Source: Polynucleobacter kasalickyi
Lineage (GTDB): Bacteria > Pseudomonadota > Gammaproteobacteria > Burkholderiales > Burkholderiaceae
Assembly (NCBI RefSeq): GCF_900176405.1
Contig: NZ_FWXJ01000004.1
Span: forward strand, 124,001-188,000
Reading direction: 5' to 3'
Length of the DNA stretch: 64,000 bases
In this document: positions 1 to 64,000 of the stretch, one piece after another
How positions within the stretch are numbered: position 1 is the first letter of the stretch
How the letters are laid out: every line of letters begins with the position of its first letter
Position numbers and translations under genes: made by a program
Notes under the pieces: model-generated
Seen by the model: the letters and a program-made list of their open reading frames with translations, nothing else
Database searches by the model: none
What the model was told of the DNA's origin: nothing

Positions 1-138
1 GTTGTGGCGAACGGTGCGAGTTGTCGTCATCAAATCCATGACGGCGCAGAGAGGCAAGCATTACATGTAGCAAGAGTATTAGCAATGCATTTAAAAGAAC
101 AGTCTTTTAGTACTTCAGTTTTCTCCATCAACGTATGA
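1..138 (+). CDS. C-terminal end of an FAD-linked oxidase with Fe-S (CCG-type) domain, partial
   Basis: An open frame enters from the left edge and stops at TGA 136-138, leaving 46 residues. The stretch [12 protein letters not shown] followed by a His and a Val-Leu helix resembles the last Cys-rich segment of the large fusions of an FAD-binding oxidase with a heterodisulfide-reductase-like Fe-S domain (D-lactate or glycolate dehydrogenase type). It ends 13 bases before the likely start of the next Bug gene, so the two are probably co-transcribed. Only the tail is visible, so the substrate cannot be given and the family call is tentative. Confidence 0.5.
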
Positions 139-151
139 GGTGAGGTTCAGT

Positions 152-1162
152 ATGCAAAGTTTTCAGAAGAAACAAAATTTTAAATTTCTAGTTGGGATAT
201 TTTTGATAGCCGGTTATATGTCATCTCTGGCATTAGCGCAAAACAGTAATCAAGTAGGTGCTTATCCAAATAAGACCATTCATTTGATTGTGGGTTTCGC
301 TCCTGGTGGCGGTACCGATATTGTGGCTCGTGCAATTGCACCAAAGCTTGGGGAAATTTTAGGTCAAACTGTGATTGTAGAAAACAAATCTGGAGCGGCT
401 GGCACTATCGCAGCAGACTTCATCGCAAAAAGTCCAGCGGATGGTTATAACTTGTTAATGGGGCATTCGAATTCGAATGCAATCGCACCGTTTGTTTTAA
501 ATAAGGTACCTTACAACCCTGCGACCGATTTTTCAGCGATTACCTACCTTGGTTATGTGCCCAATATATTAGCGATTAACCCAGCAACACCAGCGAATAC
601 GGTGAATGAATTAATTAATATTGCCAAAACGAAACCAGGCGAAATGACCTATGGCTCCTCCGGTATCGGCAGCACGCAACATTTGGCAGGTGCACTATTC
701 GGTAAAATTGCGAATATTGATATTCGTCATGTTCCTTATAAAGGCAGTGGACAGGCGATTATTGATTTGATGGCTAATCAGATCTCTATGAATTTTGATA
801 CGATGCCGCCCTTATTGGAGCAAATCAAAGGTGGTAAGTTAAAGGCTTTGGCCATTTCAACACCGAATCGATTGGCCATCTTACCTAACTTGCCAACTTT
901 TAATGAGGTAGGTATTCAGGGATTTGATGTAACCAATTGGTATGCGATCATGGGGCCTAAAAATATGTCCCCAGCGTTAATCGATAAAATCAATAAGGCG
1001 GTCAAGCAAGTCATGAATGACAGCAGCATTAAAGTCACCTTAGATTCTCAGGGACTGCAAACGACCGGGCCTAATACCCCAGCCGAATTTTCTGCTTTTA
1101 TTAAACTGGAGTTAGATAAGTACCAGAAGATGGTCAAAGAACTCAACATTAAAACAGACTGA
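152..1162 (+). CDS. Bug-family periplasmic solute-binding receptor (TctC-like)
   Basis: Bug proteins are periplasmic binding proteins of tripartite tricarboxylate transporters. They bind carboxylates, amides and similar small molecules. This one has an N-terminal signal peptide ending near ALAQN, then the family signature [20 protein letters not shown] around residues 40-60 and the usual [10 protein letters not shown] loop. It ends in the typical KMVKELNIK segment. A GTG at 140 is also in frame, but GAGGTGAGG at 137-145 places the ribosome site correctly for ATG 152. It sits between an oxidase tail and a hydroxyacid dehydrogenase, so a hydroxycarboxylate ligand is plausible but unproven. No TctA/TctB genes are nearby. 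Confidence 0.92.
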
Positions 1163-1199
1163 AAAAATTTCACAATTCATTACAAAATCGGAGACATGG

Positions 1200-2090
1200 A
1201 TGACAACGCATGCAAAAATAGGCTTTATTGGGTTAGGCATTATGGGAGGTGCCATTTCGAATAATTTATTGAAAGCAGGTCACCAAGTGATTGGTTATGA
1301 TGTCTCTCCCAGCGCTATCGAGCAGTTTGTGGCAAACGGTGGTCAGATTGCAAAGTCCCCATTAGAAGTTGCTAATGCAACCCCTTTTATCTTTACTTCT
1401 TTACCCACCGAGAAAGTGGTGAGAGAGGTATTTACTGGCAAAGAGGGTATTTGTCATAGTGAGTTACCCAATGTGGTGATGGAACTCAGTACGATGCCTT
1501 TGACATTAAAAATGGATATGTTTGCAGCGATGCAAGACGTGAATAAGTTTTTTATGGACTGTCCGGTAAGTGGGACGGGCGCTCAAGCTATCACTGGAGA
1601 TTTAATTGTGTTTGCCAGTGGTCACAAAGAGGCATTCGAAAGTGTGAAAGATGTTTTCCCTAGTATGTCGAAGTCGAATTACTATTTGGGCGAGTGTGGC
1701 AATGGTTCGAAAATGAAATATTTAGCTAATTTGTTGGTAGGGATTCACAATGCTGCTGCGGGTGAGGTTTTTGCTTTAGCTGGTAAAGCGGGGATGAATT
1801 TAGATGATGTCTATGAAGTCCTCAAAGATAGCGCTGGTGGATCAAAAATGTTTGCCATTCGTGGGCCATTGATGGTGAATGATCAATATGATCAGATCAC
1901 CGCGACAGTCAATACTTTCATGAAAGACCTGTCGATTATTTCAAAATTTGCGGCAGACCTAAATTGTCCTACCCCATTATTTGATACCACCCACCAACTG
2001 TATTATTCAAGCTTAAATCAAGGTTATGGTGAGGCTGATACGGCAGTTGTTTGTAAAGTACTCGAGCAAATGGCCGGGGTCAAACGTTGA
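1200..2090 (+). CDS. NAD(P)-dependent 3-hydroxyisobutyrate-dehydrogenase-family oxidoreductase
   Basis: A 296-residue beta-hydroxyacid dehydrogenase, the normal family length (3-hydroxyisobutyrate dehydrogenase, tartronate semialdehyde reductase). The Rossmann motif IGFIGLGIMGGAISNNLL lies at residues 7-24. The substrate-site segment DCPVSGTG is near residue 120. The catalytic Lys is in GNGSKMKYLANLL near residue 175. It probably interconverts a 3-hydroxyacid and a semialdehyde in the cytoplasm. GGAG at 1190-1193 supports ATG 1200. It lies 37 bases after the Bug gene and is likely in the same operon. The family is certain; the substrate is unknown. Confidence 0.88.
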   Translation: MTTHAKIGFIGLGIMGGAISNNLLKAGHQVIGYDVSPSAIEQFVANGGQIAKSPLEVANATPFIFTSLPTEKVVREVFTGKEGICHSELPNVVMELSTMPLTLKMDMFAAMQDVNKFFMDCPVSGTGAQAITGDLIVFASGHKEAFESVKDVFPSMSKSNYYLGECGNGSKMKYLANLLVGIHNAAAGEVFALAGKAGMNLDDVYEVLKDSAGGSKMFAIRGPLMVNDQYDQITATVNTFMKDLSIISKFAADLNCPTPLFDTTHQLYYSSLNQGYGEADTAVVCKVLEQMAGVKR

Positions 2091-2127
2091 CATCCTCCCC
2101 GCTCTGAACGACGAGGTTTTCCGCACG
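2088..2127. mobile_element. Possible remnant end of an IS200/IS605-type element
   Basis: Directly after the dehydrogenase stop, the sequence GACATCCTCCCCGC, then a short spacer, then ACGAGGTTTTCC resembles the hairpin ends of IS200/IS605 (IS1341-like) elements, which typically read GACATCCTCCCCGCCC-loop-GGGCGAGG. The stem is decayed here, and no tnpA or tnpB remains around it. The similarity rests on memory of the consensus. Confidence 0.3.
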
Positions 2128-2139
2128 ATTAGATTAACA

Positions 2140-2166
2140 AATGGGCTTTGCTCTGCAAAGCCCATT
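2140..2166. terminator. Bidirectional intrinsic terminator between convergent genes
   Basis: AATGGGCTTTG (2140-2150) and CAAAGCCCATT (2156-2166) form a perfect 11-bp stem with a 5-base loop, followed by TCTTT. It lies between the plus-strand dehydrogenase and the minus-strand oxygenase and could serve both. Confidence 0.8.
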
Positions 2167-2185
2167 CTTTATGAACTAACTTGGT

Positions 2186-3220
2186 TTATGCAGCTGCTTC
2201 GTCCTCTGGTGCAGTAATACTGCCATAGTGGGTATAGGTATTTTTCATATACCACTGAAAATACGACCAATAGCTCTGTTCTGGATAGAGTGGTGGATTG
2301 TCGGTGCTTTGACACGTTGGCAAACAAGATGCTACGGCATCTAAGCTAGTATTAATGAAACAGGCAAAAGAGTACCGGTCATTGTTTTTAGGCGGTAGTA
2401 CGCGATGTGGCGTTGCTCGAAAGCGATTATTGGTCCAACGTGATAAAAATAAGCCGGTATTAACAATAATGGCTCCTTCTGGTACAACGGGCCAAAACCA
2501 TTGACTATGCTCATCTAGTACTTGTAAACCTTGTTCAAGCGCGGGTGGCAAAAAGGTCATAAAGCCAGTATCTGCATGGGCACCTAAGCCAAACTCTTGG
2601 TGTTCTACGAATGCAGTTTTTGGATATTTAGCAATTCGAAAGTAGCTATAAGGTTCCTCAAAATAAGGTAAGAAGAAATTTTCTGGAAGCTCTAATGACT
2701 TGGCCCATACCGGCAGAAGTTTTAAACCTAGTGATTGGACCGTACTCATATATTTTTCTACGGTTGTCTGAAAACTAGGTAGTTTTTCTGGCCATCGGTT
2801 TCTTGAATAAAACTGCTTCCCAGCTAATACTTCAGGATGGTCTTCAGCATAATCCGTAGCGACCACCATACATTCGACGGAGTCTAATTTGGTATGTGTT
2901 TCATAACTTGAATGTTTTAGGATGGTAGCTCTTGATGGGACATACCCCCTTTGATGATCCGTGACTTTAATTTTTAATTTCTCTTCATCATCCAAAGCAT
3001 GAAAAGCGCGGGTAGCTGCTTCCATTTCAGCAATTAATGCATCAGAGATTCCATGATTAATTACACACAAGAAGCCTAGTTTTTCACAGACCTCTCGCCA
3101 CTCTGCACTTAACTGTTCAAGGGCACCAGGATCACCTCTTAAATACGGCCCCAAATCAATTACTGGCAGTGCTCTGCGTGGCATCTCGGCATCACGCGCA
3201 TCGATTGCAGGTGAGTTCAT
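2186..3220 (-). CDS. 2-oxoglutarate/Fe(II)-dependent oxygenase, isopenicillin N synthase-like
   Basis: 344 residues with the DIOX_N region (LPVIDLGPYL near residue 20; CEKLGFLCVINHGIS near 45-60) and a C-terminal jelly-roll core. The iron site is visible: H and D in GLGAHADTGFMTF, then the distal His in RATPHRVLPP. The Arg that binds 2-oxoglutarate is in NDRYSFACF. Such enzymes hydroxylate or oxidise small organic substrates in the cytoplasm. AGGAGAC just upstream supports ATG 3220. It is the distal gene after the GMC dehydrogenase pair on the same strand, with a gap of about 90 bases, so it may process that product. Confidence 0.88.
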   Translation of the reverse strand: MNSPAIDARDAEMPRRALPVIDLGPYLRGDPGALEQLSAEWREVCEKLGFLCVINHGISDALIAEMEAATRAFHALDDEEKLKIKVTDHQRGYVPSRATILKHSSYETHTKLDSVECMVVATDYAEDHPEVLAGKQFYSRNRWPEKLPSFQTTVEKYMSTVQSLGLKLLPVWAKSLELPENFFLPYFEEPYSYFRIAKYPKTAFVEHQEFGLGAHADTGFMTFLPPALEQGLQVLDEHSQWFWPVVPEGAIIVNTGLFLSRWTNNRFRATPHRVLPPKNNDRYSFACFINTSLDAVASCLPTCQSTDNPPLYPEQSYWSYFQWYMKNTYTHYGSITAPEDEAAA

Positions 3221-3311
3221 TATGTTTTGTCTCCTATTTTTTATTTTTAAAATACCATACCTTTAGTGAACTTGTAATAGGGATCTTTCACTAAAGGGCT
3301 TTCCAATGGAT

Positions 3312-5084
3312 CTAGGTGATTAATTTCCCAGGGTTTTTTTGATAGATTGTTTTAATGAGATCTGCAGTTCGATACGATAACGCACCCAATAAACCAGTTG
3401 GGTTATAGGCGGAGTTATGTGGAAATACGGATGAACCCAGAATGAATAAATTGTGTAGATCCCAACTTTGGCAATGTTTATTGACGACGCTATTCGATGG
3501 ATCTGTGCCCATAATAGTACCTCCCGTATTATGGGTAGATTGATAAACTGCTGCGTTCCATGGGGTTACTCTAGGTGCTGGCTTTGTCATGTGAGTTGGA
3601 TTTAATGACTTACCAATTTGATCGATGATACCTGCAGCAAAAGTAGAAATCTTATGTTCATTCGGTTTGTAATCAAATGTCATCCGCATGAGGGGAGTGC
3701 CAGCAGAATTTTTATAGGTGGAGTCTAAGTCAAGATAGTTATAGCGGTTCGGCATCACACTGCCATTCGCAGCAATCCGCATCGTTTTTTGATACCAAGT
3801 CGCCATAGATTCTTTCCAAGCAGATCCCCAACTTGGTGTACCTGGTGGCGTTGGATGGTACTCGAGTGGGCGACCATTAAAGAAGCCTCCCCAAATGGTC
3901 GCTCCACCGACGAAATTTTGTGGGGTGCGATCGAAGTCCCAATTAGCATGAAAGTCATCCATGACTGTAATCAGTCCACCAGCAGACATAAATGGATTAA
4001 AGATTTTATCTTTAAAAAATAGGTTCGCATTTGCGCCAGTTTGATAGGCGTAGTTTTTACCAATTAAGCCTTTTTGAGTAACTGGATCATACACTTGACC
4101 GATTCCAGAGGTCAGCATGAGTTGCGTGTTATTCAAACCAAAAGCTGCCAATATAACGATTTTCGCCGCTTGAAAACACTCTTCGCCGGTGACGGTATTG
4201 AGATAGCTGACACCCGTGGCGTTCTTCTTATCTTTACTCATCACCACTTTAGTCACCCAACTATTGGTGCGTAACTCGAAAGAAGGTTGACGCAATGCGA
4301 CCGGTATCACCGTATTTAAAGGAGAACCTTTAGCATTGGATTCACAACCAAATTTTTCACAAAAGCCACAGTATTGGCATTGACCAAATTGAATCCCATC
4401 TGGGTTTTTATAGGCGGCTGAGGCATTGGCAGTGGCAATCGGAAAAGGGTTGTAGCCTAAATCTTTGGCGGCCTTTGTAAACAAATCACAGGCTAAACTT
4501 TGTTTGAGTGGGGGCAGTGGGTACTGATTTTTTCTTGGCGCCTCAAAGGGATTTCCCTCTTTTTTTAATTGACCATTGAGATTTCCTGCAACGCCTGAAA
4601 CCCCAGCAATTTTTTCAAAACGATCATAATACGGTTCTAATTCAGCGTAGGTAATGCCCCAGTCTTGAATTGTCATATCTTCTGGGATGAATTTTTTTCC
4701 GTAGCGTTCAACATAGTTCGATTTGATCTTGAACTCCATATCCGTCCAACGCCATGTCTGACCATTCCAGTGCACACCTGATCCACCTAAGCCATCTCCG
4801 GGAATAAATGAACCATATTTACGCATCGGCAAAGCCATTTGTGTAATGGTATTTCGAACTGTCCAAGTTTCTTTTTTGAGGTTTTGTGCAAGACCAGTTC
4901 TCGCATGATATTCCAGTTCATCTCGAATATGAGGTACGGAAAAGTCGTTTTCCACTGTTCGATTGGCGCCACGTTCAAGGCCTACTACTTTCATACCTGA
5001 CTCAGAAAGCTCTTTGGCGAGAATGCCACCACACCAGCCCATACCAACAATCACTACATCCACTTCTGCAAAATTTTTAGCCAT
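3312..5084 (-). CDS. GMC-family FAD dehydrogenase, gluconate 2-dehydrogenase-like large subunit
   Basis: 590 residues. The FAD motif VVIVGMGWCGGILAKELSES is at residues 10-29. A Cys-rich stretch CQYCGFCEKFGC near residue 240 resembles the Fe-S ligand segment of FAD glucose/gluconate-type dehydrogenases. The C-terminal active-site block STHNTGGTIMG, then a Pro-His-Asn in SVFPHNSAYNPTG, is GMC-like. No signal peptide is seen. In this family the large subunit is exported together with the Tat-bearing small subunit, which lies 15 bases upstream (5100-5840). It probably oxidises a sugar, sugar acid or polyol in the periplasm and passes electrons to a cytochrome c. It is a paralogue of 50847-52619. 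Confidence 0.9.
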   Translation of the reverse strand: MAKNFAEVDVVIVGMGWCGGILAKELSESGMKVVGLERGANRTVENDFSVPHIRDELEYHARTGLAQNLKKETWTVRNTITQMALPMRKYGSFIPGDGLGGSGVHWNGQTWRWTDMEFKIKSNYVERYGKKFIPEDMTIQDWGITYAELEPYYDRFEKIAGVSGVAGNLNGQLKKEGNPFEAPRKNQYPLPPLKQSLACDLFTKAAKDLGYNPFPIATANASAAYKNPDGIQFGQCQYCGFCEKFGCESNAKGSPLNTVIPVALRQPSFELRTNSWVTKVVMSKDKKNATGVSYLNTVTGEECFQAAKIVILAAFGLNNTQLMLTSGIGQVYDPVTQKGLIGKNYAYQTGANANLFFKDKIFNPFMSAGGLITVMDDFHANWDFDRTPQNFVGGATIWGGFFNGRPLEYHPTPPGTPSWGSAWKESMATWYQKTMRIAANGSVMPNRYNYLDLDSTYKNSAGTPLMRMTFDYKPNEHKISTFAAGIIDQIGKSLNPTHMTKPAPRVTPWNAAVYQSTHNTGGTIMGTDPSNSVVNKHCQSWDLHNLFILGSSVFPHNSAYNPTGLLGALSYRTADLIKTIYQKNPGKLIT

Positions 5085-5099
5085 CTCAAATCCTTCGAA

Positions 5100-5840
5100 T
5101 TAACTGATATCAGAAATACTTAAAGTATTTGAGACAAATGGTTTGTTTTTATAGGTTTCAATATTAATGGCATGGGTCGCAATCACACCAGGGAAGCCAA
5201 GCATACGCCAACTGGCTTTGTTCGCATTGCCACCATAAATTGGGTCACAAAAGAAACCTTCATTGACCGTTTGATATAACAAGTCAAAAAATGTTTTACC
5301 TGATAAACCATTTTCAAAGGTAATCTGAGCAGATTGTAGTTTCTTTAATAATTCTTCTTTGGTGTTTTTGGGTAATAAATGGAAAGTATTTTGGTGATTT
5401 TTTACACAATATAAGTTCATTTGTTCGATGCCAAGGCGAGCTAACTCGGCTGGCGTCATAGGCAATTGGTAGCCCTGAAAGGCTGTTCCAGCCTGCCAAG
5501 GGCCATTGAGATACAGTCGATCACCTTTACCCCAGCCATCATTCAGCGCTCTATCCATAAATATATTCACTCCCAAATCACTACCCTTGGGACTATATTG
5601 ATCCGCCGGAATCATATGATCTACCAATGCTTCGACAAATTCTTGTTCTGCAGGGGTAAAGAAAACATAACCTTTACTTACTGACGGCTCGGCTGCTGGC
5701 TTGGTGGGTTGGGAATTATTATTCTGTGCACTTACTGCCATTGAACTACCAATCGCTACAGAGCCGATTGCTGACTTTAGTAAAGTTCTTCGGTTTAATT
5801 GAAAGCCTTGGCCTGTATCAGCCTCTTTTGAATTACTCAT
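5100..5840 (-). CDS. Gluconate 2-dehydrogenase subunit 3-like protein with Tat signal
   Basis: A 246-residue small subunit that escorts the GMC catalytic subunit through the Tat system. The twin-arginine motif NRRTLLKSAIGSVAIG lies near residues 17-32, followed by a hydrophobic stretch and an Ala-rich cleavage region. Conserved subunit-3 features include FFTPAEQEFVEALVDHMIPAD near residue 60 and FFDLLYQTVNEGFFCDPIYGG near residue 185. It is the first gene of a minus-strand cluster with the large subunit. Unlike the paralogous cluster at 50.8-53.7 kb, no cytochrome c gene lies upstream; the LysR gene follows instead. Confidence 0.88.
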   Translation of the reverse strand: MSNSKEADTGQGFQLNRRTLLKSAIGSVAIGSSMAVSAQNNNSQPTKPAAEPSVSKGYVFFTPAEQEFVEALVDHMIPADQYSPKGSDLGVNIFMDRALNDGWGKGDRLYLNGPWQAGTAFQGYQLPMTPAELARLGIEQMNLYCVKNHQNTFHLLPKNTKEELLKKLQSAQITFENGLSGKTFFDLLYQTVNEGFFCDPIYGGNANKASWRMLGFPGVIATHAINIETYKNKPFVSNTLSISDIS

Positions 5841-5981
5841 ATATTGCCCCTTTTTTAATACTTATTTTTTTAATATTTTAAACAAGTCTAAACCATGTAG
5901 ATTAAACGAGGCTTTTGTTTCCGCAATGCCCCACTTCAATGAGCAAGAATGAAAACGCTAGAAACACCTATTTAGGTGTTT

Positions 5982-6881
5982 TTAATGGTTTTGTAGCTGT
6001 TCTGAATTTTCGAGGAGTTGATCCCAAAGCGCTTTTGCCGCAAAGGATAGGCTACGATTCCGTTTTTTTACGAAATAAATGGGCCTAATCATCGATGGGT
6101 CGCGAAAGGGAATCGCGATAATCTCTGGCCGATTACACAATGTAATCGCTGACTCTGGAACAATACTAATACCAAAACCATTGGCAACTAATCCAGCTAC
6201 CGAATTTATTTGAGACACCTCAAAACCACTGTCATGAATCCCAATATCTTTAAACAAAACGTTTAATTTTTGTCTGATACTACCAGTTTTTGAGGTGAAA
6301 ATAAAAGAACGGTTTTTGAGATCTTCAATCTGGATTGAAGAGTTCGTAGCTAGGGGGTCTGAAATATGGCAAAGTAAAAAGAGTCGTTCATTGATAAATA
6401 AAGTTTTTTCGAAGTCAATTTCATACTTAAGGTGGGCGACAAAACCAAAATCCACTTCCCCAGCCGATATTAATGCTAAGCAGTCATCTGCCACAACATC
6501 GTGTAATTTCAGAACAATCCCTGGAAATTGAACTCTAAACTCTGCTAGTTGTTTCGGTAGCAAAGAGGCTACTAGGGAAGGAGGAGCACCAATGGCAACT
6601 TTGCCGGCGTTTTTAGCAGACCGAAACTGTACTTCATGAACTATCTGCGCCATTTCATTGGCAATCCGGTGGGCTCCGATAGAAAAGATCTTGCCTTCGG
6701 GGGTGAGTGAGACATTTCTGGTGTTCCGGTCAAATAATTTCACGCCAATTTTTTCTTCGAGTCGGCTAATCATTTGACTAAATGCCGAGGCTGAGACATT
6801 ACAACGTTCGGCTGCAAGAGAAAAACGTTGCGTTTCCTCTAGAGCTAAAAAGGCATCTACTAACCGACCAGAAAGATTCAT
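5982..6881 (-). CDS. LysR-family transcriptional regulator
   Basis: 299 residues, normal for the family. An N-terminal winged helix-turn-helix at residues 10-65 (FSLAAERCNVSASAFSQM, then KLFDRNTRNVSLTPEG) is followed by a substrate-binding co-inducer domain (GKVAIGAPPSLVASLLP near residue 95). It lies head to head with the AtuA-like gene at 6964, with an AT-rich palindrome in the 82-base gap, the classic LysR layout. It most likely controls that gene and itself. The GMC cluster downstream on the same strand starts 141 bases away and may also be a target. Confidence 0.92.
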   Translation of the reverse strand: MNLSGRLVDAFLALEETQRFSLAAERCNVSASAFSQMISRLEEKIGVKLFDRNTRNVSLTPEGKIFSIGAHRIANEMAQIVHEVQFRSAKNAGKVAIGAPPSLVASLLPKQLAEFRVQFPGIVLKLHDVVADDCLALISAGEVDFGFVAHLKYEIDFEKTLFINERLFLLCHISDPLATNSSIQIEDLKNRSFIFTSKTGSIRQKLNVLFKDIGIHDSGFEVSQINSVAGLVANGFGISIVPESAITLCNRPEIIAIPFRDPSMIRPIYFVKKRNRSLSFAAKALWDQLLENSEQLQNH

Positions 6882-6892
6882 AAGTAAAACTT

Positions 6893-6930
6893 CATAATTA
6901 TTAAGTTAAATTAAGTTTACATTAATTATG
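6893..6930. promoter_or_regulatory. AT-rich inverted repeat in the LysR/AtuA-like divergent promoter
   Basis: CATAATTA (6893-6900) and TAATTATG (6923-6930) are perfect 8-base arms about 30 bases apart, centred in the intergenic region between the divergent genes. LysR proteins usually bind such dyads upstream of the target gene. Given the high AT content, chance occurrence cannot be excluded. Confidence 0.4.
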
Positions 6931-6963
6931 TCGTAGTTCAAAATTTGGTTTTGGAGGGATTGA

Positions 6964-7902
6964 TTGCAAAACTTTAATATTTCTTATGCCCAGAGTTTTT
7001 TCGGTGATCAGATTGATACTGTGATTCGAACTGTGGACTGTATGATCAAGCGGCGTTTGCCAGGTGCAATCGTTTTTGAAAACTTAGTGATGCCTGGTAA
7101 TCACTCCTCCCATTCGGATTTTTTGAATCAACTAGGATCGGCTGCAATTCTGAATCAAGCAACTGGTAAATTGATTACAAAGTGCCTAGAAAATCATCTC
7201 CTGATCATCTGTAATTATGGCGAAAACTTTCCGGAGGTATTAGCGCAATCGATCATCAAATTTGCCATGGAGTTAGGGTTATCTTCGCCAAAGATTATGA
7301 TTGACAGCGATAAAATCTTGCCAAGACACGGTTTCCCTGGAGTTCCTTTTTATCGCTTTGATCATCAGCATCATGCTACTTCTATCTTTTATAAAAACTT
7401 CCAAAATGGGCGAGATATTGCGGATGGTATTCAGTCTGGTGCGCAGATTCTGTTTACCAAAAATTTATCCTATTCATCACTGATTTTGGGAACCTCTATG
7501 GCGCATTTTGATTGGTCTGAGATGGATCAAAACCAATTGGCGAGCGCATCGATTATTGGCTCGATATTGGAATCTGATGGGCAATCAGAACACTTCTCGA
7601 CGAGGATGGAAAACTTCGATAAATCTTTAACAGAGAAGTCAAAAACATTCGCAATCGCAGAATTTTCTGACGATGGTAGCTGTGTAATTTCTAAGTCTGA
7701 TGCAGCAAAAGGTTTTTTAAATAACTTCATTGTGAAAAAGTTATATGAAATTGAAGAGCCCCATGCTCTGATTACGCAAGACATCATAGCGGATATTTGT
7801 AAACTAGTTGTTGAAGATCTAGGTGAAAACCAAGTGAGAATAAGGGGTGTTGTCGGTCATCCCTTGAGAACGATTCAATATCTCGATGATGTGGCGCTCT
7901 AA
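6964..7902 (+). CDS. Shortened, diverged AtuA-family (DUF1446) protein
   Basis: 312 residues. Comparison by eye with the full-length AtuA protein at 35325-36680 shows collinear blocks: LIICNYGENFPEVLAQ matches RIITNMGAANPESAA, GIQSGAQILFTKNLSYSSL matches ALETDAQIIITGRVADPSL, and EEPHALITQDIIADI matches HDPKHYITPDCILDV. The homology ends near residue 300, so roughly the last 130 residues of the family and part of the middle are missing, and many Gly-rich and charged consensus positions are changed. The start is TTG, supported by GGAGGG at 6953-6958 with a 5-base spacer. The frame has no internal stop, so it is probably expressed. AtuA proteins work in acyclic terpene or acyl-CoA catabolism; the role here is unknown. 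Confidence 0.65.
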   Translation: MQNFNISYAQSFFGDQIDTVIRTVDCMIKRRLPGAIVFENLVMPGNHSSHSDFLNQLGSAAILNQATGKLITKCLENHLLIICNYGENFPEVLAQSIIKFAMELGLSSPKIMIDSDKILPRHGFPGVPFYRFDHQHHATSIFYKNFQNGRDIADGIQSGAQILFTKNLSYSSLILGTSMAHFDWSEMDQNQLASASIIGSILESDGQSEHFSTRMENFDKSLTEKSKTFAIAEFSDDGSCVISKSDAAKGFLNNFIVKKLYEIEEPHALITQDIIADICKLVVEDLGENQVRIRGVVGHPLRTIQYLDDVAL

Positions 7903-8075
7903 GGCATCTACTGTCAGTCTTCTTTAAAGATACAATCGGCATCCCTCCCTAGTAGAGGCATTCGTAGCTTGCACAACTATATATTGAGTATTTTTTTGCT
8001 CAGTTCTCGTTTAATGGCGATTGCGACCGTGATTCAGTTATCATTATAAAAAATACAAATAATTGGGGACATCGT

Positions 8076-9086
8076 ATGAAAATAAATGATTTTCAGTATC
8101 GTTTATGGAAAAAATCTTTTCGCCTATTCAACATTCTTACTTGCGTCATTGGTCTTTTGCCAATAGCCGCATATAGTCAATCCACTTCTTTTCCACAAAA
8201 ACCCATTACTCTGATTGTCCCTTATACCGCAGGGGGTGGAGTTGATTCGATTGCCAGATTGATTGTCCCCTTGTTATCTGAAAGATTAGGACAAAGAGTC
8301 GTGATTGAAAATAAGCCAGGTGTGTCTGGCATGGTTGGGGCGCAATATGTAGCAAAAGCGAATCCAGACGGTTATACGCTACTTGCTGGTAATACGACCA
8401 CGAATGCGACGAATTATTACTTAACGAAAAGTTCTGGATATCACCCCATTAAAGATTTTGTGCCTCTTTCTTTATGGGATAGAGGTCCAACGGTATTAGT
8501 CGTACCGATGAATAGCCGTTTTCAGACTGTAAATGATGTGATTAAAGAATTAAAGAGTAAGCCAGGTAGTCTTAATTACGGATCCAGTGGTTTAGGTAGC
8601 GCGCATCATTTGTCCGCTGAGGTCTTTATGCATCTTACGGGGACATCGATGCAACACGTACCTTATAAGGGGGGGCCTGGTGTCATGGCGGATCTCATTG
8701 GTGGCCAATTAGATTTGGCGTTTGAAGTGGTGCCAGTTGCTAGCCCGTTTATTAAGAGTGGCAGGCTCAGAGCTCTGGGCGTAAGCAGTAAAGCAGAAAT
8801 TCCCGCATTACCAGGTGTAAAACCGATTGCCGATATTGCAGTGCCTGGCTTTCAAATGGAAACTTGGCAAGGTGCTTTTGCTCCTGCTGGAACTCCTTTG
8901 GAAATTACCGAAAAATTAGGGAAAGAATTTGCTGCGGTGATTCAAAACCCACAAGTTCAACAAAAAATGCAAGAGCTAGGCCTCATTCCAGATTATCGCC
9001 ATAACAATGAATTCAAAGAATTCTTGCAAGCGGATTTTGCAATGTGGGGTAAGTTAGTTAAAGATGCCAACATCAAAGCAGAATAG
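8076..9086 (+). CDS. Bug-family solute-binding receptor
   Basis: 336 residues. A signal peptide runs to about residue 30 (IAAYSQS). The binding-loop signature is LIVPYTAGGGVDSIAR and the NKPGVSG loop is intact. It is the first gene of a cluster with an enolase-superfamily enzyme 22 bases downstream, then a quinoprotein and a cytochrome c. That context suggests it imports or senses a hydroxy- or sugar acid handled by those enzymes. GGGGACATCGT just before ATG 8076 is the ribosome site region. Confidence 0.92.
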   Translation: MKINDFQYRLWKKSFRLFNILTCVIGLLPIAAYSQSTSFPQKPITLIVPYTAGGGVDSIARLIVPLLSERLGQRVVIENKPGVSGMVGAQYVAKANPDGYTLLAGNTTTNATNYYLTKSSGYHPIKDFVPLSLWDRGPTVLVVPMNSRFQTVNDVIKELKSKPGSLNYGSSGLGSAHHLSAEVFMHLTGTSMQHVPYKGGPGVMADLIGGQLDLAFEVVPVASPFIKSGRLRALGVSSKAEIPALPGVKPIADIAVPGFQMETWQGAFAPAGTPLEITEKLGKEFAAVIQNPQVQQKMQELGLIPDYRHNNEFKEFLQADFAMWGKLVKDANIKAE

Positions 9087-9108
9087 TTCAACCTATTAAG
9101 GGATCGTT

Positions 9109-10194
9109 TTGAAAGTTCAATCACTCCAGATTCAAGCTGTTAAAGTTCCACTCGAAAAACCAATCCCAAGTGGTCGGATGGTGATTTACTCAGCAGATGC
9201 TCTATTAGTTACGCTAAGAACCGATGATCATTTTGGGGAAGGCATGGTCTTCACACTTAATGGTGTTCGACTTAGCCTCATTCGCGAAATGATTTTGAGC
9301 TTAGAGCATCTTGTCATTGGTCGTGACATTAGTACCCATGGGGAATTTATTGCCCATGTTTGGCGGGAGTTGGTTTTTTTAGGTCAACGAGGCGTTGGGG
9401 CTGTCGCACTTTCTGCGCTTGATATGGCCTTGTGGGACCTCAAAGCCAAGCATGCAAACCAAAATGTCAGTCAACTATTAGGGGTTGTTCAACAGAGCTT
9501 ACCCATGTATCGTAGTGGCAGCTTACGACTTTCTGCTTCAATTTCTGAATTGGAAGCGGAAGCTACGCAACTAGTCAACGAAGGTTTTAAAGCCATCAAA
9601 ATGTCTCTAGGCTCTAAAAAGATAGCAGATGATGTGGCGAGAGTGAAAGCCGTTCGACAAGCTATTGGCAATGAGATTGAACTGATGACCGACTGTAATC
9701 AGCAATTGACAGTAACGCATGCGATTCGTTTAGGTCGCCAATTAGAAGCGTTTCAATTAGCCTGGATTGAAGAGCCAGTTGTGTTTAGTGATCATCTCGG
9801 CGAAGCGCAAATTGCAGCGGCTCTAGATACCCCGATTGCGAGTGGAGAAAATGAATTCACTGCTCTAGGTATGATCGAGATGCTTGAAAAAAAATCGGCA
9901 GATATCTTGATGCCTGACTTGCAAAGAATGGGCGGTCCTACTGAGCTCTTAAAAGTTGCTCACTTAGCCAAAGCCGCTAATATTGCGATTGCGCCACATT
10001 TGTTTACACAAATGTCACTACCACTAGCGGCGTCAATGACGAATGCGATTTATGTAGAGTACATGCCGTGGTTCTCACCACTCTATGAAGAACAATTGGT
10101 TTTAAATCCAGACGGTACCGTGAATGTGCCAACCACACCTGGCTGGGGATTTCAGTTTGATCAAAGTGCGATTCAGCAATTCTTATATAAATAA
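9109..10194 (+). CDS. Enolase-superfamily enzyme, mandelate racemase/muconate lactonizing type
   Basis: 361 residues with the two-domain superfamily plan. The KxK catalytic Lys pair is in FKAIKMSLG near residue 163. Metal ligands are the Asp of MTDCNQ, the Glu of WIEEPV and the Glu of ASGENE. Near the C terminus, MPDLQRMGG and IAPHLF supply the Asp-His dyad of the mandelate racemase subgroup. It therefore abstracts a proton alpha to a carboxylate, as a racemase, epimerase or acid-sugar dehydratase. The start is TTG 9109 behind AAGGG. The substrate is not predictable from sequence alone. It differs from the three enolase relatives at 17-20 kb. Confidence 0.88.
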   Translation: MKVQSLQIQAVKVPLEKPIPSGRMVIYSADALLVTLRTDDHFGEGMVFTLNGVRLSLIREMILSLEHLVIGRDISTHGEFIAHVWRELVFLGQRGVGAVALSALDMALWDLKAKHANQNVSQLLGVVQQSLPMYRSGSLRLSASISELEAEATQLVNEGFKAIKMSLGSKKIADDVARVKAVRQAIGNEIELMTDCNQQLTVTHAIRLGRQLEAFQLAWIEEPVVFSDHLGEAQIAAALDTPIASGENEFTALGMIEMLEKKSADILMPDLQRMGGPTELLKVAHLAKAANIAIAPHLFTQMSLPLAASMTNAIYVEYMPWFSPLYEEQLVLNPDGTVNVPTTPGWGFQFDQSAIQQFLYK

Positions 10195-10277
10195 AAAGTA
10201 GTTAGTTGAAGTTGGAAATCAGTAGATTGGCGAGTTAAATTTTTAGAATGTCATTGAACATCATAGGAGACAAATCA

Positions 10278-11945
10278 ATGAAAAAAGTTCTGTTAATGAG
10301 TATGTTGGGGCTGAGTATTCTGGCCAATGCACAGACCAATAATGACTTACTGATCGGCTCTAAGAACCCAGAAAATGTGGTGAATTTTGGCTTGGGCTAC
10401 GATCTAAAAATGTTTAGTTCTCTAAAACAAATTAATAAAAAGAACGTCAAACAATTAGTGCCTGTCTGGAGTTCTAGTGTCAGCAATGAAATGGGGGAGC
10501 ATTCTCAACCTACCGTCTTTGACGGTGTCATGTATGTCGTGAACGGCAATTGGACCTTTGCGTTTGATTTAGAAACGGGGCGTCAGATTTGGCGCACACC
10601 CGTGCAATATGAACGTGCTGCTTTAAGAGTGGCTGGTGGTGGAGCGCTCATGCGTGGGCCGGCAACGATTTATAGCGGTAAGTTATTCCGTCAATCGGTT
10701 GATGATCACTTAATGGCCTTAGATATGAAAACCGGTAAGGAAATTTGGAAGACCAAATTTGCTGATTGGAAAGACGGAACCAAAGGTGTAATTGCACCGA
10801 TGATTGCGAACGGCGTGTTAATCAGTGGTATGGGCGGTAGTGATACAACTGCGCGAGGCTTTATTGAAGGGTATGATCCAGAAACTGGCAAACAACTCTG
10901 GCGTACTTATACGATTCCTGCCCCAGGAGAACCTGGATCAGAGACTTGGCCGACTAAAAATAGACCCGATGCCTGGAAGTATGGTGGTGGTTCAACTTGG
11001 CAATATGCAAACTATGACCCGCAACTAGATTTAATTTATATCGGAACGGGGAATGCTGAACCGTATAACCCTGAGTATCGAGACGGTACAGATGGTCTTT
11101 ATACATCGAGTATCTTAGCGCTTCGACCAAAGACAGGGGAAATGGTTTGGTTCTATCAATACGTACCAAACGATAGTTATGACTTTGACTCTACTGCTGA
11201 GAGTATCTTAGCGGATGTGAAAATCAATGGCGAAGATCGGAAAATTTTGATTAACGCGCATAAAAACGGATTTTTATATGTCCTCGATCGTACCAATGGC
11301 AAATTACTTTCTGCCAAGCCGTATGTCAAAGTGAATTGGGCTAGTGAAATTGATCTAAAAACAGGCCGCCCAGTATTAACGGATATATTAAGTCGAGCAA
11401 TGAGTGGTGAGACGGTGGATGTCTATCCTTCACGTGGCACTAATGCAGTATTAAATGCCTATAATCCCAAGAAAAACCTCATGTACATCAATGCTTGGAA
11501 TCAAGCGCGGGTGATGAAGTATGTAAAAGCTGAGTTCAATTTAGGCTCAGATTATACGGGCGTTCAATCGGGATACAAAACTCCAGCCGGAGAGCCATTA
11601 GGATTTTTTAAAGCTGTTGAGCCCTTGAGTGGTAAAGTCGTTTGGAGTGCACCGGTGACGGATATGTTCAACTCCGCAGGTGTTTTAGCGACTGACGGCG
11701 ATTTACTCTTCACTGGTAAATTAACGGGTGAATTTATTGCTTTAGATCAAGATAGTGGCAAACAATTATGGCAATATAAAACTGGCTCAGGGATTAATGC
11801 TCCTCCAATTACTTATTCATACAAAGGACGCCAATATGTAGCGATTCTTTCTGGGATTGGCGGTAGTAATCCGAAGCGATTTGCTGGTGATAAAGTACCG
11901 ACTGGTGGTTCAGTCACCGTATTTGCCTTACCTTTAAAAAATTAA
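10278..11945 (+). CDS. Periplasmic PQQ-dependent (quinoprotein) dehydrogenase
   Basis: 555 residues from ATG 10278, chosen because AGGAGA at 10265-10270 precedes it and MKKVLLMSMLGLSILANAQ is a signal peptide. The eight-bladed propeller repeats (for example YGGGSTWQYANYDP, then IYIGTGNAEPYNP) match the methanol/ethanol dehydrogenase family. N259 corresponds to the metal-binding Asn, and D302 of the DSYDFDST segment to the catalytic Asp. D304 two residues later is the extra Asp typical of lanthanide-using enzymes; calcium enzymes usually have Ala there. The family's metal-binding Glu appears to be Asp (D189), and the adjacent Cys-Cys pair is absent. The cytochrome c at 11966 is its likely electron acceptor. 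Confidence 0.85.
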   Translation: MKKVLLMSMLGLSILANAQTNNDLLIGSKNPENVVNFGLGYDLKMFSSLKQINKKNVKQLVPVWSSSVSNEMGEHSQPTVFDGVMYVVNGNWTFAFDLETGRQIWRTPVQYERAALRVAGGGALMRGPATIYSGKLFRQSVDDHLMALDMKTGKEIWKTKFADWKDGTKGVIAPMIANGVLISGMGGSDTTARGFIEGYDPETGKQLWRTYTIPAPGEPGSETWPTKNRPDAWKYGGGSTWQYANYDPQLDLIYIGTGNAEPYNPEYRDGTDGLYTSSILALRPKTGEMVWFYQYVPNDSYDFDSTAESILADVKINGEDRKILINAHKNGFLYVLDRTNGKLLSAKPYVKVNWASEIDLKTGRPVLTDILSRAMSGETVDVYPSRGTNAVLNAYNPKKNLMYINAWNQARVMKYVKAEFNLGSDYTGVQSGYKTPAGEPLGFFKAVEPLSGKVVWSAPVTDMFNSAGVLATDGDLLFTGKLTGEFIALDQDSGKQLWQYKTGSGINAPPITYSYKGRQYVAILSGIGGSNPKRFAGDKVPTGGSVTVFALPLKN

Positions 11946-11965
11946 TGTTTTAAGAAACATATTGA

Positions 11966-12280
11966 ATGAAAAGTAGAAAATTATTAGTACTATTGACGAT
12001 AGGTCTTGGGCATTGTTTGCAGCTTGGTGCTCAAGAGATGACTCCAGTGACAGTTGGTGAAAAGACCTATCAACAATATTGTGCGGCTTGTCACGGCGCG
12101 CAAATGAAAAATCCCCAATGGGGCTTCGATTTAGGGAAGTTTCCACGAGATAGCAAAATTCGATTTATCGATTCTGTTACATATGGCAAAAATGCGATGC
12201 CCCCTTGGGAGGATGTTCTTAGTAAAGATCAGTTAGAAGCCTTATGGGCCTATTTGCAATCAGTGCCTGCATCAATGTAG
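11966..12280 (+). CDS. Small periplasmic c-type cytochrome
   Basis: 104 residues with a signal peptide (KLLVLLTIGLGHCLQLGAQ), one haem-binding CAACH near residue 41, and a distal Met in GKNAMPPW that would complete the haem ligation. It starts 20 bases after the quinoprotein and ends the cluster at two terminator-like hairpins. This is the usual arrangement of a quinoprotein dehydrogenase with its own electron acceptor. It should shuttle electrons from the dehydrogenase to the respiratory chain. Confidence 0.88.
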   Translation: MKSRKLLVLLTIGLGHCLQLGAQEMTPVTVGEKTYQQYCAACHGAQMKNPQWGFDLGKFPRDSKIRFIDSVTYGKNAMPPWEDVLSKDQLEALWAYLQSVPASM

Positions 12281-12282
12281 CG

Positions 12283-12305
12283 TACTCAGTAGTTTTTGCT
12301 GAGTA
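12283..12305 (+). terminator. Hairpin after the cytochrome c gene
   Basis: TACTCAG (12283-12289) pairs with CTGAGTA (12299-12305), followed by GCTTTTATT. A 7-bp stem three bases past the stop suggests a weak intrinsic terminator for the 8-12 kb cluster. Confidence 0.55.
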
Positions 12306-12319
12306 GCTTTTATTAGTAA

Positions 12320-12345
12320 GCCATCTTTACGATCGTGAAGATGGC
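12320..12345. terminator. Hairpin between convergent genes
   Basis: GCCATCTT (12320-12327) and AAGATGGC (12338-12345) form a stem that can be lengthened inward through a G-T pair, followed by GTTGCTTTATT. It sits just after the stop of the minus-strand Bug gene as well, so it may work in both directions. Confidence 0.65.
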
Positions 12346-12351
12346 GTTGCT

Positions 12352-13344
12352 TTATTGGGGTTCAATCCCTGCTGATGCAGCAATTTTTTGGTACTTCACA
12401 ATATCTGCTTTCACAAACTGCTTGACTTGATCTAATGTCATATGACGTGATTGGATACCTGCTTTTTGGAATGAGTCCTTGACCTCAGCATCCTGCATGG
12501 CTAACCCAACATCACGATTAATTTTCTCAATAATAGGCGCCGGAGTGCCTGTTGGTGCCCATAATCCCACCCAAAGATTAATTTCAAAATTTGGGTAGCC
12601 CTGTTCTGCAATCGTCGGAATCTCAGGCATGATCTCTAAGCGATTTTTACTAGTCATCCCCAACACTCTTAACCGACCCGATTTGATCATGCCCATTGCC
12701 GCATCTACTGGAGCCATATAAAAAGTCGATCGTCCTGCCATCACATCCGCAATAGCGTCTGGAGAGCCTTTGTAGGGCACATGTAAAAGTTTGACGCCAA
12801 TGGTTTGATTGAAGTATTCCGCAGCCAGGTGGGTGGAGCTGCCAACGCCAGCTGAAGCAAAGGCCATACTAGACTGTTTCACTTTAGCCATCGCTTCTAA
12901 ATCTTTAACGGTTTTAATTGGATATTCAGCGTTAGTCACTAATGCATAAGGAGTCATCCCTAGAATATCAATATCGATAAAGTTCTTTCCTGGATCATAA
13001 GGAAGTTTTTTATAAATGGAAGGGTTTGCAGCATAGGAAGCGGATTGAATTAACAGAGTATATCCATCTGGCTCTGATTTAGCCACGAAGGCGGTACCAA
13101 TGGACCCTCCTGCACCTGGTTTGTTTTCCACAATGACTGGTTGTTGCCAAAGTTTAGATAAATATTTTGCGACGATTCGAACGGTGAGATCAGCACCAGA
13201 TCCGGCCGCTGGCCCAATAATCTTAACGGTTCTGCTGGGCCATGGTGGTTCTTCTGCAGGGGCGCTTGCAACAAATAATAAGCTAGTACATTGAAGAAGA
13301 AAAAAGAATGTCAGCCTTCTGTGTGAGGTGAAATTTTGTAACAT
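12352..13344 (-). CDS. Bug-family solute-binding receptor
   Basis: 330 residues. The signal peptide is followed by PWPSRTVKIIGPAAGSGADL, in which the usual Pro-Gly-Gly loop is changed to Ala-Ala-Gly-Ser-Gly, a possible ligand-specificity difference. The VENKPGAGGSIG loop and the C-terminal KYQKIAASAGIEPQ are normal. It is transcribed away from the ketopantoate-reductase-like gene at 13418, across a 73-base shared promoter region, so the two may be co-regulated. Confidence 0.9.
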   Translation of the reverse strand: MLQNFTSHRRLTFFFLLQCTSLLFVASAPAEEPPWPSRTVKIIGPAAGSGADLTVRIVAKYLSKLWQQPVIVENKPGAGGSIGTAFVAKSEPDGYTLLIQSASYAANPSIYKKLPYDPGKNFIDIDILGMTPYALVTNAEYPIKTVKDLEAMAKVKQSSMAFASAGVGSSTHLAAEYFNQTIGVKLLHVPYKGSPDAIADVMAGRSTFYMAPVDAAMGMIKSGRLRVLGMTSKNRLEIMPEIPTIAEQGYPNFEINLWVGLWAPTGTPAPIIEKINRDVGLAMQDAEVKDSFQKAGIQSRHMTLDQVKQFVKADIVKYQKIAASAGIEPQ

Positions 13345-13417
13345 AGGTCTCTTAATAATTGTTATGAATAGTTATACTACTAGTACATTCTAAACAAAAA
13401 TAATTGGAGACGTGGTT

Positions 13418-14440
13418 ATGCAGAAAATTGCCATTTTAGGCACTGGTGCAATTGGTGCAAGTGTAGGACTTGATTTAATCGAAGCCGGACACGATGTCAT
13501 CTTGATTGATCAATGGCCTGCACATGTCGATGCGATGAAGCAAAATGGTCTTTTTGTAAAAATGCCAGGTAGTGAACATCAGCAAGCTGTGAAGGCTTAC
13601 CATTTAAATGAAATTTATACCTTGAATCCTCAGTTGGATGTCGTGTTACTCTGTGCCAAATCGTATGACAGTATGTGGTTAACTCAGTTCATCAAACCCT
13701 ATTTAAAATCGGACGGTGTTTTGGTCTGCGTACAAAATAGTTTCAATGATGAATGGGTTGCACCGATCATTGGTAAAGAAAGGGATATCCCCTGTGTCAT
13801 TGAATTATCTGCTGCCATTACGGAGCCTGGCAAAGTACAACGTAATACAAATCGCCAAGGTACCTGGCTTGGGCTAGGGGAGTTGGATGGTCAAATAACA
13901 CCTCGTCTTGAAGCCCTCAAAAACCTCTTATCAATTGTTGGAACGACGGAACTAACGAATAATATTTTCGGATCGAAGTGGTCAAAGTTGATTGCTAACT
14001 CAATGACGCAAGGACCAATTGGGATGTTGGGCATGAAATCATCCGAGGCAGTCCTCTTAGATGGTTTCTTTGAAATTGCTTTAGCGGCTGGGATGGAAAC
14101 CTTTTTAGTTGCCAAAGCAGCCGGTTTTACGATTGAGCCAGTATTTGGTTTAGAACAAAGTGATTTTGATGGCTCACCCCGCAATGCGGTCGAACTTTTA
14201 TATAAGACCTTAGTCAAACATATTGGACCTCATTCAAGAAACGCAGTGGTTCAGGACCACTCCAAAGGGCGACGCACAGAGGTGGATTATTTAAATGGCT
14301 ACGTTGTTAAAAAAGGATTGGAGTGTAATGTGCCAACGCCGATGAATACTGCCGTTACGAAGATGAATCAGATGATTGCGGATGGTGTTTTTCCGGCCGA
14401 AGCACAAAATCTACAAAGAATCCAAACACTTCTAACCTGA
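13418..14440 (+). CDS. Ketopantoate reductase (ApbA/PanE)-family oxidoreductase
   Basis: 340 residues from ATG 13418 (a GTG two codons upstream is also open; GGAGAC at 13406-13411 favours the ATG). The NADPH-binding motif is ILGTGAIGASVGLDL at residues 5-19, and the C-terminal ketopantoate reductase domain contains the catalytic Lys in NNIFGSKWSKLIANSM. Members of this family in catabolic clusters often reduce 2-ketoacids other than ketopantoate. Being co-directional with an MmgE/PrpD gene 32 bases downstream argues for a catabolic role rather than pantothenate synthesis. The substrate is unknown. Confidence 0.82.
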   Translation: MQKIAILGTGAIGASVGLDLIEAGHDVILIDQWPAHVDAMKQNGLFVKMPGSEHQQAVKAYHLNEIYTLNPQLDVVLLCAKSYDSMWLTQFIKPYLKSDGVLVCVQNSFNDEWVAPIIGKERDIPCVIELSAAITEPGKVQRNTNRQGTWLGLGELDGQITPRLEALKNLLSIVGTTELTNNIFGSKWSKLIANSMTQGPIGMLGMKSSEAVLLDGFFEIALAAGMETFLVAKAAGFTIEPVFGLEQSDFDGSPRNAVELLYKTLVKHIGPHSRNAVVQDHSKGRRTEVDYLNGYVVKKGLECNVPTPMNTAVTKMNQMIADGVFPAEAQNLQRIQTLLT

Positions 14441-14472
14441 GAAGATCATCATAAAAAATATTAGGAGACCCT

Positions 14473-15933
14473 ATGAATAACACAAATATTAGTAATAAAA
14501 GAAATTTTTTAAAGATCTCTTCTTCCTTGTTAGGTAGTTCACTCTTGGCACCATGGGAAAGCTTTGGGCAAGAGAAAAAGGCGGATCTAGGCGCTAGTCA
14601 AGATGCAACCAAAAGAATTGCTCAATATGCATTGAGTGTCAGATATGACGATCTACCAGAAAAGATTGTGAATGAATGTCTGCGCGCCTTTGTTAATTTT
14701 GCTGGGGTAACCACGGGTAGTTGCAGGCATGAAGCCGTCGATATTTCGATTAAAAGTTTAGCGCCAGTTTCAAAATCTAACCAAGCTACCATTTTGGGTA
14801 GGAAAGAGCGATTTGATATTTTAAATGCAGCGTTCATTAATGGCGTTTCTAGTCATGTATTTGATTTTGATGACACGCATTTAGTCACTAATGTGCATGC
14901 GGCAGGACCAATTGCGAGTGCTTTACTTGCCTATGCGGAATATCGCCCAGTTTCAGGCCGAGAGTTTTTAACTTCCTTTTATTTGGGAATTGAAATGTCT
15001 ATTCGCCTCTCGAACGCTTTGCATCCAGGTCACGCAGGAGTGGGTTGGCATGTTTCTGGCACTACGCCAACCATTGGTGCTGCCGTTGCTGTAGGGCGAC
15101 TCATGGGGCTTACTGAGCAACAAATGATGTGGGCGATTGGCTTAGCGGCCTCGCAACCGGTTGGCTTTAGAGAATCCTTTGGTTCCATGAATAAAAGTTT
15201 TAATCCGGGAAGAGCTGCTTCCAGTGGCTTATTCTCTGCTTTGTTAGCCAAGAATAACTTTACTAGCTCTAATCAAACCATTGAGTCACGGATCGGTTGG
15301 GCAAATTCATTAAGTCTGACTAGAGATTATCAAGAAATGTTGGGTGATTTAGGCGTTCGTTTTGAAACAGCTCTGGATACCTATAAACCATTTGCTTGCG
15401 GTATTGTGATTCATCCAGCGATTGATGCCGCGATTCAATTACGTAATGAATACCGCTTACAACCAGAACAAATTAAGTCGATTCTGTACAAAGGTAATCC
15501 TATGGTACTTGAATTGACGGGTAAAAAAACACCGCAAACGGGCTTAGAAGGAAAATTTAGTGTGTATCACTCGGTAGCTGTTGCGCTGTTAAATGGTAAA
15601 GCGGGCGAGAAAGAGTACTCTGACCAGATTGTTTTAGATCCTAAAACCATTGCCATCAGAAATAAAATTGAAGTTGCAGTCGATGCTAATATTCCGAAAA
15701 AATCAGGAGATATGACCATTACCTTGAATGATGGCAGAGTCTTACATCAATTTATAGAAAATGCCGTGGGTAGTGTTGAAAAGCCAATGACGAATGCCCA
15801 GTTAAATGAGAAGTTCCACGATTTAGTAGATGAAGTGATGCCGAGAAAAAATACGAATCAATTACTCGATGCGAGCTGGAAGATTCATACCATGGCCAAT
15901 GTCGGCAAGTTTCCTCGATTAAGCGTCGTCTAA
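14473..15933 (+). CDS. MmgE/PrpD-family protein with a Tat-like signal
   Basis: 486 residues. The body matches 2-methylcitrate dehydratase-type (MmgE/PrpD) proteins: HVFDFDDTHLVTNVHAAGPI near residue 130, GWHVSGTTPTIGAA near 195, and GKFSVYHSVAVALL near 365. Unusually, the first 35 residues are NKRNFLKISSSLLGSSLL followed by a polar segment. This is a Tat-type signal with Lys-Arg in place of Arg-Arg, predicting export, whereas the family is normally cytoplasmic and the two other MmgE/PrpD proteins in this window lack it. AGGAGAC at 14463-14469 fixes the start. It probably dehydrates or isomerises a (hydroxy)tricarboxylate; the ligand is unknown. Confidence 0.85.
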   Translation: MNNTNISNKRNFLKISSSLLGSSLLAPWESFGQEKKADLGASQDATKRIAQYALSVRYDDLPEKIVNECLRAFVNFAGVTTGSCRHEAVDISIKSLAPVSKSNQATILGRKERFDILNAAFINGVSSHVFDFDDTHLVTNVHAAGPIASALLAYAEYRPVSGREFLTSFYLGIEMSIRLSNALHPGHAGVGWHVSGTTPTIGAAVAVGRLMGLTEQQMMWAIGLAASQPVGFRESFGSMNKSFNPGRAASSGLFSALLAKNNFTSSNQTIESRIGWANSLSLTRDYQEMLGDLGVRFETALDTYKPFACGIVIHPAIDAAIQLRNEYRLQPEQIKSILYKGNPMVLELTGKKTPQTGLEGKFSVYHSVAVALLNGKAGEKEYSDQIVLDPKTIAIRNKIEVAVDANIPKKSGDMTITLNDGRVLHQFIENAVGSVEKPMTNAQLNEKFHDLVDEVMPRKNTNQLLDASWKIHTMANVGKFPRLSVV

Positions 15934-15955
15934 GCGAAGAAGTAATAGTCATTTA

Positions 15956-15985
15956 GAATGAGGTAAATTTTTTTTTACCTCATTC
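15956..15985. terminator. Strong bidirectional terminator
   Basis: GAATGAGGTAAA (15956-15967) and TTTACCTCATTC (15974-15985) form a perfect 12-bp stem with a 6-T loop and T-rich flanks, between convergent genes ending at 15933 and 16005. Confidence 0.85.
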
Positions 15986-16004
15986 TTTGAATATCTCTTA
16001 AAAA

Positions 16005-16985
16005 CTATTCGGACTTAATATTGGCCTGACGCGCAACACCGCTCCATTTATTAAATTCAGATTTTAAATACTGGTCAAACTCTTCTGGGGAACTTGTGAT
16101 AATTTCAATCCCTAACTTATCCATTTTTTCTTTAATCTCCGGACCACTCATCGCGAGCTTGATATCACTTTGTAGTTTGGAGACTAATTCTTTCGGTGTT
16201 TTCGCTGGTGCCAATACGCCGGCCCAAAGCGCTGCGTGAAAACCAGGAATTAGTGTCTCTGCAACGGTTGGCACTTCTGGTAACAATGGCGAGCGCTTTA
16301 ATCCCGAATAAGACAAGGCCTTTAGTTTGCCTGCTTTAATTTGTTGAATTGCCTGTGAGGGACTTCCAATATTTAAGTCCACGACTCCTGTCATCGCATC
16401 CAACATCGCTGGCGCTCCGCCAATGTAAGGTACATGAACCATCTTGATGCCTAAAGTGGAGTCCATTAATTCCTGTGATAGATGATGGATTGATCCATCA
16501 CCTGGAGTTGAGTAGGTCACCATGCCTGGTTTTGATTTGGCTAAACTCACTAATTGGGCTAAGGAATTGACGGGTAATTTAGGATTTGCCATCAACACGA
16601 GTGGTGAGTCACCAACGAGGCTCACCGGTGCAAAATCCTTAAAGGAGTCATAGGGTAACTTTGGTCGAATTGCTGCGACGACCACATGGTTTGTTAAGAT
16701 GACCAGTAATGAATAACCATCAGGATTCGCTTTAGCAACGGCATCTGCCGCAATCGTACCTGAGGCACCGGGACGGTTTTCGACAATCACAGATTGTTTC
16801 CAAACCATGCTTAAACGCTCTCCTAATTCTCGCGCCACAATATCAGCCATACCACCTGGTGGAAAACCAACGACTAGCTTTACTGGTTTATTCGGAAAAG
16901 TTTGGGCTTGTGCATGGATTGATAAACAGGCCATGAACATCACATTACCAATAAGGAATATTTTTTTAATCATTAATAACTTCAT
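16005..16985 (-). CDS. Bug-family solute-binding receptor
   Basis: 326 residues with a clear signal peptide ending near HAQAQ, the VVGFPPGGMADIVAREL binding loop and the VENRPGASG loop. Its ATG overlaps the stop of the upstream enolase-superfamily gene by 4 bases (ATGA), so translation is probably coupled. It is the last gene of a minus-strand trio with two enolase-superfamily enzymes, which suggests it recognises their acid-sugar or hydroxyacid substrate. Confidence 0.92.
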   Translation of the reverse strand: MKLLMIKKIFLIGNVMFMACLSIHAQAQTFPNKPVKLVVGFPPGGMADIVARELGERLSMVWKQSVIVENRPGASGTIAADAVAKANPDGYSLLVILTNHVVVAAIRPKLPYDSFKDFAPVSLVGDSPLVLMANPKLPVNSLAQLVSLAKSKPGMVTYSTPGDGSIHHLSQELMDSTLGIKMVHVPYIGGAPAMLDAMTGVVDLNIGSPSQAIQQIKAGKLKALSYSGLKRSPLLPEVPTVAETLIPGFHAALWAGVLAPAKTPKELVSKLQSDIKLAMSGPEIKEKMDKLGIEIITSSPEEFDQYLKSEFNKWSGVARQANIKSE

Positions 16986-18151
16986 TTACTTGACTCCTGA
17001 TGATGGGTTAGCCACTGATGGGCTTGTTTTAAATTCGGAATGACACCAATACCCACTTGCTGGGATAACTGAAAGGTGCCATTTTGTACTTTTGGAAAGG
17101 GTTCGGCTAAAAGTTCTCTAAGTGGGTTTTCGTTCACATCGAGTTCTAATAAGCCATCACCACCTATCGCACTTAAGACATGCGCTGAGGTGAGTAGGCC
17201 AACGCCACTACCAAGCCAATGAGGGCAGTAGCGCAGACCTTGTTGCAAAGTGTTTTTAGCGACTATCCAATTGCCGGTCACTCCACCCCACTTGCCCACA
17301 TCGGGTTGAAGTATTTTTAACCACTGACTTTGCTCGTTAAATGAACTACCCCGCAAGTTCTCACCGCCAGCGAGTGGGGCAGTAAATAGCTGTGCACACT
17401 CTTGCCAATCCTCTTTGCTCGCATTAGCAAGTAATGGTTCTTCAATCCAGCGTAGGGGAAATGGATTGATCATTGGTGCGATTTGGCGAATTTGCTCAAT
17501 CGTCCAACCTTGATTGACGTCCACGAATAACTGCTCATCCTGCTGTAAATTGTCACAAATATTTCGCAGATTTTTTTCATCAATATCGGCACCAAAGCCA
17601 ATCTTTTGTTTAAAAGCCCGAAATCCTTGAGCTCTGCTATGGGCTACTACTTCAGGGCCATCCGCAGGGTTGAGACCGCTGGCATAAACGGGTAAGGCGC
17701 GCAGAAGACCGCCTAAAAAATTCGCTAAAGGTAGATGATTTTTTCTGGCGAGCAAATCCCAAATAGCACAATCCAGTCCAGCAATCACAGAAGAAAATGG
17801 TCCAAACTCCCCGGTCTGAATTTGCATGGCAAGGGTTTTTTGTTCTAGAAAAGTCCAACATGCTTGCGGATTATCAAAGCTTTTGTTTTTAAGTAATGGA
17901 AAGATAATTTGATGAACGATATTGTTTTTATGATCTGCCGCAAAGGAAGGTAGGGTGGCATAAATTTCCCCCCAGCCAAAACAGCCGTCTAGATCCTCTA
18001 CCCTAACTAACAACGCCACTCGTAAATTAACTGTAGTCAAGGTCGAAACAACCGGTTTTTGTACTGGAGCTTTAAAAATAAAGGTACTAACCCTCGCAAT
18101 TTTAAATTCGGTTTGATACTGTTCTAAATTCGGTAATAGTTCAAGATTCAT
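16982..18151 (-). CDS. Enolase-superfamily enzyme, mandelate racemase-like
   Basis: 389 residues, longer than its two neighbours. Active-site motifs are KQK in RAFKQKIGFG near residue 175, the Asp of FVDVNQGW, the Glu of RWIEEPLL, the Glu of AGGENL, then the Asp of LQPDVGKWGG and the His of CPHWLGSG. This is the mandelate racemase-type Lys/Asp-His arrangement. It probably dehydrates or epimerises an acid sugar or hydroxyacid in the cytoplasm. It overlaps the next upstream enolase gene by 4 bases (ATGA), so the two are translated together, and the pair may carry out consecutive or parallel steps. Confidence 0.87.
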   Translation of the reverse strand: MNLELLPNLEQYQTEFKIARVSTFIFKAPVQKPVVSTLTTVNLRVALLVRVEDLDGCFGWGEIYATLPSFAADHKNNIVHQIIFPLLKNKSFDNPQACWTFLEQKTLAMQIQTGEFGPFSSVIAGLDCAIWDLLARKNHLPLANFLGGLLRALPVYASGLNPADGPEVVAHSRAQGFRAFKQKIGFGADIDEKNLRNICDNLQQDEQLFVDVNQGWTIEQIRQIAPMINPFPLRWIEEPLLANASKEDWQECAQLFTAPLAGGENLRGSSFNEQSQWLKILQPDVGKWGGVTGNWIVAKNTLQQGLRYCPHWLGSGVGLLTSAHVLSAIGGDGLLELDVNENPLRELLAEPFPKVQNGTFQLSQQVGIGVIPNLKQAHQWLTHHQESSK

Positions 18152-19242
18152 GATGGGATGGTCATGCTACGGACGATTTCTTCATTTGGGTCGCACCCAA
18201 GTCCAGGCACTGTTGGCAAACTAATTTCTCCATTACTCGCTAAAACCGAATGACCTAATGGATTATTCGTTAAGGTAGCAAACGAATATTCAATCAAAGG
18301 TTTTTCAGGTAAGCAGGTGGCCAAATGTAAGGTAGCTAATAAGCCAGGCCCAAAGTAAGGGGAGTGTGGCATTACTGGAATATTAAACTTTTCTCCTAAA
18401 GCGATGATTTTTAGCATTTCAGAAATGCCGCCAATTTTGGTGACACTGGGTTGAATAAAGTCGACCGCATTCGCCTCAATCATTTGCTCAAAATGTTTGA
18501 GGCTTAAATTGTTTTCACCGGCCGCAATCTTCATCTTGCCATAGCGCTTTACTTTAGCTAAGTTACTAAAATCTTCGGGAGGCCAAATAGGTTCCTCTAG
18601 CCAATAGAGTTCAGATGGTATCAACTGATCAATCATCTCTATCGTGGTTTGATAATCCCACGGACAGTTCACATCCATCATGAGTGGCAAGTCTAACCCC
18701 ATCACTTCTCGAGCGGCCTGTACCTTATCTACGCCAAGTTCATGTAATTTGATGGCTCTAAAGCCCTTGTCTAAGGCATCTTGGGTATTCTTTTTCACGA
18801 GATCCACCGTACCATAGCGCATCAGACTGGCGTAACAAGAAAAGGATTGATGTGACTTACCCCCAAAGAGCTCGGTTAAAGATTTATTTTCACGTTTACC
18901 TTTTAAGTCCCACAGGGCAATATCTAAGCCGGATAGTGCGTAGGTAACGGGGCCAGTTCTGCCTAAAATATGTAATTGTCTTTGCAGTTGATTCATCAAA
19001 GCAGGAATATCGGTTTCGTCCCGACCCATCATCAGCGGAGCAATTAAGTGTTCGAATGCTTGTTTGGTCGCTGGCCACACCGATAAACCAAAAGCTTCGC
19101 CCCAGCCAACTAAGCCCTCTTCCGTTTCAATCCGGATCAATAAAACTTCCATTCTTCGCGGGATCCCTGCAAAGGTCGGCTTAGGACCGCCAATCTCATA
19201 GGGAATACTGATAGGTATTGCTTGTGCTGAACGTATTGTCAT
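18148..19242 (-). CDS. Enolase-superfamily enzyme with KxH motif
   Basis: 364 residues. The capping domain begins MTIRSAQAIPISIPYEIGGP. The barrel has IKLHELGV, where the second Lys of the usual KxK is His. Metal ligands are in MMDVNCPW, WLEEPIWPP and AAGENN, and the C-terminal His is in VMPHSPYFGPG. A KxH site is found in several acid-sugar dehydratases of the mandelate racemase group. A strong AAGGAGGT lies upstream of ATG 19242. It is the first gene of the minus-strand trio and a close paralogue of the divergently transcribed gene at 19361. Confidence 0.87.
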   Translation of the reverse strand: MTIRSAQAIPISIPYEIGGPKPTFAGIPRRMEVLLIRIETEEGLVGWGEAFGLSVWPATKQAFEHLIAPLMMGRDETDIPALMNQLQRQLHILGRTGPVTYALSGLDIALWDLKGKRENKSLTELFGGKSHQSFSCYASLMRYGTVDLVKKNTQDALDKGFRAIKLHELGVDKVQAAREVMGLDLPLMMDVNCPWDYQTTIEMIDQLIPSELYWLEEPIWPPEDFSNLAKVKRYGKMKIAAGENNLSLKHFEQMIEANAVDFIQPSVTKIGGISEMLKIIALGEKFNIPVMPHSPYFGPGLLATLHLATCLPEKPLIEYSFATLTNNPLGHSVLASNGEISLPTVPGLGCDPNEEIVRSMTIPS

Positions 19243-19294
19243 CGCAATACCTCCTTTTAGGTCTCCAAAATTTTTGAAATATTCTCTTTTTTTA

Positions 19295-19306
19295 TAGTAT
19301 ATACTA
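19295..19306. promoter_or_regulatory. 12-bp perfect palindrome, likely operator
   Basis: TAGTATATACTA lies in the middle of the 118-base region between the divergent enolase paralogues. Its form resembles operators of GntR-type regulators. No regulator gene is adjacent. It could control both transcription units. Confidence 0.4.
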
Positions 19307-19360
19307 GCGAAAAATAACTATTTGCATTCATAAAGGTGCAAAACAATCAGGAGACAAGAC

Positions 19361-20452
19361 ATGACGATTCGCTCTGTCGAAGCCTTTCCTTTAAGCTTGC
19401 CATTTGATATCGGTGGACCAAAACCTATTTTTGCTGGCAAGACAAGAGAAATGGAGATGTTGCTAATTCGAGTAGAAACTGAGGATGGCCTCGTCGGTTG
19501 GGGGGAGTCCTTTGGCTTCAGCATTTGGCCTGCAACAGTACAGGTAATCGAGCGCCTAGTTAGTCCTTTAGCGGTCGGTCGTGATGAGTCAAAAATTGAC
19601 GAACTCATCCTAGAAATTAGTCGCAAACTTCACCCACTTGGGCGTGCTGGAGCAGTGATTTTTGCCATTTCTGGTTTGGATATTGCCTTATGGGATATTC
19701 AGGCGCAACGACAACATCTCTCTTTAGCAAATTACTTATCTAAAGACCCCAAAAAAACCATCCCAGCTTATGCTAGTTTGATTCGTTACAACAATCCTGA
19801 TTTAGTCGCAAAGAATGCAGCAGCTGCGGTGAGTAAAGGCTTCAAAGCGATTAAATTGCATGAAACTGGCGTAGCTGAAATCAAAGCAGCGCGGGAGGCG
19901 ATTGGTCCAGATATTCATTTAATGGTGGATACGAATTGTCCATGGACGCCAGAACAAGCCATCCAAATGTGTCAACAATTAGAACCGCTCAATTTGTTGT
20001 GGATCGAAGAGCCGGTATGGCCGCCTGAAGATCATATCGGTTTAGCGACAGTAAAACGAGAGGGGAATATTCCCACTGCCGCGGGAGAAAATGCTCTAGG
20101 CTACACAGATTTGAAGAGTCTAATTACTCATCAAGTCGTAGATTACTTACAGCCGAGCGTGACGAAAATTGGCGGGGTTTCTGAAATGTTAAAAATTATG
20201 GGTCTTAGCAAAAATACGACGATTCAAATTGCGCCCCATTCCCCGTATATGGGACCTGGCTTGATTGCGACAGCGCATCTGATTGCCGCTCAAGCAGAAG
20301 ATATTTTCTTGGAATACACCTTTTGTCAAATGGATCTTAATCCACTCGGAAAATCAGTCCTCACGGAAGATGGGTGCTTTCCTATCTCCAATGAACCTGG
20401 TTTAGGTTTGGCAGTAGATATGAATATTGTGCAGCAATTATTAGTGAGTTAA
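19361..20452 (+). CDS. Enolase-superfamily enzyme with KxH motif, paralogue of 18148-19242
   Basis: 363 residues that align end to end by eye with the divergent neighbour: MTIRSVEAFPLSLPFDIGGP at the N terminus, IKLHETGVAEIKAARE, MVDTNCPWTPEQ, LWIEEPVWPPEDH, TAAGENALG and IQIAPHSPYMGPG. All metal and catalytic positions are kept, including the His of KxH, so both copies should be active. AGGAGAC at 19349-19355 supports the start. It heads an operon with two Bug receptors. A likely role is dehydration or epimerisation of an acid sugar; the exact substrate cannot be read from sequence. Confidence 0.87.
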   Translation: MTIRSVEAFPLSLPFDIGGPKPIFAGKTREMEMLLIRVETEDGLVGWGESFGFSIWPATVQVIERLVSPLAVGRDESKIDELILEISRKLHPLGRAGAVIFAISGLDIALWDIQAQRQHLSLANYLSKDPKKTIPAYASLIRYNNPDLVAKNAAAAVSKGFKAIKLHETGVAEIKAAREAIGPDIHLMVDTNCPWTPEQAIQMCQQLEPLNLLWIEEPVWPPEDHIGLATVKREGNIPTAAGENALGYTDLKSLITHQVVDYLQPSVTKIGGVSEMLKIMGLSKNTTIQIAPHSPYMGPGLIATAHLIAAQAEDIFLEYTFCQMDLNPLGKSVLTEDGCFPISNEPGLGLAVDMNIVQQLLVS

Positions 20453-20454
20453 TC

Positions 20455-21435
20455 ATGATGAATCATCGAATGAACGTTTTATTTTTAAATTTCCTTACTT
20501 TGGGTTTATTGATGTTTGGCGTGAATCTATCAGTTCATGCCCAACCTACCAGTATGGTGCGACTCGTCATCGCCTTTCCTCCCGGTGGTCCATCTGATGC
20601 CCTAGCCCGGCAGTTAGCAGATCAGTTAGGGGTTGAATTGGGACAGAACGTCCTTGTTGAAAATAAACCCGGCGGGAATGGTGCCGTTGCTGCTCAATAT
20701 GTACTGAATGCTCCGAATGATGGTAAAACTTTATGGCTCACTACTGCTGGAGCCATCACGATAAATCCGAACTTGTATCCGAAACTGACCTATGACGTTC
20801 AACAGTTTGCGCCGGTATCGTTGGTAGTCAATAATCAAGAAGTATTAGTGGTGAATGGCAAAAATCCAGTAAGCGATGTCGACGAATTCTTAAAGAGCTC
20901 TCTGTTAAAAAAAGGTGGTTTGAATCTCACCTCTTCTGGCATTGGTAGTATGCCGCACATGGCCATTTCTTTATTTCAAGATTCCACGGGTAAGACCTTT
21001 ACCCATATTCCTAATAAAGGAGCTGCTCCCGCTATTACCGATTTATTAGGTGATCATGTGGATGGTTTTTTTGGAGATATTCCAGGCGTGCTTTCTTATA
21101 TACAGGCTGGCAGTTTAAAAGCGATTGGGATTGCGGCAACTCAGCGCAATCCCTTATTGCCGAATGTCAAAACTTTTGATGAAATGGGTATTAAAGGGAT
21201 GCACTTAAATAATTGGAGTGCGATTTATGTTTCTAAGGGAGTTTCTAATAGTGTCTTGGATGAGTTAAATAGTGCGGTTAAAAGGACCCTAGAAAATAAA
21301 GCCACCTTTGAAAAAATCAAAGCATCAGGGGCAGATCCACAATGGTCAACCCGCAGTGATTTATCTCGGATGGCACAAAACGAATCAACAACTTGGCGTA
21401 GAGTGATTCAAAAATACAATGTAAAGGCGGAGTGA
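20455..21435 (+). CDS. Bug-family solute-binding receptor (first of a tandem pair)
   Basis: 326 residues with a signal peptide ending near SVHAQ, the VIAFPPGGPSDALARQLA loop and the VENKPGGNG loop. It begins 2 bases after the enolase gene, with ATG at 20455 and again at 20458. It is followed by a second Bug gene with a one-base overlap. The two tandem receptors are diverged, not a recent duplication, so they probably bind different but related ligands. Confidence 0.92.
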   Translation: MMNHRMNVLFLNFLTLGLLMFGVNLSVHAQPTSMVRLVIAFPPGGPSDALARQLADQLGVELGQNVLVENKPGGNGAVAAQYVLNAPNDGKTLWLTTAGAITINPNLYPKLTYDVQQFAPVSLVVNNQEVLVVNGKNPVSDVDEFLKSSLLKKGGLNLTSSGIGSMPHMAISLFQDSTGKTFTHIPNKGAAPAITDLLGDHVDGFFGDIPGVLSYIQAGSLKAIGIAATQRNPLLPNVKTFDEMGIKGMHLNNWSAIYVSKGVSNSVLDELNSAVKRTLENKATFEKIKASGADPQWSTRSDLSRMAQNESTTWRRVIQKYNVKAE

Positions 21436-22391
21436 TGAAAAAAAATTGGTTGATTTTTTCCCTGATGGTTTGGATTGGTCTATCCAGTAGCTCAGCCCAA
21501 GAGTATCCGAATCGGCCTGTAAAAATGTTGACGGGTTACCCAGCTGGTTCTTCGGTTGATTTGTATGGCCGAGCCATCAGTTCGAAATTGCAAAAAGTAT
21601 TCAAACAACCCTTCGTCTTCGAAAATAAAGTAGGGGCTGCTGGTACTATTGCTGCTGAAGCAACGGTTCGCGCACCAGCTGATGGTTATACCTTGTTAAA
21701 TACTGCCTCGCAAATCACCATCAATCCCTTTGTCCAAAAACTTTCCTTTAATACCGAAAAGGATTTGATCCCAGTAGCGCAGACACTATCGATTAGTTAC
21801 ATCTTACTGGTTGGTCCTGACTTCCCTGCGAAAAACCTATCGGAATTAATTGAAGTTGCTAAAAGCAATCCTAAGAAATTCAATTACGGTTCTTATGGTA
21901 ATGGTTCTGGTCCGCACCTTGCGATGGCGATGCTGAAAAAAGCCGCCAATATCGATGTGACTCATATTCAGTATCGTGGATCGGGGCAAATGTTGACAGC
22001 ACTCATGGCGGGCGAAATTCAAATGGCTTTTGATACGACTACCGCTACTTTAGAGTTAATTAAGGCTGGTAAATTAATTCCACTGGCAACGGGAGGTAGT
22101 AAAGTATTAGAGGCTTTGCCCAACTTACCCACGATTGCCCAAAAATATCCTGGATTTGATGCCGACGGTTGGCAGGGGGTTTTTGTACCTGCAGGAACAC
22201 CTAGTCCGATTGTGAGCAGACTCAATCTAGAAATTAATAAAATTATTCAAGAGAAAGAGTTTCGCGACCTTGCTAATTCAAGGGGAGTAATTGTTACACC
22301 AGGTTCTCAAGAGCAGTTTACCGAGTTTGTTAAATCAGAACTCAAGAAATACGAACAAGTGGTGCGTGAGAATAATATCTACCTAGAGTAA
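21435..22391 (+). CDS. Bug-family solute-binding receptor (second of a tandem pair)
   Basis: 318 residues from ATG 21435, which shares its A with the TGA of the preceding gene. GGAG lies just upstream at 21429-21432. The signal peptide (WLIFSLMVWIGLSSSSAQ) is followed by VKMLTGYPAGSSVDLYGRAI, where the usual Gly-Gly is Gly-Ser-Ser, and by the [14 protein letters not shown] loop. It ends the enolase-Bug-Bug operon. Confidence 0.92.
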   Translation: MKKNWLIFSLMVWIGLSSSSAQEYPNRPVKMLTGYPAGSSVDLYGRAISSKLQKVFKQPFVFENKVGAAGTIAAEATVRAPADGYTLLNTASQITINPFVQKLSFNTEKDLIPVAQTLSISYILLVGPDFPAKNLSELIEVAKSNPKKFNYGSYGNGSGPHLAMAMLKKAANIDVTHIQYRGSGQMLTALMAGEIQMAFDTTTATLELIKAGKLIPLATGGSKVLEALPNLPTIAQKYPGFDADGWQGVFVPAGTPSPIVSRLNLEINKIIQEKEFRDLANSRGVIVTPGSQEQFTEFVKSELKKYEQVVRENNIYLE

Positions 22392-22525
22392 TAGACACTC
22401 TTCTCTACTCTACAAGTCTTTAAGAAATCATGCCAATGATTTCTTAAATAAGTGCTACATTTAAGCTTGTTAATTGAATAACTTTAACCTCTAATTTTTC
22501 TAGTTGAGAATTCAGTAATTGACAC

Positions 22526-22563
22526 ATGCACCAACTTGGGTGACGATGTTCTTTGCGGTGCAT
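22526..22563. promoter_or_regulatory. Inverted repeat ATGCACC-N24-GGTGCAT upstream of the Liv/hydrolase operon
   Basis: Arms at 22526-22532 and 22557-22563, about 80 bases before the first gene of the operon. The same arms with a 25-base spacer occur upstream of the biuret operon (41877-41915), suggesting a shared regulator. Confidence 0.45.
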
Positions 22564-22643
22564 ATAATTTAAGAATAGTAATAAACTAGGTTTAAATTAA
22601 CACTTATTGATCAAACGATCTTCAAATATATTAGGGAATGCGA

Positions 22644-23897
22644 ATGGAAGTTAGTCAAGAAACGCAAGAAGTTGATGTCGATAATGCCATTGACAAAATC
22701 ACTAATAACCCATTACCCCACTATGAGCCTTACGGATGGCATCACTGGCCAGCTTCTCCTTGGTTTTCTTATCAGTTCCGTCGAGGTCTTGGTGAAACAC
22801 AAGAAGGTGGAGGAGCGGTTAGTGAAGTGTTTCAAGTTGCTTCCAGAATTGATCCTACGAGTGATGAGAGCTGGCACGAAGAGTGGAAACACATTGCGGA
22901 TCGCAATTTTTTAAGAGCTGAAGAAGCCGAATCGAAGAAGCATATTGTTACTGCTTCGAACTGTTTTAAGAGAGCAGCTGATTACTATCGTCAGGCAGAG
23001 TTTTTTCTATTACCCGATGATCCAAGAAGGCTAGAGACCTTTACGCTGATGGAAAAATCCAGTTATGGATATTTAAAATATTTAAATCCGCCAGGTGAAA
23101 TCGTTGATATTCCTTACGAAAATGGGGCTACTTTACCGGCCTATTTTGTCAGGGCTCCATTTCCTGGTGATAAGTTGCCAGTGCTCATTTGTATGGGCGG
23201 CTTAGATTCCATTAAAGATGAAATGTGGTTTATGCAAGCGCATGGTTGCTTGCAACGTGGGATCTCGGTACTCATGATTGATGGCCCTGGTCAAGGTGGC
23301 GCTCTAAGACGTCAGGGTCTTGTGAATCGACCCGACACGGAAGTACCGATTGGTTACTGCATTGACTATTTAGAGACCAGAAGTGATGTGGATGTCTCAA
23401 AAATTGCTGTTTGCGGTTCTAGTCTAGGTGGTATCTATGCGGCTAGAGCAGCTTGCTATGAGCATCGTTTAGCTGCTTGCATTTCGCATGGCGCTGTATT
23501 CGCAATTACAGATATGTGGGGTGGGGCAGCAGAAGATCACGGCTTAGCTACGCATATTAAGTGGGTATTTGGTTGCGATAGTATGAAATCGTCGATGGAA
23601 AAAGCGAAGGACTTCACCCTTGCCGGCCATTTAGAAAACATGCGTTGTCCTTATTTGATTATGCATGGCGGTCATGATGTCTTGACGGTTTCCCAAGCGA
23701 AGAAAGTATATGACTATGGTCAAGCAAAAGGTGTGAACTGTACACTTCGCTTACTTGATGAGGAGGAGACGGGTGCAGAACATTGTCAACATGATAACCC
23801 GACGATTGGCCAAGAAATTTTGGCGGACTGGTTAGCAGATCAATTTGGTATTGATCAAGAGCAGTTACTGAAATCAACCGTTAACAGTGCTATCTAG
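22644..23897 (+). CDS. Alpha/beta hydrolase, 2,6-dihydroxypseudooxynicotine hydrolase/FrsA-like
   Basis: About 417 residues from ATG 22644 (an ATG at 22638 is too close to the TAGGGA ribosome site). An N-terminal helical cap of about 150 residues precedes the hydrolase fold. The nucleophile Ser is in CGSSLGGIYAARA, the acidic residue follows in MHGGHDVLT, and the catalytic His is in GAEHCQHDN. This arrangement matches the C-C or C-N bond hydrolases related to dihydroxypseudooxynicotine hydrolase and FrsA-like esterases. It is the first gene of a ten-gene operon with an isochorismatase-type amidohydrolase, aldolase, ABC transporter and amidase, so an amide or N-heterocycle breakdown product is a plausible substrate. 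Confidence 0.82.
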   Translation: MEVSQETQEVDVDNAIDKITNNPLPHYEPYGWHHWPASPWFSYQFRRGLGETQEGGGAVSEVFQVASRIDPTSDESWHEEWKHIADRNFLRAEEAESKKHIVTASNCFKRAADYYRQAEFFLLPDDPRRLETFTLMEKSSYGYLKYLNPPGEIVDIPYENGATLPAYFVRAPFPGDKLPVLICMGGLDSIKDEMWFMQAHGCLQRGISVLMIDGPGQGGALRRQGLVNRPDTEVPIGYCIDYLETRSDVDVSKIAVCGSSLGGIYAARAACYEHRLAACISHGAVFAITDMWGGAAEDHGLATHIKWVFGCDSMKSSMEKAKDFTLAGHLENMRCPYLIMHGGHDVLTVSQAKKVYDYGQAKGVNCTLRLLDEEETGAEHCQHDNPTIGQEILADWLADQFGIDQEQLLKSTVNSAI

Positions 23898-23905
23898 GAA
23901 ATTTG

Positions 23906-24547
23906 ATGATTAATATTGGGGTAGATCGCATTCGAGCGGCTGTCATTGGCATTGATTTACATCGCGGACATTTGGATATGTCGGTAGCCACCATGCCAGC
24001 GAGTCCTGAAATAGCTAGTGCTGTGGTTGAGAAAAATATTGCTCTCATGAATTGGGCAAGAACCAGTTCGATACCCGTCATTCATTTAGTGACACGGTAT
24101 CGCGATTCCAAAGAAATTAGTATGAATGCTTTTTGGAGAACGCGCGCGGCGGATCCAAATAACCCAAGAAAAAATGTCATGAGACACAATCTCATTGGTA
24201 TGCCTGGCTGTGAAATCATGCCGGGAATCTATGATCCAGCTAAAGACTTTGTCGTAGATACCAAAAAACGCTATAACTGTTTTGTTGCTACCGATTTAGA
24301 ATTTTTACTCAAAACCCACGATATCAACACCCTCATTATCACTGGTGTGAATACCAATAGTTGCGTGTTATCTACGGTTACTGCCGCTTGCTCGATGGAT
24401 TATGCTGTGATCGTTCCAAGTGATTGCGTGAATACGATGGATCATCCGAGTCTGCATGACGCCGCCTTATTGTGTATTAAAACTGCCTTTGGCTTTGTGA
24501 TGAGTTCGGAAGAAGTCATGCAATTACCGGAACTTCAGAACGTATGA
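23906..24547 (+). CDS. Isochorismatase-family cysteine hydrolase
   Basis: 213 residues from ATG 23906, placed by AGGAA at 23896-23900. The catalytic triad of the family is visible: Asp17 in VIGIDLHRG, a Lys in DTKKRYNCF, and the Cys of NTNSCVLSTV. Such enzymes hydrolyse amides (nicotinamidase, maleamate amidohydrolase, N-carbamoyl hydrolases). It lies 8 bases after the alpha/beta hydrolase and overlaps the aldolase gene by 4 bases. In this operon it is a candidate half-amidase. Confidence 0.86.
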   Translation: MINIGVDRIRAAVIGIDLHRGHLDMSVATMPASPEIASAVVEKNIALMNWARTSSIPVIHLVTRYRDSKEISMNAFWRTRAADPNNPRKNVMRHNLIGMPGCEIMPGIYDPAKDFVVDTKKRYNCFVATDLEFLLKTHDINTLIITGVNTNSCVLSTVTAACSMDYAVIVPSDCVNTMDHPSLHDAALLCIKTAFGFVMSSEEVMQLPELQNV

Positions 24548-25227
24548 ATAAAACCTTAACTCTGCAGGAGCGATTGCAATCCGATGAATTGCTCTGGATG
24601 GTGAATGCTGGCGGCTCTTCCATCGATGTGATTGATTCATTAGCCAGAGCTGGTGCTGAATGTGTGTTTATCGATTGCGAGAGAACGGCCATCAATATAG
24701 AGAGTATTACACCGATGGTTCGAACCATCCATGCGCACGGGATGTTTGCGGTTTTAAGAAGTGAGTCGCTACAACCTGAAGTTCTGATTCGTTATTTGGA
24801 CCGGGGGATCGATGGCTTAATTTCTCCGCACATTGAAACGACTAGTCAGTTACAAATGATTAGTGAAGTTGTGGATTACGTGGGTAGCTCACAATCTAGA
24901 ACAATTTTTAAGATTGCACAAATTGAATCGGTGCAAGCATTAGAAAATATCGCCAATTTATCCATCGATCAATCCACCGATACATTTTTAATTGGTCCGA
25001 ATGATCTCTCGCACAGTCTTGGCTTAAAGGGAAGTCAAACCGACCCGCTTTTGTGGCAAAAGGTAGATGAGGTGATTAGCGCATTAAATCAACAGACAAG
25101 AACTTGGGGTATCCCTGGCAATCCGCAAACAGCAAGCAATTGGGTGAATAAAGGGGCCAGTTTTTTATATTGTTCAGTAGATCAGATTTTGAAACTGGGC
25201 TACGCAAATTTCTGTAAAAAAAACTAA
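24544..25227 (+). CDS. HpcH/HpaI-family aldolase-like protein
   Basis: 227 residues, a little shorter than the family's usual 250 or so. Conserved blocks are FIDCERTAIN near residue 40, IDGLISPHIETTSQ near 85, QIESVQALENI near 125 with the metal-binding Glu, and IGPNDLSHSLG near 150. The usual His of the EH dyad that acts as base in HpaI is Arg here (CERT), so aldolase activity may be changed or lost. The ATG overlaps the preceding stop (ATGA). Probable substrate: a 2-keto-hydroxyacid. Catalysis is uncertain because of the His to Arg change. Confidence 0.78.
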   Translation: MNKTLTLQERLQSDELLWMVNAGGSSIDVIDSLARAGAECVFIDCERTAINIESITPMVRTIHAHGMFAVLRSESLQPEVLIRYLDRGIDGLISPHIETTSQLQMISEVVDYVGSSQSRTIFKIAQIESVQALENIANLSIDQSTDTFLIGPNDLSHSLGLKGSQTDPLLWQKVDEVISALNQQTRTWGIPGNPQTASNWVNKGASFLYCSVDQILKLGYANFCKKN

Positions 25228-25245
25228 ATAACTAAGGAGAAAAAA

Positions 25246-26121
25246 ATGGCAATGTTACCAAGTGAACGGACGAACTTTTCAGCAATTGTTGATCGCCCAC
25301 CCTTAAAGTTTCCCAATAAAGCCAAGGTAATTATCTGGTCGATTGTGAATTTAGAAGTGTGGGATATCGCCAGACCGATGGCACGTCAGGTAATTCCTGC
25401 GCCAACTGGATTGCCATTGTTGCCAGACGTTCCTAACTGGGCTTGGCATGAATACGGTATGAGAGTTGGTTTTTGGCGGTTTAAGGCGCTGTATGATTCG
25501 CTCAATATTACCCCGACCTTGGCATTAAACGCACGCGTTTGTTTGGACTATCCACGGGTTGCCGAAGCTTGCTTGAAATCGAACTGGGAGTTCATGGGGC
25601 ATTCCTATGAACAAATGCCGATTCATAAGGTGGAACATCAAGAAGAAATGATCGCAAAGTCCATGTCGACGATTGAAGCCTTTACTGGTAAGCGTCCAGT
25701 TGGTTGGCTTGGCCCTGGCCTAACACAGACTTATGAAACCCCTGATTTATTAGCGGCCGCTGGCGTTAAATACATTGGCGATTATCCCTATGATGACGAA
25801 CCAACCGTGATTAAAACCACCAATGGTCCTCTAGTGACTCTGCCCTATACCGTCGAGAATAACGACATCCCAATGATGATCGTACAACATCATGAAGCTG
25901 CTTATTGGACGCAAAAATGTATTGATACCTTTGATCAATATTATTTAGAAGCTGAAGAACGGCCAAAGATTTTGTCAATCGCCATTCATCCCTATATCAG
26001 TGGACAACCTTTCCGGATTGCTTACCTTAAAAAAGTGTATGAACACATCAACAAACATGCGGATGTAGTTCATATGACTGGCGAGCAAATCTATGACTGG
26101 TATAGCCAAACTTCAATGTAA
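25246..26121 (+). CDS. Polysaccharide deacetylase-fold hydrolase (allantoinase/cyclic imide hydrolase-like)
   Basis: 291 residues. The NodB-like fold is recognisable by the VPNWAWHEYGMRVGFWR block near residue 65 and the SWEFMGHSYEQ-type metal region (here NWEFMGHSYEQ). It also shows RPVGWLGPGLTQTYETPDLL near 145 and the C-terminal SIAIHPYISGQP His. This branch of the family contains PuuE allantoinase and bacterial cyclic imide hydrolases rather than true sugar deacetylases. AAGGAG lies upstream of ATG 25246. Its neighbours include two amidase-type enzymes, which fits opening of a cyclic imide or ureide followed by half-amide hydrolysis; this is an inference. Confidence 0.78.
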   Translation: MAMLPSERTNFSAIVDRPPLKFPNKAKVIIWSIVNLEVWDIARPMARQVIPAPTGLPLLPDVPNWAWHEYGMRVGFWRFKALYDSLNITPTLALNARVCLDYPRVAEACLKSNWEFMGHSYEQMPIHKVEHQEEMIAKSMSTIEAFTGKRPVGWLGPGLTQTYETPDLLAAAGVKYIGDYPYDDEPTVIKTTNGPLVTLPYTVENNDIPMMIVQHHEAAYWTQKCIDTFDQYYLEAEERPKILSIAIHPYISGQPFRIAYLKKVYEHINKHADVVHMTGEQIYDWYSQTSM

Positions 26122-26136
26122 AAACAAGCGATCCCT

Positions 26137-26991
26137 ATGACTTTTTTCCTTTTCCAATTATTAAATGCTTTCACTTTTGCAGCGCTACTCTTCATCGTCG
26201 GGAGTGGCTTTACTTTAGTGTTTGGATTAATGCGAATCGTCAACTTGGCTCACGGCGCCTTTTACCTCTTGGGTGGATATGTTGCTTACGTTGTAACAAA
26301 TCAAACCAATAATATGTTTTTTGGTATTTGTGCGTCGATCTTAACGCTTGCCATCATGGGGATGCTTGAACAGTTTCTATTGAAATTTGCAAAGGGGGCT
26401 GAGCTCCGTCAGGTATTGATGTCACTGGGTATCGGCCTCATGGTCAACGATATATCCCTGGTAATTTTTGGGGGAGATAGTTTGTCGGTGCCCATCCCGT
26501 CGTATTTACAGGGACCGATGGAACTGTTTGACATTACTTATCCGAAGTACCGACTATTTGTTTTATTGATTGGCATATTGATATTTTTTGGTTTGAATTT
26601 CTTAATTAACCGAACAAAGCTAGGTGCTTTGATTCGCGCTGGGGTAGATGATGCTGAAACAGTTGAGGCGTTAGGAGTTAACATTCGCCAAATTTTTACC
26701 ATTACTTTCATGATTGGTATGGCCTTAGCTGCTATTGCTGGTTCACTGGGTGGTGCTTTCCTATCCCTCTATCCAACGGCAGATTCGGAAATTCTGGTCT
26801 ACAGCTTAGCCGTGGTGATTATCGGCGGACGAGGAAGTTTGATTGGCGCAGCCATTGGTAGTTTAACGGTGGCTTTACTCTCCACTTTTGGGCAAGTTTC
26901 TTTCCCTGAATTATCTTATTTTGTTATTTTTGGTCCAATGGCATTGCTACTTGCCTTTAGACCTAATGGACTATTTGGAAAGCCGGTATAA
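26137..26991 (+). CDS. Branched-chain-type ABC transporter permease, LivH-like
   Basis: 284 residues, almost entirely hydrophobic, with about eight membrane segments. LivH hallmarks are SGFTLVFGLMRIVNLAHGAFY near the N terminus, the EAA-type loop GVDDAETVEALGVN, and AIAGSLGGAFLSLYP. With the four following genes it forms a complete Liv-type ABC importer. In this operon the cargo is more likely an amide, imide or carboxylate than an amino acid. Confidence 0.92.
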   Translation: MTFFLFQLLNAFTFAALLFIVGSGFTLVFGLMRIVNLAHGAFYLLGGYVAYVVTNQTNNMFFGICASILTLAIMGMLEQFLLKFAKGAELRQVLMSLGIGLMVNDISLVIFGGDSLSVPIPSYLQGPMELFDITYPKYRLFVLLIGILIFFGLNFLINRTKLGALIRAGVDDAETVEALGVNIRQIFTITFMIGMALAAIAGSLGGAFLSLYPTADSEILVYSLAVVIIGGRGSLIGAAIGSLTVALLSTFGQVSFPELSYFVIFGPMALLLAFRPNGLFGKPV

Positions 26992-26993
26992 CT

Positions 26994-27914
26994 ATGTTAC
27001 TTAAACACTTTGCTTCTAAATTTGGCGTTCTTTTTTTGGCACTACTGTGTGTGGTGTTGCCTTTAATGGTACATCCATATTTTTTAAGTCTCATGACCCT
27101 GACATTTATTTATTCAATTTTTGCTATTTCGATTGATATTTTGGCGGGCTATGCTGGTAGGACTCCTTTGTGTCATGGTGCGATTTTTGGAAGTGCTGCT
27201 TACACCGCTATTTATTGTGTGATCACGAGTCAATATGATCCTTATACGGCCGTACTGTTAGGGATTGGAATGGCGGCAATCATTGGACTAGTGTTCGCGG
27301 TACTAGCGGTGCGTACCAGTGGGGTTTATTTCTTATTACTCACCCTTGCTCTTGGCATGATCATTTGGGGAATTTGCCAACGGTGGACCTCTGTCACCGG
27401 AGGTGAGAATGGCTTGAGAGGCAATATTCGACCAGATTGGTTACAAAGTGCTGAGCATTTCTATTATTTCTCTTTTGTTGTTTTGATTGTCATTGGTTTC
27501 TCCGTCTTGCGTTTTGTGAAATCCCCGTTTGGCTTAACCTTAAAAGGCATCCGCGAGAGTGAGTCTAGAATGCGTAGTTTAGGTTACAACACGACCTTAC
27601 ACCTCATCATTGGCTTTGTTATTTCATCCGTAGTGGCTGGGATCGCAGGTGTTTTGTACGCACTCTTTAATAGTTTTGTAAGTTCCTCTAGCGTCTCTCT
27701 CGCCCAATCAGTAAAAGGCTTGCTGATGGCAATTATGGGTGGGGTGGGTACTATTTTTGGTGGCGTGGTTGGTTCCGCTCTCATTATTTCGTTAGAGAAC
27801 ATTATTAGTTCTTACACCGAACGTTGGTCATTTGTGATGGGTTTTATGTTTGTTCTGGCGATGATTTTTATTCCAGAAGGAATTGTTGGCAAATTAAAAA
27901 TTTCCAAGAAATAA
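26994..27914 (+). CDS. Branched-chain-type ABC transporter permease, LivM-like
   Basis: 306 residues with many membrane spans. LivM features are AISIDILAGYAGRTPLCHGAIF, in which the usual Gly-Gln-Ser-His appears changed, and the cytoplasmic loop KGIRESESRMRSLGYN. The end is VLAMIFIPEGIVGKLK. It begins 2 bases after the LivH gene, so the two permeases are translationally linked. Confidence 0.92.
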   Translation: MLLKHFASKFGVLFLALLCVVLPLMVHPYFLSLMTLTFIYSIFAISIDILAGYAGRTPLCHGAIFGSAAYTAIYCVITSQYDPYTAVLLGIGMAAIIGLVFAVLAVRTSGVYFLLLTLALGMIIWGICQRWTSVTGGENGLRGNIRPDWLQSAEHFYYFSFVVLIVIGFSVLRFVKSPFGLTLKGIRESESRMRSLGYNTTLHLIIGFVISSVVAGIAGVLYALFNSFVSSSSVSLAQSVKGLLMAIMGGVGTIFGGVVGSALIISLENIISSYTERWSFVMGFMFVLAMIFIPEGIVGKLKISKK

Positions 27915-27943
27915 TTTTTTACTATTTTTAACAGGGGTTTACT

Positions 27944-29206
27944 ATGAATCGTCGTAACTTTATTAAATCAGGAGCTGCAATTAGTGGATTATCTGTTTTC
28001 GGCTCATTTGAAGAAGTCTTAGCCCAAACAACTGGTCCGATTAAAATTGGTTTGATGGCACCTTTAACTGGGGTGTTAGCGGCAGGGGGTAAAGAAATTG
28101 TTGAAGGTTTTACCATGTATTGGGAGTCGATTGGTAAAAAAGTGGCAGGAAGAGATATCCAAATTTTTATCGAAGATGATGCCTCGAATCCGGACATCGC
28201 TTTACAAAAAGCCCGTAAATTAGCGGAGCAAAATCAGGTAGATTTCTTGGTTGGTAATTTACTTGCGAATACTGGTTTAGCAGTCGCTGAATACGCTAAG
28301 ACAAGTGGTATTCCTTATTTTATTCCTGTCATTGCGGCCGATGATTTAACGCAGCGCACCAGAATTCCTAACGTGATTCGTATTGCTGGCTACACAGCGA
28401 GTCAAACTTCGCATCCTTTAGGTGACTATGCCTATAAAACTTTAGGTTATAGAAAGATTGTTACTATTTCTCAAGATTACACCTTTGGTCATGAGCAGTG
28501 TGGTGGTTTAGTGCAAGTCTTTACAGAACTAGGTGGTCAAGTATTGAATCAATTCTGGAATCCACTCAATACGCAAGATTTCAGCCCTTACTTTGCGCAA
28601 ATTCAGGCGCTAAAGCCAGATGCAGTTTTTGTGATGGAAACCGGCGCTGATGGTTTGAGATTTTTACAGCAATGGACCAACTTTGGCTTGAAAGGTAAGA
28701 TTCCATTATTGTGCGCACAAAATACTACTGACCAATCAGTGATTCGTAGCTTAAATAGTGGTGAAGCTGATGGCTTGATTTCTGCAGCGCATTTCGCGGA
28801 AGGCGCACCGAATGTACAGACACAAAAATTTGTGGCTGACTATTTAATTGCACACAATCACTTCCCATCTATCTATGGCTTCTCACACTACGTCGCTGCT
28901 ATTTGGATTGCGAAAGCAATTGCCAAAGTGGACGGTAATATTTCTAATCGTCCAAAATTCTTAGAAGCCATTAGAGGGACTGTTTTAGAAGATTCTCCAC
29001 TCGGTCGGCCAGTAAAATTGGATACATATGGTAATCCGATTTATGACGTCTTCATCCGTAAAGTAACGAAGCGTTCCGATGGAAAATATTGGAACGTGCC
29101 AATCGAAACTTATCCTGGCGTATCTCAGTTTTGGAAATACAAGCCTGAGGAATATTTAAAGCAACCTCCTTACTCTAGAACTTTCCAAGGAATAAAGAAA
29201 ATTTGA
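27944..29206 (+). CDS. ABC transporter substrate-binding protein (LivK family) with Tat signal
   Basis: 420 residues. The N terminus NRRNFIKSGAAISGLSVFG is a twin-arginine signal, so the receptor is probably exported folded. Mature features are IKIGLMAPLTGVLAAGGKE and EDDASNPDIALQKARKLAEQ, followed by the type-1 periplasmic fold YRKIVTISQDYTFGHEQ. AGGGGTTTACT precedes the ATG. It is the receptor of the Liv-type importer encoded on both sides of it. Confidence 0.92.
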   Translation: MNRRNFIKSGAAISGLSVFGSFEEVLAQTTGPIKIGLMAPLTGVLAAGGKEIVEGFTMYWESIGKKVAGRDIQIFIEDDASNPDIALQKARKLAEQNQVDFLVGNLLANTGLAVAEYAKTSGIPYFIPVIAADDLTQRTRIPNVIRIAGYTASQTSHPLGDYAYKTLGYRKIVTISQDYTFGHEQCGGLVQVFTELGGQVLNQFWNPLNTQDFSPYFAQIQALKPDAVFVMETGADGLRFLQQWTNFGLKGKIPLLCAQNTTDQSVIRSLNSGEADGLISAAHFAEGAPNVQTQKFVADYLIAHNHFPSIYGFSHYVAAIWIAKAIAKVDGNISNRPKFLEAIRGTVLEDSPLGRPVKLDTYGNPIYDVFIRKVTKRSDGKYWNVPIETYPGVSQFWKYKPEEYLKQPPYSRTFQGIKKI

Positions 29207-29961
29207 TGGAAAAATTGATTCTTGAAGTGACCAGCCTTTGCGTCCAGTTTGGCTCTTTTAAGGCAGTTAATAATGTTTCCATGAAAGTAAGTGCTGGGGA
29301 CAAAATTGCTATTCTTGGCCCGAATGGGGCTGGTAAAACTTCTCTCTTTAATGCGATTACAGGGATGACACTACCCACTCAAGGAACCGTATCGATGGGT
29401 GGTGTTGCTATTACTCGAGCATCACCTAATCGACGTGCTGAGTTGGGTATTGCAAGAACCTTTCAAATTACAAACTTATTCTTTGGTTTAACAGTGGAAG
29501 AAAACTTACTACTTGCCGCCAGAGGTTTACAACGTAGGAAGTTTTCACTATTTAGTTCAGCGACTCTACCCATCAGTGAAGAAGAGTTGGTGGAGTCTGT
29601 TTTAGAAAGATGCCACCTCTTAACGAAACGACATTGGTTAGTCAAAGAGATTTCTTATGGGGAGCAACGCCAGTTAGAGTTAGCCATGTCACTGACAAGC
29701 TCTCCTAAGGTGTTGCTCTTAGATGAACCTGCTGCCGGTTTATCCCCAGCAGAGCGAGTCGTGATGTCAGACGTGATTAAAAGTTTGCCAAAAGATTTAG
29801 CCATCGTATTGATCGAACATGATATTGATTTAGCCTTGAACTTAGTCGATAGAGTCATTTGTATGTATCAAGGGGGTGTTTTGGTAGAAGGAAAGCCGGA
29901 CGAAATTAGAGGAAATAAGAAGGTCCAAGAAATTTATTTAGGAAAACCTCGCAATGCTTAA
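29206..29961 (+). CDS. ABC transporter ATPase, LivG-like
   Basis: 251 residues from ATG 29206, which shares one base with the preceding TGA. The Walker A motif GPNGAGKTS is near residue 40. In place of the standard LSGGQ there is EISYGEQRQLELAMS, a common LivG variant. The Walker B segment is VLLLDEPAAGLSPAE, and the switch His is in LIEHD. It powers the Liv-type importer together with the LivF-like protein. Confidence 0.93.
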   Translation: MEKLILEVTSLCVQFGSFKAVNNVSMKVSAGDKIAILGPNGAGKTSLFNAITGMTLPTQGTVSMGGVAITRASPNRRAELGIARTFQITNLFFGLTVEENLLLAARGLQRRKFSLFSSATLPISEEELVESVLERCHLLTKRHWLVKEISYGEQRQLELAMSLTSSPKVLLLDEPAAGLSPAERVVMSDVIKSLPKDLAIVLIEHDIDLALNLVDRVICMYQGGVLVEGKPDEIRGNKKVQEIYLGKPRNA

Positions 29962-30655
29962 AATTGATCAAGTTTGTTCATCTTATGGAGAAGCCCAAGT
30001 CTTAAATGATGTTTCTATGCAGGTGAATGAGGGGGAAATTGTTGCACTATTGGGCAGAAATGGCATGGGTAAGACCTCCTTAGTGAGAACCGTCATGAAT
30101 CTGTCCAACCCTTTGAAATCAAAAGGGCAAATTGCCATTGGCCAGCAATCATTGGAGGGCTTAGCTCCATATCAAGTCTCACGTGCTGGGGTTGGATATG
30201 TGCCGCAAGGAAGGCGATTATTTTCATCCCTGACAGTTTTAGAGCATTTACAGATTCTCGATAAGAAAAGTCCTGGTGCCTGGAGTGTAGAAAAAGTCTT
30301 TGAAAACTTTCCGCGCTTAGCAGAACGAAAGACGAATCGTGGTAATGAGTTATCCGGTGGTGAAAGACAACTGCTTGCTATTGCTCGTGCACTCATGACG
30401 GGTCCAAAAATTCTACTAATGGATGAACCCACCGAAGGTTTGGCGCCAGTAACGGTTGAACTGGTTGAAGGGGTGATGCAAACATTGAGGAAAGAAGGAC
30501 TCGGTATTTTGTTAGTAGAGCAAAATTTATACAGTGCTTTAGCGGTTGCCGATCGCGTATATATTCTTGAGACAGGAATGGTAGTTTGGTCAGGCACGCC
30601 AGATCAACTCTTATCGCAGCCCGGCATCTTAGATCGATACTTGGGAATTCATTAA
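29954..30655 (+). CDS. ABC transporter ATPase, LivF-like
   Basis: 233 residues with Walker A GRNGMGKTS near residue 36, the signature LSGGERQLLAIARAL, Walker B ILLMDEPTEGLAP and LVEQN. It overlaps the LivG gene by 8 bases. It completes the ABC transporter (two permeases, two ATPases, one receptor). Confidence 0.93.
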   Translation: MLKIDQVCSSYGEAQVLNDVSMQVNEGEIVALLGRNGMGKTSLVRTVMNLSNPLKSKGQIAIGQQSLEGLAPYQVSRAGVGYVPQGRRLFSSLTVLEHLQILDKKSPGAWSVEKVFENFPRLAERKTNRGNELSGGERQLLAIARALMTGPKILLMDEPTEGLAPVTVELVEGVMQTLRKEGLGILLVEQNLYSALAVADRVYILETGMVVWSGTPDQLLSQPGILDRYLGIH

Positions 30656-32035
30656 TTGTTACCCTTTAATGAATTTGATTTAGTTGGTATTGCCAATGCG
30701 ATTCGTGCAAAACAGTTTAGTGCCTATGAGTTAACTCAGGAGTCGATTCGACGCTTCAAAACCATTGGTGCTAAATTCAATGCCGTATTTGAGGTGAGTG
30801 AAGAAGAGGCTTTACTACGAGCAAGTGAATTAGATAAAAAACAGCAAAATAAGGTAGCTTTAGGTTTACTCCACGGGGTACCGTTAGCACATAAAGATCT
30901 GATTGCTAGAGCAAACCACCAGATGCATGTGGGCTCGAAGATATTGTCAAACAACATTGCTACTGTGAGCGCTAAGGTCAATGACTACTTAGAAAATGCG
31001 GGTCAAGTCAATATTGGTTCTTTACATATGGCCGAATTTGCACTTAGTCCAACTGGTTTTAACCAACATTACGGTCATGGAAAAAATCCTTGGAATCCGC
31101 TCTATGTTTGTGGAGGATCATCGAGTGGTTCTGGCATTGCAGTTGCTTCACGGCTTGTATTTGGTTCTATTGGCTCAGATACTGGTGGCTCTATTCGACA
31201 TCCAAGTGCCATGTGTGGCCTGACCGGCTTGAAGCCAACGAATGGTCTAGTATCGGTTGAGGGGGTTTTCCCACTGTCTAACTCCTTGGACTGTGTGGGA
31301 CCAATGACCCAATCGGTGCGAGATGCTGCAAGGCTTCTCACGGTCATTACTGGCAATATAAAAAATTATGAAGCCCATCTAACAAATCCAATTCGTGGCA
31401 TGAAAATCGGTATTCCTAAAGTTTATTTTTATGAAAACTTAGATCCTGCTATTGAAGCATCTTTGCAAGATACTATCTCCGCCTTTAAAGATTTAAATGT
31501 TGAATTTGTGGCAGTCGATGTGCCAGAGATGTCGACGGTGAATCAGAATATGGGGATTGTATTAGCTTATGAAGCTTTCCAACTCCATCAAGCATGGTTG
31601 CAGCAGTTTCCAAACGATTATGCTGATCAAGTAAAGGCTCGTATTGAGTTTGGTAAAGACATCTCGCCAAGTACCTACGCGAATGCCTTAAACCAAAGAT
31701 CAATCATTCAAGAGGCCTTTCAAGCAAGCTGGTTCGCCCATTGTGATGCGGTACTAGTGCCAACTATTCAAGTGCAAACTCCTGCGATTGAAGCTACCAC
31801 GCGGGGTACCACTACTGAAATCCTAACAAATCTATTCAGAGTGACTCAAACCACCAAGGGAATTAATTATTTGTCCTTTCCGGCTTTAAATCTACCAAGT
31901 GGCTTTACCAAAGAAGGGCTACCGATTGGCGTTCAATGCATCGGTAATGTTTTTCAAGAGGAAACATTATTGCAATTAGGAAATGCTTTTCAAGCGATTA
32001 CTGATTATCATCAAAAAATGCCTAAACTTGCCTAA
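30656..32035 (+). CDS. Amidase (amidase signature family)
   Basis: 459 residues. The Ser-cisSer-Lys triad is visible: Lys in PLAHKDLIARA near residue 80, the middle Ser in GSDTGGSIRHPSAM, and the nucleophilic Ser region CGGSSSGSGIAVAS. The start is a TTG directly after the LivF stop, since no ATG lies near. It is the last gene of the operon and hydrolyses an amide to the acid and ammonia. In context it may act on the compound imported by the Liv-type system, or on the half-amide from the upstream hydrolases. Confidence 0.9.
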   Translation: MLPFNEFDLVGIANAIRAKQFSAYELTQESIRRFKTIGAKFNAVFEVSEEEALLRASELDKKQQNKVALGLLHGVPLAHKDLIARANHQMHVGSKILSNNIATVSAKVNDYLENAGQVNIGSLHMAEFALSPTGFNQHYGHGKNPWNPLYVCGGSSSGSGIAVASRLVFGSIGSDTGGSIRHPSAMCGLTGLKPTNGLVSVEGVFPLSNSLDCVGPMTQSVRDAARLLTVITGNIKNYEAHLTNPIRGMKIGIPKVYFYENLDPAIEASLQDTISAFKDLNVEFVAVDVPEMSTVNQNMGIVLAYEAFQLHQAWLQQFPNDYADQVKARIEFGKDISPSTYANALNQRSIIQEAFQASWFAHCDAVLVPTIQVQTPAIEATTRGTTTEILTNLFRVTQTTKGINYLSFPALNLPSGFTKEGLPIGVQCIGNVFQEETLLQLGNAFQAITDYHQKMPKLA

Positions 32036-32050
32036 GTGTGAGTTTGACGA

Positions 32051-32455
32051 TTAGATGGTGATCTTGCCAATAGTGCGCATGGCATCCAAAATTTGAGTAC
32101 TTTGAGTGTCATAGGTCGAAAGGGAGCCATGCAGTATAGGGATCATTTTGAGAATTTCATCAGCCCCAAAAAATTGCATCGACCAATTGGGAAACATTCT
32201 CTTTTCTATTTTTCTTTTCTCTAGAATACGTTTAACGCTATGCTTTGGGTCCCTAGATATTTTTTCGAAAGTCTCTATGATTTGTTTTTCTGGGCCTTCT
32301 AAAATTTGTCCAAAATAACCATTGTCGTAATATAGGACGCCCGTAATTTGATGATCATAATTCCAACGTAGCGAATCCTTCAAGATTGGCAAAAGAATCA
32401 GAGCATCTACTTCGTAGCTGGCTTTACTAACATAGGTGAGATCGATTAAGTCCAT
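32051..32455 (-). CDS. BLUF-domain blue-light sensor protein
   Basis: 134 residues, a stand-alone BLUF domain that binds FAD. The key residues are in place: Tyr in LTYVSKAS near residue 8, Asn in RWNYDHQITGVLYY, Gln in GYFGQILEGPE, and Trp and Met in FPNWSMQFFG. The C-terminal 35 residues form the usual cap helices. Its start lies 10 bases inside the end of the PAS-GGDEF-EAL gene, so the two are translated together. It probably signals light to that enzyme by direct contact. Confidence 0.9.
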   Translation of the reverse strand: MDLIDLTYVSKASYEVDALILLPILKDSLRWNYDHQITGVLYYDNGYFGQILEGPEKQIIETFEKISRDPKHSVKRILEKRKIEKRMFPNWSMQFFGADEILKMIPILHGSLSTYDTQSTQILDAMRTIGKITI

Positions 32456-34188
32456 GATGTCCTAATCATATCAAAATGATCGATCCAACTTTCAAAATCT
32501 GTAACATTCATTGGCTTTGCAAAGAGATATCCTTGGGCATATTGACAGCCTAAAGCGGATAATGCCCTCAGATGATCGATACTTTCAACCCCCTCAGCAA
32601 TTACTTTCCGATTAAAAACATTCGACAAAGCGATAATACTTTTGACAATTGCCATATCATCCATGTTACTCAACATGTCAAAAACAAAGCTTTGGTCAAT
32701 CTTAATAAAGTCAACCTGTAGGTGTTTCAAAAAGTTTAATGACGAATATCCAGTGCCAAAGTCATCTATGGCAAATAAGAAACCATATGACCGGAGTTCA
32801 TTAATGAGTTGAGAAGTAGCGATCGAGTCTTCAAAAGCACTCGTTTCTAAAATTTCAAAGCCAATTTGATGAGGAGAAACCTCCGGATATTGCTGAATCA
32901 ACTCCTTGATAAACGGCATTAAAGTTTTCGATTGGAGATGATACGCTCCAATATTCAAGAAAATTTCAGTTCTTCTACCCACTAAATTCCACTTATTTAG
33001 CTGTTCAAAACAAGAACGAATGACCCATTCGCCATGTTTGATGCTGACCTCATCATTTTCGATATAGGGTAAGAAATCACCTGGTGTCATTAAGCCCTTG
33101 GTGGGGTGATTCCACCTAGATAGTACTTCAGCGCCTGCCATCGTTAAATTGGATAACTGAATTTTGGGTTGAAAATAGAGTTCGAGTTCGTTTCGTTTCA
33201 GGGCGTTCAGGATGTTCGAAGAGGCTTCTTTTTTCACCCTAAAGGAATAATGTGTTTTGGTATCAAAATATTGAATCGAGTTTTTGCCAGACTGCTTTGC
33301 TTGATACATTGCTTGATCTGCATGGCGGATCAGAACTTCTTGGTTGGATGAATCTTTCGGGTAGAAATTAACACCAATACTACAAGAGAGTTGTACGAAG
33401 CGATCATCCACCATAAAGGGCTTTGAGGTGGCAGCTAGAATTCTTTCTAAAACAATGGAGGACTCATTAATTTCCTCAAGATCAGTGAGGAGCACAATAA
33501 ATTCATCACCACTGATTCTGGACAAGGAATCACCTTTGCGTAATGCAGCTTGGATCACATTACTAATATGGATTAATACTTTATCGCCGACGATATGGCC
33601 ATATGTATCATTTATTTTTTTAAAATTATCTAAATCAACAAAAGCAAGTGCTAAAGACTGACTCTTTCTATCGCAAATTGTCATTGCTTGAGTGAGTCGA
33701 TCCAAAAAAAGAGTTCGATTGGGTAATTTGGTGAGGGGGTCATAGTGGGCCAAAAAACGCATTTCTTCTTGGTCTTTGTGGTGCTGCGTTACATCTCGAA
33801 TCACGCCCACATAATTTTTGCCCATGTGACTCAGAGAAAGTTCTACCCACAAAATATTACCAGTGACATGGTTGAAACGGATTTTGTAGGATTTCTTTAA
33901 TTGGTCTAATTGGATATGATCTTTAAAGTTTAAATCCAGGACATCTTGATCTTCATAGTAGAAGAAATCACTGAGCAGTTTGCCTAAAGGGGACTCGGTG
34001 AGCCCAGTAATTTTGTGCCAAGCAGAATTAACAAATAAAAAACGACCTTCACTATCCAACTCAAATAAAATTTCGTTCAGTAACTCGACACGCTCGCGCA
34101 TGCTTTTCTCACTTGCAACAAGGGCTTCCATGAGTTTATTAGTTGCTGATATTTGTAAATCAACTAATATACTTTTATCTGTTTCCAT
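32446..34188 (-). CDS. PAS-GGDEF-EAL cyclic-di-GMP turnover protein
   Basis: 580 residues: an N-terminal coiled region, a PAS domain (about 35-135, FELDSEGRFLFVNSAWHKIT), GGDEF (about 145-310) and EAL (about 325-575). The cyclase motif is SGDEF, with an RKGD inhibitory site exactly five residues before it. The EAL side keeps EVLSR, IDDFGTGYSS, KIDQSFV, AEGVES and QGYLFAKP, so phosphodiesterase activity is likely; cyclase activity is possible. No membrane segments are seen, so it is cytoplasmic. The co-translated BLUF protein suggests that light tunes its activity. Confidence 0.92.
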   Translation of the reverse strand: METDKSILVDLQISATNKLMEALVASEKSMRERVELLNEILFELDSEGRFLFVNSAWHKITGLTESPLGKLLSDFFYYEDQDVLDLNFKDHIQLDQLKKSYKIRFNHVTGNILWVELSLSHMGKNYVGVIRDVTQHHKDQEEMRFLAHYDPLTKLPNRTLFLDRLTQAMTICDRKSQSLALAFVDLDNFKKINDTYGHIVGDKVLIHISNVIQAALRKGDSLSRISGDEFIVLLTDLEEINESSIVLERILAATSKPFMVDDRFVQLSCSIGVNFYPKDSSNQEVLIRHADQAMYQAKQSGKNSIQYFDTKTHYSFRVKKEASSNILNALKRNELELYFQPKIQLSNLTMAGAEVLSRWNHPTKGLMTPGDFLPYIENDEVSIKHGEWVIRSCFEQLNKWNLVGRRTEIFLNIGAYHLQSKTLMPFIKELIQQYPEVSPHQIGFEILETSAFEDSIATSQLINELRSYGFLFAIDDFGTGYSSLNFLKHLQVDFIKIDQSFVFDMLSNMDDMAIVKSIIALSNVFNRKVIAEGVESIDHLRALSALGCQYAQGYLFAKPMNVTDFESWIDHFDMIRTSWT

Positions 34189-34243
34189 GTTTCCTTGATT
34201 GGCATGATTCGTTCATGAGACCCGCTAATAAGATCTTAGCGAC

Positions 34244-34840
34244 TTAACTCATCACCAATGATTTTGATTCAATCACAGATCCATAAAGTGGGAAAACATT
34301 CTCACAATAGAAGGAGTGCTCTAAGGCAGTTCTTGCCGATGAACAATCTTCCACAATCGATACTTTGTAGCCACGCTCATACGCTGCACGACCCGTTGAA
34401 TCGATACACAGTGAAGTGACCATGCCGCATACCCAAACTTCTTTAATCGAGTTCGCTAACAAGGTATTGTCTAAATCTGTTTTTGAGAAGGCATTAAAAC
34501 CAACTTTGCCAGATACATAGGTAATTCTGTCACCAAACTCAGCTAATTCAGGAATATTTTCTGCACCAAAAGTGCCGACAGAAAAAGCGCCAGACTCTTT
34601 AATCTTATCTAAAATTCCAGACGAATTAGAAAGTGCTCGGTAACTACTTTCTAACACAATCGGCGTAGAGATAATGAGTGCTTTTGTATTCGCTAATTTA
34701 CGAATTAAATTCATCGTGTTTGCTAGCACTTCATCAACGCGTCCAGGTTCTTCTACTACACCTCTGAGAACGCCATTTTTTGCGAAGTAATCGTTTTGAA
34801 AGCCAACCAAGATTACTGCTAAGTTATCAAATGCATCCAT
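34244..34840 (-). CDS. Isochorismatase-fold protein lacking the usual catalytic Asp
   Basis: 198 residues with the isochorismatase fold. Cys is present in GMVTSLCIDSTGRAAYE, and the Lys probably lies in GKVGFNAFSKTD. The first motif reads ILVGFQNDYF, with Gly13 at the position of the catalytic Asp of IDMQNDF. Either this is a subfamily with different chemistry or it is non-hydrolytic. It lies downstream of the AtuA pair on the same strand, with a gap of about 160 bases, so co-transcription is possible but not certain. Confidence 0.8.
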   Translation of the reverse strand: MDAFDNLAVILVGFQNDYFAKNGVLRGVVEEPGRVDEVLANTMNLIRKLANTKALIISTPIVLESSYRALSNSSGILDKIKESGAFSVGTFGAENIPELAEFGDRITYVSGKVGFNAFSKTDLDNTLLANSIKEVWVCGMVTSLCIDSTGRAAYERGYKVSIVEDCSSARTALEHSFYCENVFPLYGSVIESKSLVMS

Positions 34841-35001
34841 ATTATCACCCTGTGAAATTACTAAATCAATGAAAACTAGTTTTTATAATACTCTAGATTA
34901 AAACAATATGATTACTGCTTGATTAAAAAAATCCTCTAAAATCAATAAAGAAGACGGTTCTATCAAAAAATCCAAGAAATTCTCCTCGCCGGTGCATAGT
35001 T

Positions 35002-35328
35002 TTAATTGGTTTTTAAATTTTGTTCCTCTAATTGGATCGATAGCATCAAGCTACTCAGCGATTTGCCATGTGGGTCTAGGGCTAATGATCTGGTCACGCC
35101 CCCACCTAAAGCTCCTTCGATGACAAAATTTAAAGCCTGCAATTTGGGTAATTCATATCGAATAATCGGTCCCTGCGTGATGTGCTGGAATGCCTTTTGT
35201 ACCACCTCTACGGTCAAGTGTTGTTGAATAACTTCCCAAGCTGCTTGGTTATATGCAATCACAGAAATGTTGGAGGTGTTTCCCTTATCGCCAGCCCTTG
35301 AATGTGCAATATCATGTAACAGAATCAT
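35002..35328 (-). CDS. AtuA-like ferredoxin-fold partner protein
   Basis: 108 residues from ATG 35328, which forms an ATGA overlap with the stop of the upstream AtuA gene; a longer upstream start would run far into that gene. The sequence LHDIAHSRAGDKGNTSNISVI, then IEGALGGGVTRSLALDPHGKS, is characteristic of the small domain that follows AtuA, as a separate gene or as a fusion. It is expected to form a complex with the AtuA protein. Function is known only by association with acyclic terpene and acyl-CoA catabolism. Confidence 0.85.
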   Translation of the reverse strand: MILLHDIAHSRAGDKGNTSNISVIAYNQAAWEVIQQHLTVEVVQKAFQHITQGPIIRYELPKLQALNFVIEGALGGGVTRSLALDPHGKSLSSLMLSIQLEEQNLKTN

Positions 35329-36680
35329 GCCGTAATCTTTCGTATTTGTAGGTTGGGGTCGACCCAATGTCTCGGAATTAAAACGGACTGAACCGCTAAG
35401 ACGGATTTAACCACGGGGTCTATACCACCCCCAGCCCCAGTGGGTCCATTAATATGGAGGGCGCGACATTCAAATCCGACAGCAGTTGCAGCGGACTTGT
35501 TGTCGGTTCTAACGGCTAAACGCAAGCGTACTTCATAGGGCAGTGCTCGGTGCTCGGGTAAGCCATGCAAACTTGACATGCCAATGTAATCAATCCGAAA
35601 TTCAGAATACGAGAAGCCGCGTTGTTTGAGTCGATCCTGCACGATTTCCGCTCCCCATTTGGCTCTTTCTAGCGCATTGGGTCCTGCGTAAGAAATTTGT
35701 CCCTCGCCGATATATCCATCATCGTAGCCAACCGTCACTTTATAGCTAGGGGTTCTTGGCTTCCCCAGTGCAGAGGTCACTTGCACCCGGTCTAGACCAA
35801 GTTGTAATAATTCTAGTTCACTTACATCTAAAATACAGTCTGGCGTAATGTAATGTTTTGGGTCGTGTAATTCATACAGTAATTGTTCTTTCACGGTCGC
35901 TAAACTCACTTGGCCACCCGTACCGGCTACCTTGCTAATAGAAAATCTGCCATCACGATGAACATCTGCATAGGGATTGCCCAGTTCTGATAAGTTATTC
36001 ACCTCTTTGATTCCCGGATCTGCAAAATTTCCACCGCTGACTTGAGCACCACATTCCAATAAGTGCCCACATACTGTCCCTGCAGCAATTTTAGGTAGAT
36101 CGTGATAACTCCAGCCAAACTCATGCATCATCGGTGCTAAAAATAAAGAAGGATCCGCCACTCTGCCAGTAATAATGATTTGTGCATCGGTTTCCAAAGC
36201 TCTCACGATGGCGTCGGCGCCTAAATACGCATTACTTGCAATCATCTTCGGTAGCAACGATTCAACGGGTAAGCCTGACTCCATGATTTCGAGTTCAGGA
36301 TGCGAGCGTACTAGCTCAGTCACATCATCACCGGTCACAATCGCACAGGAAACATCACCCAGGTCAAGTTCTCTGGCTAACTTTCTGGTTTCGATCGCGG
36401 CTGACTCAGGGTTCGCTGCGCCCATATTGGTGATAATGCGAATTTGATGAGTCACACAGGCAGGTAAAACAGCCGACATTCTCTCGATTAATCTTGGGGT
36501 ATATCCTTTTGAGGGATTTTGTAGTTTGGTTTGTTGTTCTCTAGCGATGGTTCTTTCGGCTAGACATTCAAAGATTAAATAATCGATCTGTCCTTGTTCA
36601 GCCAGCTCAACAGCGGGAGGGATTCGGTCGTCCGAAAATCCTGCACCGCCGCCAATCCTCAAAAATTCTGTATGTTTCAT
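35325..36680 (-). CDS. AtuA-family (DUF1446) protein
   Basis: 451 residues from ATG 36680. An upstream extension is open but lacks family similarity, so the start is set at MKHTEFLRIGGGAGFSDD, which matches family N termini. Conserved blocks are ITNMGAANPESAA near residue 95, IIITGRVADPSLFLAP near 190, and GTGGQVSLATVKEQLLYEL near 275. AtuA is required for acyclic terpene utilisation in Pseudomonas; most homologues lie in acyl-CoA catabolic clusters, and their chemistry is unsettled. It is coupled by overlap to its small partner gene. Confidence 0.88.
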   Translation of the reverse strand: MKHTEFLRIGGGAGFSDDRIPPAVELAEQGQIDYLIFECLAERTIAREQQTKLQNPSKGYTPRLIERMSAVLPACVTHQIRIITNMGAANPESAAIETRKLARELDLGDVSCAIVTGDDVTELVRSHPELEIMESGLPVESLLPKMIASNAYLGADAIVRALETDAQIIITGRVADPSLFLAPMMHEFGWSYHDLPKIAAGTVCGHLLECGAQVSGGNFADPGIKEVNNLSELGNPYADVHRDGRFSISKVAGTGGQVSLATVKEQLLYELHDPKHYITPDCILDVSELELLQLGLDRVQVTSALGKPRTPSYKVTVGYDDGYIGEGQISYAGPNALERAKWGAEIVQDRLKQRGFSYSEFRIDYIGMSSLHGLPEHRALPYEVRLRLAVRTDNKSAATAVGFECRALHINGPTGAGGGIDPVVKSVLAVQSVLIPRHWVDPNLQIRKITA

Positions 36681-36774
36681 TCGTTGTAATATCTCACTTT
36701 TATGTCTCAAGATTGGTTTTAATATTATGATGTTGAAAAGAATTAATATAACTGATACTGGAGATAGTAAATAA

Positions 36775-37758
36775 ATGTCGATGTGTTCATTCAAGACTGT
36801 CCAAAACCTCAAAATTGTTTTTTTGTTTGCCCTTTTGTGTGGGCAATTAGTTGCCCAAGCTCAGAACTTCCCCAGTAAAGCCATTACCTTAGTGACCCCT
36901 TTTACGGTCGGTAGCGGTACTGATCAAAAAGCGCGGGCGTTGGCACAGATTATTAGTGCCGAATACAAAATTCCAGTCATCGTAGATCCGAAACCGGGTG
37001 CGAGTGGGTTTATCGCTTCCCAATATGTCGCAAAAGCAGCTCCTGATGGTTATACCTTGTTGTATACGACCAATACGACTCACGCAGCGAATGAACATCT
37101 TTTTAAGAAAATTCCTTACGACCCTGTGAAAGACTTTACCCCTGTGGCACTCTTGTTTAAGGGATATATGTTTTTATTGGTAAATCCTAAATCTAAAATC
37201 TATTCCTTAAATGACTTACTGGATGTAGCGCGTAAAAATCCTGGTAAGGTGAATTTTGCAAGTGGTAGCTCTTCTAGTCGAGTGGCGAGTGAGTTACTTG
37301 CACAAATGACGAATATCGATATTATGCATATCCCGTATAAGAGTAATCCTCCTGCGGTAACGGATTTATTGGGCGCCCAATTTGATTTTATGTTTGCAGA
37401 TGCTTCCACTGCAGTACCACAGATTCAGAGTGGGAAGTTACGCGCACTAGCCGTTAGTGGTACCTCCCGCATTGCCTCAGTGCCTAATGTGCCAACCGTT
37501 GAAGAAGCGGGAGTAAAGGGGTATGACATGTCTTTTTGGAATGCGATTTACTTACCCGCTGGAGCACCTGAGAAAATCACCAAACAGCTAAATGAGATGT
37601 TTGTTAAAGCAGCTGAAACGAATGAAATGAAAAATCATTTAATGAAAAATGGTGAAGAACGTGTCGTCTCGACGCCTGAGGGCCTAGCGAAGTTTCAAGC
37701 AGCAGAGTCCCTTAAATGGGGTAAGGTGATTCGTGCGGCACATATTGAGCCAGAGTAA
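36775..37758 (+). CDS. Bug-family solute-binding receptor
   Basis: 327 residues, divergent from the AtuA gene. The signal peptide (VFLFALLCGQLVAQAQ) is followed by LVTPFTVGSGTDQKARALA, in which the Pro-Gly-Gly loop is Val-Gly-Ser-Gly, and DPKPGASGFIASQYV. GGAGA at 36760-36764 supports ATG 36775. It is followed 33 bases later by an alpha/beta hydrolase on the same strand. Confidence 0.92.
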   Translation: MSMCSFKTVQNLKIVFLFALLCGQLVAQAQNFPSKAITLVTPFTVGSGTDQKARALAQIISAEYKIPVIVDPKPGASGFIASQYVAKAAPDGYTLLYTTNTTHAANEHLFKKIPYDPVKDFTPVALLFKGYMFLLVNPKSKIYSLNDLLDVARKNPGKVNFASGSSSSRVASELLAQMTNIDIMHIPYKSNPPAVTDLLGAQFDFMFADASTAVPQIQSGKLRALAVSGTSRIASVPNVPTVEEAGVKGYDMSFWNAIYLPAGAPEKITKQLNEMFVKAAETNEMKNHLMKNGEERVVSTPEGLAKFQAAESLKWGKVIRAAHIEPE

Positions 37759-37790
37759 AGATTTTATTAATAAAAGATAATCGTTCGTCG

Positions 37791-38714
37791 ATGAAAAAAA
37801 TCCTGATGAGTTTGGCACTATTGCTTAGCGTACTTTTTTATTTTTGGACTCCCAACCTGGACGTCCATCAACTAGAAGCTAACTATGCGAAGCCACCAAG
37901 TCAATTCATGAATGTGCTGGGAAGCAGAATGCATGTGCGGGATACGGGCCCTAAGCAGGCGCCAGCATTGATTCTCATCCATGGTTTTGGTGCGAGTTTA
38001 CATACTTGGGATGAGTGGTCATCGACCTTAGACAAAGAGTATCGGGTAATTCGTTTTGATCTACCAGGATTTGGTTTGACCGGCCCTGATTCGACAGGGG
38101 ACTATACAGATGATCGAACAAATGCGCTTCTCCTCGAACTGATGAGGCAATTACAGATCGAACAAGCAACGCTGATAGGCAATTCCATTGGTGGCAGAAT
38201 CGCCTGGTACTTTACTAGTCAATATCCTGCGCAAGTAAATAAATTAGTGTTAATTTCCCCAGATGGTTTTAAAAGTCCAAATGGGAACTATGGACAACAG
38301 CCTGAGATTTCTTCCCTGATGTATCTCATCCAATTCATAATGCCAAAATTTTTACTCAAGCAGAACCTAGAAATTGCCTATGCTAACCCAGCAACCTTAA
38401 CCCCTTCTATGTTAGACCAATACTATGAACTGTTATTAGCTCCTGGGGTACGGCAAGCCATGATGCAAAGGATGCAACAAAGAGTTCTAAAAGATCCTAA
38501 GCCCTTCCTGCAGTCGATTCAGCAGCCTACCTTACTCCTTTGGGGAGAGCAGGACAGAATGATTCCTGTAGAAAACGCACAGGATTATTTGAGCTTGCTG
38601 CCTCATGCAGAATTACAAACTTTAAAAAATACCGGGCATCTTCCTCAAGAAGAAAACCCCGCTCACCATCTGCGGGGTTTGTTAGAGTTTCTAAAATCTC
38701 CAAAATTGTACTGA
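37791..38714 (+). CDS. Membrane-anchored or secreted alpha/beta hydrolase
   Basis: 307 residues. The first 25 (KKILMSLALLLSVLFYFW) form a membrane anchor or signal. The hydrolase fold follows: LILIHGFGASLHTWDEW for the oxyanion hole, nucleophile Ser in IGNSIGGRIAW, acid in WGEQDRMIPV, and His in NTGHLPQEENP. It could be an esterase or C-C hydrolase acting outside the cytoplasm on a precursor of the neighbouring Bug receptor's ligand. No clear ribosome site is seen. Confidence 0.85.
   Translation: MKKILMSLALLLSVLFYFWTPNLDVHQLEANYAKPPSQFMNVLGSRMHVRDTGPKQAPALILIHGFGASLHTWDEWSSTLDKEYRVIRFDLPGFGLTGPDSTGDYTDDRTNALLLELMRQLQIEQATLIGNSIGGRIAWYFTSQYPAQVNKLVLISPDGFKSPNGNYGQQPEISSLMYLIQFIMPKFLLKQNLEIAYANPATLTPSMLDQYYELLLAPGVRQAMMQRMQQRVLKDPKPFLQSIQQPTLLLWGEQDRMIPVENAQDYLSLLPHAELQTLKNTGHLPQEENPAHHLRGLLEFLKSPKLY
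38654..38680 (-). terminator. Terminator for the fumarylacetoacetase gene, inside the convergent coding region
   Basis: AAACCCCGC (38654-38662) and GCGGGGTTT (38672-38680) form a perfect 9-bp GC-rich stem. Read on the minus strand it continues as TTTTCTTCTT, a good U-tract. It lies 67 bases after the minus-strand stop and within the last 60 bases of the plus-strand hydrolase. Confidence 0.7.
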
Positions 38715-38746
38715 ATGCAACGAAATACCAGTGAGGTGTTGACTGT

Positions 38747-40042
38747 CTATGCAATGATTCGATTTCGACACTCACCAAAGCCAATGCGCACTTGATTGGG
38801 CAACTCGCAGTAAGCTCTAATGGTTAACTCATCGCCATCTTCTAGAAAGCTACGTTCCTGACCATTGGCTAATCGAATCGGCGTTTTACCACCTTGACTT
38901 AATTCCAGTAAGGAGCCAGCGTTTGCGGGACTGATGCCTGATAAAGTGCCAGTTCCCAGTAAATCGCCGGATTGTAAATTACATCCATTACTTGCATGGT
39001 GAGTAATGAGTTGGGCAATCGTCCAATAGGCTGCTTCACTAAACTCGGACTGCGTGAGTCGATGAGCGGGAAGACCTGCTTCGCGCATGGCTGCAGTTTC
39101 TAGATCTACTTCGAGTTGAATGGATATGGAACCATGCGCTGTGTTTTCGGGGTGACTCAGATAGTCTAATACCTCTTCATTCTTATCAGAGCGGGTCCAG
39201 GCTTTACGAAATGGTGCTAGAGCCTCTTTGGTAACAATCCATGGGGAGATGGTCGTTGAAAAATTCTTCCCTAAAAAAGGTCCTAAAGGTTGACCTTCCC
39301 AACCTTGGATATCGCGAGCAGACCAGTCATTCAAAATGCACATACCAAAAAAATGTTCCTCCGCCTGCGCCATTGAAATCGGTTCGCCTAAAGCATTACC
39401 GGTGCCAATGAAAATGCCAAGCTCGAGTTCGAAATCAAGTCTTCGAGAAGGACGGAAATAGGGTGGTTTTCCCTCACTTGCCCGCATTTGCCCGGAAGGT
39501 CGTTTGACATTTGCTCCTGATACCTGAATAGACGAGGCTCTACCGTGATAGGCCACGGGTAACCACTTGTAGTTGGGTGATAAGGGCGCATCTGGCCTGA
39601 GCATTTTGCCAACCGAAGTTGCATGATGGATCGATGCATAAAAATCGGTGTAATCATGAATAAAGCAAGGTTTTGACATGCAGGCTGCTTTTTGATCGAC
39701 TAAGCGCGTTTCGATTGCTTGAGTATTGGTATTGGCAGTTGACAGTAAATCGGTGATCCAATTCCGCATGGATTGATGAATCTCTCCCGATAAATTCATG
39801 TACTGATTGAAGTGACCTTGGTTGAGCATTAAAAATGCTGCATGGAGATCCTGAGGTACTTCTACTAGACCTTCGAGTGTTGAAAAATCAAGAATTTTAG
39901 TACCAATTGCGACCCCAATACGGTTTGTACTGGGTAGATCACCCGGGAGTTGAAAACTGCCCCAAGGTAAGTTTTCCAATGGAAAGTCACAGTTTGGAGT
40001 ATTTGCAGAGCTTACCCAGCTTGATTTTTTAAGGTTTTGCAT
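38747..40042 (-). CDS. fahA: Fumarylacetoacetase
   Basis: 431 residues from ATG 40042; a TTG 27 bases upstream is also open but less convincing. It hydrolyses 4-fumarylacetoacetate to fumarate and acetoacetate, the last step of tyrosine/homogentisate catabolism. Diagnostic blocks are HDYTDFYASIHHATSVGKML near residue 120, VAYHGRASSIQVSG, FELELGIFIGTGNALG with the metal acids, and MCILNDWSARDIQGWE. Length is normal. No homogentisate dioxygenase gene is in the window, so the pathway is split or the enzyme acts on a related fumarylacetoacetate-type substrate. Confidence 0.9.
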   Translation of the reverse strand: MQNLKKSSWVSSANTPNCDFPLENLPWGSFQLPGDLPSTNRIGVAIGTKILDFSTLEGLVEVPQDLHAAFLMLNQGHFNQYMNLSGEIHQSMRNWITDLLSTANTNTQAIETRLVDQKAACMSKPCFIHDYTDFYASIHHATSVGKMLRPDAPLSPNYKWLPVAYHGRASSIQVSGANVKRPSGQMRASEGKPPYFRPSRRLDFELELGIFIGTGNALGEPISMAQAEEHFFGMCILNDWSARDIQGWEGQPLGPFLGKNFSTTISPWIVTKEALAPFRKAWTRSDKNEEVLDYLSHPENTAHGSISIQLEVDLETAAMREAGLPAHRLTQSEFSEAAYWTIAQLITHHASNGCNLQSGDLLGTGTLSGISPANAGSLLELSQGGKTPIRLANGQERSFLEDGDELTIRAYCELPNQVRIGFGECRNRIIA

Positions 40043-40185
40043 AATTGAAAAGATAGAGTTGTACGTCAAGGTTAATGAATTGACAGAATTTGCTTAGAAA
40101 AATTAAAGCGATTAAACTAACAAACAGTATAAATAATTCCTAACCACGATTAGGAAAAATGCCCATGAGGCACAGGAGACAAAAA

Positions 40186-41211
40186 ATGATAAATAAAGCC
40201 TTAGCGTTGCCAAAATTTCGCCACTTGATCAGCGATCTGTTGCAAGTGTTTTCGGTGGCTACCGTATTGTGCGGTTGCTTCATGAATCCCTCATTTGCCC
40301 AAAATGCACCGAAAGAAGAGTACCCTGACCGTCCGGTGAAGTTGGTTGTCCCTTATGCTCCGGGTGGACCTACCGATATCATCGCCCGACTTCTCAGTCA
40401 AAAATTGACTACCCTTTGGGGGCAGGCCGTGATTGTTGATAATCGACCAGGTGCCAGCGGTAACACTGGTACTGCACAGGTGGCTAAATCAAAACCGGAT
40501 GGTTACACCATTCTTTTAAATACAAGTTCAGTTGCAGTAAACACGAGTTTATTCATCAACCCTGGCTACAACTTAGAGAAAGATTTTGTTGGGATTGCAA
40601 ATGTTGCCTCTACACCCAATATTTTCGTGGCTGGATCAAGTTTGCATGAAAAAACTTTGAAAGAGGCCATTGAAAATGCGAAGTCTGGAAAATATAACTA
40701 TGCATCACCTGGCGATGGCACAACCCCCCATCTTTCGGCTGAGTATTTGTTTAAAGTATTAGCAAAGGTACCTGTTGCCCATATTCCTTATAAGGGGGCT
40801 GGACCGGCTGTTAATGCTGCTTTAACCGGGGAGGTACAGTTTGGTAGCGTTGCTGTACCAGCGGCTAGCCAATTAATTATCGGTGGACAATTGAGGGGAT
40901 TAGCGGTCACTAGTTCGAAACGTATTGCTTCTTTACCCAATGTGCCAACCGTTGCTGAATCAGGCTTTGCTGGTTTTGAAGATTACACGTGGGTCGGCGT
41001 ATTTGTTCCGAAAGGAACTCCTCAGTCTTTAATTAATAAACTGAATAGTGATATTAATAAAATCTCTAATCAAGATGACTTCAAAGACCGCTTAGCAACC
41101 CTTGGTTTTGAAGGTGTAGGTGGTAGCGTTGAGCAATTTAATAAATACCTTCAAGCAGAATCTGTGAAATGGTCAAAAGTGGTTAAAGAGATTGGTATCA
41201 CCCCCCAATAA
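40186..41211 (+). CDS. Bug-family solute-binding receptor
   Basis: 341 residues from ATG 40186, fixed by AGGAGAC at 40174-40180; an upstream in-frame ATG lacks a site. It has a long signal region, then VKLVVPYAPGGPTDIIARLL and VDNRPGASGNTG. It lies upstream of a cupin gene (13 bases) and about 0.8 kb before the biuret-type enzymes, so it is a candidate receptor for biuret or a related nitrogen compound. That link is positional only. Confidence 0.92.
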   Translation: MINKALALPKFRHLISDLLQVFSVATVLCGCFMNPSFAQNAPKEEYPDRPVKLVVPYAPGGPTDIIARLLSQKLTTLWGQAVIVDNRPGASGNTGTAQVAKSKPDGYTILLNTSSVAVNTSLFINPGYNLEKDFVGIANVASTPNIFVAGSSLHEKTLKEAIENAKSGKYNYASPGDGTTPHLSAEYLFKVLAKVPVAHIPYKGAGPAVNAALTGEVQFGSVAVPAASQLIIGGQLRGLAVTSSKRIASLPNVPTVAESGFAGFEDYTWVGVFVPKGTPQSLINKLNSDINKISNQDDFKDRLATLGFEGVGGSVEQFNKYLQAESVKWSKVVKEIGITPQ

Positions 41212-41224
41212 TAAGGATATTTAG

Positions 41225-41773
41225 ATGCAGAACGAGTTACCTCCAGTGAGAAGAGTTGTTACCGAAAACGATGAAAATGGGAAATCTTTTTTTGTCAGTG
41301 ATGGGGCGCCCACTTCAATCCGTGAAGTTGCTGAGCGACCAGGATACCGCGTAAATAATATTTGGCGCACCAGTGCTAGTCCTGCTCTCATTCGAGCAGC
41401 TGATGATATTCATACGCACCAGGGCATCATGCCACCCAAAAATGGTACGGTACTCAGAATTATTGATTATCCGCCGGATCCTCAAGATCCTGTTGAGTTA
41501 AAAAAGCAACTTGATGCGATGTTCTCTCATCTTTATAAAGATGCTGGCCATGACTTAAAAGAGGGTGAGCATCCCGGTATGCACATTACTGAAACGGTGG
41601 ATTATGCAATTGTTCTTTTTGGACAAATGACTGCGATTTTAGAATCAGAGGAAACGGTTCTTAATGCAGGAGACGTACTTATTCAACGTGGGACGAATCA
41701 TGCTTGGACGAATCGATCAGGTAAAGCAGCAAGAATTGCTTTTATCTTAATTGATGGTTCAAACCAAGAATAA
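41225..41773 (+). CDS. Cupin-domain protein
   Basis: 182 residues. The second half is a cupin barrel: HITETVDYAIVLFGQMTAIL, then GDVLIQRGTNHAWTNRSGKAA. Thus only part of the metal-binding His/Glu set is obvious. The first half is less typical and contains GYRVNNIWRTSASPALIRAADD. Such single-cupin proteins are often isomerases, small-molecule binders or regulators. It is co-directional with the Bug gene upstream and followed by the regulatory repeats at 41.86-41.92 kb. Confidence 0.82.
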   Translation: MQNELPPVRRVVTENDENGKSFFVSDGAPTSIREVAERPGYRVNNIWRTSASPALIRAADDIHTHQGIMPPKNGTVLRIIDYPPDPQDPVELKKQLDAMFSHLYKDAGHDLKEGEHPGMHITETVDYAIVLFGQMTAILESEETVLNAGDVLIQRGTNHAWTNRSGKAARIAFILIDGSNQE

Positions 41774-41859
41774 CAATCGAATCTTTTTCTTCTATAACTC
41801 AAACAGAAGCAGGGCTGGTCAAACACTGCATGGTAGTTAGCACCTAGGCTAATGCTTGA

Positions 41860-41917
41860 TTACACAATAGTAGTTCATGCACCAAATTGTTCATCTTGTG
41901 TAATTTTTGGTGCATGA
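41860..41917. promoter_or_regulatory. Interleaved inverted repeats before the biuret operon
   Basis: TCATGCACCAAA (41875-41886) pairs with TTTGGTGCATGA (41906-41917), perfect 12-base arms. A second pair, TTACACAA (41860-41867) with TTGTGTAA (41896-41903), is interleaved with it. A further TGCACC lies at 41925-41930. The site ends about 130 bases before the first enzyme gene. Operator use by a dimeric regulator is the simplest reading; the interleaved order would also allow an RNA pseudoknot if transcribed. Confidence 0.5.
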
Positions 41918-42044
41918 AGAATCTTGCACCAATCAGCTCACTATAAACTCAATTGAATAAGAGATGATTTTATCGGTGGAGAGATTCAGGGTATTTCATT
42001 CATCTCGTAACTTGGTTGATAGATGATAAGAGTGAGGGGGGAGC

Positions 42045-42728
42045 ATGATTCAATCAGAGCCATACTCATGGCCATTTGATGGTAACTTGACGATTCAAAA
42101 TACTGCATTAATTGTGATTGATATGCAAACGGATTTTTGCGGGTTTGGGGGCTATGTCGATAAGATGGGCTATGACTTGAGCTTGACCAGAGCGCCTATT
42201 GAACCGATTAAAAACTTACTCCAAGTAGTTCGTGAATTGGGACTTTTTGTGATTCACACGAGAGAAGGACATCGTCCTGACTTGACTGATTTACCCGCTA
42301 ATAAACTCTGGAGATCAAAAAACATTGGTGCTGGTATTGGCGACCCTGGTCCCTGCGGAAGAATACTGATTCGAGGCGAACCGGGTTGGGAAATTATTCC
42401 AGAACTTGCGCCATTAGCAACTGAATGTATTATCGACAAGCCTGGCAAAGGTTCTTTTTATGCAACTGACTTAGATTTGATTTTGAGAACGCGTGGTATT
42501 CGTAATTTAATTTTGACGGGTATCACTACCGATGTTTGTGTCCACACTACCATGCGAGATGGGAATGATCGTGGCTATGAGTGTTTGTTGCTAGAAGACT
42601 GTACTGGAGCAACCGACTATGGAAATTATTTAGCTTCATTAAAAATGATTCAAATGCAAGGTGGCGTATTTGGGGCTGTATCCAATTCACTGCAATTGAT
42701 TGAAGGATTAAAAAAACTATCCAGATGA
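42045..42728 (+). CDS. biuH: Biuret amidohydrolase-like cysteine hydrolase
   Basis: 227 residues. It hydrolyses biuret to allophanate and ammonia if it follows BiuH. The family triad is Asp26 (IVIDMQTDF), Lys132 (IDKPGKGSF) and Cys165 ([12 protein letters not shown]), with Gln205 in QMQGGVFG. The spacings between these residues equal those recalled for Rhizobium BiuH (Asp36, Lys142, Cys175, Gln215). The blocks [15 protein letters not shown] and [15 protein letters not shown] are also BiuH-like. It heads a tightly packed operon with a second copy and allophanate hydrolase, which would use its product. Assignment rests on memory of BiuH, not on a database search. Confidence 0.82.
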
Positions 42729-43390
42729 AAACAATTTTAGCGAAGCCCTATGATTTTCCATTAGATCCCAAGTCTTGCGCTTTGGTCGTGATTGATATGC
42801 AAAGAGATTTTGTTGAATCGGGTGGATTTGGTGAAGCATTAGGTAATGATGTTTCTATTTTGCAAGAAATTGTGCCAACAGTTGAACAGTTACTAGCTCT
42901 ATGGAGAGAGGGTTCTGGGCTCGTGATTCATACGAGAGAGGTACATCTTCCCGATTTAAGTAACTGTCCCCCAGCAAAAATTCGTCGTGGAAATTTAAAA
43001 ACAAAAATTGGTGATCAAGGGCCAATGGGTAGATTGTTAGTTGCAGGGGAGTATGGATCCGAAATTATTGAATCTCTGATGCCCTTGGAGGGTGAAATTG
43101 TGATTGATAAACCCGGTAAGGGGGCTTTTTACAATACAGATCTTGGCAAAATACTGCTTGAAAAAGGGATCACTCAATTAATCATTGTTGGTGTAACGAC
43201 TGAAGTTTGCGTTCAAACAACGATGCGTGAAGCGAACGATCGTGGATTCGACTGTCTATTAATTGAAGATGCAACGGCAAGTTATTTCCCTGATTTTAAG
43301 CAATCGACGATTGATATGATTGTTGCACAAGGGGGTATTGTGGGTTGGTCAACTCCTTTCGCTAACTTATTGCAAGGGATAAAAAGTTGA
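42725..43390 (+). CDS. Second BiuH-like cysteine amidohydrolase
   Basis: 221 residues, overlapping the first copy by 4 bases (ATGA). Asp24, Lys129, Cys162 and Gln202 keep the BiuH spacing except for one residue between Asp and the rest. The substrate-loop region differs ([11 protein letters not shown] in place of [20 protein letters not shown] in place of CTGATDYGN), so the ligand may differ, for example another ureido or carbamoyl compound. It is a diverged paralogue, not a recent duplicate. Its stop overlaps the TTG of the allophanate hydrolase gene. Confidence 0.8.
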
Positions 43391-45180
43391 ATCAACATCC
43401 TTTTACGATTAGAGAGTGGAAAGAACTTTATCAGGGTGGAGTCTATACCCCGAGAGATTTAATTTTTAAATTAATTTCGGGTTTAGATCCGCACGATCCA
43501 GCTTTGATTTTGGTGTGCCCCGACTGGTTTGTTGAGGCTCAATTACAACAACTTGAAAAATCCGACCATCACGCCTTACCTTTGTATGGTGTGCCTTTCG
43601 TTGTCAAAGATAATATTGATGTGGCAGGTCTTGCTACCACCGCGGCCTGTCCAGAATTTGCTTATATTGCCAAAGAAAATGCTCAAGTTGTTGATCGACT
43701 CATGCAGGCCGGAGCAATCTTAATTGGTAAGACAAACCTTGATCAATTTGCAACGGGACTAGTCGGTACGCGTTCCCCATTTGGAGCGGTACCTAATACT
43801 TTTGATGCTAGATATATTAGTGGGGGTTCTAGTTCCGGCTCAGCCTCTATGGTGGCCAGAGGGATAGTGCCGTTTTCCTTAGGAACAGATACAGCCGGTT
43901 CAGGTCGTATCCCTGCAGGGTTAAATAATATTGTTGGTTTAAAAGCCACGCCAGGTAAAGTGCCAATGAAAGGCGTGCTACCAGCCTGTAAAACAATTGA
44001 TGTGGTTTCGATTTTTTCCTTAACGGTGGCAGATGCCGGAACCGTTCTATCCATTATTGAAGAGCTTGATGATACCAATACCCCCCCTAGGTTTGTGCAT
44101 CAAAATGCTTGGTTCAGAAATGGTGAAGGCCTCCCAAAACTTGGGATCCCAGCGAATCCTTTACTCAACCAAGAGCTAGGATACCAAAAAGCTTTTGAAC
44201 ATTCGATGACCGAAATCAAGCAACAATTTTCAGTAACGCCTATCAATATGACTCTGTTTGATCAGGTTGCGCAATTACTCTATGAAGGTCCTTGGGTTGC
44301 TGAACGGTTTATAACGATAGAAAAGCTATATCAGTCGAATCCTGATGCAATTGATCCTACAGTAAAAAAGGTGATTGAAAAGGCGCTCCAGTTCGATGCT
44401 ATTACAACCTTTAAAAAACAATATGAATTAGAGGACTTAAAGCGTCAAACTCAAGCAATTTGGCGTGAAATTGATGTCTTAGTTGTGCCAACTACGCCAA
44501 CCTGTCCAACCCTTGAAGCGGTAGCAAAAGATCCGATTCTTAGAAACTCTGAACTTGGCGCCTACACCAATTTTGTTAATCTCTTAGGTCTATGTGCAAT
44601 TGCAATCCCCGCCTCTATGAGTGATAGTGGTTTGCCATTTGGTATTACATTGATAGCGCCGCATGGCTATGATCATGCCCTAGTAAAGTTGGCGAGTTTT
44701 CTTGAAAAAGACAACACGCTATTATTAGGTAAAAATTTACGAAGTAAGCTACCCCAAGACCAAGCGTTGAATCATCCATTGGCGGCTAGACCTACCATGG
44801 AGATTGCAGTGGTGGGAGCACATTTAAAAGGCATGCCACTGCATTACCAAATTCAAGATAGTGGCTGTCAATTGGTTGAATCAACCTTTACTGCCAAAGA
44901 GTATCGACTATTTGCTTTGGCAAATACAATACCACCGAAGCCTGGATTAGTTCGAGTGGAAGACGGTGGAACTGCGATTGAAGTCGAAGTGTATCAAATG
45001 CCTCTAGATCGAGTCGGTGAATTTTTAAATCTAATTCCTACTCCGTTAGGCTTAGGCTCGATAAAACTAGAGAGCGGTAAAGTTGTGAAGGGGTTTATTT
45101 GTGAACCAATCGGTATACAAGGAGCCAAGGATATCAGTGAGTTTGGTGGCTGGAGAGGATATTTAAATCATGCTGCATGA
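43387..45180 (+). CDS. atzF: Allophanate hydrolase, AtzF type
   Basis: 597 residues. The N-terminal amidase domain (about 1-450) has Lys in [10 protein letters not shown], Ser in [13 protein letters not shown] and the nucleophile in [11 protein letters not shown]. The C-terminal domain (about 470-597; [15 protein letters not shown], then FGGWRGYL) is specific to allophanate hydrolases. The length matches AtzF (about 600) and excludes a plain amidase. It converts allophanate to ammonia and carbon dioxide, completing biuret breakdown. The start is TTG in a TTGA overlap with the previous stop, implying translational coupling. The following AtzH-like gene overlaps it by 11 bases. Confidence 0.9.
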
Positions 45181-45565
45181 ACCAATAGTGAATCAGCCTG
45201 AAGTTGTGGCAGAAATTACCAAAATTTTTTACGAATATGAGCAGGCTTTGATGACCAATGATGTCGAAAAATTAAATCAATATTTTTGGCAAGATGAGCG
45301 GGTCACTAGATATGGCATTGGTGATCGACAATGGGGCATTCAAGAATTAGTTGCTTATCGACAAGAAACTCCGGCACCTGATTTCACGAGAACTTTAGAG
45401 CACCTTCGGGTGAGTACCTTTGATCAACATACGGCGATTTGCCAGGTTGAGTTTGTCAGAAGTGATACAACATTACGCGGTTTTCAAACGCAAACGTGGC
45501 TGAAGATGTCAGGTATTTGGCGGATTGTATCAGCCCACGTTAGTATGATTCCGTTTGGAAAATAA
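45170..45565 (+). CDS. AtzH-like NTF2-fold protein (DUF3225)
   Basis: 131 residues of the NTF2/SnoaL-like fold: FYEYEQALMTNDVEKLNQYF at the start and WLKMSGIWRIVSAHVSMIPF at the end, typical of DUF3225. The family includes AtzH of the cyanuric acid operon, reported to act on 1,3-dicarboxyurea, a side product on the way to allophanate. It overlaps the allophanate hydrolase gene, which supports a helper role in that pathway. No AtzG or AtzE partner is present here, and the activity is inferred from memory of the family. Confidence 0.8.
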   Translation: MLHEPIVNQPEVVAEITKIFYEYEQALMTNDVEKLNQYFWQDERVTRYGIGDRQWGIQELVAYRQETPAPDFTRTLEHLRVSTFDQHTAICQVEFVRSDTTLRGFQTQTWLKMSGIWRIVSAHVSMIPFGK

Positions 45566-45577
45566 GACGAAATATCT

Positions 45578-45958
45578 TTAGTCTAGCAAGTCGATCGAGT
45601 ACTCTTTTAATAATTCTAAAGACACGATTTCAAGTGCCTTCATATTCGTGCTTTCTAATTTAATTTTGGGGGCGCAGTTGGCTTCTAGTGCTTCTAACCA
45701 GCGATTGATACAAAGGCACCATTGATCGCCAGCAAGCAAGCCTGGAAATCGATGTTCTGGCCTGGGCGTGGTCAAGTCGTTTCCTTGGCGAAAACTGAAC
45801 TGTAAAAACTCATCCGTTACTACCGCGCAAACCAAGTGACTGCCAAAATCGCTCTCATCCGTTTTGCAACAACCATCTCTAAAATAACCTGTTAGCGGTT
45901 CAAAAGAGCAAGGAACAATCGGTTGCTTGAGAACATTGAGGGTGATATTTGAGTTCAT
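45578..45958 (-). CDS. DUF2237-family protein
   Basis: 126 residues with the highly conserved Cys-rich DUF2237 pattern: PLTGYFRDGCCKTDESDFG, then HLVCAVVTDEFLQFS, TPRPEHRFPGL and GDQWCLCINRW. The function of this widely conserved family is not known; the Cys pattern suggests metal binding. It is convergent with the AtzH-like gene (13 bases apart) and looks like a stand-alone housekeeping gene. Confidence 0.88.
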   Translation of the reverse strand: MNSNITLNVLKQPIVPCSFEPLTGYFRDGCCKTDESDFGSHLVCAVVTDEFLQFSFRQGNDLTTPRPEHRFPGLLAGDQWCLCINRWLEALEANCAPKIKLESTNMKALEIVSLELLKEYSIDLLD

Positions 45959-46133
45959 TGAGTTATTTAAATAAAAAGGTAAAGTTCAGTCCAACAGTGT
46001 ATTGAAAAAGCAGTAACTCTGCTAGAAAGTTTAAACATTTTGCTAACTGATTAGAAAATTGTAACTTCTGCATAGACCCGTAAATTGTGGCAAACTTTGC
46101 TCTAACCAACAAAAAACCTTAATTGGATTACCG

Positions 46134-46568
46134 ATGAAAATTGACGACAAAGATCCCGAAAGACATGCTGGCATTGAATATCCCATGGAGGTCGGTGCTC
46201 CCGTTTTTGCTCCCATTAAGGTGTTGGAGGAAAAAGATAAAGCAGTCAATATTGCTCGTCAAAATGCTAAGCAAGAGTATGACCGTATCATGGAGCAAGC
46301 TGAGGTACTAATGAGGCAGGCTAAGGCTTTGCAGGCTAGACTTGATGCCACAGAAATGGTACATGGTGCTAAATTTAGCTTTAATCCTATTCATGGCAAG
46401 ATTTACCATTTGTACGCTGATAGTAAAAATAGTGTGAACGTTTTAATTCATAACGGACCCATGGATTGGAGTTGTGGTATCCCCCAAAACTGGATGTATT
46501 TGATGGCGGTTAAAAAATTAGGTGACAGCACCTGGGCTGTCATCGATGGCGACAACAATCCAATTTAG
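46134..46568 (+). CDS. DUF2452-like protein
   Basis: 144 residues. A central helical stretch (EYDRIMEQAEVLMRQAKALQ, residues about 50-75) likely forms a coiled coil. The C terminus GKIYHLYADSKNSVNVLIHN and LGDSTWAVIDGD fit the DUF2452 pattern as remembered. It lacks a signal peptide and membrane segments. Its role is unknown. Its stop overlaps the stop of the convergent Bug gene by 4 bases. Confidence 0.65.
   Translation: MKIDDKDPERHAGIEYPMEVGAPVFAPIKVLEEKDKAVNIARQNAKQEYDRIMEQAEVLMRQAKALQARLDATEMVHGAKFSFNPIHGKIYHLYADSKNSVNVLIHNGPMDWSCGIPQNWMYLMAVKKLGDSTWAVIDGDNNPI
46523..46542 (-). terminator. Possible terminator for the minus-strand Bug gene inside a convergent coding region
   Basis: TGACAGC (46523-46529) and GCTGTCA (46536-46542) form a 7-bp stem with a 6-base loop. 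On the minus strand it is followed by CCTAATTTTTTAA. It lies 20-40 bases past the Bug stop, within the DUF2452-like gene. Confidence 0.45.
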
Positions 46569-47545
46569 TCTAGGTGAATGTTGGCATCCTTAATGACTTT
46601 CCCCCATTTGAGAATGTCTTTTTCGATGAGAGTTTGAAATTCCGCTGGCGTGGAGGTAAAGCCTACAGCCCCTTCCTGACGTAATTTTTTTGAAAATTCT
46701 TCAGATGCCACCGATTTAATAATCGCTTTATTGAGTTTTTCTATGACTTTCGGTGGCGTACCTGCTGGAGCCAAAATCCCATTCCAGCCTTGCACATCAA
46801 AGCCCTTGATACTCTCCGTCATGGATGGTGTGTCAGGAAAAATCGGTAAGCGATCTTTGGTACTAACTCCAAGAATTTTAATTTGTTTGGATTTAATGTA
46901 GGGAACTGCACTACTTGCCGAGGCTACTAAGTACATATCTGTTTCGCCACTAATTAAAGCTGTCATTGCCTGTGGGCTACCTTTATAGGGGATGTGAGTA
47001 ATATTGGTACCTATCATGGCATTCAATAATTCAGCACCAAGGTGTCCAAGACTGCCAGCTCCAACTGTTGAAAAGTTTAATTTTTTTGAGTTTGCTTTCG
47101 CGTAACTAATAAACTCATTCATGGTATTCGCTGGAGAGTCTTTGGGTACTACAAATACCATGGACACACTACTCACTAGTGATACCGGCGTAAAGGACTT
47201 TAAGGTGTCGTAAGGTAATTTAGAAAATAAAGAGGGATTCGTGACATGAGATGGGAAAACCATTAATAAGGTGTAGCCATCGGGAGCAGATGTCGCCACA
47301 AATTGAGACCCTGTGATGCCACTTGCGCCAGGGCGATTATCTACAAATACTTGTTGCCCCAAGTTTTGACTGAGTTCTAGGGCTAATAGTCTAGCTAAAC
47401 TATCCGTCACTCCACCAGCACCAGAAGGTACGACTAGTCGAATCGAATGATCTGGGAATTCGCCCTTGGAAGATTGGGCAAAAACCAAATTAGTGATTAA
47501 TAACATTGCTGAAATCATCCAGCCAAAGACATATTTGATGGTCAT
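46565..47545 (-). CDS. Bug-family solute-binding receptor
   Basis: 326 residues. The signal peptide ends near LVFAQ; IRLVVPSGAGGVTDSLARLL replaces the usual Pro-Gly-Gly by Gly-Ala-Gly-Gly, and the VDNRPGASGITG loop is standard. It lies 3 bases after an alpha/beta hydrolase gene on the same strand, so receptor and hydrolase form a two-gene unit. Confidence 0.92.
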   Translation of the reverse strand: MTIKYVFGWMISAMLLITNLVFAQSSKGEFPDHSIRLVVPSGAGGVTDSLARLLALELSQNLGQQVFVDNRPGASGITGSQFVATSAPDGYTLLMVFPSHVTNPSLFSKLPYDTLKSFTPVSLVSSVSMVFVVPKDSPANTMNEFISYAKANSKKLNFSTVGAGSLGHLGAELLNAMIGTNITHIPYKGSPQAMTALISGETDMYLVASASSAVPYIKSKQIKILGVSTKDRLPIFPDTPSMTESIKGFDVQGWNGILAPAGTPPKVIEKLNKAIIKSVASEEFSKKLRQEGAVGFTSTPAEFQTLIEKDILKWGKVIKDANIHLD

Positions 47546-47548
47546 GTT

Positions 47549-48406
47549 CTACTTTTTCGGAAATTGGTCAATAAACTGACGAACTACTTGACTACTTTGG
47601 TCTGGCGCTACTGCCCCTGTATGGTAGCCGTCTACGTCAATCATTTCTAATCTTGCTTGAGGTATTGCGCTCTCATAGCTTGCAAATTGAGCTCGGCCAC
47701 GGCGCTTAGACTCATTGCCAACAATAAGTACAGGCTGCTGAATGCCGTGTAACTCAGGCTCTAAATTCACCTGAGAGACCCAATTTAGATAAGCGTGAGT
47801 AGTGCTAACTGACGTTTGACCCATCAAATGAATCCACCATTCAACTCCTTCTTTGGGCATTTTGCTGCCAAGTCTCTCACCCATTGTCCAACGAGCCCAA
47901 CTTTCAACGCCATGTTGATCAATATGATCTAACCAACCGGTCGATTCAGGAGCCTTAATAGCAGGAGTTACCATAGTGATACTTTTAATTAGCTCTGGAT
48001 CAGCTAATGCGGTAGCAATCGCACAAATATTGCCACTTTTCCCACCCACCAAATGAACTGGTTTATTTGGTGACACCGTTTTAATCAGTGTTTTTAAGTC
48101 ACGAATTAATAAATCTGTTGTGTATTCAAAACTTGCTTCCACTGCTCCTGAAAGGCCAAAACCCCGTTGGTCAAATCGAATCACACGATAATTTCTGGAG
48201 AAATGAGGTACCCAACTATGCCATGCCGGAGTACTCTCAGTGAAGCCGTGAATAAAAATGACCGTCTCAGACTCAGTCCACGGATCGGTATGGTCATCTA
48301 CCACATAAAATAGTTGAGCATTCTGCTCCACTGCCAAAAAGAATCCATTCATCGGTGTTTTAGGTTCTTTTGAGTTGGCAGTTAATGTGTGTTGTTGGGT
48401 TGTCAT
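47549..48406 (-). CDS. Alpha/beta hydrolase
   Basis: 285 residues, no signal peptide, so cytoplasmic. The oxyanion region is VIFIHGFTESTPAWHSW, the nucleophile is probably the Ser of LVGGKSGNICAIA, and the catalytic His is in VDGYHTGAV. The nucleophile elbow ends in Asn rather than the usual small Gly, a mild oddity. Likely an esterase, lactonase or C-C hydrolase acting on the ligand of the adjacent Bug receptor. Transcribed away from the MFS gene at 48684 across 277 bases. Confidence 0.83.
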   Translation of the reverse strand: MTTQQHTLTANSKEPKTPMNGFFLAVEQNAQLFYVVDDHTDPWTESETVIFIHGFTESTPAWHSWVPHFSRNYRVIRFDQRGFGLSGAVEASFEYTTDLLIRDLKTLIKTVSPNKPVHLVGGKSGNICAIATALADPELIKSITMVTPAIKAPESTGWLDHIDQHGVESWARWTMGERLGSKMPKEGVEWWIHLMGQTSVSTTHAYLNWVSQVNLEPELHGIQQPVLIVGNESKRRGRAQFASYESAIPQARLEMIDVDGYHTGAVAPDQSSQVVRQFIDQFPKK

Positions 48407-48683
48407 TCTGAGGTCTCCAAATTGCAGATACTTTAATTGTCGTTATTCTTTCAATTATAGTGAGAGTCGAGCGCATTCGTGCTGCCTTAGTTCCTGAGTG
48501 GCTATCTGAAAATTTTCTCTGATTCAGCTAAAATTCAATTACTTTGTGGAGCATTGAAACTCCTGCATTCTTTAAATATCTTCATTTCAAACTTTTTTGT
48601 CACAATTGAATAAAATTTGGGGTGCCAATAAAGTATCTGATTTTCCGTCTAGCTATTTTTAATTCATTCAATAAGTACATTTC

Positions 48684-49970
48684 ATGTTTGCAAAATCATT
48701 CTCCAGTTGGTTAAATCGTCGAGGTATTCACTATGGTTTTGTAGTAGCTACGGTGACCTTTTTTACGATGTTAATCATGGCGGCGGCGCTTGGTTTACCC
48801 GGCGCGATGATGAAATCCTTTAATCAGGAGTTTGGTTGGAGTGTGGATGAAGTTTCTTCAGCAGTGGCTCTCAGGTTCTTCTTGTTTGGATTAATGGGAC
48901 CTTTTGCTGCCTTACTGATGGAACGTTACGGCTTAAAAAAAGTAATGTGTGGGGGCTTATTTTTGGTAGGTACTGGCTTGGCACTAGCCACCCAAGTAAC
49001 TGCCCTGTGGCATTTGTTTGTGTTGTGGGGAGTGATGTTAGGGGTTGGCACTGGTATGACGGCGCTTGTTTTAGGTGCCGTGGTCTCGAGTCGCTGGTTT
49101 ACCAAAAAAAGAGGCCTGGTGTTGGGGATCTTTTCAGCAAGCACAGCTACTGGACAGCTACTATTTTTACCGATAGCTACTTGGTTAATAGAAAATATCG
49201 GTTGGCGAGTATCTGTTTTACCGATCGTTGCCGGTTGTGGGTTGATGGCCATATTAGTGATTCTTTTGATGAGCAATCGTCCATCCGAGGTTGGCTTGGC
49301 ATCCTACGGAGACGTATCGGCTCCGACTACAGGACCGGCGACTGCCACTATGGTCTTAAATTTTAAAACCCCCTTTATTGCTTTAGCCGATGCGGCTAAA
49401 ACACAAACTTTTTGGATTTTAGCCGGTACTTTTTTTATCTGTGGCTTAAGCACTAGTGGCCTCGTACAAACCCACTTTATTACTTTATGTGGTGATAACG
49501 GGATGGATGCCTTACCGGCTGCTTCTGTTTTGGCGATGATGGGCCTCTTTGATGTGGTTGGCACTGTCATGTCAGGTTGGTTATCGGACCGTTACGATAA
49601 TCGAAAACTGCTCTTTTGGTACTACGGATTACGTGGGCTTTCTTTATTTTGGCTACCTTTTTCAACCTTCTCAGTTTACGGTTTATCGATCTTTGCCATG
49701 TTTTATGGCCTTGATTGGATTGCTACGGTGCCTCCTACCGTGAAATTGGCTGGTGCAGCTTTTGGTAAAGAGCGTGTAGGCATGGTGTTTGGTTGGATTT
49801 TTGCCGCCCACCAACTCGGTTCGGCTGTAGCAGCTTATGGGGCTGGTTTAGTCAGAGTGACGCTTTTAACCTATAATCCAGCATTAATTGGTGCAGGTCT
49901 TTTCTGTTTGGTAGCCGCTATCTCTATTTTCTGGGTGCCTAAAATTAAAAGTGTGAAAACACCTGCTTAA
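48684..49970 (+). CDS. Major facilitator superfamily transporter
   Basis: 428 residues with about 12 membrane segments in two halves. The first loop has ERYGLKKVMCGG and the central one SGWLSDRYDNRKLLFW, the MFS loop 2-3 and loop 8-9 signatures. The pattern resembles carboxylate-type MFS carriers, but the substrate is not recognisable. It stands alone, with its own upstream region shared with the divergent hydrolase gene. Confidence 0.9.
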   Translation: MFAKSFSSWLNRRGIHYGFVVATVTFFTMLIMAAALGLPGAMMKSFNQEFGWSVDEVSSAVALRFFLFGLMGPFAALLMERYGLKKVMCGGLFLVGTGLALATQVTALWHLFVLWGVMLGVGTGMTALVLGAVVSSRWFTKKRGLVLGIFSASTATGQLLFLPIATWLIENIGWRVSVLPIVAGCGLMAILVILLMSNRPSEVGLASYGDVSAPTTGPATATMVLNFKTPFIALADAAKTQTFWILAGTFFICGLSTSGLVQTHFITLCGDNGMDALPAASVLAMMGLFDVVGTVMSGWLSDRYDNRKLLFWYYGLRGLSLFWLPFSTFSVYGLSIFAMFYGLDWIATVPPTVKLAGAAFGKERVGMVFGWIFAAHQLGSAVAAYGAGLVRVTLLTYNPALIGAGLFCLVAAISIFWVPKIKSVKTPA

Positions 49971-50136
49971 GATTCAATTCGTTTAGATTCCAAATGAAAG
50001 TAGTAGTTGCTCTTTCAGAGTAAGCACTACAAGTCATCGTCTCTTTTTTTCATCTTGTAATTGTGTAACAAAAGGCTCGTATGATGGGCCACATCACTGA
50101 AATTACTAATTACTTTCATTTTTTAAGAATTTAAAT

Positions 50137-50784
50137 ATGATTACTGTTGTCATTGCATCTTATAAGTACGGGCATCTTGCGGCCCACTGTATTGAGTCTT
50201 TACTGTCTCAAACTAAACCACCTGAAAAAATTATCTTTGTCGATGATGGTGCCTTTGATTGCAGTCATTTGCCCTATCTGTATCCAAGCGTGGAATTTGT
50301 TCTGCGGCCCAAAAATTTGGGTACGGTTGATAATTTTCATGATATGTTGTTACGCGTAGAAACTGAGTATGTTCTTTTTATTGGTGCAGATAATTGGCTA
50401 AGATCCGACGCGATTGAGTTACTCTCCAGTGGCACCGCTGATGTTGTTACTTACGATATTGTGGTTACTGGTGAGTTAAAAGAGGAAATTCTATTGAGAG
50501 TTCCTGGCGAGACTAAACCTCATTATGGTGATTATTACTGGGATCGCAAAGATCGACACCACGGATCGATGATGTATCGAACTGCTTTAGGTAAACAAAT
50601 TGGTTATAAAAAGCGGTTTGAAGATGGTATTCATCCGCAAGAAGATTGGAATTTATGGGATCAGTTGATGGAGCAGGGCGCCAGTGTTGCTAGCATTACG
50701 GAGGGACTACTGTTTTATCGCCGACATCGTGAAAATTTCCTGAAGTATGATCATTTAGAAGACACTTTGGAAGCGTGTAACTAA
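50137..50784 (+). CDS. Glycosyltransferase family 2 protein
   Basis: 215 residues. The GT-A nucleotide-binding start ITVVIASYKYGHLAAHCIES and the IIFVDDG motif are typical. The metal motif region reads LFIGADNWL, close to the usual DxD, and EDWNLWDQLME supplies the later acidic base. Shorter than many GT2 enzymes but without a truncation signature. It has no glycan-cluster neighbours, so its acceptor is unknown. Confidence 0.85.
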   Translation: MITVVIASYKYGHLAAHCIESLLSQTKPPEKIIFVDDGAFDCSHLPYLYPSVEFVLRPKNLGTVDNFHDMLLRVETEYVLFIGADNWLRSDAIELLSSGTADVVTYDIVVTGELKEEILLRVPGETKPHYGDYYWDRKDRHHGSMMYRTALGKQIGYKKRFEDGIHPQEDWNLWDQLMEQGASVASITEGLLFYRRHRENFLKYDHLEDTLEACN

Positions 50785-50785
50785 C

Positions 50786-50823
50786 TCATCTCACTACCAA
50801 TGTTTTGCACTGTAGTGAGATGA
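50786..50823. terminator. Hairpin between convergent genes
   Basis: TCATCTCACTA (50786-50796) and TAGTGAGATGA (50813-50823) form a perfect 11-bp stem with a 16-base loop just after the glycosyltransferase stop. The T-tract is weak. Confidence 0.55.
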
Positions 50824-50846
50824 ACGATTTCAGTGAATGAAGTCTT

Positions 50847-52619
50847 TTAGGAAATTAGTTTATTGGGGTTTTGTAGATATTTATTTTTGATTGCATCGGC
50901 CGTCCAATAGGCAAGTGCACCGACTAAGCCGGTAGGTTGATAAGCGCTATTATGAGCAAATACGCTCGCACCTAAAATAAATAGATTAGGGCAATCCCAA
51001 CTCTGTTGGTACTTGTTGACGACACTATTTGCTGGCGAAGTCCCCATGATGGTTCCACCAGTACTATGCGTACTTTGGTAGGGCACGGTATTCCAAGATC
51101 GTTTGGTTGCAACAGCGTTTGAAAACTTGGTTGGGTTGAGTGCTTTGACCATTTGATTCACAATGCCAGCACCATGGGTGTCCATCTTTAATTCATTCTC
51201 ATGATAGTCAAAGGTTAAACGCATGAGTGGTTGACCAAAGGCATTTTTATACGTTGGATCTAGATCGTAGAAATTATGACGGTGAGGTAATACACCTGAA
51301 CGGGTAGAAATACTCATTGCCGTTTGATACCACTTGGCGGTTTCCTCTTTCCATTTACTTCCCCACATCGGCGTTCCTTTGGGGACGGGACGATAACCAA
51401 TCGGAAGGTTCGTATTATGGCCAGCTGAAACAATGTAACCGCCAACAAAACCCGGTCCTGATCGATCAAAGTTCCAGTTCGCGTGGAAATCATCAATCAC
51501 TGTATTGGTGCCACCGGCATTAATAAAGGGGTTGAAGTGTTTATCTTCAAAAAATAATTCAGCTCCCACCCCTGTGTCGTAGGCATAATTTTTACCAACT
51601 AAGCCTTTCCCTGAAACCGGGTCATAAGGCGTGCCGATGTTGGATAACAACATTAGATGAACATTATTAAATGCAAAGGCACACATTAAAACTAGCGCTG
51701 CTGGTTGGATAAACTCCTCTCCCGTCTTTAAGTTTGTATAAGTGACCCCAGTTACTTTTTTGCCATTGGAATCTTTATTAATCTTAGTAACCCAAGTGTT
51801 CAAGCGCAATTCGAAGTTGGGCTTTTTCATAGCAATCGGAATGACCGTCATTTGCGGACCACCTTTGGCATTCGATTCACAACCAAATCGTTGGCAGTAA
51901 CCACAATATTGGCAGGCACCAAAATGTGCCCCATCTGGGTTGGTATAGGCTTCTGAAGCATTTGCTGAGGGTCTTGGGAAAGGATGATATCCCTGATTCT
52001 TCGCCACATCTTGGAAAATCTTCGCAGATAAGATGGTTTTTAAAGGTGGCAGGGGATATTCATTTTTCCGACTACCCTCAAAAGGATTTCCGCCTACTTG
52101 GGTTTGACCATTGATATTTCCCGCTTTACCAGAAACACCCGCTACTTTTTCAAACTTATCGTAATAAGGTTCTAGTTCAGCGTAGGTTATTCCCCAGTCT
52201 TGAATCGTCATCTCTTCGGGGATATATTTTTTACCATATTTATCTTCATACATGGAGCGAATTTTAAAATCCATGTCCGTCCAGCGCCAAGTTCCACCGC
52301 TCCAATGGATCGCGGAACCACCAACACCCTCTCCTGGTAGGAATGAACCTAACCGTCTCATAGGGAGGGCTTCTTGAGTCGGATTATTTCTAGCACTCAG
52401 CGTGTCTCTTGAGGCATTTTGCATGAGCTCTTGACGAATCGTGTAACGTAATTCGTCCCGAATATTGGGTAATGAATAGTCATCTGCTGTCGTTTTAAAA
52501 TCACCTCTTTCAAGACCGACTACCGATAGCCCTGTTTCTGACAGTTCTTTGGCAAGAATCCCACCGGTCCAGCCCATACCGACGATGACCACATCCACTT
52601 CTTTTAATTTTGTAGACAT
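50847..52619 (-). CDS. GMC-family FAD dehydrogenase large subunit (second copy)
   Basis: 590 residues, the same length as the protein at 3312-5084 and collinear with it. It has VVIVGMGWTGGILAKELSET at the N terminus, CQYCGYCQRFGC in the Cys-rich region, STHSTGGTIMG and SVFAHNSAYQPTG at the C terminus. Probably a periplasmic gluconate- or polyol-type dehydrogenase exported with its Tat-bearing partner 11 bases upstream. Loop differences from the first copy (for example around residue 360-400) suggest a different substrate. Confidence 0.9.
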   Translation of the reverse strand: MSTKLKEVDVVIVGMGWTGGILAKELSETGLSVVGLERGDFKTTADDYSLPNIRDELRYTIRQELMQNASRDTLSARNNPTQEALPMRRLGSFLPGEGVGGSAIHWSGGTWRWTDMDFKIRSMYEDKYGKKYIPEEMTIQDWGITYAELEPYYDKFEKVAGVSGKAGNINGQTQVGGNPFEGSRKNEYPLPPLKTILSAKIFQDVAKNQGYHPFPRPSANASEAYTNPDGAHFGACQYCGYCQRFGCESNAKGGPQMTVIPIAMKKPNFELRLNTWVTKINKDSNGKKVTGVTYTNLKTGEEFIQPAALVLMCAFAFNNVHLMLLSNIGTPYDPVSGKGLVGKNYAYDTGVGAELFFEDKHFNPFINAGGTNTVIDDFHANWNFDRSGPGFVGGYIVSAGHNTNLPIGYRPVPKGTPMWGSKWKEETAKWYQTAMSISTRSGVLPHRHNFYDLDPTYKNAFGQPLMRLTFDYHENELKMDTHGAGIVNQMVKALNPTKFSNAVATKRSWNTVPYQSTHSTGGTIMGTSPANSVVNKYQQSWDCPNLFILGASVFAHNSAYQPTGLVGALAYWTADAIKNKYLQNPNKLIS

Positions 52620-52630
52620 TTTATGTTCCG

Positions 52631-53344
52631 TTAACTTAAATCACCAATTCCAAAAATCGGCGCTTTATAAGGTTTATTAAAGTATTTCTCGACATTAAGA
52701 GCATGGGTTGCAACTGCACCAGGAAACCCAATCATCTGCCAAGCAGCTTTATCTTTATTGCCACCATAGATTGGATCTGAGAACATTCCTTCCATGACAT
52801 TTTGATACAGCATGGAGAAAAAAACTTGAGCAGGGGGGCCATCAGCAAATGAGACCTTGCCATCTTTTAAATCAATGAGAAACTCTTCAGTTTGAGTTGG
52901 TGAGAGTTTAGAAAACTTATTGCCATACTTTTTTTGACAATATAAATTAGTCTGTTCAATCGATACTTTATATAGATTTGCTGGTGTTAAAGGGAGTTGA
53001 TAGCCTTGCGTTGGTAAACCTTTTTTCCAGGGCCCTGATTGATAGAGTCGATCACCTTTTCCCCAACCGCCAGCTAATGCACGATCAATATAAAAATGAA
53101 CACCGAGGTCAGTCCCTTTGGGGCTTAGTTGATCCGCTGGAATCATATGGTTGACTAATTTTTCAATCCATTCCTGTTCCTCAAGATTGAAAAAAATGTA
53201 GCCTTGACTATCAGAGCTAGTTTTATTGGCTTGGGCTTTGTCAGCGGCTAAAGCTTGCGTTGAAACTCCAGAAGTCATTGCGACGGAAGTCCCGACTAAA
53301 GCACCCTTCAGGAAGTCTCTACGATCATTTTTTGAATTTGGCAT
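52631..53344 (-). CDS. Gluconate 2-dehydrogenase subunit 3-like protein with Tat signal (second copy)
   Basis: 237 residues. The twin-arginine motif is NDRRDFLKGALVGTSVAMTS at residues 6-25, followed by an Ala-rich cleavage site. The conserved FFNLEEQEWIEKLVNHMIPAD and FFSMLYQNVMEGMFSDPIYGG align with the first copy. It lies between the cytochrome c and large-subunit genes, the normal order for a three-component membrane or periplasmic dehydrogenase. Confidence 0.88.
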   Translation of the reverse strand: MPNSKNDRRDFLKGALVGTSVAMTSGVSTQALAADKAQANKTSSDSQGYIFFNLEEQEWIEKLVNHMIPADQLSPKGTDLGVHFYIDRALAGGWGKGDRLYQSGPWKKGLPTQGYQLPLTPANLYKVSIEQTNLYCQKKYGNKFSKLSPTQTEEFLIDLKDGKVSFADGPPAQVFFSMLYQNVMEGMFSDPIYGGNKDKAAWQMIGFPGAVATHALNVEKYFNKPYKAPIFGIGDLS

Positions 53345-53361
53345 AGTTACACTTAAATGAG

Positions 53362-53745
53362 TTAAGGTTTGAAAGTCATTAGATAGTCAATCAAGGCTTT
53401 GCGCTCAGCTGGATTGCTTAAGCCAGAGTAGGGCATTCTATTGCCTGGAAAGACTGCTTGAGGGTTTTCTAAAAACTTATTTAAAGTACTTACGTCCCAA
53501 ATACCATTAGCACTTTTGAGAGCTTTTGAGAATCGATAACTAGTATCTGCGCCAATCTGTCGGTTCACTACACCCGCTAAAGAAGGGCCAATGAGATTAA
53601 CGTTTGCCTCGAGACTATGGCAAGCACGGCATTCATTAAAAGCCTTTTCACCTAAGCTAATATCTTGTGCAAAAGATTGCTGCGAATAGACTGAGTAATT
53701 GAGTAGGAGAAAAAATAAGATGAGGAGTTTGTTTTTTTTATACAT
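53362..53745 (-). CDS. Class I c-type cytochrome, partner of the GMC dehydrogenase
   Basis: 127 residues from ATG 53745; an upstream extension of 16 residues is open but the signal peptide starts at MYKKNKLLILFFLLLN. Haem motif CRACH near residue 40, haem-contacting GPSLAGVVNRQIG, and the axial Met in GNRMPYSG. It should accept electrons from the GMC dehydrogenase encoded next. First gene of the three-gene minus-strand cluster. Confidence 0.87.
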   Translation of the reverse strand: MYKKNKLLILFFLLLNYSVYSQQSFAQDISLGEKAFNECRACHSLEANVNLIGPSLAGVVNRQIGADTSYRFSKALKSANGIWDVSTLNKFLENPQAVFPGNRMPYSGLSNPAERKALIDYLMTFKP

Positions 53746-54126
53746 AATAAGTTTGAAAGGTGATTCATTGAATGAAAGGGTGTTTTGCCTCATTCCATTG
53801 GTAAATGGTTTGATCTCTTCCTACATACCTCGATTGAAGAGATGAATTAGAGAAAATTGTTGTCCCAATATTTTTAGTAATAATTGATATTACACGCCAA
53901 CTTTTATTTTTTTCCTATGGGGTAATCCCTAAAACAGCTTCTTTGTTTGAAAAAATATTGAATTTGGTGGGAGATATTTAGCTGTTCCTTGTTCATTTAA
54001 GACCTTAGTTCCTTTCTAGTCTTTATAATTATCAAATAACTAAAATTATCAATTCTTATTGAAACAAACGACGAGACGCCTCCCATAAAAAATGAGGTCA
54101 TTTTTTAATCTTTTATCTGCCTAACT
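53746..54126. other. Intergenic region between divergent genes
   Basis: 381 bases, very AT-rich, no convincing gene. It contains GGGTAATCCCTA at 53920-53931, which recurs at 60817-60828. It also has a near-perfect palindrome AAAAAATGA (54087-54095) and TCATTTTTT (54098-54106) just before the amidohydrolase gene. It presumably carries promoters for both flanking units. Confidence 0.5.
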
Positions 54127-55005
54127 ATGTCAAATTCCTCACCTTTTCAAAACCCATTACCTTGTAGAGAAACTTCTTTACCGAAGATTACTCTCCCAAA
54201 GAACGCTACTGACTGTCATTGCCATTTGTTTGGTGATGTCGTTAAATACCCTTTAATGCAAGACCCGGCTTACTTACCGCCGGCGGTAAGTGTTGAAGAA
54301 TATATGCAACTAATTGAAAAGTTAGGGATTGAGCGGGCAGTTATTGTCCACGCCAATGTTTACGGACAAGACAACTCTTTAGCCTTGGATGTGATTGCGA
54401 GTGCGCCGGATCGTTTTCGGGCCATTGGCTTAGTCGATGAATCCATCACAGATGCTGAATTAGAGCGTTTACATCTTGGTGGGGTTCGCGGCTTTCGCTG
54501 TAACTTAGTCAATCAAATTGGGCTGTCTTTGGACGCAGCTAAAAAATTAGGTGAGCGGGTAAAGCAATATAACTGGCATACGCAATTTTTGATGGACGTT
54601 GAAAAAATGCCGAATTTAAGAGAAACCTTTGCGGACTTTCCCATTGATGTAGTGATTGATCATATGGGTAGACCCGTGATTGAGCAGGGGGTTCAAGCCA
54701 AAGGCTTTCAAGGATTGATTGATTTCTTAAAGACCGGTAAAGCGTGGTCTAAACTTTCCGCTCCTTATCGCACTTCTAAAGATCCGCTCTTCTATCGTGA
54801 TATCGTGCCGTTTGCACAAGCATTAGTGGAAGCGGTACCAGACAGACTGGTTTGGGGCTTTGATTGGCCGCATGTCAATATGGCACCTAATACACCGATG
54901 CCGGATGATGGCGAGTTAGTCAATCAAATTGGTGCGTGGATCCAATCCCCTGACAACTTACAAAAAGTCATGGTTGATAACCCTACAAGACTTTACGGCT
55001 TTTAA
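54127..55005 (+). CDS. Amidohydrolase-family TIM-barrel hydrolase, 2-pyrone-4,6-dicarboxylate lactonase-like
   Basis: 292 residues. The DCHCHLFGD motif near residue 30 opens the barrel, VIDHMGRP near 175 and WGFDWPHVNM near 240 supply the later His and Asp positions. The layout matches LigI and related lactonases of the amidohydrolase superfamily, which do not need a metal. It would open a lactone of a di- or tricarboxylate in the cytoplasm. It stands alone, convergent with a Bug gene; MmgE/PrpD and Bug genes downstream suggest tricarboxylate metabolism, but no other aromatic ring-cleavage genes are present. Confidence 0.85.
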   Translation: MSNSSPFQNPLPCRETSLPKITLPKNATDCHCHLFGDVVKYPLMQDPAYLPPAVSVEEYMQLIEKLGIERAVIVHANVYGQDNSLALDVIASAPDRFRAIGLVDESITDAELERLHLGGVRGFRCNLVNQIGLSLDAAKKLGERVKQYNWHTQFLMDVEKMPNLRETFADFPIDVVIDHMGRPVIEQGVQAKGFQGLIDFLKTGKAWSKLSAPYRTSKDPLFYRDIVPFAQALVEAVPDRLVWGFDWPHVNMAPNTPMPDDGELVNQIGAWIQSPDNLQKVMVDNPTRLYGF

Positions 55006-55019
55006 TTGTCCTATTCAAA

Positions 55020-55050
55020 ATGACTCTCGCTCTGGCGATGCGAGAGTCAT
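55020..55050. terminator. Terminator between convergent genes
   Basis: ATGACTCTCGC (55020-55030) and GCGAGAGTCAT (55040-55050) form a perfect 11-bp stem with a 9-base loop, between the amidohydrolase and Bug stops. Confidence 0.75.
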
Positions 55051-55058
55051 CGAATGCG

Positions 55059-56021
55059 CTATTCGGCTTGTACACCTGAGCTTTTGACGACCTTACCCCA
55101 AGCGATGATGTCTTCCTTCATCATTTGATAAAAACCATCAGGAGTGGTTGTCTCAGGTTCATAACCACTGCGAATGAGTTGTTCTTTCACCTCGGGCGTC
55201 TTAATGGCTTCCGCAATGGCAGCATTTAATTTATTGATGACTTCTTTCGGTAAATTGGCAGGCCCAAATAATCCATACCAAGTTTTTACTTCGAAATTGG
55301 GCACCGTTTCCGCAATGGTTGGAATGTTCGGCATAATTGGAGATCTCACCAAACTCGTCACGGCAATCGGATTTAAACGCTTTCCTTGTACTTGGCTCAG
55401 AATCGTTGAGGTATTGGTAATTAAAACATCTACTTCACCACCGAGTAATGCTGTAACAGCAGGGCCAGAGCCCTTGTAAGGAATGTGTGTAAATTTGGTG
55501 CCAGTTGCTAAGCCCAGCATTTCCATTCCAAGATGGGGTGTACTGCCCGTTCCAGCGGAACCATAATTCAGTTTGCCTGGTTGTTCTTTAGCGATCTTAA
55601 TTAAGTCACTGACCGTTTTGACGGGGAATGCAGGGTTTGTCACCAATGTGCTGGGTGCCATTGTGATGAGGCTAATCATCGTTAGATCTTTTAATGGGTC
55701 ATACCCTAAGTTTTTATACAAACTCACACTAATTGGAATAGAACTATTACCGACCAATAGGGTATAGCCATCTGGATTGGATTTGCTAGTAAATTGGGCA
55801 CCGATATTGCCATTTGCTCCTGGTTTATTGTCGAGAATAATCGGCTGGCCTAAAATCTCATTCAGTTTTTTGCTTAGTGGTCTCATCAAGACATCCGCAC
55901 CACCACCTGGTGCAAATGGAACCACAATGTGGATTGGCTTTGATGGATACTCTTGAGCTTTTAACATTCCAACACTTACGAATGAAAAGCTGAAGATAGA
56001 TAAATAAGTAAGTAATTTCAT
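55059..56021 (-). CDS. Bug-family solute-binding receptor
   Basis: 320 residues. Signal peptide MKLLTYLSIFSFSF, then IHIVVPFAPGGGADVLMRPL and LDNKPGANGNIGAQF, both canonical. It follows an MmgE/PrpD gene by 13 bases and is the last gene of a Bug-MmgE/PrpD repeat on the minus strand. Confidence 0.93.
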   Translation of the reverse strand: MKLLTYLSIFSFSFVSVGMLKAQEYPSKPIHIVVPFAPGGGADVLMRPLSKKLNEILGQPIILDNKPGANGNIGAQFTSKSNPDGYTLLVGNSSIPISVSLYKNLGYDPLKDLTMISLITMAPSTLVTNPAFPVKTVSDLIKIAKEQPGKLNYGSAGTGSTPHLGMEMLGLATGTKFTHIPYKGSGPAVTALLGGEVDVLITNTSTILSQVQGKRLNPIAVTSLVRSPIMPNIPTIAETVPNFEVKTWYGLFGPANLPKEVINKLNAAIAEAIKTPEVKEQLIRSGYEPETTTPDGFYQMMKEDIIAWGKVVKSSGVQAE

Positions 56022-56034
56022 AATATGCCCGTAT

Positions 56035-57402
56035 TTATTTGGTGATGAATTTATTAATAGTAGCCATATTTTTCACTTGATCAATATTCCACAAGTAATC
56101 CAATAAATCAATTGACCGTACCTTACCCAAAATAGGGCCGATTAAGTCCATCGCTTTTTCTTTTTCTTCATTGATGTTGAGGGGGTTTTCAAAGCTCCCC
56201 TTTGCTGCCATCGTTTGCCCGTGTAATACCGTGCCATTTTTTAAATGCACTTCCATGACGCAGCGCCAACGTCTTTGCACATCGGTTAGAGTTTCATCAC
56301 CAACTGCTTGTACTTTAGAGCGCATTTTTAAAACTTGGGGATCCTTCATTCTGGCAAAATCATGTGCAGATTTGAAGGTTAGTTTGCCATCAATTACCAT
56401 CACGGAAAGTAGATGCTGTACCGAGATGTCAGGCATAGGGCGATTATTCACAATTTCTAACTCTTTATCGGGCATTCTTGCAATAATTTTATCGATGTCA
56501 GAAGCTTTGAATCGATGCTCTTTGACTAAGTCGTTTAAGACGTGCATCGGTCCTTGAATGGGTCCACCAATCGGCCATCTTTTAATAGATGCTCTCATCA
56601 TTTCAAATCTTTTACCAAGACCATCGACCAAATCATTAATCTCATATTCCTCAGGTGCGAAAGTATAGAAAAAATTACGCTCTCCGGAAAAAATATCCTC
56701 CACGCCAGTCCACCCAGACTTGACCATTAAGGCGGCTTGAAGACCATTATGGGCTGGCATGCCACCCATAGCATACGCTTTTTCAATATGTTCAGGATCT
56801 CTAAACATGGTATACAAACCAGAAGTTTGTTGCCCCGTGTAAGACAGCATATACCTTACTTCTAAAGGAGAGAGCTTCAATAATGCTCCGGCTGCTGCTG
56901 AAGCTCCAAACAATTGACCTGTCGCTCCTGCATGATGGCCAGATCTTAAATAGGGCATTGGCTTTAAGGTTAATAAAGTTCTGGCACAAATGTCATAGCC
57001 CAGGACAACAGCTCGTAAAAATTCTTCGCCAGACAATTTATGTTTTTCACTGATAGCAAGTGCTGAAGGAACTACGCTGGTACCGGGATGCGTTAATGAT
57101 GGTGGATGTGTATCATCGGTTTCATCTGCATGGCCAAACATACCGTTCGCTAAAGCGGCATTTTGCATGCTTGTTCGGATCTTAGTACCAATTACAGTAG
57201 CCTCTGGTTTACCACCTAAAGTTTTAACATAGGTAATCGCTTTTTTCCCAGGCTCCAGTCTAGAACCTGAAATCATGGCCGAAAACGTATCAATTAAATG
57301 TAACTTGGCTCTTTCCTTTACTTTTTCTGGAATTGGTTTTGAAGTTGCTGCTGAAATGTATTTGCTTAATTTCTGCATTGTTGGTGATATCTTTTGACTC
57401 AT
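56035..57402 (-). CDS. MmgE/PrpD-family protein
   Basis: 455 residues without signal peptide. Family blocks are ANGMFGHADETDDTHPPSL near residue 95, RSGHHAGATGQLFGASAAAG near 150, and KRWPIGGPIQGPMHVLNDL near 270. It probably dehydrates or isomerises a tricarboxylate or hydroxyacid taken up with help of the flanking Bug receptors. It alternates with Bug genes in this cluster, and it is diverged from the MmgE/PrpD gene at 58448. Confidence 0.88.
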   Translation of the reverse strand: MSQKISPTMQKLSKYISAATSKPIPEKVKERAKLHLIDTFSAMISGSRLEPGKKAITYVKTLGGKPEATVIGTKIRTSMQNAALANGMFGHADETDDTHPPSLTHPGTSVVPSALAISEKHKLSGEEFLRAVVLGYDICARTLLTLKPMPYLRSGHHAGATGQLFGASAAAGALLKLSPLEVRYMLSYTGQQTSGLYTMFRDPEHIEKAYAMGGMPAHNGLQAALMVKSGWTGVEDIFSGERNFFYTFAPEEYEINDLVDGLGKRFEMMRASIKRWPIGGPIQGPMHVLNDLVKEHRFKASDIDKIIARMPDKELEIVNNRPMPDISVQHLLSVMVIDGKLTFKSAHDFARMKDPQVLKMRSKVQAVGDETLTDVQRRWRCVMEVHLKNGTVLHGQTMAAKGSFENPLNINEEKEKAMDLIGPILGKVRSIDLLDYLWNIDQVKNMATINKFITK

Positions 57403-57437
57403 TTTGATCCTTATTAGAAATTGGATTTATCGAATAG

Positions 57438-58451
57438 TTAATTTGCGGTTATTTTTAGTTTTTTGTTCAGTTCCCGCCACATGATAGTTTCAGCCTTGAT
57501 TATTTCGTCAAACTCAGCGGGGGTACTCAGCGTCACGTCTAAGCCCTGTTTCGCCATCGATTCTTTGACCTCTGAGGACTCCATGACCTCATGCACTGCT
57601 TTTTCAAGTTTGGTAACAATCATTTCTGGAGTGTTCTTAGGCACCAGTAGGCCATACCAAGATGTCACATTAAAGCCACTTAATCCGGATTCATTCAAAG
57701 TGGGTACATCTGGCAATACACTGGATCTAGTCAAGCTAGTAGCTGCGATAGCTCGTATCTTGCCGGTTTTAATATGCGGCATTACGGAGGTCACACTCCC
57801 GAAGGTCATTTGCACTTCACCGGTAAGCACTCCAAGAGTTGCAGGACCACCGCCCTTATATGGAATATGGGTAATTTCAGTGCCTGATCTAAATTTAAAT
57901 AACTCAGCAGCTAAATGAAGCGTACCACCATTGCCTGCTGATGAATAATTTAATTCGCCTGGTTTCTCTTTAGCAAGTGCAATCAGTTCTTTTACAGATT
58001 TAGCAGGAACCGAGCTATTAACAACTAAGAAGTATTTGGCTGTTGCTAATAGAGAAACTGGTTTGAGGTCTTTTTGAATGTCAAAACTTAGACTCTGAAA
58101 TATTAAGGGGTTAAAAGTAAGCGCTGAGTTGTATCCCATTAACACTGTGTAGCCATCCGGATTGGCTTTGGCAACTGCCTCTGTGGCGATATTTCCCGAG
58201 GCACCTGGACGGTTATCAATAATGACTGGCTGACCAAGCAGTTTATGTAATTTAGGAGCCATTATTCTTGCTAAATTATCTGTACCACCACCTGCTGGAA
58301 AGGGGAGGATTAAGCGAATGGGCTTGGTCGGGTAATGATTTGCCTCATTAGACAAGTCTGCCGCAAAGGAGAAAGAAAATGAGAATATAAAGAACAAAGG
58401 CCATACTATTCGATATTTATGATTGAAAATTTGCGCTTGTTTCATGATCAT
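57438..58451 (-). CDS. Bug-family solute-binding receptor
   Basis: About 337 residues. ATG codons at 58457, 58451 and 58445 are all possible; 58451 gives the ATGA overlap with the upstream stop seen elsewhere here. The hydrophobic stretch FFIFSFSFSFAA is the signal peptide, followed by IRLILPFPAGGGTDNLARIM and IDNRPGASGNIATEAV. It is coupled to the MmgE/PrpD gene upstream, and hence probably to its substrate. Confidence 0.92.
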   Translation of the reverse strand: MIMKQAQIFNHKYRIVWPLFFIFSFSFSFAADLSNEANHYPTKPIRLILPFPAGGGTDNLARIMAPKLHKLLGQPVIIDNRPGASGNIATEAVAKANPDGYTVLMGYNSALTFNPLIFQSLSFDIQKDLKPVSLLATAKYFLVVNSSVPAKSVKELIALAKEKPGELNYSSAGNGGTLHLAAELFKFRSGTEITHIPYKGGGPATLGVLTGEVQMTFGSVTSVMPHIKTGKIRAIAATSLTRSSVLPDVPTLNESGLSGFNVTSWYGLLVPKNTPEMIVTKLEKAVHEVMESSEVKESMAKQGLDVTLSTPAEFDEIIKAETIMWRELNKKLKITAN

Positions 58452-59854
58452 AGCCATTGCGTTAATTGACGAATATCATCCAAAGCTTCAATATTTTGAA
58501 TCAACTTAATGGCCTGTTCTGTTTTTATACTATCCCATTTTCGATACGCTGAACATTCTCTAAACTTATCAGCAATCTCAGCTTCCGACATCGGATTGGC
58601 TTTGTTTCCTTTGCCAAAATCTTTTCGAACAGAGTAACTCATGCCATTTTTAAGCACAATTGAAACAAAACTAGTCACAATCGTGTGTTGATTCGATTTT
58701 TCTTCCTCAGGTGTAAATGATGTGTAATCTATCAATTGAATCGCTGATTGAATATCAGGTCGATTGACATATTCATCATGAAACTGATTCAAGCCACATT
58801 CCCGATCGACGAGAAGAGCTGCCAAACAAAACTCCAGACTAAATTTAGCTTGCAGTTCAGTCTTCGGTTGATGATGAAGTAAAGTGTGATGGATGTTTTG
58901 ACTAGTTTTAAGTATGACCTTTTCAACATCCTTGAGTTGAATATTGTGTTCAAGAACTAGTTCATGCATAGCCGTCATGGCAGGGTGTCCTAAACTACCG
59001 GTAGGGTAGGGTTTTAGCCAAATTCCTCGGTCTAAAAATGACCATGGATTGCCAAGTTTGCCCATCAGTCTTCCGGCTTCATAGCCACCCCCTAATGCTT
59101 GAAAGAAACCTCTTTTTGCTTCCAGAATGATTGGTGACGCTGTAAAGCCCATCTTTTGTAAATCAACGGAAACGATCGCTGATTCAGCTGATCTACCCGC
59201 ATGAAAAGGTTTTACCATCGTGCCAAAGTTTTCTTGTAAACCGCCAGCTTGACTAGCGGCAATACCAAGTGCAGTGGCAGTTGCTTGATCATTGAAATTT
59301 TGTAAATTCGCTAAACCGACAGTTGCACCTAGCATGCCACAAGTACCAGTAGAGTGAAAGCCATGCAAAATATGGTTGACGTGGGTCGCATCAAATAAGC
59401 GACAAGAAACTTCTACACCGACTTGGAATGCTTTTAAAAATTGTTCGCCGGATATTTTGGTGGTTTCAGCGTAAGCTAAAAGTGCTGCTAATACGGGTGA
59501 GGTAGGGTGAATCCCCTGAAAACGACCCGTTTCAGCTTGGAGGGTGTCATCATAGTCATCTGCGTGCATTGCTGTGCCATTGGCAAGAGCGGCAAACCTT
59601 GGTGATAACTTTAAGTTGGAGCCAATGACGGTGGAAGGGCCAGTGCAATTGAGACTCTGTAAATAGTTTAAAAGTACTTTATTCGGCTCTGAAATAGACC
59701 CCGATAAAGCTACTCCAAGCGCATCTAAGATTGATTTTTTGGCTAGTTGATTAATTTCCTCAGATAGGTCAGAAAATTTTAATTGGGTAGAAAAATTCGT
59801 AACATATTGCGTCAGCAACGGCAAAGCAGATGAGATCTGAGAAAGATCTGACAT
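58448..59854 (-). CDS. MmgE/PrpD-family protein
   Basis: 468 residues, cytoplasmic. Conserved blocks are ANGTAMHADDYDDTLQAE near residue 92, GFHSTGTCGMLGATVGLA near 165, and FHAGRSAESAIVS near 215, closer to the standard 2-methylcitrate dehydratase-type pattern than its neighbour at 56035. AGGAGAC lies before ATG 59854. First gene of the minus-strand MmgE-Bug-MmgE-Bug cluster. Confidence 0.88.
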   Translation of the reverse strand: MSDLSQISSALPLLTQYVTNFSTQLKFSDLSEEINQLAKKSILDALGVALSGSISEPNKVLLNYLQSLNCTGPSTVIGSNLKLSPRFAALANGTAMHADDYDDTLQAETGRFQGIHPTSPVLAALLAYAETTKISGEQFLKAFQVGVEVSCRLFDATHVNHILHGFHSTGTCGMLGATVGLANLQNFNDQATATALGIAASQAGGLQENFGTMVKPFHAGRSAESAIVSVDLQKMGFTASPIILEAKRGFFQALGGGYEAGRLMGKLGNPWSFLDRGIWLKPYPTGSLGHPAMTAMHELVLEHNIQLKDVEKVILKTSQNIHHTLLHHQPKTELQAKFSLEFCLAALLVDRECGLNQFHDEYVNRPDIQSAIQLIDYTSFTPEEEKSNQHTIVTSFVSIVLKNGMSYSVRKDFGKGNKANPMSEAEIADKFRECSAYRKWDSIKTEQAIKLIQNIEALDDIRQLTQWL

Positions 59855-60171
59855 GTTGTCTCCTAATAATTATTTTTTTAGAGTTTTACTCTTTATTCTT
59901 CTATCTTAATCTAAAACCAATGGGTATTCGTCAAAACTTCAGTCGAACTTTATAAAGTCGAACTAATTTATTTGCACCTTAAAACCTTAGTGCAAAGACT
60001 GAATCGGAGAGTTTGGATTTGTAATGGGTAAACTTTTCATCTCTGAATGCGTTAGTTAATAAGCTTTTTTACTCAGAGTAATTGATGCAAAAACTTGTGC
60101 AAAATATATTATTTGTGGGTACAATAAATGAAAGTGAATCTAAGCTTTGAATTAGAGGATTAGACTTTAAT
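59855..60171. other. Intergenic region with repeats and a promoter candidate
   Basis: 317 bases without a gene. It has a direct repeat AGTCGAACT at 59941-59949 and 59956-59964 (15-base period), and an inverted repeat TTTGCAC (59971-59977) with GTGCAAA (59990-59996). These sit roughly 90-140 bases upstream of the minus-strand MmgE/PrpD start and could be its operator. Confidence 0.45.
60082..60110 (+). promoter_or_regulatory. Candidate promoter for brnT-brnA
   Basis: TTGATG (60082-60087), a 17-base spacer and TATATT (60105-60110) fit a sigma-70 promoter about 60 bases before the BrnT start. Judged by eye only. Confidence 0.4.
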
Positions 60172-60375
60172 TTGGTTGTTGACTTTGATTGGTCTACTGC
60201 ATTAATCAATGAGGATGTTCGAAAAAGTTATGGGGAGAACCGTTATGTTGCAATTGGTTTTATTAGAGGGAGGATCTTCGTCGTTATTTTTACGCCAAGA
60301 GGAAACTGCATTCATGTCATTAGTTTAAGGAAAGCAAATAAACGAGAGGTTAACTACTATGAAGCAACGAACTAA
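60172..60375 (+). CDS. brnT: BrnT-family toxin, internally shortened
   Basis: 67 residues, where BrnT toxins are usually about 90. The N terminus FDWSTALIN matches the start of BrnT, and the C-terminal half YVAIGFIRGRIFVVIFTPRG, ISLRKANKREVNYY is normal. The intervening segment that usually reads KHGVSFEEA is missing, an in-frame loss of about 20 residues. The start is TTG with GAGGAT upstream. The RNase active site of BrnT may be affected, so the toxin could be weak or dead. It overlaps the antitoxin gene by 17 bases. Confidence 0.7.
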   Translation: MVVDFDWSTALINEDVRKSYGENRYVAIGFIRGRIFVVIFTPRGNCIHVISLRKANKREVNYYEATN

Positions 60376-60646
60376 TCCGAAATTACTCGATGCAGAAAAT
60401 CCAGAATTAACAAAAAATGATTTTGTAAAAATGAGACCTGCTAGCGAAGTGTTACCAGAGATCTTTAGCAAAGAGATCTCAAAAGAGTTGCTTATCCCAA
60501 GAGGAAGACCTCGCCTTGAAAAAACTAAGGAACATATTAATATTCGCTTATCTCCTGATGTTATAAAGCATTTCAAATCTGCTGGAGCAGGATGGCAAAG
60601 TAGAATTGATGCAGCTCTTCGCGAATACATTGTTAATCATCAATAA
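60359..60646 (+). CDS. brnA: BrnA-family antitoxin
   Basis: 95 residues with the BrnA pattern: NPELTKNDFVKMRPASEVLP in the first half, GRPRLEKTKEHINIRLSPDV at the start of a ribbon-helix-helix, and AGWQSRIDAALREYI at the end. It neutralises BrnT and represses the operon through DNA binding. It appears intact even though the toxin is shortened. Confidence 0.85.
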   Translation: MKQRTNPKLLDAENPELTKNDFVKMRPASEVLPEIFSKEISKELLIPRGRPRLEKTKEHINIRLSPDVIKHFKSAGAGWQSRIDAALREYIVNHQ

Positions 60647-60953
60647 GTATTAGACTTTATCTTAAGTAATTGAGTAATAAAGGTTCTGTAATATCCCTCA
60701 GGTCTGAAAATGATCTGGTCTCTTGGCTTGATTTAATCTTTTAGAGGGTGAATCTTTTTTTTGATTGAAACTACTTGAGTCTTTTAAAGCTTATCTTCAA
60801 TTGCTGTACCTTTGTCGGGTAATCCCTATGATGATCCTATCCATCATCGTGTTAAATTGCTCCATACAAATTCATTCTTGCTGGAATGAGGATATTTCTC
60901 ATTTCACAAGAGTCTCCTTCAAGCTATTTAGTATCGAAAATTAGGCGGTCAAT
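60647..60953. other. Intergenic region without recognised gene
   Basis: 307 bases, AT-rich, no open frame with coding features. It holds GGGTAATCCCTA at 60817-60828 and presumably the promoter of the following Bug gene. Confidence 0.4.
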
Positions 60954-61946
60954 ATGCAACGTACTTTTTTTAATTCAGCGATTAGGTTCATGAGCCTAGT
61001 TTTAATAGTGACCTTTTCCTCTGTAATTTTCTCTCAAGAAAAATTTCCATCTAAACCGATTACCTTTATTGTCCCGCTTGAAGCTGGCGCAGATGGAGAT
61101 GTTTTAGCGCGCGCTCTAGTGGATCGAGTCTCCCGCATTCTGCATCAACCAATTACTGTAATGAATAAGCCAGGAGCTGGGAGCGCCATTGGCTTCCGGG
61201 AAATTCATCGTGCCAACCCTGATGGATATACGATTGGAATTGCTTCTGCCACCATCATCACGAATAAACTCCAAGGTGTTTCAAACATTGATTACAACAA
61301 CTTTACACAGTTAGGAGCCGTTGCAACCTTTTTTCCGATTTTGATTGCGTCCAATAATAGTGCCGTGAAATTGAATACAGCTCAAGAAGTCATTGCTTAT
61401 GCAAAAGCAAATCCTGGAAAATTGAGTTTGGCGACTGCTGGAGTTGGTCAAAGCTGGTGGGTCGGTGCTCAAACATTTTTAAGTGGCGCCAATTTAAATA
61501 TGACGAGTATTCCTGTCACCGGCTCTGGTGCAAATGTTGCCTTACTGGTGGCAGGCGGACATGCGGAAGTCGGTATTGCAGGACTTGCCTCTTCTAGAGC
61601 CCTATTGGAAGGCGGACAAGTTCGATTCTTAGCGACCTTATCTGAAAACAGGGCGCCACCTCCGTACGATAAATTTCCTACGATTAAAGAACTTGGCTAT
61701 CCAGTTAGTTGGGAATCTACCAATATGGTGATTGGACCACCGAATATGCCAAAAGATGTCATTGCTAAATTGAGCAGTGCAATTGAGACCGCGGCCAAAG
61801 ATCCAGAGTTTATGAAATTTGCCCTCGAGCGTGATGCCAAACCTGATTATATTGCTGCCGATAAGGTGGTTAGCGTGATGGATCAGCGTCGCGAAGTTGT
61901 CAAAGAGATTATGGCAAAGGCTGGACTTCTGAAGGAAGCAAATTAG
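60954..61946 (+). CDS. Bug-family solute-binding receptor, divergent
   Basis: 330 residues. Signal peptide to about residue 28 (FSSVIFSQE). The binding loop ITFIVPLEAGADGDVLARAL replaces Gly-Gly-Gly/Ser-Asp by Glu-Ala-Gly-Ala-Asp, and MNKPGAGSAIG is also changed, so the ligand is probably different from most of its relatives here. It is separated by 216 bases from the next Bug gene. Confidence 0.88.
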   Translation: MQRTFFNSAIRFMSLVLIVTFSSVIFSQEKFPSKPITFIVPLEAGADGDVLARALVDRVSRILHQPITVMNKPGAGSAIGFREIHRANPDGYTIGIASATIITNKLQGVSNIDYNNFTQLGAVATFFPILIASNNSAVKLNTAQEVIAYAKANPGKLSLATAGVGQSWWVGAQTFLSGANLNMTSIPVTGSGANVALLVAGGHAEVGIAGLASSRALLEGGQVRFLATLSENRAPPPYDKFPTIKELGYPVSWESTNMVIGPPNMPKDVIAKLSSAIETAAKDPEFMKFALERDAKPDYIAADKVVSVMDQRREVVKEIMAKAGLLKEAN

Positions 61947-62162
61947 TATAAAAAGAGTTTGTTTTCTTGAAAATTGTCGTGATCATTGCTAATGAACTGT
62001 TCGGTCAAAACTAAGGTTGAAAGAATTCTATATCTTAGTTGCGAGCTTAATCAGTACAATTTCTGATAGAGTTTGGGTATGCCGAGCACGACGCAAATAA
62101 ATTGCATCGTTTGCATTTCATTGGTTAAAAAAATATTATTAAAATAATTAGAGACAAAAGTT

Positions 62163-63188
62163 ATGAAGTATTTCCATGGATCATCATGTACTCAGCGGTC
62201 ATTTTTGTACCCTCATGATGTTTATAAATGGTTTGTCGGGCTTTCATTCATCACATTCTTTGGGATTGCTGGTGCACAGCAAGTGAATCATGAAACGTGG
62301 CCGAATCGACCTATCAGAATTATCACAACTGATCCAGGAGGGGCGGCAGATATTGCGGCACGTTTAATTGCTCCTTCCTTATCAAAAAGTTTTGGGCAAC
62401 CCGTATATATAGATAATCGCTCCGGTGGTGGTTCTATTACTGCCATTGAGGCAGTTGTTAACTCTCCCCCTGATGGGCATACATTATTGCTTTATGGTAG
62501 TCCTGTCTGGTTGATGCAACTGATGAAAAGTAAATTATCTTGGGATCCTATTCGTGATTTAGCTCCAATCTCTTTGGTCATTACTCAACCGAATGTCCTA
62601 GCAGTCCACCCCTCATTACCCGTCAAAACTGTTCAAGATCTAATTAACCTCGCTAAACAAAAACCTGGGGAACTAAATTACAGTTCCGGTTCCGTTGGAG
62701 CGTCAAATCATTTAGCCGCAGAGTTATTTAATTCAATGGCTAAAGTGAAAATTGAAAGGATTCCCTATAAGGGAGGTGGAGCTGCATTGATGGGGATTCT
62801 TACCAATCAAACACAATTAATTTTTGGAACCACTGCATCTGTCAAGCCACAAATAGAAACAGGTAAACTTCGCGCAATTGCAGTTACAACTAGTCAACCA
62901 AGTATGTTACTGCCAGGTGTGCCAACGATTGCAGCCTCTGGCCTGCCTGATTATGAAGCTTTAACGCTATATGCATTATTTGCTCCAGCAAAAACCCCAA
63001 AAAATGTTATTCAACTCATTAATCATGAAGTAGTAAAGGCCTTAAATAAACCAGAGGTCAAACAAAGTTTACTCAAAAGTGGCAATGAATCGACCCCCTC
63101 TACGCCCGAAGGATTAGCCAAAATCATTGACGAGGATATTATTCGTTGGGGAAAAATTATTCGTGAGGCAAACATTACAGCAGATTAA
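62163..63188 (+). CDS. Bug-family solute-binding receptor
   Basis: 341 residues. A long N-terminal region precedes the signal hydrophobic stretch FVGLSFITFFGIAGAQQ near residues 22-38. The loops IRIITTDPGGAADIAARLI and DNRSGGGSITAIEAV follow. It ends 2 bases before a TRAP-type receptor gene and therefore lies in the same operon. Confidence 0.92.
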   Translation: MKYFHGSSCTQRSFLYPHDVYKWFVGLSFITFFGIAGAQQVNHETWPNRPIRIITTDPGGAADIAARLIAPSLSKSFGQPVYIDNRSGGGSITAIEAVVNSPPDGHTLLLYGSPVWLMQLMKSKLSWDPIRDLAPISLVITQPNVLAVHPSLPVKTVQDLINLAKQKPGELNYSSGSVGASNHLAAELFNSMAKVKIERIPYKGGGAALMGILTNQTQLIFGTTASVKPQIETGKLRAIAVTTSQPSMLLPGVPTIAASGLPDYEALTLYALFAPAKTPKNVIQLINHEVVKALNKPEVKQSLLKSGNESTPSTPEGLAKIIDEDIIRWGKIIREANITAD

Positions 63189-63190
63189 CT

Positions 63191-64000
63191 ATGGAAAAAC
63201 ATCCTATTCGGTTTGGTGGATATCAGAATCAAGATTCTATTCACAATCAAGCAGCAAGATATTTCTTACAACTGATTCAAGAAAAGCTGGGTCATCAAGT
63301 TAGTTCAGAACTCATTGGTAACGTTCTCAATCTTGGTAGAAAATCAGGCGATTTACCCGACATGGTGAGAGACGGCGAACTTACATGCTGTTATATATCC
63401 ACCGTGCGCTTTACGGATTGGATTCCTGAAATCAGTATTTTAGATTTGCCATTCATGTTTAAGAATCGACATCAAGTCCACGAAGCTTTTAGAGGGGCAT
63501 TTGGCAGCTATCTAAAAAATCAATTTGAGGCTAAAACCCCTTTTAAATTATTAGGCATTTGGGATAACGGCTTTAGACATATTACGAATAAGGTGCATCC
63601 TATCCGAACTCCAAAAGATTGTGAGGGACTCAGTATTCGAACCCAAATGAGTGAAGTACACGTTGAATCCTTGAGAGCCATTGGCTTTAATCCAATACCT
63701 GTTGATGTCAAGATATTTGTCGATGAAATAGCTGGCCCTCGGTTTGATGCGCAGGATAATCCTTTGACGAATACTTTTAATTTTGGTGTCCATCACTATC
63801 ATCGATTCTTTACCCTAACGGGTCATTTTTTTGGCGGGACTGCTTTCATTTGTAATGCTGAAATTTTTGATAGTTGGTCAGAAGAAATGAAAGATGTCTT
63901 TACATCATGTGCAAAACTGGCTACAGAGTATCAATGGAAATTAGCTAGTGAAGAGGATGAGCTTATTTTGAAGAAAATAAATCCTCACGAAAATGAAATC
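63191..64000 (+). CDS. TRAP transporter solute receptor (DctP-like), partial, no signal peptide
   Basis: Open to the window end (270 residues). The DctP fold is recognisable: ISILDLPFMFKNRHQVHEAF near residue 80, LSIRTQMSEVHVESLRAIGF with the ligand-binding Arg near 145, and DAQDNPLTNTFNFG near 180. It begins MEKHPIRFGGYQNQDS at ATG 63191 with no signal peptide, so it may stay in the cytoplasm, or the true start is elsewhere. No upstream ATG is available because the Bug stop lies 2 bases before. Its C terminus is outside the window. Confidence 0.78.
   Translation, partial: MEKHPIRFGGYQNQDSIHNQAARYFLQLIQEKLGHQVSSELIGNVLNLGRKSGDLPDMVRDGELTCCYISTVRFTDWIPEISILDLPFMFKNRHQVHEAFRGAFGSYLKNQFEAKTPFKLLGIWDNGFRHITNKVHPIRTPKDCEGLSIRTQMSEVHVESLRAIGFNPIPVDVKIFVDEIAGPRFDAQDNPLTNTFNFGVHHYHRFFTLTGHFFGGTAFICNAEIFDSWSEEMKDVFTSCAKLATEYQWKLASEEDELILKKINPHENEI

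Follow-up and report, generated by a model that had tools for sequence, protein, structure and literature searches.

A predicted triuret mineralisation operon, biuH-trtA-atzF-trtB, in Polynucleobacter kasalickyi

We describe here a four-gene cluster of Polynucleobacter kasalickyi that very probably constitutes a complete operon for the mineralisation of triuret, a by-product of urea with four nitrogen atoms. As read from the encoded proteins, the operon comprises biuH, trtA, atzF and a trtB-type gene, the last of which would encode the decarboxylase of the route; triuret would thereby pass through biuret to ammonia, with release of all four nitrogen atoms, and could serve as a nitrogen source. 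An earlier note on this DNA had read the cluster as a biuret module; its BiuH and AtzF stand, but the supposed second BiuH is TrtA, the AtzH-like protein is not a stray, and the operon is of the triuret type.

The operon and its hydrolases

The window, that is, the whole stretch of 64,000 nucleotides analysed, carries the following features.

40159..41211, + strand: gene for a Bug/TctC-type periplasmic binding protein (PF03401, 218 bits), a neighbour with the same place in P. rarus
41225..41773, + strand: gene for a cupin-domain protein (PF07883, 30 bits), a neighbour of the operon
41878..41914, no strand (.): possible operator, an inverted repeat in the gap preceding biuH
42045..42728, + strand: biuH (IHL1), 227 aa, predicted biuret amidohydrolase by equivalog score, identity, residues and tree
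42725..43390, + strand: trtA (IHL2), 221 aa, predicted triuret hydrolase by best PDB match, identity, residues and tree
43387..45180, + strand: atzF, 597 aa, TTG start, predicted allophanate hydrolase with amidase and AH_C domains
45170..45565, + strand: trtB-type DUF3225/AtzH-like gene, 131 aa, PF11533, proposed carboxybiuret decarboxylase

The four genes lie in the order biuH-trtA-atzF-trtB on the + strand with successive overlaps of 4, 4 and 11 bases, and the coordinates of the open reading frames thus agree with the overlaps given in the earlier note. The range given there, 40186-45565, places the operon genes correctly, but its first position, 40186, falls on a Met inside the Bug reading frame, the longest form of which begins at 40159. 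Polynucleobacter rarus has the same cluster in the same gene order; since the family matches of all four proteins have E-values of 1e-38 or better and this order is identical in P. rarus, a chance assembly is excluded.

IHL1 is BiuH, with a predicted activity as biuret amidohydrolase: it scores 411 bits against the BiuH equivalog model NF050097 (cut-off, 370), is 73% identical to the solved BiuH structure 6azo, and has Asp26, Lys132, Cys165 and Gln205, the residues on which this assignment had originally been proposed. The string DKCQ plus YYSDTV of IHL1 represents the catalytic triad, the equivalent of Gln215 and the BiuH state at all six discriminating positions, and these ten residues are common to 95 of the 100 BiuH matches.

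IHL2, on the other hand, is TrtA, the predicted triuret hydrolase. TrtA is a previously described enzyme, and the residues discriminating it from BiuH have been published (PMC7948467); IHL2 has the TrtA state at all six of these positions and the BiuH state at none. Its TrtA residues are complete (10/10: Asp24, Lys129, Cys162 and Gln202 together with Phe35, Asn41, Ala134, Glu160, Tyr187 and Ile205), and the corresponding ten-residue string is common to 118 of 137 TrtA matches. The best PDB match of IHL2 is TrtA (6xix, 304 bits, vs 194 bits for BiuH 6xjm), to which it is 65% identical, as compared with 45% to BiuH, and its score of 239 bits against the BiuH equivalog falls below the cut-off of 370. 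In the tree, furthermore, IHL1 is located in the BiuH half and IHL2 in the TrtA half, and the branch dividing the two groups has an SH-aLRT support of 95. The PDB match, the sub-cut-off score, the six residues and the tree together rule out IHL2 as a second copy of BiuH, and what had appeared to be a changed substrate loop consists of the published TrtA residues. The activity that defines TrtA is that on triuret, with a ~10^4-fold preference over biuret, and IHL2 is assigned to it from sequence.

AtzF is a full allophanate hydrolase, again as a predicted activity. It scores 727 bits against the TIGR02713 equivalog (cut-off, 511) and is composed of an amidase domain (PF01425) and the C-terminal AH_C domain (PF21986, 163 bits), so that the specific C-terminal domain claimed before is confirmed; Lys74, Ser148 and Ser172, which we take to be the triad, are present.

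In the proposed pathway, TrtA would cut one terminal amide of triuret to give ammonia and 1-carboxybiuret, the DUF3225 protein would decarboxylate carboxybiuret (unaided half-life, about 20 min) to biuret, BiuH would convert biuret to allophanate and ammonia, and AtzF would release two ammonia and carbon dioxide from allophanate. The pathway itself, TrtA-TrtB-BiuH-AtzF, is known from Herbaspirillum sp. BH-1 and Rhizobium leguminosarum (PMC7948467), and the Polynucleobacter cluster is a new occurrence of it with local variation.

The DUF3225 protein as a candidate carboxybiuret decarboxylase

The last gene of the operon encodes a DUF3225 protein, as had been noted before; it scores 141 bits against the AtzH-like family PF11533, of which DUF3225 is the older name (PMC6219798), and 132.2 bits against the HpxZ equivalog NF033625, just below the cut-off of 135. 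Its presence here had been regarded as unexplained. However, 69 of 136 TrtA loci contain a DUF3225 gene no more than 9 kb from TrtA, sometimes beside AtzE and sometimes without it, and an AtzH-like protein is therefore not out of place. Two named Herbaspirillum loci (L124 and L157) have the order BiuH-ATPase-TrtA-DUF3225-GntR. In one of the two atzD-bearing Herbaspirillum genomes, a DUF3225 match on the same strand as that of AtzD starts 48 bp beyond it, with a partial AtzE-like match (41%) 1.2 kb further on the opposite strand; the other has no DUF3225 in its atzD stretch, and an AtzE-like amidase (31%) follows atzD. If TrtB is defined by linkage of its gene to trtA or atzD within a cluster for the biuret route that lacks AtzE, the window gene belongs to this type. 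Its product most plausibly represents TrtB, which would decarboxylate carboxybiuret between the TrtA and BiuH steps; that the name TrtB applies to this family is our inference.

It is conceivable but unlikely that the DUF3225 protein is a bystander or a regulator with no enzymatic role and that carboxybiuret simply decarboxylates by itself. Spontaneous decarboxylation is indeed documented, the study on AtzH followed the reaction only indirectly (PMC6219798), and at 48 of the 136 TrtA loci both DUF3225 and the short cupin described below are missing from the vicinity, so that an enzyme for this step is not universal. Against this, the operon position of DUF3225 recurs in Burkholderiales and some alphaproteobacteria, and all 77 TrtA-, BiuH- or AtzD-linked rows (75 when two repeats are removed) retain Tyr22 and Arg46, two observations that favour an enzymatic TrtB.

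Less probable still is that the DUF3225 protein of this triuret operon is a genuine AtzH acting on 1,3-dicarboxyurea, with an amidase elsewhere in the genome supplying the AtzE activity. AtzH is known from the atzDGEHF operon of Pseudomonas sp. ADP (PDB 6bjt and 6d63; PMC6219798), and the window protein shares with it PF11533 as well as Tyr22, Arg46, Arg63, Arg73, Phe94, Arg96, Gln106 and Gln108. Several amidases in the genome also match the AtzE model below its cut-off, the best at 256 bits and one, at 242 bits, encoded some 10 kb upstream of biuH on the contig of the operon. Nonetheless, no protein in the P. kasalickyi genome exceeds the AtzE family cut-off of 425.75 bits, as the earlier note had supposed in calling AtzE absent, and AtzD is absent from the genome, which together speak against the AtzEG route; with BiuH encoded beside the DUF3225 gene, moreover, this route would be unnecessary. 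Unlike in AtzH, Arg66 is replaced by Thr in the window protein, the nearest relatives of which are AtzE-free, TrtA-linked copies.

The state of position 66 follows AtzE closely in the TrtA-linked copies. Under the stricter labelling, all 33 copies immediately preceded by AtzE have Arg66, as against 0 of the 34 for which the DNA examined yielded no AtzE; under the looser one, the figures are 52/56 for AtzE-linked and 0/29 for AtzE-free TrtA-linked copies. The stricter labelling reassigned three Gln66 copies (L114, L160 and L180) to the AtzE-free group because the neighbouring gene is not AtzE; by our own reading, it resembles that for 5-formyltetrahydrofolate cyclo-ligase. A tree-based pair test of Arg66 against AtzE gave four independent pairs on the best tree, two of them on well-supported branches, and none opposing, which are too few for significance; the Fisher values calculated do not correct for relatedness. 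Also, the five AtzH variants reported to be impaired do not include R66A or R66K (PMC6219798), which gives no indication that Arg66 matters for catalysis.

In the alphaproteobacteria and cyanobacteria, a short cupin is linked to TrtA and never occurs together with DUF3225 in the 136 loci. We tentatively propose, at somewhat less than even chances, that the DUF3225 family contains two decarboxylases told apart at pocket position 66: namely, AtzH, which has Arg66, follows AtzE and would act on the doubly charged 1,3-dicarboxyurea, and TrtB, which lacks both Arg66 and AtzE and would act on the singly charged 1-carboxybiuret. The switch would have arisen more than once, each time with the loss of AtzE, and where the short cupin stands beside trtA, it would catalyse this step as an enzyme of unrelated origin. 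The uncharacterised PDB entry 2owp (Bxe_B1374) is probably a solved structure of the TrtB type, given that it lacks Arg66, like the window protein, and groups with TrtA-linked Paraburkholderia copies; it falls in a Cys66 subgroup, whereas the window protein falls in that with Thr/Val/Ser/Ile.

The reading as a biuret module, with BiuH in duplicate and AtzH misplaced, is highly improbable; both hydrolases have the BiuH catalytic residues and are 47% identical to each other, but the score, identities and six TrtA residues given above refute it for IHL2 at the sequence level.

Neighbouring genes, distribution and significance

TrtA was found in none of six other sampled Polynucleobacter genomes, and we found no paper naming both Polynucleobacter and biuret in a literature search. 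As in Herbaspirillum sp. BH-1 and R. leguminosarum, trtA, biuH and atzF are clustered, the signature residues of TrtA and BiuH are present, and carboxybiuret and biuret would be the intermediates (PMC7948467). Unlike in those bacteria, the window operon has no genes for a BMP-type ABC transporter and no GntR gene, Bug and cupin genes lie upstream, and no ABC ATPase gene separates biuH from trtA, which overlap each other. Indeed, among 99 loci that combine TrtA with a clear BiuH (at least 65% identity; a looser label had included one locus, L093, at 29%), the ATPase beside TrtA is absent only in the window and P. rarus. The plasmid operon of Ideonella dechloratans has the same TrtA-AtzF-DUF3225 order, with a DUF3225 protein 66.7% identical to that of the window, but is equipped with an ABC transporter, a GntR regulator and the ATPase gene between biuH and trtA.

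In terms of uptake, no transporter of the usual kind is present in the window operon. The single BMP protein found in the genome is encoded on another contig and is 34% identical to the BMP of the Sulfitobacter triuret operon, as compared with 62-64% for those of Ideonella and Herbaspirillum. Uptake mediated by the Bug protein, as proposed in the earlier note, is not supported either; the genome gave a single TctA match, on a different contig, and two further Bug genes are located nearby (within 10 kb). Between the Bug gene and the operon are the cupin gene and 271 bp of intergenic DNA, both unmentioned in the earlier note. The window cupin is not supported as a decarboxylase: the P. kasalickyi genome contains five matching places, this one included, 48 of 399 genomes of the order (its own included) have a relative at E 1e-10, and of the 136 TrtA loci just two, those of the window and P. 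rarus, had it labelled. This protein resembles the cupin linked to TrtA in other bacteria only marginally (E 0.04).

The inverted repeat before biuH, TGCACCA-N23-TGGTGCA, is a possible operator; its half-sites and spacing are kept in P. rarus, where the rest of the gap has diverged, and its pattern (spacer N2-30) occurs at three places in the genome, as against none for a backward-pattern control. A search for sigma-54 promoters (up to two mismatches) gave 42 matches vs 35 expected and none in the gap before biuH, and sigma-70 promoters and terminators showed no excess over shuffled sequence.

In conclusion, these results correct a plausible misreading of the cluster as two BiuH genes with a stray AtzH gene and place triuret genes in P. 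kasalickyi and P. rarus. The comparison suggests a one-residue rule for telling AtzH and its AtzE-free relatives apart at pathway-linked loci, draws attention to 2owp as an already solved structure that is probably of the second, TrtB type, and nominates the short cupin as the decarboxylase in some bacteria without DUF3225.

The operon and its two hydrolases

The extent of the four genes and their overlaps (4, 4 and 11 bases), as described in the earlier note, were confirmed by the gene positions in the window. A gap of 271 bp also lies upstream of the operon, and the features around it are as follows.

40159-41211, Bug gene, upstream of the four-gene operon
41225-41773, cupin gene, upstream of the four-gene operon
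41878-41914, inverted repeat TGCACCA-N23-TGGTGCA in the gap before biuH, with the same spacing kept in Polynucleobacter rarus

The first two genes of the operon had been read as two copies of BiuH, and this reading stands for the first product (IHL1) but not for the second (IHL2). IHL1 finds its best match in Rhizobium BiuH (382 bits vs 208 for TrtA), lies above the NCBI equivalog cut-off for BiuH (411 vs 370 bits) and is 73% identical to the solved BiuH structure, 6azo. In contrast, IHL2 is matched best by Herbaspirillum TrtA (304 bits vs 194 for BiuH), falls below the same cut-off (239 vs 370 bits) and is 65% identical to the solved TrtA, 6xix, vs 45% to BiuH. At the six positions that discriminate TrtA from BiuH in the accessible part of the source (Phe35/Tyr, Asn41/Tyr, Ala134/Ser, Glu160/Asp, Tyr187/Thr and Ile205/Val; PMC7948467), IHL2 is in the TrtA state and IHL1 in the BiuH state at all six. 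A tree of 149 rows (69 labelled TrtA, 67 labelled BiuH and 13 in neither group), subsampled from 250 sequences, separates the two labels by one branch with an SH-aLRT of 95, and each hydrolase falls on the side expected for it, closest to the corresponding protein of P. rarus. Among matches of at least 50% identity, a ten-residue string of IHL1 is common to 95/100 BiuH and one of IHL2 to 118/137 TrtA sequences. A further isochorismatase-family hydrolase (34244-34840, minus strand) has neither residue string and lies outside the pathway. The third product, AtzF (597 aa), was rightly taken for an allophanate hydrolase with its C-terminal domain: both the amidase and AH_C domains were found, and its score exceeds the TIGR02713 cut-off (727 vs 511 bits).

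The genome of the window, in which the window belongs to contig C16, has 2.9 Mb and is 99.94% complete. Among the matches listed, the best named genome is P. rarus MT-CBb6A5 (contig of 3.15 Mb), which has the same gene order and protein identities of 94% (BiuH), 86% (TrtA) and 87% (DUF3225 protein). In the order sample, six more genomes of this genus (1.7-2.1 Mb) gave no TrtA match at E 1e-45, AtzH-like protein or AtzD; as far as sampled, the genus carries this cluster as an accessory trait. In the order, taken as Burkholderiales through the link to P. rarus, TrtA/BiuH is matched at E 1e-45 or better in 57 of 399 genomes; AtzH-like proteins pass the cut-off in 68, and AtzD was found in 25. The pathway is one already described, here in a new host and with locally altered neighbours; our search, limited to open-access literature, found no paper naming Polynucleobacter and biuret together.

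Triuret loci, uptake and control

We compared 136 loci whose TrtA reaches 50% identity or more to the query, no two TrtA being identical, namely the window, 4 plasmid records, 51 order-genome stretches and 80 named loci; the last are the best 80 of at least 579 confirmed, which tilts the sample to close relatives, and the stretches are unequal in length and some incomplete at the edges. Of these loci, 69 have DUF3225 within 9 kb of TrtA, 19 have a short cupin within 3 kb and none has both, which leaves 48 with neither; in the 99 loci also having BiuH (at least 65% identity, within 6 kb), the counts are 60, 17, 0 and 22. The usual operon runs BMP-permease-(formamidase)-BiuH-ATPase-TrtA, followed by DUF3225, AtzF + DUF3225, AtzE + DUF3225 or the cupin, while some Variovorax and kin place AtzE + DUF3225 ahead of BMP.

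The short cupin adjoining trtA (L006:7659-8006 and 18 other loci) conserves HxH, Glu and His, is found mostly in alphaproteobacteria and some cyanobacteria, and co-occurs with DUF3225 in 0/136 loci; it is a candidate carboxybiuret decarboxylase of unrelated origin. On plasmids, furthermore, we noticed a TrtA-like gene with the complete ten-residue TrtA string in E. coli pHS13-1-IncF (L328:6980-7648), among genes for DUF2877, fdrA, DUF1116, carbamate kinase and cytosine permease; TrtA was matched at E 1e-60 or better in 77 Escherichia plasmid records, the neighbours being examined in this one alone. A trt operon on a 61-kb IncR plasmid of Citrobacter freundii (L329:1-8425), next to an IS1 transposase, comprises genes for AtzF, an ABC transporter, formamidase, BiuH, TrtA and GntR; beside trtA, the annotation shows no DUF3225 and no short cupin.

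An ABC ATPase match lies within 3 kb of TrtA in 97 of those 99 loci that have both TrtA and BiuH (at least 65% identity); the sole exceptions are the window and P. rarus, where none was found at that distance and where the Bug protein may take its place. The motif TGCACCA-N-TGGTGCA (spacer 2-30) occurs at three places in the genome, with 0 in the backward control; the other two are intergenic and beside genes for NMT1-type ABC binding proteins. The half-sites resemble those of NtrC, with a wider spacer here, which is a lead only.

The DUF3225 protein and position 66

The DUF3225 protein belongs to PF11533 (141 bits); its score against the HpxZ equivalog model, 132.2 bits, is narrowly below the cut-off of 135. 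The accessible part of PMC6219798 describes 1,3-dicarboxyurea as the substrate of AtzH, in the step after AtzEG, and a pocket of Tyr22, Arg46, Arg63, Arg66, Arg73, Phe94, Arg96, Gln106 and Gln108, all of which are kept in the window except Arg66, replaced by Thr.

We then sorted DUF3225 copies by neighbourhood, leaving out loci up to L040 save L005-L008, the duplicates L266 and L267, short matches and matches with a stop. Arg66 is present in 33/33 TrtA-linked copies with AtzE directly upstream and in 0/34 TrtA-linked copies without an AtzE match above 250 bits within 9 kb of available DNA, the coverage being at least 2.7 kb on the upstream side of each and down to 74 bp on the downstream side. 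The latter have Cys (11), Val (7), Thr (6), Gln (3), Ser (3), Leu (2), Ile (1) or Ala (1), and a weaker AtzE-like match was seen in P. rarus only, 8.7 kb off. Arg66 is found also in both BiuH-linked copies with AtzE and in an Azospirillum copy (L008 = L331) beside a divergent AtzE. Without AtzE, one BiuH-linked copy has Cys and an AtzD-linked copy Ala; a Variovorax copy (L171; 2.1 kb of upstream DNA), preceded directly by an ABC gene and not AtzE, has Leu. A looser first sorting gave Arg66 for 52/56 AtzE-linked vs 0/29 AtzE-free, TrtA-linked copies, with position 66 as the most discriminating column.

Contrary to a strict rule, however, L137 and L140 have Val though AtzE is present further off; AtzE-adjacent copies without TrtA, BiuH or AtzD (n=18) have Arg in 17 and Cys in one (L212); and copies with none of the four nearby (n=20) have Arg in 18 and Ser in the remaining two, which form a distant outgroup. 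Arg66 is also present in four more unlinked copies, of which two have AtzE at a greater distance and two lie at stretch edges. Because L137, L140, L212 and 18/20 unlinked copies break the strict rule, it holds for pathway-linked copies and not for Arg66 as such.

On a DUF3225 tree of 114 rows with the position-66 column removed (88 labelled rows scored), the distribution of the AtzE label takes 4 changes and that of Arg66 takes 5; the best tree has 4 independent pairs, 2 of them on supported branches, and 0 in the opposite direction. The tree has few columns, and 51/111 inner branches are unresolved. Judging from the sequences, position 66 marks the split between AtzH and AtzE-free copies. A causal role is not implied, because neither R66A nor R66K is among the five AtzH variants listed as impaired in the accessible part of PMC6219798. 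Two open-access papers were found that use at least two of the names carboxybiuret, AtzH, HpxZ and DUF3225; as far as accessible, neither gives the Arg66 rule. PDB 2owp, solved but uncharacterised, groups with the TrtA-linked, AtzE-free copies, and by this likeness a TrtB-type structure is probably already in the PDB.

DUF3225 and atzD

According to a 2020 abstract, trtB reportedly adjoins atzD in Herbaspirillum. Two named Herbaspirillum loci (L124 and L157) have the order TrtA-DUF3225-GntR; in L124, all genes called from BMP to GntR carry labels, and there is therefore no other TrtB candidate inside that operon. In the genus of G178, a genome that shares 85% DNA identity with H. frisingense across 16 kb, AtzD occurs in 2/34 genomes and an AtzH-like protein over the cut-off in 28/34. 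In one AtzD genome, a DUF3225 match with Ala at 66 starts 48 bp past the AtzD match, and 1.2 kb beyond it, on the opposite strand, there is a partial AtzE-like match (41%); in the second AtzD genome (L295), atzD is followed by an AtzE-like amidase (31%) in place of DUF3225. A 2025 nitrifier study, in its accessible part, names trtB in such clusters and atzH in the abstract, and gives no family for trtB there.

Furthermore, six loci (L106, L109, L115, L122, L159 and L161) have atzD within the triuret operon, flanked by biuH and the ABC ATPase gene. With atzD in this position, cyanuric acid and triuret would supply one carboxybiuret pool.
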